Source: Candidatus Omnitrophota bacterium (lineage in GTDB: Bacteria > Omnitrophota > Gorgyraeia > 2-01-FULL-45-10). Taken from it: 32,656 nucleotides of DNA. The stretch is taken from assembly GCA_030695905.1 (NCBI GenBank), contig JAUYOL010000010.1:1-32656 (forward strand). The letters are read 5' to 3'. Both the position numbers and the translations under genes were made by a program. Below, piece after piece: positions 1-32,656 of the stretch. The number at the start of each line of letters is the position of its first letter. Position 1 is the stretch's first letter. The notes under the pieces were generated by a model, which saw only the letters and a program-made list of their open reading frames with translations, did not search any database and was not told the DNA's origin.

Positions 1-16
1 GCTGAGCTACACCCAC
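1..16 (-). tRNA. 5' fragment of a tRNA gene cut by the window edge
   Basis: Read on the minus strand, bases 16 to 1 give GTGGGTG, TA, GCTC, AGC. This matches a tRNA 5' acceptor strand, positions 8-9 and the start of the D arm. The anticodon lies outside the window, so the amino acid cannot be called. It sits 28 bases beyond the 3' end of tRNA-Arg in the same orientation, so it probably belongs to the same tRNA cluster. Confidence 0.6.
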
Positions 17-44
17 CACAAAACTCTTTGCTTCTTCATAAAAT

Positions 45-324
45 TGGCGTCCCTGGCCTGATTCGAACAGGCGACCCTCTGCTTAGCTTACCGCACTGGA
101 TTACTCCAGCCAATTAATGTTGCGGTCTGGACTATGTCTTCACCGTTTCAGGTGTGCAGCGTATAGTCTCTGAGGACTCCCACTTAGTTTCGAGTGGTTG
201 CCTGCAAATTGCCCTGTTTATGACAGGGGTTCCTTGCATACAGCTGCATTCATTCTATGCGTTTATATTCCGCACAGAAGCTCCTATAGAAGGCAGATGC
301 TCTATCCAACTGAGCTACAGGGAC
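45..324 (-). tRNA. tRNA-Arg(UCU) interrupted by a group I intron
   Basis: On the minus strand the gene starts with acceptor GTCCCTG at 324 and ends with CAGGGAC, discriminator G and an encoded CCA at 45. The D arm (GCTC...GAGC) and T arm (GCCTG-TTCGAAT-CAGGC) are intact. With 203 nt removed, the anticodon arm becomes TCTGC-CTTCTAA-GCAGA, a seven-base loop with anticodon TCT. The 5' exon spans about 324-290 and the 3' exon about 86-45. The exon boundaries follow the group I rules of a U before the 5' splice site and a G at the intron end. They are inferred and could shift by one or two bases. Confidence 0.9.
87..289 (-). ncRNA. Group I self-splicing intron in the tRNA-Arg anticodon loop
   Basis: The 203-nt insert splits the anticodon after its first base. 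The core is recognisable on the minus strand: GACTAT (168-163) and ATAGTC (135-130) are perfectly complementary and sit in contexts typical of P7 of the IC3 tRNA introns (AGAGACTATA and GAAGACATAGTCC). The exon end CTT can pair with intron AGGAG near 285-281, giving a U-G wobble at the cut as P1 requires. The intron ends in G at 87. It has no room for a homing endonuclease, so it is a minimal ribozyme that depends on its host for spread. The subgroup is inferred from motif similarity only. Confidence 0.85.
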
Positions 325-342
325 GTCAAAAGATATATATAT

Positions 343-419
343 TGGTCGGGAAGGCGAGATTTGAACTCGCGACCTTCTGGTCCCAAACCAGACGCGCTAG
401 CCAGCTGCGCTACTTCCCG
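343..419 (-). tRNA. tRNA-Pro(UGG)
   Basis: The minus strand gives acceptor CGGGAAG pairing with CTTCCCG, discriminator A and an encoded CCA ending at 343. The anticodon arm is TCTGG-TTTGGGA-CCAGA with anticodon TGG, and the T arm is GCGAG-TTCAAAT-CTCGC. All stems close perfectly. It lies 18 bases upstream of tRNA-Arg and probably shares its transcript. Confidence 0.97.
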
Positions 420-452
420 AACATATGATAATTCTTTAGAATTCTGTAATGG

Positions 453-461
453 ATTATATCA
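453..461 (-). promoter_or_regulatory. Extended -10 promoter candidate for the tRNA cluster
   Basis: The minus strand reads TGATATAAT, a perfect extended -10 (TGnTATAAT), about 34 bases before the tRNA-Pro 5' end. No good -35 lies 16-18 bases upstream, which an extended -10 can tolerate. It sits in the short gap after rdgB, so it could serve the tRNA genes independently of read-through from rdgB. Confidence 0.5.
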
Positions 462-475
462 CAAAACCAAAATTG

Positions 476-1069
476 CTAGAGATAATATCTCAAAAATTCC
501 CGCGCTTTTTTAAGCGCTTTCGAGCGATGACTCATCCTGTCTTTGGTCTTAAATCCCAGCTGGCCGAAGGTCTTTTTATATTTCGGTATCAGGAATATCG
601 AATCATATCCGAAACCGTGTCTTCCTCTTATCGAATCCGCTATCCTGCCGGAACAATATTCTTCTATTAATTTAACTACCCTGCCTTTATCGGCAATTGC
701 GATCGCGCAAACAAATCTGGCCTGCCTTCTCCCGGCCGGCATACCGCTTAGCATCTTCAGCACTTTTACGTTATTATCGTGGTCTTTTTTCTTAGGCCCG
801 GCAAATCTTGCGCTCTTGACTCCAGGCGCGCCGCCAAGCGCCTTCACTTCCAGGCCGGAGTCATCCGCCAACACCAACCCGCAGGTAAATTTTGATATTA
901 CCAGCGCCTTCTTTACCGCATTTCCTTTAAAAGTATTCTTGTCTTCCCTTATACCGGGAGCGGGCCCTATCTCATTTAAGGAAACAACATCGGCTTTTAT
1001 GCTTTTCAAATACCTTTTAAGCTCGCGCAGCTTCTTTTCATTCCTTGTCGCTATAACTAAATCTTTCAT
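476..1069 (-). CDS. rdgB: dITP/XTP pyrophosphatase (RdgB/HAM1 family)
   Basis: The 197-residue protein has the usual family length. It hydrolyses non-canonical purine nucleoside triphosphates (dITP, XTP) to monophosphates, keeping damaged bases out of nucleic acids. Family marks are the N-terminal ATRNEKKLREL nucleotide-binding segment, LADDSGLEV with its acidic metal site near residue 70, the GVKSARFAG stretch, GFGYDSIF near residue 153 and the C-terminal SHRSKAL. The final block reads FGQLGFKTKDRMSHRS, slightly diverged from the common form. Its ATG shares one base with the rph stop (TGATG), so the two are probably translationally coupled. The rph-rdgB pairing is common in bacteria. Confidence 0.95.
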   Translation of the reverse strand: MKDLVIATRNEKKLRELKRYLKSIKADVVSLNEIGPAPGIREDKNTFKGNAVKKALVISKFTCGLVLADDSGLEVKALGGAPGVKSARFAGPKKKDHDNNVKVLKMLSGMPAGRRQARFVCAIAIADKGRVVKLIEEYCSGRIADSIRGRHGFGYDSIFLIPKYKKTFGQLGFKTKDRMSHRSKALKKAREFLRYYL

Positions 1070-1800
1070 CAGCCTATCTTTATTCCCTTTAAAACTTTTT
1101 TCTGCACGGCCATAATCTCCTGTATCCCCTTTTCGGCCAATAGTGTTAATTTATTAAGGTCTTCTCTTTTAAACGGTTCCCTCTCGGCTGTGCCCTGGAC
1201 CTCTATAAATTTCCCGTTACCCGTCATAACAATATTCATATCGACCTCGCCCTTCGAGTCCTCATCATAGTCAAGGTCGAGAACCACTTCACCGTTTATT
1301 ATGCCGACGCTTATCGCGGCCACATAGTCGGACAATGGGATATCTTTGATAATGCCGTCTTCTTTCATCTTATTGAGCGCGAGAGCTATCGCGACAAAGC
1401 TGCCCGTTATGCTAGCGCACCTGGTGCCGCCGTCGGCCTGAATAACGTCACAATCGAGCCATATAGTGCGCTCACCCAATTTCGTCATATCCGTCACGGA
1501 TCTTAACGCCCTGCCAATAAGCCTCTGTATCTCATGTGTCCTGCCGCCAAGCTTACCTTTTGAAACCTCTCTGGGCACGCGCGACCTGCATGAACGCGGT
1601 ATCATCCCATACTCACCCGTAACCCAGCCATTACCGCTATTCCTCAAAAAATGCGGCACTCCGTCTTCTACCGACGCGGTTGCGATTATCTTTGTATTAC
1701 CGAGCTCGACAAGACACGAACCTTCAGCATACTTTATATAGTTCTTGGTTATCTTTAATCCCCTAAGCTCGTTATTTTTTCTTCCATCCGCTCTTTGCAT
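1069..1800 (-). CDS. rph: Ribonuclease PH
   Basis: This 243-residue phosphorolytic 3'-5' exoribonuclease trims tRNA 3' ends using inorganic phosphate. The start [11 protein letters not shown] is the family N-terminus, which fixes the ATG at 1800 despite a 29-base overlap with the upstream fumarase gene. Other marks are [29 protein letters not shown], the [15 protein letters not shown] phosphate-binding block and the acidic [15 protein letters not shown] segment that carries the metal-binding aspartates. It fits the neighbourhood, since three tRNA genes lie just downstream, although every tRNA in this window already encodes CCA. Confidence 0.96.
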
Positions 1801-2314
1801 AGATATTATTTCCTTTCGAATCTATTCCCACTATAAGCGGGAAGTCTCTCACTTCAAGTTTATATACGGCTTCCGGGCCAAGATCGCTAAATAAAATCGT
1901 CCTGGCGGACTTAACCTTCGCTGAAAGCAGCGCCCCTATTCCTCCTATAGCAAGAAAATATAAACACTTGTGCTTCTTTATCGCCCTAACGACTTCTTCG
2001 GACCTGTCACCCTTGCCTATCATGGCCCCCAGGCCGAGTGAAATCAGCGCGGGGGTAAAAGAATCCATCCTCGAGCTCGTTGTGGGGCCGCATGAACCTA
2101 TTGGCTTGCCCGGCCTAGCCGGGGTAGGGCCGCAATAATATATCACCGCATCTTTTAAATTTAACGGTAACGCCTTGCCCTTTTTTAAAATATCGCAGAA
2201 TCTTTTATGCGCCGCGTCGCGGGCAGTAAGTATCGTTCCGCTTAAAAGAACTTCATCCCCTGCCTTAAGTTTTTTCCTGACATTTTCCGTCAATGGTGTG
2301 GTAATTTTTATCAT
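1772..2314 (-). CDS. Class I fumarate hydratase, beta subunit
   Basis: The 180-residue protein matches the C-terminal domain of Fe-S hydro-lyases of the class I fumarase/tartrate dehydratase group. Visible marks are the [16 protein letters not shown] segment, [26 protein letters not shown] (substrate and cluster region, two cysteines) and the [15 protein letters not shown] stretch. With the alpha subunit it would interconvert fumarate and malate in the cytosol using an oxygen-sensitive [4Fe-4S] cluster. Its start overlaps the alpha stop by four bases (ATGA). Sequence alone does not exclude tartrate dehydratase or mesaconase activity, but fumarase is the usual role of the split pair in anaerobes. 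Confidence 0.9.
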
Positions 2315-3150
2315 AATATCTTTTCAGCGCTTCTCGTAGCATGGCAGCTTACATTGACAGCCACGGGTAAGCCCGCTATATGTGTCGGGAACTCTTCTAT
2401 ATTTACCCCGAGAGCGGTTGTCTTCCCGCCAAGCCCCATAGGGCCAATGCCCAGCGAATTCACTGCCTTCAATATATCTTTTTCCAACCCTCTGAAATGC
2501 TTCTTCGCGTTTTTTGTCTCTATTGAACGTAGAAGCGCTTTTTTCGACAACTGCGCGGCATAATCGAATGTCCCGCCGATGCCTATCCCTAAAACCAGCG
2601 GCGGGCAGGCATCCGGCCCGGCATTTTTCACCACCTCAAGGACGAAATCTATAATCTCTTTGTCGGATGCCGTAGGCTTCAACATATTTATGCTGCTCTT
2701 GTTCTCGCTTCCAAAACCCTTCGGTGAAACAGTAACTTTTAATCTGTCGCCCTTAACGATGCTGATATTAATAATGGACGGGGTGTTTGTATTTGTATTT
2801 TTTCTTACGAGGGAATCATCTACAACGGATTTACGCAAATAGCCCTTTTTATAAGCGTCCTCAACACCTTCGTATAATGCTTCTTCTAAATCCCCTTTTA
2901 TCGTGACCTCACTGCCGATCTCCAAAAATATGGAGACAATACCTGTATCCTGACAGATCGCCAGACGTTTCTTCTTCGCTATTCGCGCATTTTCTATAAC
3001 GGCTTTGAGTATATTTTTGGCCCTGGGCCTCGTCTCTTTTCTTAAAGCCATTTTCAACGCTTTCAAAATATCTTTGCGTAACTCAAAATTCGCCTTTAAG
3101 CAAAGTTCGGTTACCACTTCTCTGATCTTTGAAACGCTTATCTCTCTCAT
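2311..3150 (-). CDS. Class I fumarate hydratase, alpha subunit
   Basis: This is the catalytic partner of the beta subunit, 279 residues from the chosen ATG. The three cluster cysteines expected of the family are seen in AICQDTGIVSIF, in DACPPLVLGIGIGGTFDYAA and in the C-terminal [16 protein letters not shown] nine bases upstream is in frame, but the ATG at 3150 is preferred because GGAAGA lies about nine bases before it, while it would abut the TTG. The gene starts about 30 bases after queF ends, so it likely belongs to the same long transcript. A two-subunit fumarase is typical of strict anaerobes and fits the hydrogenase elsewhere in the window. Confidence 0.9.
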   Translation of the reverse strand: MREISVSKIREVVTELCLKANFELRKDILKALKMALRKETRPRAKNILKAVIENARIAKKKRLAICQDTGIVSIFLEIGSEVTIKGDLEEALYEGVEDAYKKGYLRKSVVDDSLVRKNTNTNTPSIINISIVKGDRLKVTVSPKGFGSENKSSINMLKPTASDKEIIDFVLEVVKNAGPDACPPLVLGIGIGGTFDYAAQLSKKALLRSIETKNAKKHFRGLEKDILKAVNSLGIGPMGLGGKTTALGVNIEEFPTHIAGLPVAVNVSCHATRSAEKIL

Positions 3151-3180
3151 AATGACCAATCTTCCAAGCCCGGCTTGTAT

Positions 3181-3570
3181 TTAAGCTTTATATTCTGCTT
3201 TTACCGACGTCTTTATCCCGCCGCGCGCATTGAACTCGCCCGAGACTTCCATCCACCGCGGCTTGCACGCGCTAACAAGATCGTCCAAAAATCTATTCAC
3301 AACATTCTCATGAAATATTCCCACATCCCTGTAGAATATCTCATAATATTTAAGCGACTTTAATTCTATACACAATTCGTCCGGCACATATTTTATAGTG
3401 ATGTTGGCAAAATCCGGCAAGCCGGTCTTCGGGCATATGCAGGTAAACTCCGGTATATCTATTGCAATCACGTAGTCTCTGTCCGGATACTGATTTTTCC
3501 AGACTTCGATTTTCGGAGTCTTCAGGTTCTTTATATTTTTCTGCAAGCCTTCGTAAGACGATTTTTTCAC
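3181..3570 (-). CDS. queF: NADPH-dependent preQ0 reductase QueF
   Basis: QueF reduces the nitrile of 7-cyano-7-deazaguanine (preQ0) to the amine of preQ1 on the way to queuosine. At 129 residues it is the short single-domain type. It has the catalytic pair in EFTCICPKTGLPDF (Cys46, Asp53) and the QueF motif ELKSLKYY, followed by FHENVVNRFLDDL. The start is GTG, fixed by a one-base overlap with the preceding stop (TAGTG). An extra Cys44 lies two residues before the catalytic cysteine, where serine or another small residue is common. Confidence 0.95.
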   Translation of the reverse strand: MKKSSYEGLQKNIKNLKTPKIEVWKNQYPDRDYVIAIDIPEFTCICPKTGLPDFANITIKYVPDELCIELKSLKYYEIFYRDVGIFHENVVNRFLDDLVSACKPRWMEVSGEFNARGGIKTSVKAEYKA

Positions 3571-4946
3571 TATTTTATCCCCAATATCTTATGTATCTGC
3601 GGTATCACCCGAGAATCCGCGACCCCTCGCTTAAGGGCTAAATCTGAAAACTCCCGCAGCCTGTCTTCAGGCACCGCTTTATCGACCTTTTTAACCGGCG
3701 TAGCCGGCTGTATTATTAAAGGGATCCTGGCATTAACCTTCTTTATCGATTCTACCACTCGTTCTATATCGGCAGTTTTTGTTTCGGGGGTTACAACCGC
3801 CTTCACAAATACTTTTTTTGCAGAAGCTATCTTTAAAAACTCCAGATGCTCATCCCAATAAGACCTGTCCTTTGTCGATGACGGCAATTTAAAGTCCATC
3901 GCGACTATATCCACAAAATCGATCACCTGACGAAGTTTATCCGGCAGCGTGCCATTGGTCTCAAGATATGTTTTGAATCCTATCTCTTTAAGCGACGGGA
4001 GCAGCTTTCTTAAAAATTCCGCATATATCAGAGGCTCTCCCCCGGTCAATGATATGGAATGATGCGGACCGCTCTTTTTATCAATAGTCATTACCTCGCG
4101 CACCAACTGCGCCGGCGAGTACTCCTTGCCGGAAGGCCTATTAGGCGTATCACAAAATCCGCATTCCATATTACATCTTTTGAAGCGAATAAATATCTGC
4201 CGCGATCCCGCGAAGATCCCCTCTCCCTGCATCGAAGAAAATATCTCTGTAACCATAGCTTTCGGCGTCGGTTGGTAACCTATCAATGGGTCTATAACCT
4301 GGGCCTGGTTAAAACCATTCGCTCTTAAGATACATGAATCACACTTTGCGCAAGGTTTTGCTCCGCCCAAATAGCATGACCATGTAAGGGCAAACGGCAC
4401 CCCTAAAGAAACACCCGTCTTTATGATCTGGGCCTTTGTCTTTTTTATCAGCGGAAATTCTAACTTAAGGTGACCGCGAGTCCCGGCCTTCGTGCCCAAC
4501 GCGATCACTTTACCAAATGCCTCAAGGTATTCTTTCCTGCAATCCGGATAGCCGCTTGAATCTTCATAGTGAGCGCCTATAAAAATCGATTCCGCGCCTA
4601 TTGCCTCGGCGAAAGAACTTGCCATGCTTAAAAATATGGTATTCCGGCCCGGCACATATGTGGACGGTATGTCGCCTTTTTTTATCTCGCTTATCGTCCT
4701 GCCCAGCGGTATCTTGGCTTCATCGTCAATGAGGCTTGAGCCTTTCCATGGAAAAGACAACTTAACAACCCTAAATTCCGATCCGGCGGCTTGCGCTATC
4801 TTTTTTGCCTGCCCTATCTCTTTCTTGTGTTTTTGGCCGTAATCAAATATAAGGCACTTACAGTCATAGCCATTTTTCTTAGCAATGTATAAGGCTACGG
4901 CTGAGTCTAGTCCGCCCGAAAGTAATACCACGGCTTTTTTTTGCAT
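3570..4946 (-). CDS. QueC-QueE fusion: preQ0 synthase joined to CDG synthase
   Basis: This 458-residue protein joins two consecutive steps of queuosine synthesis in one chain. Residues 1 to about 222 are QueC (7-cyano-7-deazaguanine synthase). They carry the ATP pyrophosphatase loop LLSGGLDSAVA near residue 10, VPGRNTIFLS near 98, and a zinc site from Cys191, Cys199, Cys202 and Cys205. Residues from about 231 are QueE (7-carboxy-7-deazaguanine synthase), starting TEIFSSMQGEG, with the radical SAM motif CNMECGFC (Cys258, Cys262, Cys265) and SLTGGEPL. There is no stop or frameshift between them, only a linker of about ten residues. The ATG at 4946 is chosen because QueC starts there; an in-frame ATG at 4994 would add 16 residues inside queD. 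QueE makes the QueC substrate, so the order in the chain is product enzyme first. Confidence 0.95.
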   Translation of the reverse strand: MQKKAVVLLSGGLDSAVALYIAKKNGYDCKCLIFDYGQKHKKEIGQAKKIAQAAGSEFRVVKLSFPWKGSSLIDDEAKIPLGRTISEIKKGDIPSTYVPGRNTIFLSMASSFAEAIGAESIFIGAHYEDSSGYPDCRKEYLEAFGKVIALGTKAGTRGHLKLEFPLIKKTKAQIIKTGVSLGVPFALTWSCYLGGAKPCAKCDSCILRANGFNQAQVIDPLIGYQPTPKAMVTEIFSSMQGEGIFAGSRQIFIRFKRCNMECGFCDTPNRPSGKEYSPAQLVREVMTIDKKSGPHHSISLTGGEPLIYAEFLRKLLPSLKEIGFKTYLETNGTLPDKLRQVIDFVDIVAMDFKLPSSTKDRSYWDEHLEFLKIASAKKVFVKAVVTPETKTADIERVVESIKKVNARIPLIIQPATPVKKVDKAVPEDRLREFSDLALKRGVADSRVIPQIHKILGIK

Positions 4947-4950
4947 ATTT

Positions 4951-5307
4951 TTAAGCTCTATATGTCGCGCAGGAGCTATCATTCTCCCACACACAGACCG
5001 AATATATGTGTTTATCCTTCTTTTTTAACATATCGTATATGAACTTCGCCATATTTTCGGATGTTGGATTGATATCTTTAAATATCCCCGCCTCGTTAAG
5101 ATACGAATGGTCAAACTCCTCGAGAACGGCTCTCAACATAGCCTTGGCCTCTTTAAAATCTATTGCCATGCCGTCTTTATCTAAGGAGTCGTAAGCAAAT
5201 ATCGCTTCGACCTTCCAATTATGGCCGTGAAGATTTTCGCATTTGCCATGGTAATTCCGAAGATTATGCGCCGCGCTGAATGATGACTGTATCTTTATTT
5301 CATACAA
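4951..5307 (-). CDS. queD: 6-carboxy-5,6,7,8-tetrahydropterin synthase QueD
   Basis: QueD converts 7,8-dihydroneopterin triphosphate to 6-carboxytetrahydropterin, the first dedicated step toward preQ0. The 118-residue length is normal. Zinc ligands are the histidine in FSAAHNL and the two in LHGHNW; the catalytic cysteine is in GKCENLHGHNW and the catalytic His/Asp region is EEFDHSYLN. The only workable start is TTG at 5307: a GGGGG ribosome-binding run lies about nine bases upstream and an in-frame TAA precedes it. It overlaps the end of murI by eight bases. With queC-queE and queF it completes the route from the pterin to preQ1; folE and tgt are not in the window. Confidence 0.94.
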   Translation of the reverse strand: MYEIKIQSSFSAAHNLRNYHGKCENLHGHNWKVEAIFAYDSLDKDGMAIDFKEAKAMLRAVLEEFDHSYLNEAGIFKDINPTSENMAKFIYDMLKKKDKHIYSVCVWENDSSCATYRA

Positions 5308-6097
5308 TTTTTGTTACCCCCTGCATCTTCCTCTTCAGGAAACGCCCGCCCAATCTTACGAAATTTTCCGGCTGATCGCTTACAAAAAATTTATGCTTCT
5401 TTTTTCCGGACGATGCATTTAATAATCCGCTTGCGTCCAGTAAATCCCGGGCCTCTTTCGCGACTTCCTGCGCCGAATCTACCAGGTGCACAGAACTGCC
5501 CATAACTTCCTTGACCACATTCTTTAGAAGCGGATAGTGCGTGCAGCCTAATATCAGCGTGTCTATATTTTTCTTCTTCAACGGCTTTAAGTATATCGAC
5601 GCGATATCGCGCGTCACGTTATCCTTTGTCCATCCCTCTTCTGCTAAAGGCACGAAGAGGGGGCATTTTTGGCTATAGACCGCCGTTTTAGAACTTATCT
5701 TCTTGATCGCCTTCTCGTACGCGCCGGAATTTATCGTAGCATTTGTACCTATAACGCCCACCCTGGAGCTTCTTGTGACATTAACGGCGTTCCTCGCGCC
5801 GGGCTCGATAACGCCTATTATCGGCACCCTGAAGCACCTTTTTAGAAAACCGAGGCTCAAAGATGAGGCTGTGTTGCACGCCACAAGGACCAGTTTAACA
5901 TTGTGCTTCATCAAAAATTCCACATTCTCGACCGAAAATTTTGTTATCGTCTCTTTTGATTTTGTTCCATATGGCACGCGCGCGGTATCGCCGAAATATA
6001 CTATCGCCTCCTTGGGCAAAACTTTTTCGACTTCGCTAAATACCGTCAATCCGCCTACACCAGAATCAAATATACCTATCGGCCTGGAGTCGCTCAC
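5300..6097 (-). CDS. murI: Glutamate racemase
   Basis: MurI makes D-glutamate for peptidoglycan. The 265-residue protein carries the N-terminal IGIFDSGVGGLTVF with its substrate-binding Asp and Ser, the first catalytic cysteine in VACNTASS (Cys74) and the second in GCTHYPLL, with YFGDTARVPYG in between. The start is GTG, overlapping the amidase stop by four bases (GTGA). It shares a transcript with the upstream cell-wall amidase, so the 5' end of this operon is a cell-wall pair before the queuosine genes begin. Confidence 0.96.
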   Translation of the reverse strand: MSDSRPIGIFDSGVGGLTVFSEVEKVLPKEAIVYFGDTARVPYGTKSKETITKFSVENVEFLMKHNVKLVLVACNTASSLSLGFLKRCFRVPIIGVIEPGARNAVNVTRSSRVGVIGTNATINSGAYEKAIKKISSKTAVYSQKCPLFVPLAEEGWTKDNVTRDIASIYLKPLKKKNIDTLILGCTHYPLLKNVVKEVMGSSVHLVDSAQEVAKEARDLLDASGLLNASSGKKKHKFFVSDQPENFVRLGGRFLKRKMQGVTKIV

Positions 6098-7218
6098 AGT
6101 GTAAAGCCCTCCGTCCTTTCATATTCGTTTTTATAAGACAAAACGCCCTTGGCTATAACCTCCGCCATTCTATCCGCATACCCGGGATCTCTGAATTTAA
6201 GCTCCTCAAACTTGTTGCTTATATAACCCGTTTCTACAAGCACCGACGGTATTCTTGTATATTTTAGCACATAAAATCTTGCCGTCTTAGTTCCCCTATT
6301 CCTGGTAATTAAACTATTTTCAACGGACCTGCATATATAGCTTGCAAGTTCCGCGGATTCGCGCCTGTTTTCAGTCAACTTCATATCCCAAAGAGTCTTA
6401 TCAAGAGTGGTGGAATGTTCTAAAATAGTTTCTTCATCCAATTTTAATGTAGCGTTTTCAAATGCCTCTATAGCGCGAGCATTGTCGTCTGTTGCCTCTG
6501 AAAGATAGTAACATTCAAAACCGTTCAGCGAACGTGACCGCGACGCGTTTACATGGACGCTTACAAAAAGGTCCGCGCCGCTTGAATTCGCTAAACGCGC
6601 TCTTCCCTGAAGGGGGATAAACACATCGCTGTCTCTGGTCATTATCACCTTTATCCCGTTATCTTCGAGAATATTCCTCAATTTCTTCGCTATGGCAAGA
6701 GTTATATCCCTCTCTTTTATCCTCAAACGTCTTCCGATAGCGCCCGGGTCTTTGCCGCCATGGCCCGCATCAAGGACTATCGTTCGTATAGCATACCTGC
6801 CTATGGATTTCGCTATGGGAGTCTTTACAGCCGTTTCCTGCGCACGCGCTGTAACAATAAATCCAAGATCGTTTCGCACAAACGATGTTGGAACATATAC
6901 TATCCCGTTAGTGAGTACAACAGGACTCGACAACTTTTTTTCATTTTCATTAATAATAATTCTATCGCTTCCGGCCCTTAGGATTATCCTGCCATTTTTG
7001 GTAATTATGGCCGTGCGCATAAAACTGTCCCATTTCCAATCAATACCGTACGCTTCGCACAGCCTTAAAAGCGGCACATACTGGACATCATTGAAGACCC
7101 TCATATCCTTGTTTAAGGACTGGTCCAGCTTAAGATATGGCGCCTGCGCGGCGCATCCAGCAACGAAAAGCGCCAGCACAAAAACCACAGCTATCTTATG
7201 TTTTAAGTATGATTGCAT
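6094..7218 (-). CDS. Lipoprotein N-acetylmuramoyl-L-alanine amidase
   Basis: This 374-residue exported zinc amidase cleaves the bond between N-acetylmuramic acid and the stem peptide. Residues 1-22 form a lipoprotein signal peptide (KHKIAVVFVLALFVAGC) with Cys22 as the lipidation site, so it should be membrane-anchored on the outside. Residues about 38-122 resemble the copper amine oxidase N-terminal-like domain often fused to wall amidases (VPLLRLCEAYGIDWKWD, VYVPTSFVR). From about 145 it is an Amidase_3 domain, with zinc ligands His153 (VLDAGHGGKDPGA), Glu169 and His222 (VSVHVNAS), and the catalytic glutamate at 329 (VLVETGYISN). No promoter is obvious between it and the repeat upstream, so read-through from the tRNA-Leu promoter is possible. 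Confidence 0.93.
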   Translation of the reverse strand: MQSYLKHKIAVVFVLALFVAGCAAQAPYLKLDQSLNKDMRVFNDVQYVPLLRLCEAYGIDWKWDSFMRTAIITKNGRIILRAGSDRIIINENEKKLSSPVVLTNGIVYVPTSFVRNDLGFIVTARAQETAVKTPIAKSIGRYAIRTIVLDAGHGGKDPGAIGRRLRIKERDITLAIAKKLRNILEDNGIKVIMTRDSDVFIPLQGRARLANSSGADLFVSVHVNASRSRSLNGFECYYLSEATDDNARAIEAFENATLKLDEETILEHSTTLDKTLWDMKLTENRRESAELASYICRSVENSLITRNRGTKTARFYVLKYTRIPSVLVETGYISNKFEELKFRDPGYADRMAEVIAKGVLSYKNEYERTEGFTL

Positions 7219-7230
7219 AAAAGAGTAAAT

Positions 7231-7337
7231 GGCTGTGCCATGAACCCGAGCCTTGTCCTGTACCAGTCGTCGCTCATTTTATTCGCTCCTCCGGTACAGG
7301 ACATGAACCACATAGATGGCAAAGCGAGTGGTTCATG
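7231..7337 (-). repeat. Palindromic repeat, copy A, directly 3' of tRNA-Leu
   Basis: Three parts are visible. First, 7302-7311 and 7328-7337 form a perfect 10-bp inverted repeat (CATGAACCAC / GTGGTTCATG) whose outer end is the tRNA CCA. Second, 7255-7302 is a 48-nt unit whose ends GTCCTGTACC and GGTACAGGAC are perfect inverted repeats. Third, 7231-7246 reads GGTTCATGGCACAGCC on the minus strand. All three recur in copy B after the tmRNA. No T-run follows the hairpin, so it is not a standard terminator. This copy fills most of the gap between tRNA-Leu and the amidase gene. Confidence 0.8.
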
Positions 7338-7420
7338 GTGCGGAAGGAGGGATTTGAACCCTCAAGCCTTGCAGCACAGGCTTCTGAGACCTGCGCGTAT
7401 GCCAGTTCCGCCACTTCCGC
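7336..7420 (-). tRNA. tRNA-Leu(CAG)
   Basis: On the minus strand acceptor GCGGAAG pairs with CTTCCGC, followed by discriminator A and an encoded CCA. The anticodon arm is CAGGT-CTCAGAA-GCCTG with anticodon CAG. A long variable region of about 13 bases and the T arm GAGGG-TTCAAAT-CCCTC confirm a class II leucine tRNA. Its CCA is shared with the first inverted repeat of the downstream palindromic element. Confidence 0.95.
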
Positions 7421-7457
7421 ACAAATATTGTAAATTGTCATCGATTTTAGCTCACCA

Positions 7458-7486
7458 AGTATACCGCAAAACGGCATAACTGTCAA
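7458..7486 (-). promoter_or_regulatory. Strong sigma70-type promoter for tRNA-Leu
   Basis: The minus strand has TTGACA (7486-7481), a 17-base spacer and TATACT (7463-7458), matching 11 of 12 consensus bases with ideal spacing. Transcription should begin near 7451, about 30 bases before the mature tRNA 5' end. The strength fits a stable RNA gene. It runs divergently from the smpB promoter about 20 bases away. Confidence 0.85.
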
Positions 7487-7502
7487 TCGGCCCTTACCCG
7501 CC

Positions 7503-7531
7503 TTGCTTTAGGGCTAATATTGTGATATCTT
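7503..7531 (+). promoter_or_regulatory. Promoter candidate for smpB-ssrA
   Basis: TTGCTT (7503-7508), a 17-base spacer and TATCTT (7526-7531) lie just ahead of smpB. Initiation near 7538 would leave a leader of only about seven bases, which agrees with the lack of a Shine-Dalgarno sequence before the ATG. Each hexamer has two or fewer mismatches, so the call is tentative. Confidence 0.45.
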
Positions 7532-7544
7532 AGAGCATAATATT

Positions 7545-7994
7545 ATGGATAAAGTAATAACAAGCAATAGGAAGGCCCATCACGACTATTTCGTGATAGA
7601 GAGCCTTGAGGCAGGAATACAGCTAAAAGGGACCGAAGTTAAGTCCATAAGGGCTGGTGGAGCAAGCCTGGCGGATAGCTTCGCGAAGCTTGAAGGTTCC
7701 GAGCTTTTGTTGTATAATATGCACGTAGCGCCTTACGAATTCGGTAATATATACAATACGGATCCTGTAAGGCCAAGAAAGTTGCTTCTTCATAAACGTC
7801 AGATACAGAAGCTTGCCGCTGAAGTCTCAACGAAGCATCTTGCACTAATACCTCTTAAGCTTTATTTCAAAAATGGACTTGTAAAAGTGGATTTGGCCCT
7901 CGCGAAGGGCAAGAAGCATTATGATAAGCGCGAAGCCATAAAGCAGCGCGAATCGGATAAAGAATTAAAAAGAGTATTAAAAAGCAGAAAATAG
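7545..7994 (+). CDS. smpB: SsrA-binding protein SmpB
   Basis: SmpB binds the tRNA-like domain of tmRNA and delivers it to stalled ribosomes for trans-translation. The 149-residue protein shows the family blocks HHDYFVIESLEAGIQLKGTEVKSIRAG, LYNMHVAPYEFGNIYNTDPVRPRKLLLHKRQI (given here in part), LKLYFKNGLVKVDLALAKGKK and the basic C-terminal tail beginning HYDKREAIKQRE. The ssrA gene starts 14 bases after its stop, so protein and RNA partner are probably on one transcript. It is the only protein gene on the plus strand here. Confidence 0.96.
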   Translation: MDKVITSNRKAHHDYFVIESLEAGIQLKGTEVKSIRAGGASLADSFAKLEGSELLLYNMHVAPYEFGNIYNTDPVRPRKLLLHKRQIQKLAAEVSTKHLALIPLKLYFKNGLVKVDLALAKGKKHYDKREAIKQRESDKELKRVLKSRK

Positions 7995-8007
7995 CTCATT
8001 GAAAAAT

Positions 8008-8426
8008 GGGGGTGAAAGGCTTCGACCCAGATAAGCATGACAAGGGTGGCATGTAGAGGTCGTCAGGAGGCCTCTTAAAACACCTGACAAATATCAAATG
8101 CTGAAACTCTAAACGTTCCGGCATCAGTAGATCAGCTTCTTGCAACCATGCAAGTGGTTAAAGGCGCTGCTCCACTGGCAAGCGTTGCTCTCTAAATAGA
8201 GCAACCCGTCTTCTGATCCAGCCTGTGGGGTTAGAAAGACGTCATTAACAGGATAGTCTCGATTTTTTTCAGTCCTTGGGGATCGGGATGAAATTTTTAA
8301 GGACTCAGCTGCCGGAAATTCCGCCTGTTGAAGTTCCGGCGGTAAGATGAAAAAGCGGGATAAACATAGTAGAGGCTCTTGATCTGATGTTTGGGCACGC
8401 GGGTTCGAATCCCGCCACCTCCACCA
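8008..8426 (+). ncRNA. ssrA: Transfer-messenger RNA (tmRNA)
   Basis: This is a one-piece tmRNA of 419 nt. The 5' end GGGGGTGAAAGGCTTCGAC and the 3' end, with T arm CGGG-TTCGAAT-CCCG and CACCTCC-A-CCA, form the tRNA-like domain; the acceptor strands pair with one G-U. Pseudoknot 1 is visible at about 8054-8088: GAGGTC pairs with GGCCTC, and GTCAGG inside pairs with CCTGAC. A further hairpin, GTTGCTCT / AGAGCAAC, brackets the tag stop codon. It acts with SmpB to release stalled ribosomes and tag incomplete proteins. Mature ends are taken from the acceptor stem. Confidence 0.95.
8100..8195 (+). other. tmRNA tag reading frame, unusually long
   Basis: Counting 11 bases after pseudoknot 1, as in E. 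coli tmRNA, gives a resume codon GCT at 8100. The frame stays open for 31 codons and stops at TAA 8193-8195 inside a hairpin. The tag would begin AETLNVPASV and end APLASVAL. Most known tags have about 8 to 20 residues and end in a form of ALAA; this one ends in VAL. Both other frames hit a stop within four codons, which supports the frame. The exact resume codon is inferred. Confidence 0.6.
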
Positions 8427-8600
8427 TGAACCATTCGCAAAAAATTCTATCAAATTTTTTGCTCAGGTTCATGGCGCAGCCTGCCATGTACCTGACGAGC
8501 GAGGCGAGGAATAGTGCACAGGCCATATTGATTTTTTGCGAATGGTGAATGCCCTGTACCGGAGGCACGAACGAAATGAGTGCCGACTGGTACAGGGCAA
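8424..8600 (+). repeat. Palindromic repeat, copy B, directly 3' of tmRNA
   Basis: The element begins at the tmRNA CCA with CATGAACC, paired with GGTTCATG at 8466-8473. Two nested repeats follow: CCATTCGCAAAAAAT at 8431-8445 is inverted at 8531-8545, and GCAAAAAATT is inverted again within 8437-8461. The block GGTTCATGGCGCAGCC (8466-8481) differs by one base from copy A. The 48-nt unit at 8551-8598 (GCCCTGTACC...GGTACAGGGC) has the same length as the copy A unit, with paired changes in its stem. The element fills the gap between the convergent ssrA and deacetylase genes. A weak CTTTTC follows, so a terminator role is possible but unproven. Confidence 0.8.
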
Positions 8601-8629
8601 TACCTTTTCAATTTGAAATTAATGAATGC

Positions 8630-9463
8630 TTAGTTTCGAGAAGGCTTCTTTAGTGACAGGAATGTTTCGTAGGATATAAGCTGGATGTTATTATCTTTGA
8701 TGGCGTCTTTGATGCGCTGGTCGGTAAGGGCGAATAATTCGGTTTCGCCGGCCCGGTGCCAGCTGTAGCGATCCAGAACTTCGGGGCTTAAAAATCCCGG
8801 GTGGGTAACGATCTCCGTAACGCCATCTTTTAAATTTTCAAGCATCATCTTAATCTTTTCTATATTAAGATTACCCGCATCGATAAGCCCCATAAAGAAG
8901 TCCGTGTGAAATAGCCCCGAAGTTTTTATCTTATTTTCTATGCCGCGGGCAAAACTATTCAGAACAAACGACTTATAATTTTCTTTTGACAATATGCCCT
9001 TTGGCCGCACATCGCCCCTGGGAAATCTTATCGCAGGTATACCGTACTCTTTCGCAAGCTGAATGAATATATCAAGAATTTGCGGTATAAGATGTATATG
9101 TTCGTGGCCGTTTATGTGGGTTATATCAAGCCCTTTCGACCTCAAAAGCTCTAATTGAGCTTTTAGCTCAGTGTAAATATCTTGCTGCTTTACTATGCCC
9201 AAAAGAAGGCTAAAAAATAGTCCATTGTGGTTTTTATAAAATTTGGAAGAGGAGAGAAGCGGCTTTGTCTCTGAAAGCGCGAGGTGCGCCCCTACACCTT
9301 TAAACGACAGACCCTTTATTGTTTCTACAGCGTCATCAAATGCCTCACCCGTCGGTATTACGCTGACGGATGTTACGATACCCTCTTTGCACGCCTTAGC
9401 GATACCCTCGTTTATGCTTTTGGTAAGCCCAAGATCATCCGCGGTTACTATTAGATACTTCAT
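8630..9463 (-). CDS. YdjC/ChbG-family carbohydrate deacetylase
   Basis: The 277-residue protein belongs to the YdjC-like metal-dependent N-deacetylases (ChbG, HpnK, NaxD). Metal and catalytic residues are in VTADDLGL (Asp9, Asp10), VGAHLAL (His60) and HINGHEHIHLIP, with the late histidine in VTHPGF. It has no signal peptide and should act in the cytosol. Its start overlaps the GT2 stop by four bases. The neighbouring GT2 and ArnT-like genes suggest that it deacetylates a lipid-carrier-linked N-acetylhexosamine, as NaxD does in Francisella. HpnK-like hopanoid work is an alternative, but no hopanoid gene is visible. Confidence 0.88.
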   Translation of the reverse strand: MKYLIVTADDLGLTKSINEGIAKACKEGIVTSVSVIPTGEAFDDAVETIKGLSFKGVGAHLALSETKPLLSSSKFYKNHNGLFFSLLLGIVKQQDIYTELKAQLELLRSKGLDITHINGHEHIHLIPQILDIFIQLAKEYGIPAIRFPRGDVRPKGILSKENYKSFVLNSFARGIENKIKTSGLFHTDFFMGLIDAGNLNIEKIKMMLENLKDGVTEIVTHPGFLSPEVLDRYSWHRAGETELFALTDQRIKDAIKDNNIQLISYETFLSLKKPSRN

Positions 9464-10149
9464 TTTAGAAATTTGTATTTAAACATATCCCAGAAAGTCC
9501 TGATAACTACGGAAAGCCTCGATATTGTGGAAACACCCTGGGTGCGCAATTCAAACAACAGCCCAAACTGCTTTATCTTAAATCCTCTTCTTTTCGCTTC
9601 GGCAAATATCTCTACATCCACAAACGGGCTTCGAGATATCAGGTTCAACCCTTTCAGGACTTCTGATTTATATATCTTGAAACCTGAATTTATATCTTTT
9701 ATGCTCAGGCCGAATAAAAACTGCACCAGAAAATTATAAACCTTTGACATCACTATTCTCTTTATCGCGGCGTCTTTTATTACCATACTGTATCCGGTAA
9801 TAACATCGGCTTCGCCAAGAAGAGCCAATCCCTTTTTAACATCGTCTTCCCTTACCGGCAGGTCCGCGTCAGTATAGATGGCGACTTCTTTCGACACATT
9901 GCGAAGGCCCTCGCCGAGAGCTCCTCCGAATTTTGTATTATTATTAAGCCTTATTAATTTAATATGAGAATCATTCAGGGCCAATTTTTCGACTACGTCC
10001 GCACTATTATCTTTTGACGCGTCATCGACGATGACGATCTCGTAGTCATCGGATAACTCCGACGCAAGCCGCGACACTTTGCGCAATGTCTCGGTAATAT
10101 TGGCCGATTCATTATACATCGGCAATACAAATGATATGGAGCGGGGCAT
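9460..10149 (-). CDS. GT2 glycosyltransferase, polyprenyl-phosphate sugar synthase type
   Basis: The 229-residue protein has a GT-A fold typical of dolichol-phosphate mannose synthase and ArnC-like enzymes: SFVLPMYNESANI at the start, VIVDDASKDNSADVV for nucleotide binding, the acidic metal motif in YTDADLP and the DINSGFKIYKSEVL block. It lacks the C-terminal membrane helices of ArnC, so it is probably peripheral. It would move a sugar from a nucleotide donor to undecaprenyl phosphate on the cytosolic face. Its ATG shares one base with the stop of the ArnT-like gene, and its stop overlaps the deacetylase start, tying the three together. Confidence 0.9.
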   Translation of the reverse strand: MPRSISFVLPMYNESANITETLRKVSRLASELSDDYEIVIVDDASKDNSADVVEKLALNDSHIKLIRLNNNTKFGGALGEGLRNVSKEVAIYTDADLPVREDDVKKGLALLGEADVITGYSMVIKDAAIKRIVMSKVYNFLVQFLFGLSIKDINSGFKIYKSEVLKGLNLISRSPFVDVEIFAEAKRRGFKIKQFGLLFELRTQGVSTISRLSVVIRTFWDMFKYKFLK

Positions 10150-11747
10150 TACTTCAACTCCTCTTTGCTGTTCGTGATAACACGCTTCTTGCCGTATTGA
10201 TAAATAACGCGCATACTATCGTCAGTAATATTTCTTTTTTTCAATACTCCCCAGACAGTCTCGCCCTTATTTATAAATTCAGACAAATTACTGCTGTTAG
10301 AAAGGAATACCGGAATAATACCTGTATAAAACGCGACTCCGGGCCTATAATCCCTTTCACAGCCTATTACATCGCCCGGCTTATAATACGCCATTAAAGC
10401 CCTGGAAGCCGGTTTGCTTGACTCATATCCTTCCACAAACGGCAAAACCTTTTTGGATATGGGATACAATATCAAACCGACTGAACATGCTATCAATATA
10501 AATGCCGCCAAAAACCTTTTTCTTATAAATGCGGCGAAAGAGAGCCCCATGCCAAAGGCCATAAATAATCCCGCATTAACCGCCGCAGGCAAAATATCCG
10601 GAGAGTCTATTTTTATAAATATGTACCCGCCTATTAATCCCAGGACTACAGCCAGTATCAGAAAATAATACGATGCTCTCATGCCAACAATAACGGGCCT
10701 TTCGCTTTGCCTTGTTAAAAAGTCGTCCCAAAATTTTCCGACGATAACAGCAAGAGATATAAAACATGGGAAGATATAAGTGGGTAGTTTCGTGCTGGAA
10801 ACCGTGAAAAAGATAAAGATCACTATAAGCCACAGCAGCATAAAGATAGAATGGCTACGATTTGCTGACTCCGGTTTCCGGATCCCGGTTAACATCTTCC
10901 ATGCTCCAAGCGGCAGAAATGCGCTCCATGGGAAGAACCCGCCGAAGATCACAGGAATATTGTAGTATATCTCGGAACCGGTCTTGTGTTCAGGCGTCAG
11001 AAACCTTGTTATATTGTGGAATCCGAAAAACTCGTCCATAAAGGTATTGGCGTGCGATTTATACATTACTATATACCACGGCAGCGCTATAAGCATGAAC
11101 ACTAAGGAAGACCAGGCAATGACCTTAAACTTTTTAAAAAGCGTAAAATCCCTGACAAACATCATATAAACAAATATTATAAAACCGGGAAGCAGTAAAC
11201 CTATAGGGCCTTTGGTAAGAACAGAGAGGCCTAAAGCGGCTGCGGATAAAACATAAAAATAACCCTTCTTTCTTATCTGTCCGTAGAAGAAGAACAGCAC
11301 GCCTAAAAGCATGCAGGTCGAAAGAAGCATATCCGTCACGCACGCGTTGGCAAGTATCACATATTCGACATTTGTCGCGAGCACAATGGCGGAAAATATC
11401 CCTACCCTGTTGTTAAAAAGAAGCCTGCCCAATAGATATATCGCGGCCAGCCCGATAAATCCAAAAAGGCCCGATGGGAATCTTGCGGCAAACTCATTTA
11501 TGCCGAAGACCTTGTAAGACGCTTCGACCAGCCAGTAAAAAAGTATCGGTTTCTCAAATTGAGGCTTCCCGTACAGGTATGGCGTAAGCCATTCTCCCTT
11601 TTCCACCATCTCCTTGGCTGTCTGGGCATAAAAAGTCTCATCAGGATCTGTCAGGGCGAACTTCCCCATCTGGGAAAAGTAGAGATAGCCCGACAGAAGC
11701 AGCAGCAATAATATGACTATTATGGGTTTTTCTAAAATTTTAAACAT
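10149..11747 (-). CDS. ArnT-like membrane glycosyltransferase (GT83/PMT superfamily)
   Basis: The 532-residue protein is strongly hydrophobic, with roughly eleven or twelve membrane segments. The first periplasmic loop has the ArnT signature: DPDETFYAQTAKEMVEKGEW with catalytic-type acidic residues, then QFEKPILFYWL and INEFAARFPSGLFG. Members take a sugar from undecaprenyl phosphate and attach it to lipid A or another periplasmic acceptor. A soluble C-terminal part of about 100 residues follows the last helix. It is first in a three-gene unit with a GT2 enzyme and a deacetylase. The acceptor cannot be told from sequence; lipid A is the family precedent. Confidence 0.9.
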   Translation of the reverse strand: MFKILEKPIIVILLLLLLSGYLYFSQMGKFALTDPDETFYAQTAKEMVEKGEWLTPYLYGKPQFEKPILFYWLVEASYKVFGINEFAARFPSGLFGFIGLAAIYLLGRLLFNNRVGIFSAIVLATNVEYVILANACVTDMLLSTCMLLGVLFFFYGQIRKKGYFYVLSAAALGLSVLTKGPIGLLLPGFIIFVYMMFVRDFTLFKKFKVIAWSSLVFMLIALPWYIVMYKSHANTFMDEFFGFHNITRFLTPEHKTGSEIYYNIPVIFGGFFPWSAFLPLGAWKMLTGIRKPESANRSHSIFMLLWLIVIFIFFTVSSTKLPTYIFPCFISLAVIVGKFWDDFLTRQSERPVIVGMRASYYFLILAVVLGLIGGYIFIKIDSPDILPAAVNAGLFMAFGMGLSFAAFIRKRFLAAFILIACSVGLILYPISKKVLPFVEGYESSKPASRALMAYYKPGDVIGCERDYRPGVAFYTGIIPVFLSNSSNLSEFINKGETVWGVLKKRNITDDSMRVIYQYGKKRVITNSKEELK

Positions 11748-11775
11748 TTTTTCTTTAGACCTGGATTATCGTATA

Positions 11776-11804
11776 AGCGTACTATATAGGTATAATTATG
11801 TCAA
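11776..11804 (-). promoter_or_regulatory. Promoter candidate for the ArnT-like gene cluster
   Basis: A perfect -35 TTGACA (11804-11799) lies 17 bases from TACGCT (11781-11776), which matches only half of the -10 consensus. It is placed 29 bases ahead of the ATG, downstream of the bioA stop. The perfect -35 and spacing support it; the poor -10 may imply low or activator-dependent expression. Confidence 0.4.
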
Positions 11805-11823
11805 TTGAATTGGGCATCCGTGC

Positions 11824-13158
11824 TTAAAGAGCCCGGATGATATCATACGTATTGCGCAGGATATATTCCACATCGGCTCTATCGATACATAGGGGCGGAA
11901 ATAGATATATGATATCACCAAGAGGCCTTAAAACCAAGGATCTCTTTAACCCCTTTTTATATATCTCAAGGCCTATCCTTCTTTTAAAGCCAAAACCTTC
12001 TTTTGTTTTTTTATCTCTGACTAATTCTATAGCGCCTATCATGCCGATATGCCTTACATCGCCCACTATTGGCAGGGACCTGAACCGTTCCAGCTCATCA
12101 TGCAATATGGGCATTGTCTTCTTCATCTTATCCAGCGTCCTTTCCTTCTTGAAGATATCAAGGCTGGCTAAGGCGCATGAGCAGGCAATGGGATTTGCTG
12201 TATAAGTATGGCCGCTATAAAACGTTTTTCTCTTATCATACTCCGCGTAAAATGCTTTGTAGATATTATCGGTCGTAATGGTCATGCCTAACGGCATATA
12301 GCCGGCGGTTATGCCTTTGGAAAGGCATAGAAAATCGGGTTTGATCTTTACATGATCACACGCGAACATCTTTCCTGTTCTTCCAAAACCCGTCGCCACT
12401 TCATCCGCTATAAGATGAACGCCATATTTATCACAGATCCGCGCGGCCAAAGCAAGGTATTCCTTAGGATATACTATCATGCCTCCCGCCGCCATCACGA
12501 GAGGCTCCAGGATAAATGCCGCGATCTCCCGGCCTTTATTTTTAAGAAGCGCTTCGAGCGGTATTGTACATTCTAATGCGCAGGAGGTTCTCTTTTTACC
12601 CATAGGACAGCGGTAACAATAAGGCGACGGCACTTTAAATGATTTGAAAAAAAGTTTTTCAAATACTTTATTGAACAGGCCCACGCCTGCGACGGACATC
12701 GCGCCTATCGTATCGCCGTGGTAGCCGCAATCTAACGATACAAATTTAGTCTTGTGCCGCTTGCCCGTATTCTGCCAATACTGAAATGACATTTTGAGCG
12801 CGGTTTCAACGGCGGTAGAACCATCGTCGGAAAAAAATACTTTGGCAAGATTACCGGGAACTACAGAGAGGATCCTCTCCGCTAAAAGTATCGCGCTCTT
12901 GTGTGTAAACCCGGCGAACATTACGTGGCCCATGGAGTCCAGTTGTTTCATTATCGCTTTGTTGATCTCGGGACGATTATGGCCATGGATGTTGCACCAC
13001 CAGCTCGAAATGGTGTCATAATAAAAATTTCCTTTGTCGTCGTATAATTTAACACCCTTTGCCCTTTCGATAAGTATGGGAGGCAGTTTTCGGCAATCCT
13101 TCATCTGTGTATAGGGGTGCCAGATATATTGCAGATCTTTTTCTATCCAGTTTTTCAT
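11824..13158 (-). CDS. bioA: Adenosylmethionine-8-amino-7-oxononanoate aminotransferase
   Basis: BioA transfers an amino group from S-adenosylmethionine to KAPA, giving DAPA. The 444-residue length is usual. Marks are the N-terminal YIWHPYTQMKDC, SSWWCNIHGHNRPEI, DDGSTAVETALKMSFQYW, IADEVATGFGRTGK and the PLP lysine in LSKGITAGYMPLG (Lys281). A segment near residues 181-197 carries four cysteines (CYRCP...CALEC). Trp52 and Trp53, in the substrate pocket of known BioA proteins, are present and favour BioA over other class III aminotransferases. It is last in the bio operon, 22 bases after bioD. Confidence 0.96.
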   Translation of the reverse strand: MKNWIEKDLQYIWHPYTQMKDCRKLPPILIERAKGVKLYDDKGNFYYDTISSWWCNIHGHNRPEINKAIMKQLDSMGHVMFAGFTHKSAILLAERILSVVPGNLAKVFFSDDGSTAVETALKMSFQYWQNTGKRHKTKFVSLDCGYHGDTIGAMSVAGVGLFNKVFEKLFFKSFKVPSPYCYRCPMGKKRTSCALECTIPLEALLKNKGREIAAFILEPLVMAAGGMIVYPKEYLALAARICDKYGVHLIADEVATGFGRTGKMFACDHVKIKPDFLCLSKGITAGYMPLGMTITTDNIYKAFYAEYDKRKTFYSGHTYTANPIACSCALASLDIFKKERTLDKMKKTMPILHDELERFRSLPIVGDVRHIGMIGAIELVRDKKTKEGFGFKRRIGLEIYKKGLKRSLVLRPLGDIIYLFPPLCIDRADVEYILRNTYDIIRAL

Positions 13159-13180
13159 ACTGCACTGTCAACTTTCATCA

Positions 13181-13879
13181 TTATATGTGGTTCAGTATTT
13201 TATTGCCTATAGGTTCAAAATATTTGAACAAAAAATCCGCATTACGAGCGTGCGGCAAGATTCCAAAGACTTCTATGCCGGAGAGGGCTTTTACTATGCG
13301 AGGGTTGTCTTTTAAAATAATCTCATCGGTATCATTTGCGGCATTATTAAAAATTGTACCTATGATTTTTATATCTCTCGACCTTAACGCTTCTATGCTT
13401 AAAAGCGTGTGATTAATAGCTCCGGCCCTGTTTCCCGCTACAAGAAGCACAGGCAGGCGAAATTCCCTAATCACGTCTATCAGCAACCTGTCTTCATCCA
13501 GAGGAACCAGCAGTCCTCCGGTCCCTTCAATTATAACAGTATCAAAATGTTCTGACAGGCAGGCAAGCGACTTTTTTATAGTATCTATCTTTACGGCCGC
13601 GCCTTCCAAACGTCCTGCCAGATGCGGAGAAGACGCGAATTTAAAAGTATACGGCGCCATCGAAGGAATATAAGCTTTATATTCCGACTCTTTCCTTTTC
13701 ATCAGTTTCATGTGCCGGCGAATATCTTTAAGATGCCTTCCGGATCCTGTCTGGACCCATTTTTGTGTAACTACTTTATGATTATTTTTAATGAGGAGCC
13801 GGCCAAGCAATCCGGTAACTATTGTTTTGCCGACATTTGTATCTGTCCCCGCCACGAATATCGCTCTCACCCCGCTCAT
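13181..13879 (-). CDS. bioD: ATP-dependent dethiobiotin synthetase
   Basis: BioD closes the ureido ring of DAPA with CO2 and ATP to make dethiobiotin. The 232-residue protein has the P-loop GTDTNVGKTIVTG at residues 12-24, the KWVQTGSG substrate segment (KxxxTG), the acidic and glycine-rich EGTGGLLVPLDED and the VLLVAGNRAGAINHTLLS block. The start is ATG with GGGAGA just upstream. It lies between bioC and bioA, in the order expected for a complete operon. Confidence 0.95.
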   Translation of the reverse strand: MSGVRAIFVAGTDTNVGKTIVTGLLGRLLIKNNHKVVTQKWVQTGSGRHLKDIRRHMKLMKRKESEYKAYIPSMAPYTFKFASSPHLAGRLEGAAVKIDTIKKSLACLSEHFDTVIIEGTGGLLVPLDEDRLLIDVIREFRLPVLLVAGNRAGAINHTLLSIEALRSRDIKIIGTIFNNAANDTDEIILKDNPRIVKALSGIEVFGILPHARNADFLFKYFEPIGNKILNHI

Positions 13880-13892
13880 TCTCCCATCCTAT

Positions 13893-13914
13893 CCCGCCTA
13901 TAAGAATGGGCGGG
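13893..13914 (-). repeat. Small GC-rich hairpin in the bioC-bioD gap
   Basis: CCCGCC (13893-13898) and GGCGGG (13909-13914) form a six-base inverted repeat with a ten-base loop, starting three bases after the bioC stop codon. No T-run follows on the minus strand, so it is not a standard terminator. It may stabilise or process the transcript, or be a small relic of an intergenic repeat. Confidence 0.4.
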
Positions 13915-13916
13915 GC

Positions 13917-14669
13917 TCATCTTATTCCTCTGCAGAAAAATATCTGATATGATGTTTCGATCCCGCCAAAATTTAATTTATACGCTTCTTCCACCTTATT
14001 AAAAGCATCCCTGCGCCATAAAAGAATGTTCTTCATGGCATCGCCCCAGGCGCCCGTGGATCTTATTTTATTCAACAACTGCGCAAGTGAAGAGAACTTC
14101 TCTTTTACAACCTCTTCCCTCACAGCGACATCCTTAAAATGCCTGTTCATTATCAATTCTATCGCGTCTTTCTTTAAAAAACCGGCGGCGTCTATCTCTA
14201 TGCGGCTGCCCAAAACCGCCTTTAAAGAATGGCCCAATTCCCAGAAAGTCGCGGGCCCGAACATAGAGAATGATATGGCGCCGTTTTCAGTAAGAGCGCC
14301 TTTATATTTTAATATAGCGCCTTCGAAATCCTTAAACCATTGGAACGCCGCGTTAGACGTAATAAGGTCGAACTTTGTGCTTAGATTTATCGACTCGGCA
14401 TCCGCCACTATAAATTCGACCCTTTCGTCTTTTAATTTCTTTTTGGCAACTTCGATCATGCTTTTTGATCTATCCAACGCCTTTATATTCGCCCTGCAGA
14501 ATTTCTTTCTTAAAAAAAGTGTGTAACTGCCGGTGCCGCAGCCTATCTCAAGAATATCGATAATTTCATTGCAGGGAGTTTCTTTTATGAGATTCCGGGC
14601 CGCGGCATATTGTATATTCGCGCACGTGTCGTAAATATGGGCATGACGTGAAATATTCTTCTCAATCAT
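13917..14669 (-). CDS. bioC: Malonyl-ACP O-methyltransferase BioC
   Basis: BioC methylates the free carboxyl of malonyl-ACP so that it can enter fatty acid synthesis as a pimelate precursor. From the chosen ATG the protein has 250 residues, the usual length, starting IEKNISRHAHIYDTCANIQ like other BioC proteins. The SAM-binding motif is IDILEIGCGTGSYTLFL, with an acidic ribose-binding residue in IKALDRSKSM and the FDLITSNAAFQWF block. An in-frame ATG at 14756 would add 29 unlike residues inside the upstream gene and was not used. The start overlaps that gene by eight bases. Confidence 0.92.
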   Translation of the reverse strand: MIEKNISRHAHIYDTCANIQYAAARNLIKETPCNEIIDILEIGCGTGSYTLFLRKKFCRANIKALDRSKSMIEVAKKKLKDERVEFIVADAESINLSTKFDLITSNAAFQWFKDFEGAILKYKGALTENGAISFSMFGPATFWELGHSLKAVLGSRIEIDAAGFLKKDAIELIMNRHFKDVAVREEVVKEKFSSLAQLLNKIRSTGAWGDAMKNILLWRRDAFNKVEEAYKLNFGGIETSYQIFFCRGIR

Positions 14670-15345
14670 TGAGTATTTTGTCAAAGTCATTTTTAAGAAA
14701 AGGGATGTGGCCGGCCGTTTCGATGGGTATGAATTTCGAACCCGGGAACTTTTCACTTAAGCTTCTTGCTTCTTCTACCGGCGCGATACGGTCTTCTTCG
14801 CCATGGACAAATCTCACCTTCATTCCATTGGGGCCCGGAGGCGTTATCCTGCTTCCGGATAGATATTCTAACCCATCCAGAAGAGTATCGAGGCTCATAG
14901 TATTCAAATAGTCCTTCATAAGTTCTTTCTTAAACCGGGACAATTCATCTCTTTCGTTTTTAGAAAAACAGTCGTTGTAAAATTTATAAAGAAAAGCTGT
15001 TTTATTTTTCTTAAGATATGACATCGTTTCCTTTATCTCACCGCCTTCATATCTTTCCCTCACGCTTACCAAGGTAACGCTGTCGAATCTGGGCGGGTGC
15101 TTTTTGGCCAAATCGAATGCCATAAATCCGCCCATCGACCAGCCCATGATAGAAACTTTATCCAGGTCATTCTTATCCATTTCGTCAAAAAGATTTTTTT
15201 CGAAATCTAACGGGGAAAATCTTACAGGCACCAGATAATTCGCTTTTATATCCATAGGATTAAATATCCTATAGTCTGTCGCCCATCCCGGTATCAAAAG
15301 AATGGTGCTGCCGGCAGATCTATCCAATAATTTAAATTCCGACAC
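14662..15345 (-). CDS. Alpha/beta hydrolase, likely pimeloyl-ACP methyl ester esterase
   Basis: The 227-residue alpha/beta hydrolase has an oxyanion segment LLIPGWATDYRIF, the nucleophile elbow GWSMGG, an acid in VHGEEDRIAP and the catalytic histidine in TAGHIPFL. Lying between bioF and bioC, it most likely removes the methyl group from pimeloyl-ACP methyl ester, ending the BioC-started cycle. That is the job of BioH, or of its non-homologous replacements BioG, BioK, BioJ and BioV; GWSMGG and the short length leave BioH and BioG both possible. The start is GTG with GGAGG nine bases before it, overlapping the bioF end by 14 bases. Confidence 0.85.
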   Translation of the reverse strand: MSEFKLLDRSAGSTILLIPGWATDYRIFNPMDIKANYLVPVRFSPLDFEKNLFDEMDKNDLDKVSIMGWSMGGFMAFDLAKKHPPRFDSVTLVSVRERYEGGEIKETMSYLKKNKTAFLYKFYNDCFSKNERDELSRFKKELMKDYLNTMSLDTLLDGLEYLSGSRITPPGPNGMKVRFVHGEEDRIAPVEEARSLSEKFPGSKFIPIETAGHIPFLKNDFDKILND

Positions 15346-16483
15346 AGGACAAGTCCTCCAGCAATCTTTGCAAGGTGCTTAAATCATGATGAAATGTAAG
15401 TGAAAATCTTAGGCGCGCCTCGCCCTGCGGCACCGTAGGCGGCCTTATCGGCAAAACCCACCATCCTTTGGCCCGGAGATCTTCCGCCGCGCGCTGGGTC
15501 TTCTTATTCTCACCGATTATTACCGGCACAATCTGCGAGGCCCCTTTTATCCCGAAATTCGCGCCTTTAAGATTATTACGAAAATAAGCTACATTATTTA
15601 ATAGCTTTTCTCTTCTATGCGGTTCTTCTCTTACAAGCTTAAGGCTTTCAAGATTACACGCAATGATCGAAGGCGGCAGGGCTGTCGAATATATAAAACT
15701 CCTGCACGTATTTATCAGATAATCCGCTGTCTCTCTTGAGGACGCTATGTAGGCTCCGAAGCTTCCCAGCGCCTTACTGAATGTGCCCATTATTATGTCT
15801 ATTCGATCGGATAAGCCCTCTTCTTCTGCTATGCCGGCGCCGTTCTTGCCGTATATGCCAGTAGCGTGAGCCTCATCCACCATTATATTGCAATCATACC
15901 GCTCCTTTAAATCGACGAGCTCTTTAAGCGGCGACCTATCCCCGTCCATGCTGAATACCGTCTCTGTAACTATCAGGGCTTTTTTAAACTTGCTTCTTTC
16001 TTTTTTAATTATATCTTCCAGATTATTGGCGTCATTATGTTTAAATCTAAATACTTTGGCGCGGGAGAGAAGGAGGCCGTCCACTATGCTGGCGTGGTTT
16101 AATTTGTCGGAAAATACACAATCATCTTTACCGTAAATAGAGTTAAAGACGCCTACATTTGCCTGATAACCCGAATTAAATATAAGCGCCGCTTCTTTAT
16201 TTTTGAAATCCGCTATTCGATCTTCGAGTTGATGATGAATCTCTAAATCTCCGCTTAGAAGGCGCGATGCGCTGCTTCCGGAGCCAAATTTATCGAGCGC
16301 TTCTTTAGAAGCCTCAACAAGCCTGGGGTGGCCCGCGAGCCCCAAATAATCATTTGAGGAGAGATCGATATACCTTTTCTCTCCGAAATATATACTGCCG
16401 TCTTTGCGGTAAGAAGCCGGACGAAGACGGCGCAAAAGACCTTCTTCCTCTTTCTTTAACAAAAATTCTTTCAACTCTTCCAT
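15332..16483 (-). CDS. bioF: 8-amino-7-oxononanoate synthase
   Basis: BioF condenses pimeloyl-ACP with alanine, releasing CO2, to make KAPA. The 383-residue PLP enzyme shows SSNDYLGLAGHPRL, GSGSSASRLLSGDLEIHHQLE, FNSGYQANVG, VDEAHATGIYGKNGAG and the PLP lysine in GTFSKALGSFGAY (Lys237). The ATG at 16483 lies inside the end of bioB (13-base overlap). Related AONS-family members use glycine or serine as substrate, but the bio operon settles the role. Confidence 0.96.
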   Translation of the reverse strand: MEELKEFLLKKEEEGLLRRLRPASYRKDGSIYFGEKRYIDLSSNDYLGLAGHPRLVEASKEALDKFGSGSSASRLLSGDLEIHHQLEDRIADFKNKEAALIFNSGYQANVGVFNSIYGKDDCVFSDKLNHASIVDGLLLSRAKVFRFKHNDANNLEDIIKKERSKFKKALIVTETVFSMDGDRSPLKELVDLKERYDCNIMVDEAHATGIYGKNGAGIAEEEGLSDRIDIIMGTFSKALGSFGAYIASSRETADYLINTCRSFIYSTALPPSIIACNLESLKLVREEPHRREKLLNNVAYFRNNLKGANFGIKGASQIVPVIIGENKKTQRAAEDLRAKGWWVLPIRPPTVPQGEARLRFSLTFHHDLSTLQRLLEDLSCVGI

Positions 16484-17388
16484 GCCTTCTTTATCTCTTC
16501 TATTAAAATTTTATCATCATCAAGGCTTCTTCCTTTTATGGTCAGATAACCGCCTATGAGCATGCCATTCGCTCCTGCCATAAAAGCGGTGGATTGAAAA
16601 TCCTTCAATACCGATTCTCTGCCGGCCGCTATCTTCACTATTTTATCTTTCAGGATGATTCTAAATATGGCAATGGTTCTTATCGCGTCCTGCGGCGATA
16701 GCCTCTCGACATTTTCGAGCGGCGTCCCCTTTATGGGCACAAGTATATTTATCGGCACCGAGTCTACATCCAACTCTTTAAGAACGAGCGCCATCTCTAT
16801 CCTATCGTCCCAGGTTTCGCCCATGCCTATTATGCCGCCCGAGCAGACTTCTAATCCCACGCTCTTGGCCGCCTTTATAGTATCGACCCTTTCCTGAAAA
16901 GTATGAGAGGTGACTATCTTGGAAAAATAACGCGGTGATGTCTCGATATTGTGGTGGTATCTGGAGACGCCCGCCTTTTTTAACCGGCCCAGGCTATCTT
17001 TATCCAATTTTCCTAGCGAGGCGCACATATCTATACCTACTTCTTTGGTGACCTGCGATACAGCCTCGATGATTTTATTAAGCTCATCCTTAGTGAGGGT
17101 GGCTCCGCTTGTGACCACGTCGAACCTGTGGGCGCCTATCTCTTTTGCCCACCGGGCCGCTTTGATAATCTCGTCTTTGGTCTTAAGCGGATATCTCGAT
17201 GCTTGCGTCTTATGCCGTAATGATTGCGCGCAAAATTTACAATCCTCGCCGCATAAACCTGACTTGGCGTTCATAATGTTGCATAATTCCAACTCATCGC
17301 CTCTGGCCTCTTGCCTTACACGGCCCGCTTTCAGTATAAGCTCATCAAGCGGCATATCCAAAAGCGCGCTTATTTCAGATCTATCCAT
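16471..17388 (-). CDS. bioB: Biotin synthase
   Basis: BioB is the radical SAM enzyme that inserts sulfur into dethiobiotin. The 305-residue protein carries the radical SAM motif CGEDCKFC (Cys46, Cys50, Cys53), the following AQS, the GAHRFDVVTSGATL stretch, YHHNIETSPRYF and VCSGGIIGMGET. It is first in bioBFHCDA. A strong GGGAGG lies about six bases before the ATG, and the promoter and BirA-like operator are 30-85 bases upstream. At 305 residues it is slightly shorter than the E. coli enzyme. Confidence 0.96.
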   Translation of the reverse strand: MDRSEISALLDMPLDELILKAGRVRQEARGDELELCNIMNAKSGLCGEDCKFCAQSLRHKTQASRYPLKTKDEIIKAARWAKEIGAHRFDVVTSGATLTKDELNKIIEAVSQVTKEVGIDMCASLGKLDKDSLGRLKKAGVSRYHHNIETSPRYFSKIVTSHTFQERVDTIKAAKSVGLEVCSGGIIGMGETWDDRIEMALVLKELDVDSVPINILVPIKGTPLENVERLSPQDAIRTIAIFRIILKDKIVKIAAGRESVLKDFQSTAFMAGANGMLIGGYLTIKGRSLDDDKILIEEIKKAWKS

Positions 17389-17417
17389 TACCTGCCTCCC
17401 AAACTGTATTTTATATT

Positions 17418-17446
17418 CAGTATACCCGATGTAACCACCACCGTCA
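17418..17446 (-). promoter_or_regulatory. bio operon promoter
   Basis: The minus strand has TTGACG (17446-17441), a spacer of exactly 17 bases and TATACT (17423-17418). Ten of 12 bases match the sigma70 consensus. Transcription should begin about 22 bases before the bioB ATG, leaving a leader with GGGAGG as ribosome-binding site. The -35 lies inside the right half of the BirA-like operator. Confidence 0.85.
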
Positions 17447-17473
17447 ACCTGTAATATGGTTATGGGTTTACAA
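17440..17473. promoter_or_regulatory. BirA-type biotin operator
   Basis: The plus strand reads CCGTCAACC, 16 bases, GGTTTACAA. The E. coli BirA operator is TTGTAAACC, 16 bases, GGTTTACAA, so one half site is identical and the other keeps GTnAACC with the same spacing. The site covers the -35 of the bio promoter and would block it when biotin-loaded BirA binds. A birA gene with a DNA-binding domain is not in the window, so the regulator is inferred. Confidence 0.8.
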
Positions 17474-17527
17474 TATGGAACCTAAGCCTACGGTTATGGT
17501 CAGCACAAGCCACCTAAATATACATAT

Positions 17528-17780
17528 AAATTTTCTCCACCCACAGTAGCCCCCGAGAGATGGGGTACCTCGCGGGAACGCTTACTTTTCCCCTGCGAGG
17601 AAAAGTAAGCTCGGACTCATTGCTCGCTCTCCCGCCAAATAGTGTAGAATAGCCCTATATATTATATAGTGGCCTTGTTTTTAAAGGTATTTGGCGGGAA
17701 CCATGCCCGCTCGCAATTCGTACGTCCCGCTCAATACCCCATCCCTCGGGGGACACATTAGATATGGGTGGAGAAAATTT
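17528..17780. mobile_element. 253-bp palindromic, MITE-like element
   Basis: The ends are perfect 16-bp inverted repeats: AAATTTTCTCCACCCA at 17528-17543 and its complement at 17765-17780. A second pair lies inside: CCCCCGAGAGATGGGGTA at 17550-17567 against 17735-17752, with one mismatch. Within these arms are a 12-bp hairpin (17580-17591 with 17599-17610, GCTTACTTTTCC) and an 11-bp pair (CCCGCCAAATA at 17631-17641 with 17688-17698). The element stops two bases before the pabC stop codon and fills most of the 394-base gap before the bio promoter. It has no coding capacity. A non-autonomous transposable element or a large structured RNA/terminator would both fit. Confidence 0.75.
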
Positions 17781-17782
17781 AC

Positions 17783-18649
17783 TTACTTCAGTATTTCTCT
17801 GATGACTTGCTTCTGATATGAGATGTGGAGCAGTTTTGTGATGGGGCTGACTATCCCGGCACCGATTCGTTTCGAATCAACTTTGGTGACCGGCAGGACT
17901 TCGGCTAATGAATTAGTAAGGAATACTTCATCGGCTTGGATCAATTCCCTACGGGAAACAGCCTTTTCTCTTATAGATATTTTAAGCTTTTTGGCTATTT
18001 CTATGATAACGCTTCTCGTTACGCCCGGCAACACTCCGCTATTTATAGAAGGCGTTATAATATGATCTGATTTTACAAGGAATATATTGCTTGTGGCGCC
18101 TTCGGTAATATGCCCTTTTGTATTGGTGAGTATAGCTTCGTCAAAACCGGCTGCCTGCGCATCGAATCGAGCCAGGATAAAATTAAGATAGTTGGCCGTT
18201 TTGATATTTGATAATGGCGAATACTCGTTAGTAGCACCTGTGATTTTTGCCGCTACCCCTTTTGAAAACATCCATTCGGGGTACCCATCGAAATTCTTTG
18301 CGACTATTATGAGGTTTGGCGTGAAACTATCTTTATAACCTATGCCGAACCTTCCCTGCCCCCTTGTCACCACAAGACGCGCATAGGCGCTCTTAAGCTT
18401 ATTGGCTCTTAAAGTCTTGTTAATAGCTTCTTTTAAATAATCCTTTGTATATGTGTGCCTGATCTTAAGCACCCTTAGTGATCTGATAAGCCTGTCCAGA
18501 TGCTTGTCCAGCCTGAATATCACACCGGCATAGCCTCTCATCGTCTCAAACACCGCGTCACCGTAAAGAAATGACCTGTCAAATATGGAGATCTTCGCGT
18601 TATCCGCGTTAAGTAACTTCCCGTTTATATATATTTTTTCATTCATCAT
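17783..18649 (-). CDS. pabC: Aminodeoxychorismate lyase (class IV PLP enzyme)
   Basis: The 288-residue fold type IV PLP protein starts IYINGKLLNADNAKISIFDRSFLYGDAVFETMR (shown in part by family), has the PLP lysine in SNIKTANYLN and the EGATSNIFLV and GVLPGVTRS cofactor-phosphate segments. Branched-chain and D-amino acid aminotransferases share this fold. The four-base overlap with pabB points to PabC, which splits aminodeoxychorismate into p-aminobenzoate and pyruvate for folate synthesis. The symbol depends on this context. It is the last gene of the long minus-strand run that begins with the hydrogenase genes. Confidence 0.8.
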   Translation of the reverse strand: MMNEKIYINGKLLNADNAKISIFDRSFLYGDAVFETMRGYAGVIFRLDKHLDRLIRSLRVLKIRHTYTKDYLKEAINKTLRANKLKSAYARLVVTRGQGRFGIGYKDSFTPNLIIVAKNFDGYPEWMFSKGVAAKITGATNEYSPLSNIKTANYLNFILARFDAQAAGFDEAILTNTKGHITEGATSNIFLVKSDHIITPSINSGVLPGVTRSVIIEIAKKLKISIREKAVSRRELIQADEVFLTNSLAEVLPVTKVDSKRIGAGIVSPITKLLHISYQKQVIREILK

Positions 18650-19926
18650 ATAGCCAGCGCCTCTTCTTCCGACTCCACACCGATGGCCCGCATCATGCCC
18701 CTGGCCTTATCAAGTGTTTCTGAATATTCTTTTTCCGGATCCGAGTCATATACTATACCGCCGCCGACCTGAAAATATAATTTCTTTCCCTTCACCACAA
18801 TGGTCCTTATCGCGATTGATGTGTCCATATTTCCGTCAAACGAGATATACCCTATCGCGCCGGTATAGATGGATCGCTTTACGGGTTCAAGCTCTTCTAT
18901 TATCTCCATGGAGCGTATCTTGGGCGCGCCTGTTATAGACCCGCCCGGAAATGTCGCCATCAGGCAGTCTATTGCATCGATCTTTCTTTTTAGCTTGCCG
19001 GAGACCGTCGAAACGAGATGAAATACTGTAGAATATTTTTCCAGCTTAATAAACTCTGTCGGTTTCACGGAGCCATATTCGCATAGCCGGCCTAAATCAT
19101 TTCTTTCAAGATCCACGATCATGATATGCTCTGCCCTGTCCTTGTAACTTTTGACGAGTTCGTTTCTATTAAATTCATCCATTACAGGATCCGCAGAACG
19201 CGGACTGGTTCCTTTTATAGGCCTTGTCTCTATATAAGAACCTCTCTTCATCAAAAATCTTTCCGGAGAGGAGCTTATAACGTTACAGTCTCCGAAATTT
19301 AAATAGGAAGAAAATGGCGCCGGGCTAAAATTCCTTAGCCTTAGATACAACTCATAGGGATCCATATCAAGACGCGATTCAAATCTTTGCGAGAGATTGA
19401 CCTGATATATATCGCCTCTTCTTATATATTCCTTCGCCCTGTTTATGGCTTTTATATACTCTTCTTTCGAAAAATTCGATTTTAAAGCGGGGGTTTTTAG
19501 AATTGGTGCATTGTCTATATCTTGATCCGATGTATCCATCCTTAACTTATCATAAACATGTATCTTGTGATAAAAACCAACTATACAGTCCGGGATTCCT
19601 ATATCGTCTCTGGCGACATCCGGCAATTTTTCGATAAAATCTTTCATGTCATACCCGAAATATCCTACGGCAGCGCCTCTTTTTGACTTATAGTTTTTCA
19701 GGATATCCTTCAGCACGACAAATGGATTGGCCCTAACGCGTTCGGTTCTGCCGTCGGACCATTCCAATATTATAGAATCTTTTTTACTTTTAAATACCAG
19801 AAATGGATCGGAACCCATTAAGGAGTATCTGGATATTTTACTGTGGCAAGTTGCGCTATCCAGAAAAAAACTGTATGGGCGCGAAGACATGTTCCTGAAG
19901 ATTTCCTGCGGGGATGTTTTTTTCAA
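18646..19926 (-). CDS. pabB: Aminodeoxychorismate synthase component I
   Basis: PabB aminates chorismate to 4-amino-4-deoxychorismate, the first step to p-aminobenzoate. The 426-residue protein has the chorismate-binding fold, with ETRPIKGTSPR at 233-243. The lysine of PIKGT (Lys238) marks PabB; anthranilate synthase has PIAGT. Further marks are DRAEHIMIVDLERNDLGR, FPGGSITGAPK and the C-terminal GGGIVYDSDPEKEY. The start is TTG overlapping the hycI stop (TTGA), with AGAGG seven bases upstream; an ATG at 19890 is possible but would cut a conserved-looking N-terminus. The amidotransferase partner PabA is not in the window. Confidence 0.92.
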   Translation of the reverse strand: MKKTSPQEIFRNMSSRPYSFFLDSATCHSKISRYSLMGSDPFLVFKSKKDSIILEWSDGRTERVRANPFVVLKDILKNYKSKRGAAVGYFGYDMKDFIEKLPDVARDDIGIPDCIVGFYHKIHVYDKLRMDTSDQDIDNAPILKTPALKSNFSKEEYIKAINRAKEYIRRGDIYQVNLSQRFESRLDMDPYELYLRLRNFSPAPFSSYLNFGDCNVISSSPERFLMKRGSYIETRPIKGTSPRSADPVMDEFNRNELVKSYKDRAEHIMIVDLERNDLGRLCEYGSVKPTEFIKLEKYSTVFHLVSTVSGKLKRKIDAIDCLMATFPGGSITGAPKIRSMEIIEELEPVKRSIYTGAIGYISFDGNMDTSIAIRTIVVKGKKLYFQVGGGIVYDSDPEKEYSETLDKARGMMRAIGVESEEEALAI

Positions 19927-20420
19927 GCCAAAGCCTCTGTTAAAATATCTGCCAGATTATCTATGCTTGACTTAACCTCATCACTCAACGGCTCTCCGAA
20001 AGCTATGCTCTTAGGCTGTATCGAGACCGCGAAGATGCCAAGATTGTCTTTGCCTGTCATTAAAAGATCCGTAAAAAGCCTTATGGAAGAATTATGTGTG
20101 GACAGCCCTGACCCTGAAATCTCATTTAGGGAAAGCACTTTTATGCCGCCGGGCATCGCCTTAAAATCAGCGGCGTCGACCAATATGATAGTATCGCATG
20201 ATGTAGAAAGTATAGGAAAGATGTAATTTTCCGGAACGGTACCGCAATCGAAAAGACAGGCCTTTGTGTTTTTCTTCTTTAAGCTCTCTATAAGCTTCGG
20301 GCCGCATCCGTCGTCGCCGCGCATTATGTTACCTATGCCTACTATAGCAACAACGCCGCGTACCCTACTCTTGATCTCGGTCTTTATACCGCTGCTGGAA
20401 ACAATATCAGAATTTTTCAA
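19923..20420 (-). CDS. hycI: [NiFe] hydrogenase maturation endopeptidase, HycI type
   Basis: The 165-residue protease removes the C-terminal tail of the hydrogenase large subunit once nickel is inserted. Family marks are VGIGNIMRGDDGCGP, with the first metal-binding aspartate, the second in ILVDAADFKAMPG and the histidine in STHNSSIRL. The start is TTG at 20420, overlapping the end of the ferredoxin gene by 14 bases; no other start is available before the conserved core. About 25 residues precede the core and are unlike the family. Its substrate should be the large subunit encoded at 26867-28066, which still has a tail to be cut. Confidence 0.92.
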   Translation of the reverse strand: MKNSDIVSSSGIKTEIKSRVRGVVAIVGIGNIMRGDDGCGPKLIESLKKKNTKACLFDCGTVPENYIFPILSTSCDTIILVDAADFKAMPGGIKVLSLNEISGSGLSTHNSSIRLFTDLLMTGKDNLGIFAVSIQPKSIAFGEPLSDEVKSSIDNLADILTEALA

Positions 20421-21030
20421 TTGTGGTCTTTCTCTTGCATTTCGCGCACAGGACCTTTATCCTGTCGGCCCTGGTCAATGAGGCGTCGGAGGCTACCTGC
20501 AGGACATCCTCTGAAAATCCCATCGATTTCAATGAAGAGACAAAAAGGGTCGGATTTGAGAATGCCAGAGGCCCGAGCTTCTTTACTATCCATTCCAGAT
20601 GCGCTTTCGCCGTTATGACATCGCCGCATATCTCGCAAAGGGCCAACTCCTTCTCGTCCGTCTGGGAAACCATCTTTGACCTGTCATATCCGGCCAGGTC
20701 AAACTTTGTAGTATGCTTTATCCCGGGCGGATTATCATCTCTTGTGGTACAAAGAGCGCTGCATTGGCCGCAATAATGGCATTCGTCGAGATGCAAGGTC
20801 ATCTTTCTCGTTGCTTTATCCTTTGTCACCACATCTTTAAACTCTATCGCCCTGACAGGGCATACCAGAGAACAGGCTGTGCAGGCTATGCATCCTTCAT
20901 TAGAGTATTCCGGTTTTCCCCGGAATCTTTTTGCAGGCTCAATGGGTTTGCGCGGAAACTTTATAGTGTATGGCCCTACCAACAAAGCCTTGGTCGCTTC
21001 TATAATCTCTCTTATTTTAGGATATCTCAT
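20407..21030 (-). CDS. NuoI/HycF-like 2x[4Fe-4S] ferredoxin subunit with extra cysteine pairs
   Basis: The 207-residue subunit relays electrons inside the hydrogenase complex. Two ferredoxin motifs bind [4Fe-4S] clusters: Cys47, 50, 53, 57 (CIACTACSLVCP) and Cys84, 87, 90, 94 (CHYCGQCSALC). The N-terminal LLVGPYTIKFPRKPIEP is like that of NuoI and MbhN. Unusually, a tail of about 75 residues contains two further pairs, Cys132/Cys135 (LCEICGD) and Cys195/Cys198 (LCAKCKRKT), suggesting a zinc or rubredoxin-like site. It follows the antiporter genes after a gap of 37 bases, the longest in the operon. Confidence 0.9.
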   Translation of the reverse strand: MRYPKIREIIEATKALLVGPYTIKFPRKPIEPAKRFRGKPEYSNEGCIACTACSLVCPVRAIEFKDVVTKDKATRKMTLHLDECHYCGQCSALCTTRDDNPPGIKHTTKFDLAGYDRSKMVSQTDEKELALCEICGDVITAKAHLEWIVKKLGPLAFSNPTLFVSSLKSMGFSEDVLQVASDASLTRADRIKVLCAKCKRKTTIEKF

Positions 21031-21067
21031 ATTTAAAGTAATTTCACTATGTTAGACGCGTGCCTTA

Positions 21068-21403
21068 TCAGGTTTTTTCTCCTGTGTTGGCCGAATATTC
21101 ATCCTTAATCGTGCCCTTCCACGGTTTCACCCCGGATTTATACGCGCCCCTGGCCAAAGCGTGCGCGGATACGGGCGCCGTAAGTATTATGAAGAAAAGG
21201 CATAGAAGAGCCTTTATGCCCGTTGGGCTAAACCCTTTAAATAAGAATAGGCCCAAAAGTATACCGCATGTGCCGAGTGTCACGCATTTTGCCGCTGCCT
21301 GAAGGCGCCCATACACATCAGGAAATCTTATTAATCCCACGCACCCGAAAAAGTCGAATGCGAGACCTGTAATAATAAGTGCTATTCCTATGTTTTCATT
21401 CAT
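21068..21403 (-). CDS. mnhG: Mrp/Mnh-type cation:proton antiporter subunit G
   Basis: The 111-residue membrane protein has three hydrophobic segments and the family pattern ITGLAFDFFGCVGLIRFPDVYGRLQAAAKCVTLGT. MrpG is a small subunit of the multi-subunit Na+(Ca2+)/H+ antiporter and is also a part of Mbh-type hydrogenases. The ATG at 21403 is preferred over an in-frame ATG at 21421 because a GGGGGG run lies about ten bases before it. It overlaps the end of mnhF by eight bases. Confidence 0.9.
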   Translation of the reverse strand: MNENIGIALIITGLAFDFFGCVGLIRFPDVYGRLQAAAKCVTLGTCGILLGLFLFKGFSPTGIKALLCLFFIILTAPVSAHALARGAYKSGVKPWKGTIKDEYSANTGEKT

Positions 21404-21758
21404 CGAAATCCTGCCCCCCAAGGTGCTTTGATAGAGCCATTATGCCTATGAAACTTTGCAGAGCCCAGACTATCCCTATATCCAAATACCAGTCCCTCCC
21501 GGTCGGAAGGCTTAAGACAGAACAAAAACCTACTATAAGTATCCCAAGCATATCTATGGCGACTGCCCTGTCAACAGCAGTCGGCCCTTTCAATATACGG
21601 TACAGGCATAGAAATGAGCATAACAGGATAAACATCAATGCGCGCGAAAGAAAATTTGACTGCCATCTTAAGATAGACGGTATAGGGCAGAATAATATTA
21701 TACCGACGGCGGTAATAGTTCCTATTACACCCAATAAATACGAGGTTCTCCTGCCCAT
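21396..21758 (-). CDS. mnhF: Mrp/Mnh-type antiporter subunit F
   Basis: This 120-residue membrane protein carries the MrpF signature LYRILKGPTAVDRAVAIDMLGI and ends IGIMALSKHLGG. Typical MrpF has about 90 residues with three helices. Here an additional hydrophobic segment (YLLGVIGTITAVGIILFC) precedes the usual first helix, making four likely membrane segments. The start directly follows the mnhE stop (TAG-ATG), which supports the longer form. Confidence 0.9.
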   Translation of the reverse strand: MGRRTSYLLGVIGTITAVGIILFCPIPSILRWQSNFLSRALMFILLCSFLCLYRILKGPTAVDRAVAIDMLGILIVGFCSVLSLPTGRDWYLDIGIVWALQSFIGIMALSKHLGGQDFDE

Positions 21759-22283
21759 CTATTCAAAAACCTTTCTTAGTATATTCTCGAATTTTTCCAC
21801 TACCGGAAGCCTGCTTGTGCAATTTTCATTGCAGTCCTCTCTTACATATATCCAATGCACATATAGGATCCCTTTTTCTTTATCAATATCAACGCTCGTT
21901 GTCCCCGGTGTAAGCGTTATCGAATTCGCGAGGAATGTGAGCCCTATATCCGATTTTAAATTAACTTTTACCGCGACAGTTCCCGGCCTTATCGGCAGGT
22001 CCGGATGCAAAACCCTGCCCGCCACATCTATATTTGCCTTAAGACATTCCCATAGAAACACCGGCACGTATACCAAAAACCAGGAGAATCTCTTTGTATA
22101 ATCTATTAAGCTGTATTTTTTGGCGGCATTCTTCCCGTCGATCTGCGCCGCCAGGTCTATCGTCATATACGTAACAAATGCCGATGTCAATACGCCTATT
22201 ATAATATCAACTTTGCCAAGAGGATAGCTTAGTCCGCACCAAATAGCGAACCAGAATATGAATAAGATGACCTTCTTTATCAT
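21759..22283 (-). CDS. mnhE: Mrp/Mnh-type antiporter subunit E
   Basis: The 174-residue subunit has hydrophobic N-terminal segments (ILFIFWFAIWCGLSY and the following one) and a C-terminal cytoplasmic domain with the family stretch NSITLTPGTTSVDID and LYVHWIYV. MrpE supports antiporter assembly and also occurs in Mbh-type hydrogenases. The start overlaps the mnhD stop by four bases. Confidence 0.92.
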   Translation of the reverse strand: MIKKVILFIFWFAIWCGLSYPLGKVDIIIGVLTSAFVTYMTIDLAAQIDGKNAAKKYSLIDYTKRFSWFLVYVPVFLWECLKANIDVAGRVLHPDLPIRPGTVAVKVNLKSDIGLTFLANSITLTPGTTSVDIDKEKGILYVHWIYVREDCNENCTSRLPVVEKFENILRKVFE

Positions 22284-23782
22284 TTTACATACCCCATTAG
22301 AAGGCTGGCATATTCCCTGCCTCTCACGAGCACCGCTATGGCATCTCCGAGAAATGAACGGCCTATATTCGGCATGAGGAGCAGCACGCTAAATATGGAT
22401 AAGGCCGCCAATATCACCATAGGAAGCGCGACGGCCAAGGAAATTCTTTTCTTCTCCAGTATCTTTGCGGCGTTCTCCTGCCCTGAACCGAAAAGTATGG
22501 GCGTAACCGCCTTAAAATAATAACCTATAGTTAATATGCCTACAGCAGTCGCCACAAACGCAAGAACGGGCCTACCCGCCTGGATGCACGCAAAAATTAT
22601 AATTATCTTACTCCAAAATCCGCCCAGCGGGGGTATGCCGCACACAGACATCGAGCCTATAAGATTCGTATAACCTACCAGCGGAGACTTCGCCAGGATA
22701 CCGGGCATTCTTTTTAAGTTCCCGGTACCTGCAATTTTTTTAATAGCTCCCGCGTTTAAGAAAAGCAGTGATTTAAAAATGCTGTGGTTAAACAGATGGA
22801 ATAATCCTCCCATTATCGCGAGCGGCGTACCGACGCCTATACCCAGCATCACATAGCCTATCTGGCTTATGCTCGAATACGCAAGAAGGCGTTTTATGCC
22901 GGTCTGTCCGAATGCCATCAGGCTGCCTACTAACATAGAAGCAACCGCCAGCGCTATAAGTATCGCGGAAATCTTGGCAGACATGCCGAAGACATTAAAA
23001 AATATTCTTGAAATAACATATATGCCAAGCGCTTTCCCGACAAGGCCTGCCATGGCGGCAGATACCGGCGCGGGCGCCCTGGAATACGCGTCCGGAAGCC
23101 ATGCATGAAAAGGAACGAGCGCGGCTTTTAGCCCAAACCCCATAAGGAACAGCGCGCCCGCGAATAGCGCCACCCTGTCCGCTCCGGCGCCGGACATACT
23201 AAGCGCGATATCGGCCATATTAAGCGTTGACGCGTGGCTATAAACAAACGCTATCCCCAGGACGATGAAGCTGGAACCGACAGCGCCCATAACGGCATAT
23301 TTGAAAGACGCTTCCAGGTCAGGCGCCTCTACGCCAAACGCGACCAAAGAATAGGCGGCTATCGCGGCTATCTCAAGGAAGACATACAGATTAAACAGAT
23401 CACCCGAGATCAGCACTCCATTCATCCCGGCGACCATCAGTGCAAACAAAGAGAAAAATTTCCATGTATCGGTATATCTTTTCATATATTCCGTGGAATA
23501 TATCGCTATTAAAAGAGCTATCATATTGACTATGACCAGCATAAAGCACGACAGGCCATCCACAACCATAGATATGCCTACAGGCGCCGACCACTTGCCG
23601 AGGCTATATGTGAGCATCTTGCTGACCCTTACCATTTGCGCTATATACAATGTAAGTAAAAACAGCGCCGATGTAGCGGCAACAGCTATAATCCCGCCAA
23701 AAGATTTTACCCTCTTGCCGAATATCGGTATAAAAAATCCTGCGGCAAGCGGAATAATCACAAGATAAGAAATTAAGCTCAT
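22280..23782 (-). CDS. mnhD: Mrp/Mnh-type antiporter subunit D (NuoN/NuoL-like ion channel subunit)
   Basis: The 500-residue protein has about 14 membrane segments of the proton-translocating antiporter family of Complex I. It shows the family stretch LKAALVPFHAWLPDAYSRAP, then APVSAAMAGLVGKALGIYVI with the channel lysine, and RLLAYSSISQIGYVMLGIG. A glutamate lies in the early helix LFNLYVFLEIAAIAAYSL, as in MrpD and NuoN. With the NuoL-like subunit it makes two antiporter-like modules in the complex. Spacing to mnhC is five bases. Confidence 0.93.
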   Translation of the reverse strand: MSLISYLVIIPLAAGFFIPIFGKRVKSFGGIIAVAATSALFLLTLYIAQMVRVSKMLTYSLGKWSAPVGISMVVDGLSCFMLVIVNMIALLIAIYSTEYMKRYTDTWKFFSLFALMVAGMNGVLISGDLFNLYVFLEIAAIAAYSLVAFGVEAPDLEASFKYAVMGAVGSSFIVLGIAFVYSHASTLNMADIALSMSGAGADRVALFAGALFLMGFGLKAALVPFHAWLPDAYSRAPAPVSAAMAGLVGKALGIYVISRIFFNVFGMSAKISAILIALAVASMLVGSLMAFGQTGIKRLLAYSSISQIGYVMLGIGVGTPLAIMGGLFHLFNHSIFKSLLFLNAGAIKKIAGTGNLKRMPGILAKSPLVGYTNLIGSMSVCGIPPLGGFWSKIIIIFACIQAGRPVLAFVATAVGILTIGYYFKAVTPILFGSGQENAAKILEKKRISLAVALPMVILAALSIFSVLLLMPNIGRSFLGDAIAVLVRGREYASLLMGYVK

Positions 23783-23787
23783 AAAAA

Positions 23788-24126
23788 TTACCCTTTAAGA
23801 TTATTTATTTTTGTTATATCAAAGGTGCCGTATTTTTCATATATCTTTATCGCCATGGCTATTAAAACGAGTGTAAGCGACAGCCCTATAACTATTACGG
23901 TAGAGACAATGGCCTGGGGAAATGGGTCCACCATGCTTTTTATTACCTGGTCCGTCGCGAATATCGGCGAGCGGGAATTCTGTCTATACCCTATCAGCAC
24001 AAAAAACAGGTTTACCGCGTATCCCATTATTCCTATGCCTATTATTATCTTTATCAGGTTCCTCTTTCTGACAACGCAGTAAAGCCCTTCGAGAAAAAGG
24101 ATCAGGCACAATATATATATGCTCAT
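23788..24126 (-). CDS. mnhC: Mrp/Mnh-type antiporter subunit C (NuoK-like)
   Basis: The 112-residue protein has three hydrophobic helices in the MrpC/NuoK pattern. Marks are LIKIIIGIGIMGYAVNLFFVLIGY in part, then MVDPFPQAIVSTVIVIGLSLTLVLIAMAI in part, including the DPxPQALVLTAIVIG-like segment that defines MrpC. The inserted segment RQNSRSPIFATDQVIKS before it is typical of the family. It lies between mnhB and mnhD with gaps of four and five bases. Confidence 0.92.
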   Translation of the reverse strand: MSIYILCLILFLEGLYCVVRKRNLIKIIIGIGIMGYAVNLFFVLIGYRQNSRSPIFATDQVIKSMVDPFPQAIVSTVIVIGLSLTLVLIAMAIKIYEKYGTFDITKINNLKG

Positions 24127-24130
24127 AATA

Positions 24131-24532
24131 TCACTCCGAGTCCTTATCGAATTTTGAAAGCAGCACCAGCGCTATGAATATAGCGAATAAGCCCCCGCCC
24201 ACCGCGACCAATTCAAATAAAGGCATCGCAAGACGGGAATAATTCTCTCTCCAGGGGACCATGACCATGAATAAAAATACCAGTGCCGCGACGCCTATGA
24301 AGATACGAAGTGTATTTGAATGCAGTCTTTTAAGCGCGACCTTCTTGCCGAAGGCAAGCATTATATGGACAAACGACAGCGCAACTATCACGCCGCCTAC
24401 GAATCCGCCCCCCGGCGCCTGATGGCCATTTATAGCGACGTAAACCCCGTATAACAGTATGAACCCAAGCGTTATGCGAGTCACAGTCTTCACTATAAGC
24501 GTCATGCCGCTCTCTTCGCGAACCCTGCCCAT
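24131..24532 (-). CDS. mnhB: Mrp/Mnh-type antiporter subunit B
   Basis: The 133-residue membrane protein has four likely helices and the defining NGHQAPGGGFVGGVIVALSF block near residue 40. MrpB-like subunits are shared by Mrp antiporters and Mbh-type hydrogenases. The ATG at 24532 has AAAGGA about ten bases before it; an ATG at 24505 would give an N-terminus (TLIVKTVTR) closer to the family and is a real alternative. Confidence 0.9.
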   Translation of the reverse strand: MGRVREESGMTLIVKTVTRITLGFILLYGVYVAINGHQAPGGGFVGGVIVALSFVHIMLAFGKKVALKRLHSNTLRIFIGVAALVFLFMVMVPWRENYSRLAMPLFELVAVGGGLFAIFIALVLLSKFDKDSE

Positions 24533-24535
24533 ATT

Positions 24536-25060
24536 TTAATAATCCTTTGTCCTTCCCGCGCTGCGAGCTATCGCAAGCACTCCGACTATCGCGGTAAAAA
24601 GTATCGCCACTTCACCCAAAGTGTCATATGCGCGAAAATTCACTATTATCGAAGCCACGACATTCTCCGAGCCCGTCTTCAATAAAGCATTATCGATATA
24701 GAACTTTGATACCTTCATAAGCGCGTTGCCAAATAAAGGCATATTTCTCAACGCGATATAAGATGCCGTCAAAAACACAACCATAAAACATAGAGTGCCT
24801 ACCGTATTGAATACCCATCTGCCGGAAACGCTGAATGGAATGTCTTTTCTTATAGTAGCTCTCACTAAAATTACTAAGCTCAATATCTCAACGACAAGCT
24901 GCATCATAGCGAGATCCGGCGCCTTCAATGTCAAAAATGCCATGCATAGGCCTATTCCTACCGCCCCTATGGCAACAACGCTTGAAAGCAGATCCTTTAC
25001 CTCGACCGCTATTATCGCGGCCACTATCATAAAAACAAGAATAAGGTGTAACTCAAGCAT
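24536..25060 (-). CDS. MbhD/MbhE-like subunit (MrpA C-terminal region as a separate gene)
   Basis: The 174-residue membrane protein equals the C-terminal part of MrpA. The first half (VKDLLSSVVAIGAVGIGLC, LKAPDLAMMQLVVEILSLVI) is the DUF4040/MbhD segment, with the acidic residues of NuoJ-like helices. The second half (NVVASIIVNFRAYDTLGEV) is the MbhE segment. In Pyrococcus Mbh these are two genes and in MrpA they are fused to the NuoL-like part; here they are fused together but separate from it. ATG 25060 is chosen, with GGGGTAGGA upstream and four bases after the previous stop; the in-frame TTG at 25075 is unneeded. Confidence 0.88.
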   Translation of the reverse strand: MLELHLILVFMIVAAIIAVEVKDLLSSVVAIGAVGIGLCMAFLTLKAPDLAMMQLVVEILSLVILVRATIRKDIPFSVSGRWVFNTVGTLCFMVVFLTASYIALRNMPLFGNALMKVSKFYIDNALLKTGSENVVASIIVNFRAYDTLGEVAILFTAIVGVLAIARSAGRTKDY

Positions 25061-25064
25061 TATC

Positions 25065-26876
25065 CTACCCCACAAATAGAATTATAAAAATAACCGCCAG
25101 GCCCAAAAGGCACCACACAAGATAGGTCGGAAGTATTCCATTATGAAGCCGCTGTAAAAAGTTCGTAAATACCGCTATTGTCCTTTTCCCCACCTCGTAT
25201 ATATCAAAACTTTTGCGGTCCTCTTTCTTATACAGATAATTCAGAATGCCTACATCTTTCATGGTATCGTAAAACTCTGCGCCGGTCACCCTATCAAGAT
25301 TATCGGGGTTTTCTCCTCCTATAAATATACCCACGCGGCGCGCTTTTTTCGGAATACTTATATAATAGATGAGAAGGCCTGCCAGTATGCCGACAATTAT
25401 AAGAGCAGTGGCAATGCCGGGGCTCCATGTGCCAAGATAAGCTATGCTTTCCTCACTTACCGCCGGTAATATTAAAAGCGATAGCGGTATAGCAAACGCG
25501 AATATCCCAAATATTATGCATATAACCGCCAGTATAACGATAGGCAGCAACATTGATAAGCCGACTTCCTTCAAATTTTTCGGTAAATTAACGGAAGGCC
25601 TGCCTAAAAATACAGCGTGCAGCAGTTTCATGAAACTGGCTATAGTCAGCGCGCCGCCGAACATCGCGGCGACGAGCCATATTATCCACATAGGATTTTT
25701 ACTATTACCCAACTCTATTATACCCTGATATATCATCCATTTTGAGACAAAACCGTTAAAAGGCGGTATGCCCGATATCGAGAATGACGCTATAAGAAAA
25801 CAGATAAAGGTAACCGGCATATACCTGGCAAGGCCGCCGAGCTTTGATAAGTCCGTGGTATGCGTTCTCTTTTCAACGGCACCAGCGCTTAAGAAAAGAC
25901 ATGATTTGTAAATAGCGTTATTTAGCATATGAAATAATCCTCCGGCTATGCCCACCGGCGTCGCCGTCCCTATACCAAGCACCATATAGCCCACCTGAGA
26001 CACGGCGTGATATCCCAATAATCGCTTAAAATCGTGCTGAATAAGCGCTATAGCCACGGCAACTATTACGGTTAATGCTCCTATAAGCAATAGAAACGTA
26101 TTCGAAATATCGTTCATTACAAATAGCGATAAAGATGCCTTGGCCAGAAGATATATGCCCAAAAATTTATCCAACGAAGCCGGCAGATAAGCTGCCACCG
26201 ACGTGGGGCCGTCTTTGGCGACATCCGGAAGCCATGAATGAAACGGCATGGCGCCGGCTTTAGCGAAAGCGGCTATAGCTATGCATAGATAAGCTATATA
26301 GGCAAATGGGCAGTCTAATTCTATGTGCGTGCCTTCGATAAGGAATGATCCTGACATCTTCCAGATAAGGCCTATCGCAAATATCATCAGCGCGTCTGTA
26401 CCGCCAATTATTATAAGCGCTTTTTTTGCCGAAGCTGCCGCCTTGAGAGTTCCGTCTATACTGACTAATAGGTATAAAAGCGCGGCTAATATTCCCCAGA
26501 ATACGGCCAGAACTATGAGATTATTGGCATACACAACCGCCAGGGAGCTGCCAAGCGCTACTAACACATACCCAAAATATCTGCCGTTATTTCTTTCTAT
26601 AAAACCAAGCGAATATATCGTAACTATCAACGCGAAGAAAGAGACGCCTAACGCGGCAAGCGCGGAGAGGCTATCTACCGCAAATGTAGGGTTATGTATA
26701 GGGGGCCAATACAGGGGTTGGCGTATAAATATAAGAATAGACGCGGCAAAAATAATTACGGCGGTTATGGAAGCCAGCAGCCTGGTTATGACTTTTATCT
26801 TGTCGGAAATAAACAAGCATATCAAGCCAACAAGTATCGGAAGACCGATTGTATAAGCCAAAAAATTTACCTGCAT
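25065..26876 (-). CDS. NuoL/MrpA-N-like proton-translocating antiporter subunit
   Basis: The 603-residue polytopic protein belongs to the NuoL/MrpA/HyfB family. It shows MPFHSWLPDVAKDGPTSVAAYLPASLDKFLGIYLL with the channel lysine, LIQHDFKRLLGYHAVSQVGYM and GIPPFNGFVSKW. After about 14 core helices it has a long C-terminal extension ending in another hydrophobic segment (YLVWCLLGLAVIFIILFVG), separated by a charged stretch. This resembles the lateral helix arrangement of NuoL or HyfB more than MrpA, whose own tail is encoded by the next gene. It overlaps the hydrogenase large-subunit gene by ten bases. Confidence 0.9.
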   Translation of the reverse strand: MQVNFLAYTIGLPILVGLICLFISDKIKVITRLLASITAVIIFAASILIFIRQPLYWPPIHNPTFAVDSLSALAALGVSFFALIVTIYSLGFIERNNGRYFGYVLVALGSSLAVVYANNLIVLAVFWGILAALLYLLVSIDGTLKAAASAKKALIIIGGTDALMIFAIGLIWKMSGSFLIEGTHIELDCPFAYIAYLCIAIAAFAKAGAMPFHSWLPDVAKDGPTSVAAYLPASLDKFLGIYLLAKASLSLFVMNDISNTFLLLIGALTVIVAVAIALIQHDFKRLLGYHAVSQVGYMVLGIGTATPVGIAGGLFHMLNNAIYKSCLFLSAGAVEKRTHTTDLSKLGGLARYMPVTFICFLIASFSISGIPPFNGFVSKWMIYQGIIELGNSKNPMWIIWLVAAMFGGALTIASFMKLLHAVFLGRPSVNLPKNLKEVGLSMLLPIVILAVICIIFGIFAFAIPLSLLILPAVSEESIAYLGTWSPGIATALIIVGILAGLLIYYISIPKKARRVGIFIGGENPDNLDRVTGAEFYDTMKDVGILNYLYKKEDRKSFDIYEVGKRTIAVFTNFLQRLHNGILPTYLVWCLLGLAVIFIILFVG

Positions 26877-28066
26877 ACTATCCTATTATCATACCTATCT
26901 TTTATACGCTTCGTCTTTTCCTGCGACAACCTTATCAGTTCGTTCACATCCATTATATTCTTATCTTTTGGATCGACAATAAGCATCCTCTCCGTACAGC
27001 AATAACAAGGATCTATCGCGGCAAGTATTATCGTAGCGTCCGAGACGGTTTCGCCCACTACGGTTTCTCTGAAGGTAGGAAAATTCATATAAGTCGGAGC
27101 TCTTATCTTGTGCCTTACAGGAGAGTTTGTCCCGTCCGACTTTACATAATGAAAGCACTCGCCTCTCGGCGCCTCTACCTGGCTTATCCCCTCTCCCGGA
27201 GGAATATCTTTTGGTTTTGAATCTATCGGCCCCTGGGGCATCTTGTCAAGGCACTGCCTTATTATGCTGATAGATTCGAACATCTCAAGGATCCTGACAA
27301 CTGTCTTGGCAAAGATATCGCCCTCTTTCTGCGTAATAACATTCCATTTCACCCTGTCATAGGCCGCATAGGGATGATCACGCCGGACATCTATATCGAC
27401 ATCCGAGGCTCTTGCCACCGGCCCCAGAGCCGCGTAATCTATCGCGTCTTCTTTTGTTAATATGCCTACACCCTTTAGCCTTTCGTGAAGCACGGGATCG
27501 TCGAGCACAGCGCCTTTTAACATATCGAGCTGCTTCACAAACTCATCGAGCCTTGTCAATATATAAGGAATGTGCTCTCTCTCTATGTCCCGGCGCACTC
27601 CGCCTACCTTGTGCATAGCGTAATTCTGCCTATTCCCGGTAACAGTTTCAAATATGTCGCATATGGGTTCGCGATATTTCCACGCCCACATAAATACCGT
27701 GTTATACCCGATAAAATGGGCCGCCAATCCCAGCCATAAAAGGTGTGAATGTATCCTTTCGAGCTCCTGGCATATCGACCTTATATATAACGCCCTTTCC
27801 GGCACTTCGATACCGCAAATATTCTCTACCGCCTGGGCGCATGTTATAGGATGGCTCGATGAACATATCCCGCATATTCTCTCCACGATAAACAGGGACT
27901 GGTCGTAACTTTTCGCTTCCGATATCTTCTCTATTCCGCGATGGTTATATCCTATCCTTACGTCAACATCCACCACCTTCTCGCCTTCAACGACAAGTTT
28001 ATAAAATTCCGGCTCCTCCTGAAGCGGATGGTATGGGCCTATCGGTATGTGCGCTTTATGGCTCAT
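26867..28066 (-). CDS. Group 4 [NiFe] hydrogenase large (catalytic) subunit
   Basis: The 399-residue protein binds the NiFe(CN)2CO centre where H+ is reduced or H2 oxidised. Both nickel motifs are intact: L1 is RICGICSSSH (Cys65, Cys68) and L2 is DPCYCCTER (Cys354, Cys357). That separates it from NuoD and from Mbx/Mbs relatives, which lost them. The body (IEVPERALYIRSICQELERIHSHLLWLG, in part, and TGNRQNYAMHKVGGVRRDI) is nearest in my recollection to Mbh/Ech-type group 4 enzymes. A 39-residue tail follows Arg360-Met361, the position at which HycI cuts HycE, and hycI is in the operon. L2 has an additional cysteine at 356. The NuoC-like domain is a separate gene, unlike in HycE. Confidence 0.95.
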   Translation of the reverse strand: MSHKAHIPIGPYHPLQEEPEFYKLVVEGEKVVDVDVRIGYNHRGIEKISEAKSYDQSLFIVERICGICSSSHPITCAQAVENICGIEVPERALYIRSICQELERIHSHLLWLGLAAHFIGYNTVFMWAWKYREPICDIFETVTGNRQNYAMHKVGGVRRDIEREHIPYILTRLDEFVKQLDMLKGAVLDDPVLHERLKGVGILTKEDAIDYAALGPVARASDVDIDVRRDHPYAAYDRVKWNVITQKEGDIFAKTVVRILEMFESISIIRQCLDKMPQGPIDSKPKDIPPGEGISQVEAPRGECFHYVKSDGTNSPVRHKIRAPTYMNFPTFRETVVGETVSDATIILAAIDPCYCCTERMLIVDPKDKNIMDVNELIRLSQEKTKRIKDRYDNRIVCR

Positions 28067-28536
28067 TTATCTTCCTTCCTCGAGTCCCTCTTGGGCGGTA
28101 CGAAATCTTTTCTCATGGGATATACGCCTTTTGGCCAATCATCGGGTAAAAGCAGCGGCCGTAGATCAGAATTACCGTTAAACTCTATCCCAAAAAGTTC
28201 ATGCAATTCTCTTTCTATCCACCACGCGGACCTTGTTATATTGGTAATGGTATCGACGTGAGGGTCCTGCTTATCTTTTATGAGGGCTCTCAGTGAAACA
28301 ACTATACCGGATGAGTCATCCGAAAAATGATACAGGATCTCGAGCGAATCAAAATCATCCACGCCGGAAGCCGTATTAAAACGCAGCCCCGCTTCTTTAA
28401 ATAGATATCTAACAATCTCATTTATATCTTTTGGGTATATATCTACATATACCCTCTTGTCGGATCCTTTGTTCATATTGAGTATTTTACCGCCGAATCT
28501 ATCGTTTAAATTTTTTAAAATCTGGCCTATCGTCAT
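28063..28536 (-). CDS. NuoC-like (30 kDa) hydrogenase subunit
   Basis: The 157-residue protein matches the NuoC/EchD/MbhK-type subunit that packs against the large subunit. The signature is SAWWIERELHELFGIEFNGN followed by LRPLLLPDDWPKGVYPMRKDF. In HycE this domain is the N-terminal part of the large subunit; here it stands alone and overlaps the large-subunit start by four bases (ATGA). It has no cofactor motif of its own. Confidence 0.92.
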   Translation of the reverse strand: MTIGQILKNLNDRFGGKILNMNKGSDKRVYVDIYPKDINEIVRYLFKEAGLRFNTASGVDDFDSLEILYHFSDDSSGIVVSLRALIKDKQDPHVDTITNITRSAWWIERELHELFGIEFNGNSDLRPLLLPDDWPKGVYPMRKDFVPPKRDSRKEDK

Positions 28537-28967
28537 CTTGACTTCCTTTTCGACTTTATCTTTTCCATCAGTTTCGCAAAACCATCGATTATCGCTTCAG
28601 GCCGCGGCGGACATCCCGGTATGTATACATCAACGGGTATAATCTCATCCAGCGGCTGACCTGTGTTGTAGCTATCTTTGAATAGCCCCCTTGAAGAACC
28701 GCAGGCGCCCCACACTATAACATAGCCAGGCTTAGGCATCTGCTCATAAAGGGTCTTTATCCTCGGTATCGTAAGCCTGTTTGCCGACCCCGTGCAAAGC
28801 ATTACATCCGCGTGTTTTATGCTTCCGACAAGCGTTATCCCGAATCTTTCCACGTCATAGCGGGGCGTAAGACAATCTATTAATTCTATGTCGCAGTTAT
28901 TGCAGCTTCCGCTCGAAACGTGGAAGACATATAATGATTTGGTAAAAATCTTCTCTTTAAGCCCCAT
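28533..28967 (-). CDS. Hydrogenase small subunit (NuoB/HycG/MbhJ-like)
   Basis: The 144-residue subunit holds the proximal [4Fe-4S] cluster next to the NiFe site. Ligands are in GSCNNCDIEL (Cys22, Cys25), in WGACGSSRG and in PGCPPRPEAI. It has no Tat signal or extra clusters, as usual for group 4. ATG 28967 is chosen because AGGA lies seven bases upstream; a GTG at 28973 overlapping the nuoH-like stop is also possible. Its place between the NuoH- and NuoC-like genes is that of many energy-converting hydrogenases. Confidence 0.93.
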   Translation of the reverse strand: MGLKEKIFTKSLYVFHVSSGSCNNCDIELIDCLTPRYDVERFGITLVGSIKHADVMLCTGSANRLTIPRIKTLYEQMPKPGYVIVWGACGSSRGLFKDSYNTGQPLDEIIPVDVYIPGCPPRPEAIIDGFAKLMEKIKSKRKSR

Positions 28968-28969
28968 GA

Positions 28970-29905
28970 TCACATCCTAAAATAAGCCAGTATTATCGCT
29001 ACTACCGCCAACGCAGTGGGAATTCTCCAGAAAAACCTTACTGCCTGATCTATCCTGACTCGCGGGTTCGTATTTTTTATAACAATCATAACTACAAGGA
29101 TAAGCAAATATTGTCCAACCGCGTTCAGTAGTCCCCGCGGCGTAAATACTATACCTCCAAAATAAAGAGTTATAAGAAGCGCCGGTAGAACAAACAATAT
29201 TATCGCTTTTGTGATCTTAAATACCGCGAGCGCTCTTCCTGAATATTCTATATATGGGCCGGACGCTATCTCTGTCTCCGCCTCCGGCATATCGAACGGA
29301 ACAAATCCCGCCTTCGCCTGGATACAGAATATCATTACAATAAATGAAAGAACTCCGGATATACTGGCGATAAATAATCCGCTTTCCTGCTGACAGGTAA
29401 TTATGCTGCCCACGTTTATTGCGTAACCGGACTTTATTATGGGCACTGTAAGCGCTAACAAAAACGGTAATTCATAAGAGAGCATCAGCTTCATCTCTCT
29501 TGAGCTGCCAAGGGAAGCGAGCGGATTACCCGACGCGAAACCTCCGAGCATAAGCGCTATGGGAGGGACCATCAATAGATATACCACAACTATAAGATCG
29601 CCTACAAATCCGCTGTCAGGCGCCCAATTTAATACCAAGAGTATTGTGGAGACTAAAGTAGCGCATGCCATCGCGATAAGAGGCATCGCGAAAAATACCC
29701 TGGTGGACGCGCCTTGAGGGATAAGAGTCTCTTTGTACATAAGCTTTATTATGTCTATAAAATTCTGATACCATGGCGGGCCGACGCGATACTGCAGGCG
29801 CGCGGTGACTTTCCTGTCAATCCAGCCGATTAAAAGCCCCATAGAACCGGAAAAAAGGAATCCGGGAAATACTAAAAATAAAAATAGGTACTCTAATATA
29901 CTCAT
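28970..29905 (-). CDS. NuoH/HycD-like membrane subunit of the hydrogenase
   Basis: The 311-residue protein has about eight membrane helices and anchors the peripheral hydrogenase arm. Family blocks are GWIDRKVTARLQYRVGPPWYQNFIDIIKL (in part), SSREMKLMLSYELPFLLAL, FVPFDMPEAETEIASGPYIEYSG with the conserved acidic loop, and the C-terminal NTNPRVRIDQAVRFFWRIP. That acidic loop is thought to couple redox change to ion movement in the Complex I superfamily. The start overlaps the polyferredoxin stop by four bases. Confidence 0.95.
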   Translation of the reverse strand: MSILEYLFLFLVFPGFLFSGSMGLLIGWIDRKVTARLQYRVGPPWYQNFIDIIKLMYKETLIPQGASTRVFFAMPLIAMACATLVSTILLVLNWAPDSGFVGDLIVVVYLLMVPPIALMLGGFASGNPLASLGSSREMKLMLSYELPFLLALTVPIIKSGYAINVGSIITCQQESGLFIASISGVLSFIVMIFCIQAKAGFVPFDMPEAETEIASGPYIEYSGRALAVFKITKAIILFVLPALLITLYFGGIVFTPRGLLNAVGQYLLILVVMIVIKNTNPRVRIDQAVRFFWRIPTALAVVAIILAYFRM

Positions 29906-30402
29906 CGCTTCTTAGGCGGCTGCTCTATCCGCTCCCATTTATAATCCGTCTTTACCATAAGATATTCCGAGGCTTTGAATAGATGGCCTTCCTGATCTTC
30001 CTCAAACTCACCGTATTTTATTCCGCCATGTGTGCACGACTGCAGGCATATAGGCGATTCGTCCTCTTTTAGCCGGCCCAGGCAGTAATCACACCGGGAG
30101 ATAACGAACGGTATCGTCTCGGGATATATTACACCGAATGGGCATGCGCGCGAACAGCTTTTACAGGAGGTGCAGCGCATCATATATCGCTTTAGCATAT
30201 TCGTATCCTGTAGTTCCAGCGCTTCCCATGGGCACGATGCCACGCATGGCGCGTCATCGCATCGCCTGCAATTAATCGCGAAATGCGCGAACTCTCTTAA
30301 GTTTGTTACGCCGTTATTGCCGGGATGCTGGATGTAACTGCAGAGCATCCCGCACTCTTCGCATTTCGAACACGCGTCTAAATCAATTAGCAGTCGTTTC
30401 AT
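29902..30402 (-). CDS. Polyferredoxin with four [4Fe-4S] sites (HycB/CooF/HydN-like)
   Basis: The 166-residue protein has four cysteine quartets: CSKCEECGMLC from residue 11, CRRCDDAPCVASCP, CTSCKSCSRACP, and a split one with CDYC followed by CLQSC. This is the pattern of the electron-entry subunits HycB, HydN and CooF. It lies between the HydG-like flavoprotein and the membrane hydrogenase genes, so it is the natural electron bridge between them. It abuts the hydG-like stop with no spacer. Confidence 0.93.
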   Translation of the reverse strand: MKRLLIDLDACSKCEECGMLCSYIQHPGNNGVTNLREFAHFAINCRRCDDAPCVASCPWEALELQDTNMLKRYMMRCTSCKSCSRACPFGVIYPETIPFVISRCDYCLGRLKEDESPICLQSCTHGGIKYGEFEEDQEGHLFKASEYLMVKTDYKWERIEQPPKKR

Positions 30403-31224
30403 TTAGTCCCAGATATTAGGCAGATCTTTTAGTTTATCATAAGTAAATACGGGTCCGTCTTTACAGGCATAGTAAGGGCCTATCCTGCAGTGCCCGCACT
30501 TTCCTATGCCGCATGACATATTCTTTTCCATCGATAGATATACATTATTGGTCTTAAAACCAAGATCCAATAATTTGAATGTGACAAATTTCATCATTAT
30601 CGGAGGGCCGCATACAATAGCCACAGCGTTATTTACATCGAGGCCGTCAGGCTTTACTATCGTTGTGACTATGCCTACATTGCCCTTCCATGTTTCATCT
30701 CCGACGTCCACGGTAAGCTCTATACAGAAGTTACCGGCCCTGGACTTCCACGACTCTATCTCATTCCTGTAAACAATATCTTTTGAGGTGCGGGACCCAT
30801 ATTTAACAACTATTTTTTTGTAATCATTTATATTATTGAAGAGCGCGTATAGAAGGGCTCTTAACGGCGCCAGGCCGACTCCTCCGCCTACGATGAATAT
30901 CTCTTTGCCCTTCCATTCATTTATAGGATAAGCCGTGCCGTATGGGCCGCGCAAGCCCACAACACTGCCTACGGATATATCGTGCAGTATCTTTGTGATG
31001 CGGCCGGCGCTCATTATGGTAAAGTCGAGCTTGTCGGAAATATTGTGGTTGGACGACGGTGTAAATGGCGCTTCGCCTACGCCGGGGATAGAGACATCCA
31101 TGAATTGACCCGCTTTAAAAGGTATGGGCTGCCTCGGACGAAACGTAAACGTCTTTATGTTAGACGTCTCTTCGTTTACTTTAATAACTTCGGCTTCTAT
31201 AAATGCGTATGGATTTTTATGCAT
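30403..31224 (-). CDS. HydG/AsrB-like FAD and NAD(P)-binding [2Fe-2S] subunit
   Basis: The 273-residue protein is of the ferredoxin-NADP reductase superfamily, as in the sulfhydrogenase gamma subunit, anaerobic sulfite reductase AsrB and the electron-transfer subunit of dihydroorotate dehydrogenase. Residues 1-100 form the FAD-binding barrel (FKAGQFMDVSIPG). The NAD(P)-binding part has IVGGGVGLAPLRALLYAL at 111-128 and VCGPPIMM at 204-211. The C-terminal [2Fe-2S] site uses Cys238, Cys243, Cys246 and Cys254. ATG 31224 is preferred over a TTG two codons earlier. Next to a hydrogenase it should pass electrons between NAD(P)H and the iron-sulfur subunits. Confidence 0.9.
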   Translation of the reverse strand: MHKNPYAFIEAEVIKVNEETSNIKTFTFRPRQPIPFKAGQFMDVSIPGVGEAPFTPSSNHNISDKLDFTIMSAGRITKILHDISVGSVVGLRGPYGTAYPINEWKGKEIFIVGGGVGLAPLRALLYALFNNINDYKKIVVKYGSRTSKDIVYRNEIESWKSRAGNFCIELTVDVGDETWKGNVGIVTTIVKPDGLDVNNAVAIVCGPPIMMKFVTFKLLDLGFKTNNVYLSMEKNMSCGIGKCGHCRIGPYYACKDGPVFTYDKLKDLPNIWD

Positions 31225-31226
31225 AA

Positions 31227-32306
31227 TCAATCATGAGGCGGTTTATTCCATTTATCCGTCACTAAACCTTTTAACACTTCTCTTAAATCTATATCACCCG
31301 GACACGCTTCTATGCAGCGGCCGCATCCCGTGCAGGCCGCATAATCCAGAACTTGCGGAAAAAATGTGAACTTTTTATCGAATCTATTGCGCAGTCTTTC
31401 ATAAAGATGCTTCCTCGGATTATGGCCTCCGGCCACCCTGGCGAAAGTTTTATACAAACAGGCGTCCCAGATCCTGCCACGGCCTATCTTTTGCTGCTTA
31501 GATTTCTCATCGAAAAGCAGAAAACAGTGACATGTCGGGCATGTCAGATTGCACGCTCCGCATTCAACACAGGTTGATGCGAAATCCTGCCACATCGCGA
31601 GGTTATCATAGTGCTTCTTTACGGCGCCTTTTATCGCTTCTGTATCGGGAGTACCCCTTTTATTTATAAAATCATTTATCTGGACGCAAACATTATCGCG
31701 CATCCTGTCGCGCTCATTCAAATCTCTATCCTGCGCGTTCTTAAAGAATGTTTTGTACGCGTCGATAATAGCCCTGCCCTTATCGGTACCCACTTCCACT
31801 AAAAACAATTCGCCTAAGGACGAGAGATTAAGATCAAAATTCTTTACCGGATATGGCCTGCCGGCCATCGCTATACAAAAACAGGTCTCTTTGGCAAATG
31901 TGCAGTCGTTTGATATTATAAGCGTATTTTTACGGTGAAATGCGTAAAAGGGGTCCTCTATATCGCCTTTTAAAAATACAAAATCCTGGAGAATGAGGCT
32001 GCTCAAGTCACATTGTTTCACGCCCGCAACGATTATGGACCCCGCACCATATCGGTACGGGGCAAGCTTTAAACTGCCGCCTTCTTGCCCAAGGACTTTC
32101 TCACGAGCGGGATTCAGGAAGGATTTGAATGGCTGGGTCTGTCTTATACCGCCTAATTGTATATTGGCTTCTTTAGACGGGTCAAACTCGCCGAACACGA
32201 ATCTATCTTTGTATTCATACGGCACGAATATTTTGTTATTTTGCGCCAGACGCGAAAACAGGTCAAATAAATCGCTCTTTGCGATCGAATACATATTATT
32301 ATACAT
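31227..32306 (-). CDS. HydB/AsrA-like iron-sulfur subunit
   Basis: The 359-residue protein matches the sulfhydrogenase beta subunit HydB and sulfite reductase subunit AsrA. Two ferredoxin-type quartets bind [4Fe-4S] clusters: Cys246, 249, 252, 256 (CVECGACNLTC, then another two cysteines at 259 and 261) and Cys325, 328, 331, 335 (CTGCGRCIEACPGDIDL). The N-terminal half has the family segment SIIVAGVKQCDLSSL and the cysteines of SNDCTFAKETCFC. It is first in the operon and overlaps the HydG-like gene. No soluble HydA/HydD hydrogenase or sulfite reductase AsrC gene accompanies it. A second in-frame ATG at 32294 could be the start. Confidence 0.9.
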   Translation of the reverse strand: MYNNMYSIAKSDLFDLFSRLAQNNKIFVPYEYKDRFVFGEFDPSKEANIQLGGIRQTQPFKSFLNPAREKVLGQEGGSLKLAPYRYGAGSIIVAGVKQCDLSSLILQDFVFLKGDIEDPFYAFHRKNTLIISNDCTFAKETCFCIAMAGRPYPVKNFDLNLSSLGELFLVEVGTDKGRAIIDAYKTFFKNAQDRDLNERDRMRDNVCVQINDFINKRGTPDTEAIKGAVKKHYDNLAMWQDFASTCVECGACNLTCPTCHCFLLFDEKSKQQKIGRGRIWDACLYKTFARVAGGHNPRKHLYERLRNRFDKKFTFFPQVLDYAACTGCGRCIEACPGDIDLREVLKGLVTDKWNKPPHD

Positions 32307-32334
32307 ATAGCCTAATTATGTTATGGAGTGATAT

Positions 32335-32363
32335 ATTTTAACCCTTTTCACCTGCTTCGTCAA
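32335..32363 (-). promoter_or_regulatory. Promoter of the hydrogenase-antiporter operon
   Basis: The minus strand has TTGACG (32363-32358), a spacer of 17 bases and TAAAAT (32340-32335), matching ten of 12 sigma70 consensus bases. Initiation near 32328 gives a leader of about 22 bases. No other promoter of this quality was noticed in the gene-dense run downstream to 17783. Confidence 0.8.
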
Positions 32364-32369
32364 GCACAC

Positions 32370-32386
32370 TGCCTAATCTTTAGGCA
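32370..32386. promoter_or_regulatory. Perfect 17-bp palindrome upstream of the hydrogenase promoter
   Basis: TGCCTAA, three bases, TTAGGCA is a perfect inverted repeat centred about 50 bases upstream of the predicted transcription start, immediately behind the -35. The size and position suit a dimeric regulator. It is not a terminator, as no T-run follows in either direction. I do not recognise the regulator. Confidence 0.5.
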
Positions 32387-32425
32387 ACCTAATAGCGCAT
32401 CCCCAGGGGCTGTGTCTCACTTGAA

Positions 32426-32656
32426 ATCTTTACGGGTCCTGTCGAGGGCAAGCCTTTCGGGTGGTTCAAAAGGCTGGCTCGTACGGGGTGTACGATAGAC
32501 TTGTAGTATATATGCAGTATCTTTCACGCCCCCGCTTGCTTTGTTCCGGAATCACAAAGTCAAATCAGCGGGGGCTGGTAACCCCATCCCGTAAACACTC
32601 GCCGCCTTATTGAACCCACCCTCAAGGCTTATCCCTCGCCACCCGTAAAGATTTTC
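32426..32656. mobile_element. Second large palindromic, MITE-like element, reaching the window edge
   Basis: ATCTTTACGGGT at 32426-32437 is perfectly inverted at 32641-32652, and the similarity continues inward for about 70 bases with mismatches (blocks such as AAGCCTT, GGTTCAA and AAGGC appear on both arms). Between the arms, GCCCCCGC pairs with GCGGGGGC at about 32537-32584, and inside that CTTTGT pairs with ACAAAG. The terminal sequences differ from those of the 253-bp element at 17528 but the nested-hairpin plan is the same. With the promoter region it fills the 350 bases after the first hydrogenase gene; no coding region is seen there. The right end may extend past the window. Confidence 0.65.

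Follow-up and report, generated by a model that had tools for sequence, protein, structure and literature searches.

The window analysed here is a stretch of 32,656 nucleotides from a Candidatus Omnitrophota bacterium (assembly GCA_030695905.1, contig JAUYOL010000010.1; contig C10 of source genome G000), and its first positions hold a conserved Pro-Arg-His tRNA cluster on the minus strand. The tRNA-Pro(UGG) gene (343..419, ARAGORN) lies upstream of an intron-interrupted tRNA-Arg(UCU) gene (324..45), and the 5' end of tRNA-His (1..22) is truncated by the contig end, with the rest in contig C31 according to an exact contig overlap of 79 nt and ARAGORN analysis of C31. Run without its intron option, ARAGORN missed tRNA-Arg(UCU) and reported only tRNA-Pro, tRNA-Leu and tmRNA in the window; with introns allowed, it returned tRNA-Arg(tct) with a 203-nt intron at exactly 45..324, in agreement with the host tRNA, coordinates and intron length given in a preliminary description of this DNA. 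Standard tRNA finders miss such interrupted genes, so that genomes seem to be without an essential tRNA.

Using cmscan on the window, the covariance-model check that the preliminary description had proposed, we obtained a match to the Rfam family Intron_gpI (RF00028) at 299..108 of the minus strand with 53.7 bits (E 4e-11), only just above the gathering score of 50. The precursor folds with a z-score of -4.5 relative to shuffled sequences. A hit to YrlA (RF02553, E 6e-4) overlapping two tRNA halves scored 27.9 bits where the threshold is 69 and was attributed to chance. Positions 324..45 of the minus strand are confirmed as a tRNA-Arg(UCU) gene carrying a group I intron between U34 and C35.

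The 5' exon (290..324; ARAGORN -i, 100% BLAST match) ends in CTGCCTT, its last base U34 (window position 290) being the first base of the anticodon, while the 3' exon (45..86; ARAGORN, BLAST) begins CTAAGC at C35 (position 86) and encodes CCA. Between them lies the intron (87..289, minus strand), reading CTATAGGAG...GCGGTAAG and ending in G at position 87; it is identified by the RF00028 match, homologous introns at the same site and covariation. Joining the exons yielded a normal tRNA-Arg(UCU) cloverleaf with the UCU anticodon restored, as recognised by ARAGORN. P1 (281..292, minus strand), invariant in the 20 aligned relatives, pairs exon CUU (292-290) with GAG (283-281); the 5' splice site is marked by a U34.G wobble in 20/20 aligned introns, and a terminal G occurs in all listed introns at the tRNA-Arg(UCU) site; the same two exon ends also fit all 28 introns found there. 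The exon ends (...CUGCCUU / CUAAGC...) place the cut after the first anticodon base, where the preliminary description had put it. ARAGORN itself set the splice boundary one base later, a placement at odds with the U.G and terminal-G rule and excluded by the related intron of genome G012, whose first base is T and which would then yield a UUU anticodon.

Ribozyme fold and covariation

All core helices of a group I intron could be assigned on the minus strand from the window's own sequence, and were compared in an alignment with relatives sharing the core of the window copy (A-type introns). P3 (155..248) pairs UGCAGC (248-243) with GCUGCA (160-155), and P8 (141..154) pairs CACC (154-151) with GGUG (144-141), each with compensatory changes in three pairs. 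P4 (203..238; strands 238-233 and 208-203) encloses P5 (228-223 and 217-212), and it is followed by P6 and P6a (174..202), whose loop at about 192-185 corresponds to the position of a homing-endonuclease ORF in relatives. The guanosine-binding helix P7 (130..168; GACUA at 168-164 with UAGUC at 134-130), detected by cmscan and in the alignment, is invariant in the 20 relatives and bears out the recognisable P7 of the preliminary description. P9 (91..125; strands 125-121 and 95-91) continues into P9a (109-106 and 99-96), which ends in a GUAA tetraloop (104-101); a GNRA L9 is found in nearly all aligned rows.

Covariation was assessed over P1, P2, P3, P4, P5, P6, P7, P8, P9 and P9a in 20 A-type introns from which the endonuclease ORF had been removed. 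The helix pair cells were intact in 98.1% of 995 cases, and 23 of the 50 pairs showed double-sided changes. When partners were slid by 1-3 columns as a control, pairing fell to 30-45% and doubly changed pairs to 2-7; the structure was derived from the window's own sequence, a bias in its favour over the slid versions as regards percentage paired that does not account for the doubly changed pairs. P7 and P4 hardly vary across the alignment, so that they neither strengthen nor weaken the case for the fold, and P7 adds no covariation. With 98% of helix cells pairing and compensatory change in 23/50 pairs, the ribozyme fold is under maintenance in the relatives.

Distribution in the phylum and the homing endonuclease

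When 384 sampled Omnitrophota genomes were searched with the intron's 3' half as query, 44 had a match, and in 28 of these the exon ends could be read and placed the intron at exactly tRNA-Arg(UCU) 34|35. The 28 genomes span more than 10 families and carry the same Pro-Arg-His tRNA cluster; among the 57 genomes nearest to G000, 35 have a group I match. The core of the window intron is shared by 21 of the 28 (A-type), and the other seven (B-type; L230, L231, L232, L235, L236, L237 and L239) have a different core, AGAGACTTTACAC, together with a 3' end (P9 and the last 40 nt) almost identical to that of the A-type. This shared end suggests that recombination or coconversion may have acted on the 3' side. 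The preliminary description had called the window intron minimal, which is fair for 203 nt, although the length is not exceptional, other copies measuring 191-199 nt.

The uninterrupted 13-base anticodon-arm motif CTGCCTTCTAAGC occurs in 166/384 genomes but in only three of the 28 intron bearers (G001, G263 and G355), leaving 25/28 without it; the arm sequence varies within the phylum, and elsewhere absence of the motif is no evidence of an intron. Within family f1, tRNA-Arg(UCU) is interrupted in G000, G001, G012, G017, G019 and G021; in G002 a contig end truncates it within the intron, and about ten other genomes carry it uninterrupted. In the G001 bin, the Pro-Arg(UCU) locus is present in both forms, interrupted and uninterrupted (G001:C20 and G001:C5; L203, L204), perhaps through mixed binning of species, the other reading being a cell with both alleles.

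No endonuclease ORF was found in the window intron, its longest stop-free frame measuring 40 aa, and the preliminary description was right in this respect. In 14 A-type introns of 638-782 nt, the P6 loop contains an intact PD-(D/E)XK homing-endonuclease gene, which starts with HHTK; nearly every copy also has an AGGAGGT-like ribosome site. Two intact proteins matched PF11645 (PDDEXK_5) with 94-105 bits (E 1e-26 to 1e-30; cut-off 26 bits), and a profile of nine endonuclease sequences had PDB 2OST as its sole match (E 8e-7). We take 2OST to be I-Ssp6803I, the enzyme that belongs to the tRNA-fMet intron of Synechocystis, and the conserved D37 and Q51-x-K53 (D..QxK motif) of the relatives' proteins fit its catalytic motif. 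G019 retains an internally deleted remnant of the ORF and G000 only a short P6a loop. In the intron tree, four family-f1 introns group together (support 100/99), and G000 is nearest by path to G017, a full-ORF bearer, in a weakly supported pairing within that clade. The simplest reading of these sequences is that the endonuclease was lost in the G000 lineage, and the window intron thus appears to be a member of a mobile family minus its endonuclease. Synechococcus phage Sf-FR1 (PV340855.1:163920-164318) and viral contigs L250-L252 also encode proteins related to the intron endonuclease (39-44% identity); phages or viruses are a possible route of transfer.

Probable splicing of the sole tRNA-Arg(UCU)

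The source genome (1.82 Mb), whose closest relatives by RNase PH are Candidatus Omnitrophota, is 97.5% complete, and its assembly contains no second tRNA-Arg(UCU) gene, the copy for which the preliminary description had recommended a search: none was present among the 44 other tRNA matches (cmsearch), where the arginine anticodons include ACG, TCG and CCT and not TCT, none was retrieved with the spliced gene as query, and the motif CTGCCTTCTAAGC is absent from G000. The tRNA-Arg(CCU) gene is uninterrupted. An exact 35-nt match at C31:1-35, considered as a second UCU gene, proved to be the same locus, C10 and C31 overlapping by exactly 79 nt and C31 continuing beyond the overlap into tRNA-His. 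As far as the assembly shows, the interrupted gene is the only UCU tRNA gene. AGA accounts for 105 of the 376 Arg codons (28%) in 21 window genes, and with its only UCU gene interrupted the cell is probably dependent on the ribozyme to read AGA and for normal protein synthesis.

The small tRNA-Arg(CCU) intron BbgpI of Bartonella splices in vivo and in vitro (PMC7717549), which makes activity of the window intron likely by analogy. Splicing in the source cell would follow the two-step, guanosine-initiated pathway. The Pro-Arg-His transcript would fold with the intron aligning the anticodon stem, P1 holding the 5' exon end CUU while the first attack, after U34, comes from an external guanosine that occupies P7; U34, once released, would then attack after the last intron G, so that U34 is ligated to C35 and the UCU anticodon is re-formed. 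Intron-less tRNA-Arg(UCU) alleles would be entered by homing, through the PD-(D/E)XK endonuclease expressed from the P6-loop ORF of the relatives, and the window copy, having lost this ORF, would be inherited passively while the cell needs splicing to read AGA. We hold with high confidence to this account as a whole, in which a splicing intron of a homing family, its endonuclease ORF lost, restores the sole tRNA-Arg(UCU) on which the cell relies.

The window copy might instead be dead, an intact tRNA-Arg(UCU) outside the assembly serving in its place. The gene lies 45 nt from the contig end, at an overlap of k-mer length; a 79-nt overlap of this kind typically arises where an assembly graph branches, so that strain variation, and with it an intron-less allele in the source population, is possible. 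The remaining incompleteness of the genome and the two forms in G001 point the same way. We nevertheless consider a dead copy very unlikely, given that the core helices of the window intron are all intact and under compensatory constraint in relatives, that its exons are 100% identical to those of intact relatives, and that 25 of the 28 intron-bearing genomes are without the uninterrupted motif. Unlikelier still is a need for a dedicated protein cofactor in splicing, or an intron acting as a switch of AGA decoding that might sense, for example, guanosine supply or the conditions for RNA folding. Group I introns presumably require some protein help in vivo (PMC7717549), and the only tRNA-Arg(UCU) would make a sensitive control point, yet the sequence indicates no sensor, and related introns are gained and lost between genomes in the manner of selfish elements. 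An assembly chimaera, the intron being misjoined into the tRNA, is conceivable for a contig edge in a metagenome-assembled genome and is made negligible by identical junctions in other assembled genomes, including L089 and L090 with introns of 641 nt and 482 nt. A splicing intron in the sole UCU gene is the reading we retain; the window intron is real and well supported and probably essential, and such introns are common in Omnitrophota.

Known introns and further insertion sites

Group I introns of bacterial tRNAs have been reported in Leu(UAA), fMet, Ile2 and Arg(CCU) (PMC8450103, PMC4033280, PMC7717549). Introns of 22-49 nt in cyanobacterial Arg(ACG), Gly and Lys have also been claimed as group I (PMC5733544), lengths that are far below a group I core. 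A 2025 preprint by Nakagawa et al. (cited in PMC12641178) announces in its title group I introns with a new insertion site in tRNA genes of Patescibacteria, likewise an uncultured bacterial phylum with tRNA hosts. Our literature search, which covered little of the specialist work and does not establish priority, retrieved no earlier report of a group I intron in a bacterial tRNA-Arg(UCU). As far as checked, the window thus presents a known mechanism in a new host tRNA, and tRNA-Arg(UCU) joins the short list of bacterial tRNAs with group I introns.

The tRNA-Leu(UAA) introns of cyanobacteria and plastids are likewise anticodon-loop group I introns, known to self-splice, and differ in host tRNA and phylum. 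Their position, U34|35, is that of the tRNA-Arg(UCU) intron. The alphaproteobacterial tRNA-Arg(CCU) introns (Agrobacterium, Bartonella BbgpI) are similarly small and also sit in an AGR-box arginine tRNA. CCT repeats flank BbgpI at the CCU anticodon, whereas the host here is UCU, cut at U34|C35, and the CCU tRNA is uninterrupted. The Synechocystis tRNA-fMet intron with I-Ssp6803I shares the anticodon location and, with the relatives of the window intron, the PD-(D/E)XK family, but it occupies a different tRNA, and the window copy has lost its endonuclease gene. The Azoarcus tRNA-Ile(CAU) intron, also a very short bacterial tRNA intron in a different tRNA, measures about 205 nt and has a GNRA-capped P9.

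Further introns were observed in other Omnitrophota tRNAs: in Tyr(GUA) (L033-L036, L039) and Asn(GUU) (L037, L038, L040, L042, L043, L046, L050, L052, L053, L058), both cut at 35|36, and in fMet (L044, L047, L057), cut after U33. These sites were judged from the rejoined exons of eight representative loci, the remaining loci being assigned by similar exon ends. ARAGORN had labelled some of them Thr, Asp or Arg(TCG), and five such loci, once rejoined, were Asn(GUU); its labels Trp, Gly, Glu, SeC, Pyl, Stop and Ser were boundary errors at the Arg site, where the exon ends join to UCU.

We regard it as fairly probable that Omnitrophota tRNAs harbour phylum-wide, still mobile group I introns (Arg-UCU 34|35, Asn-GUU and Tyr-GUA 35|36, fMet), that one site displays the full homing cycle (empty site, intron with endonuclease, decay, loss of the endonuclease) and that AGA decoding is wholly ribozyme-dependent in many cells. 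With all stages present at one site, intron gain, decay of the endonuclease and loss can be measured, in a phylum that lacks a cultured model and has seen few intron studies.

G000 also contains two 23S rRNA fragments that are dissimilar and both carry a group I-like insertion (L002, G000:C21:4065-4321; L243, end of G000:C43), and one of contigs C21 and C43 may be foreign to this genome; the C43 insertion includes an ORF that is LAGLIDADG-like by eye. Elsewhere in the window, an ordinary tmRNA gene (8008-8426, tag peptide AAPLASVAL) directly follows an ORF resembling SmpB (7545-7994).
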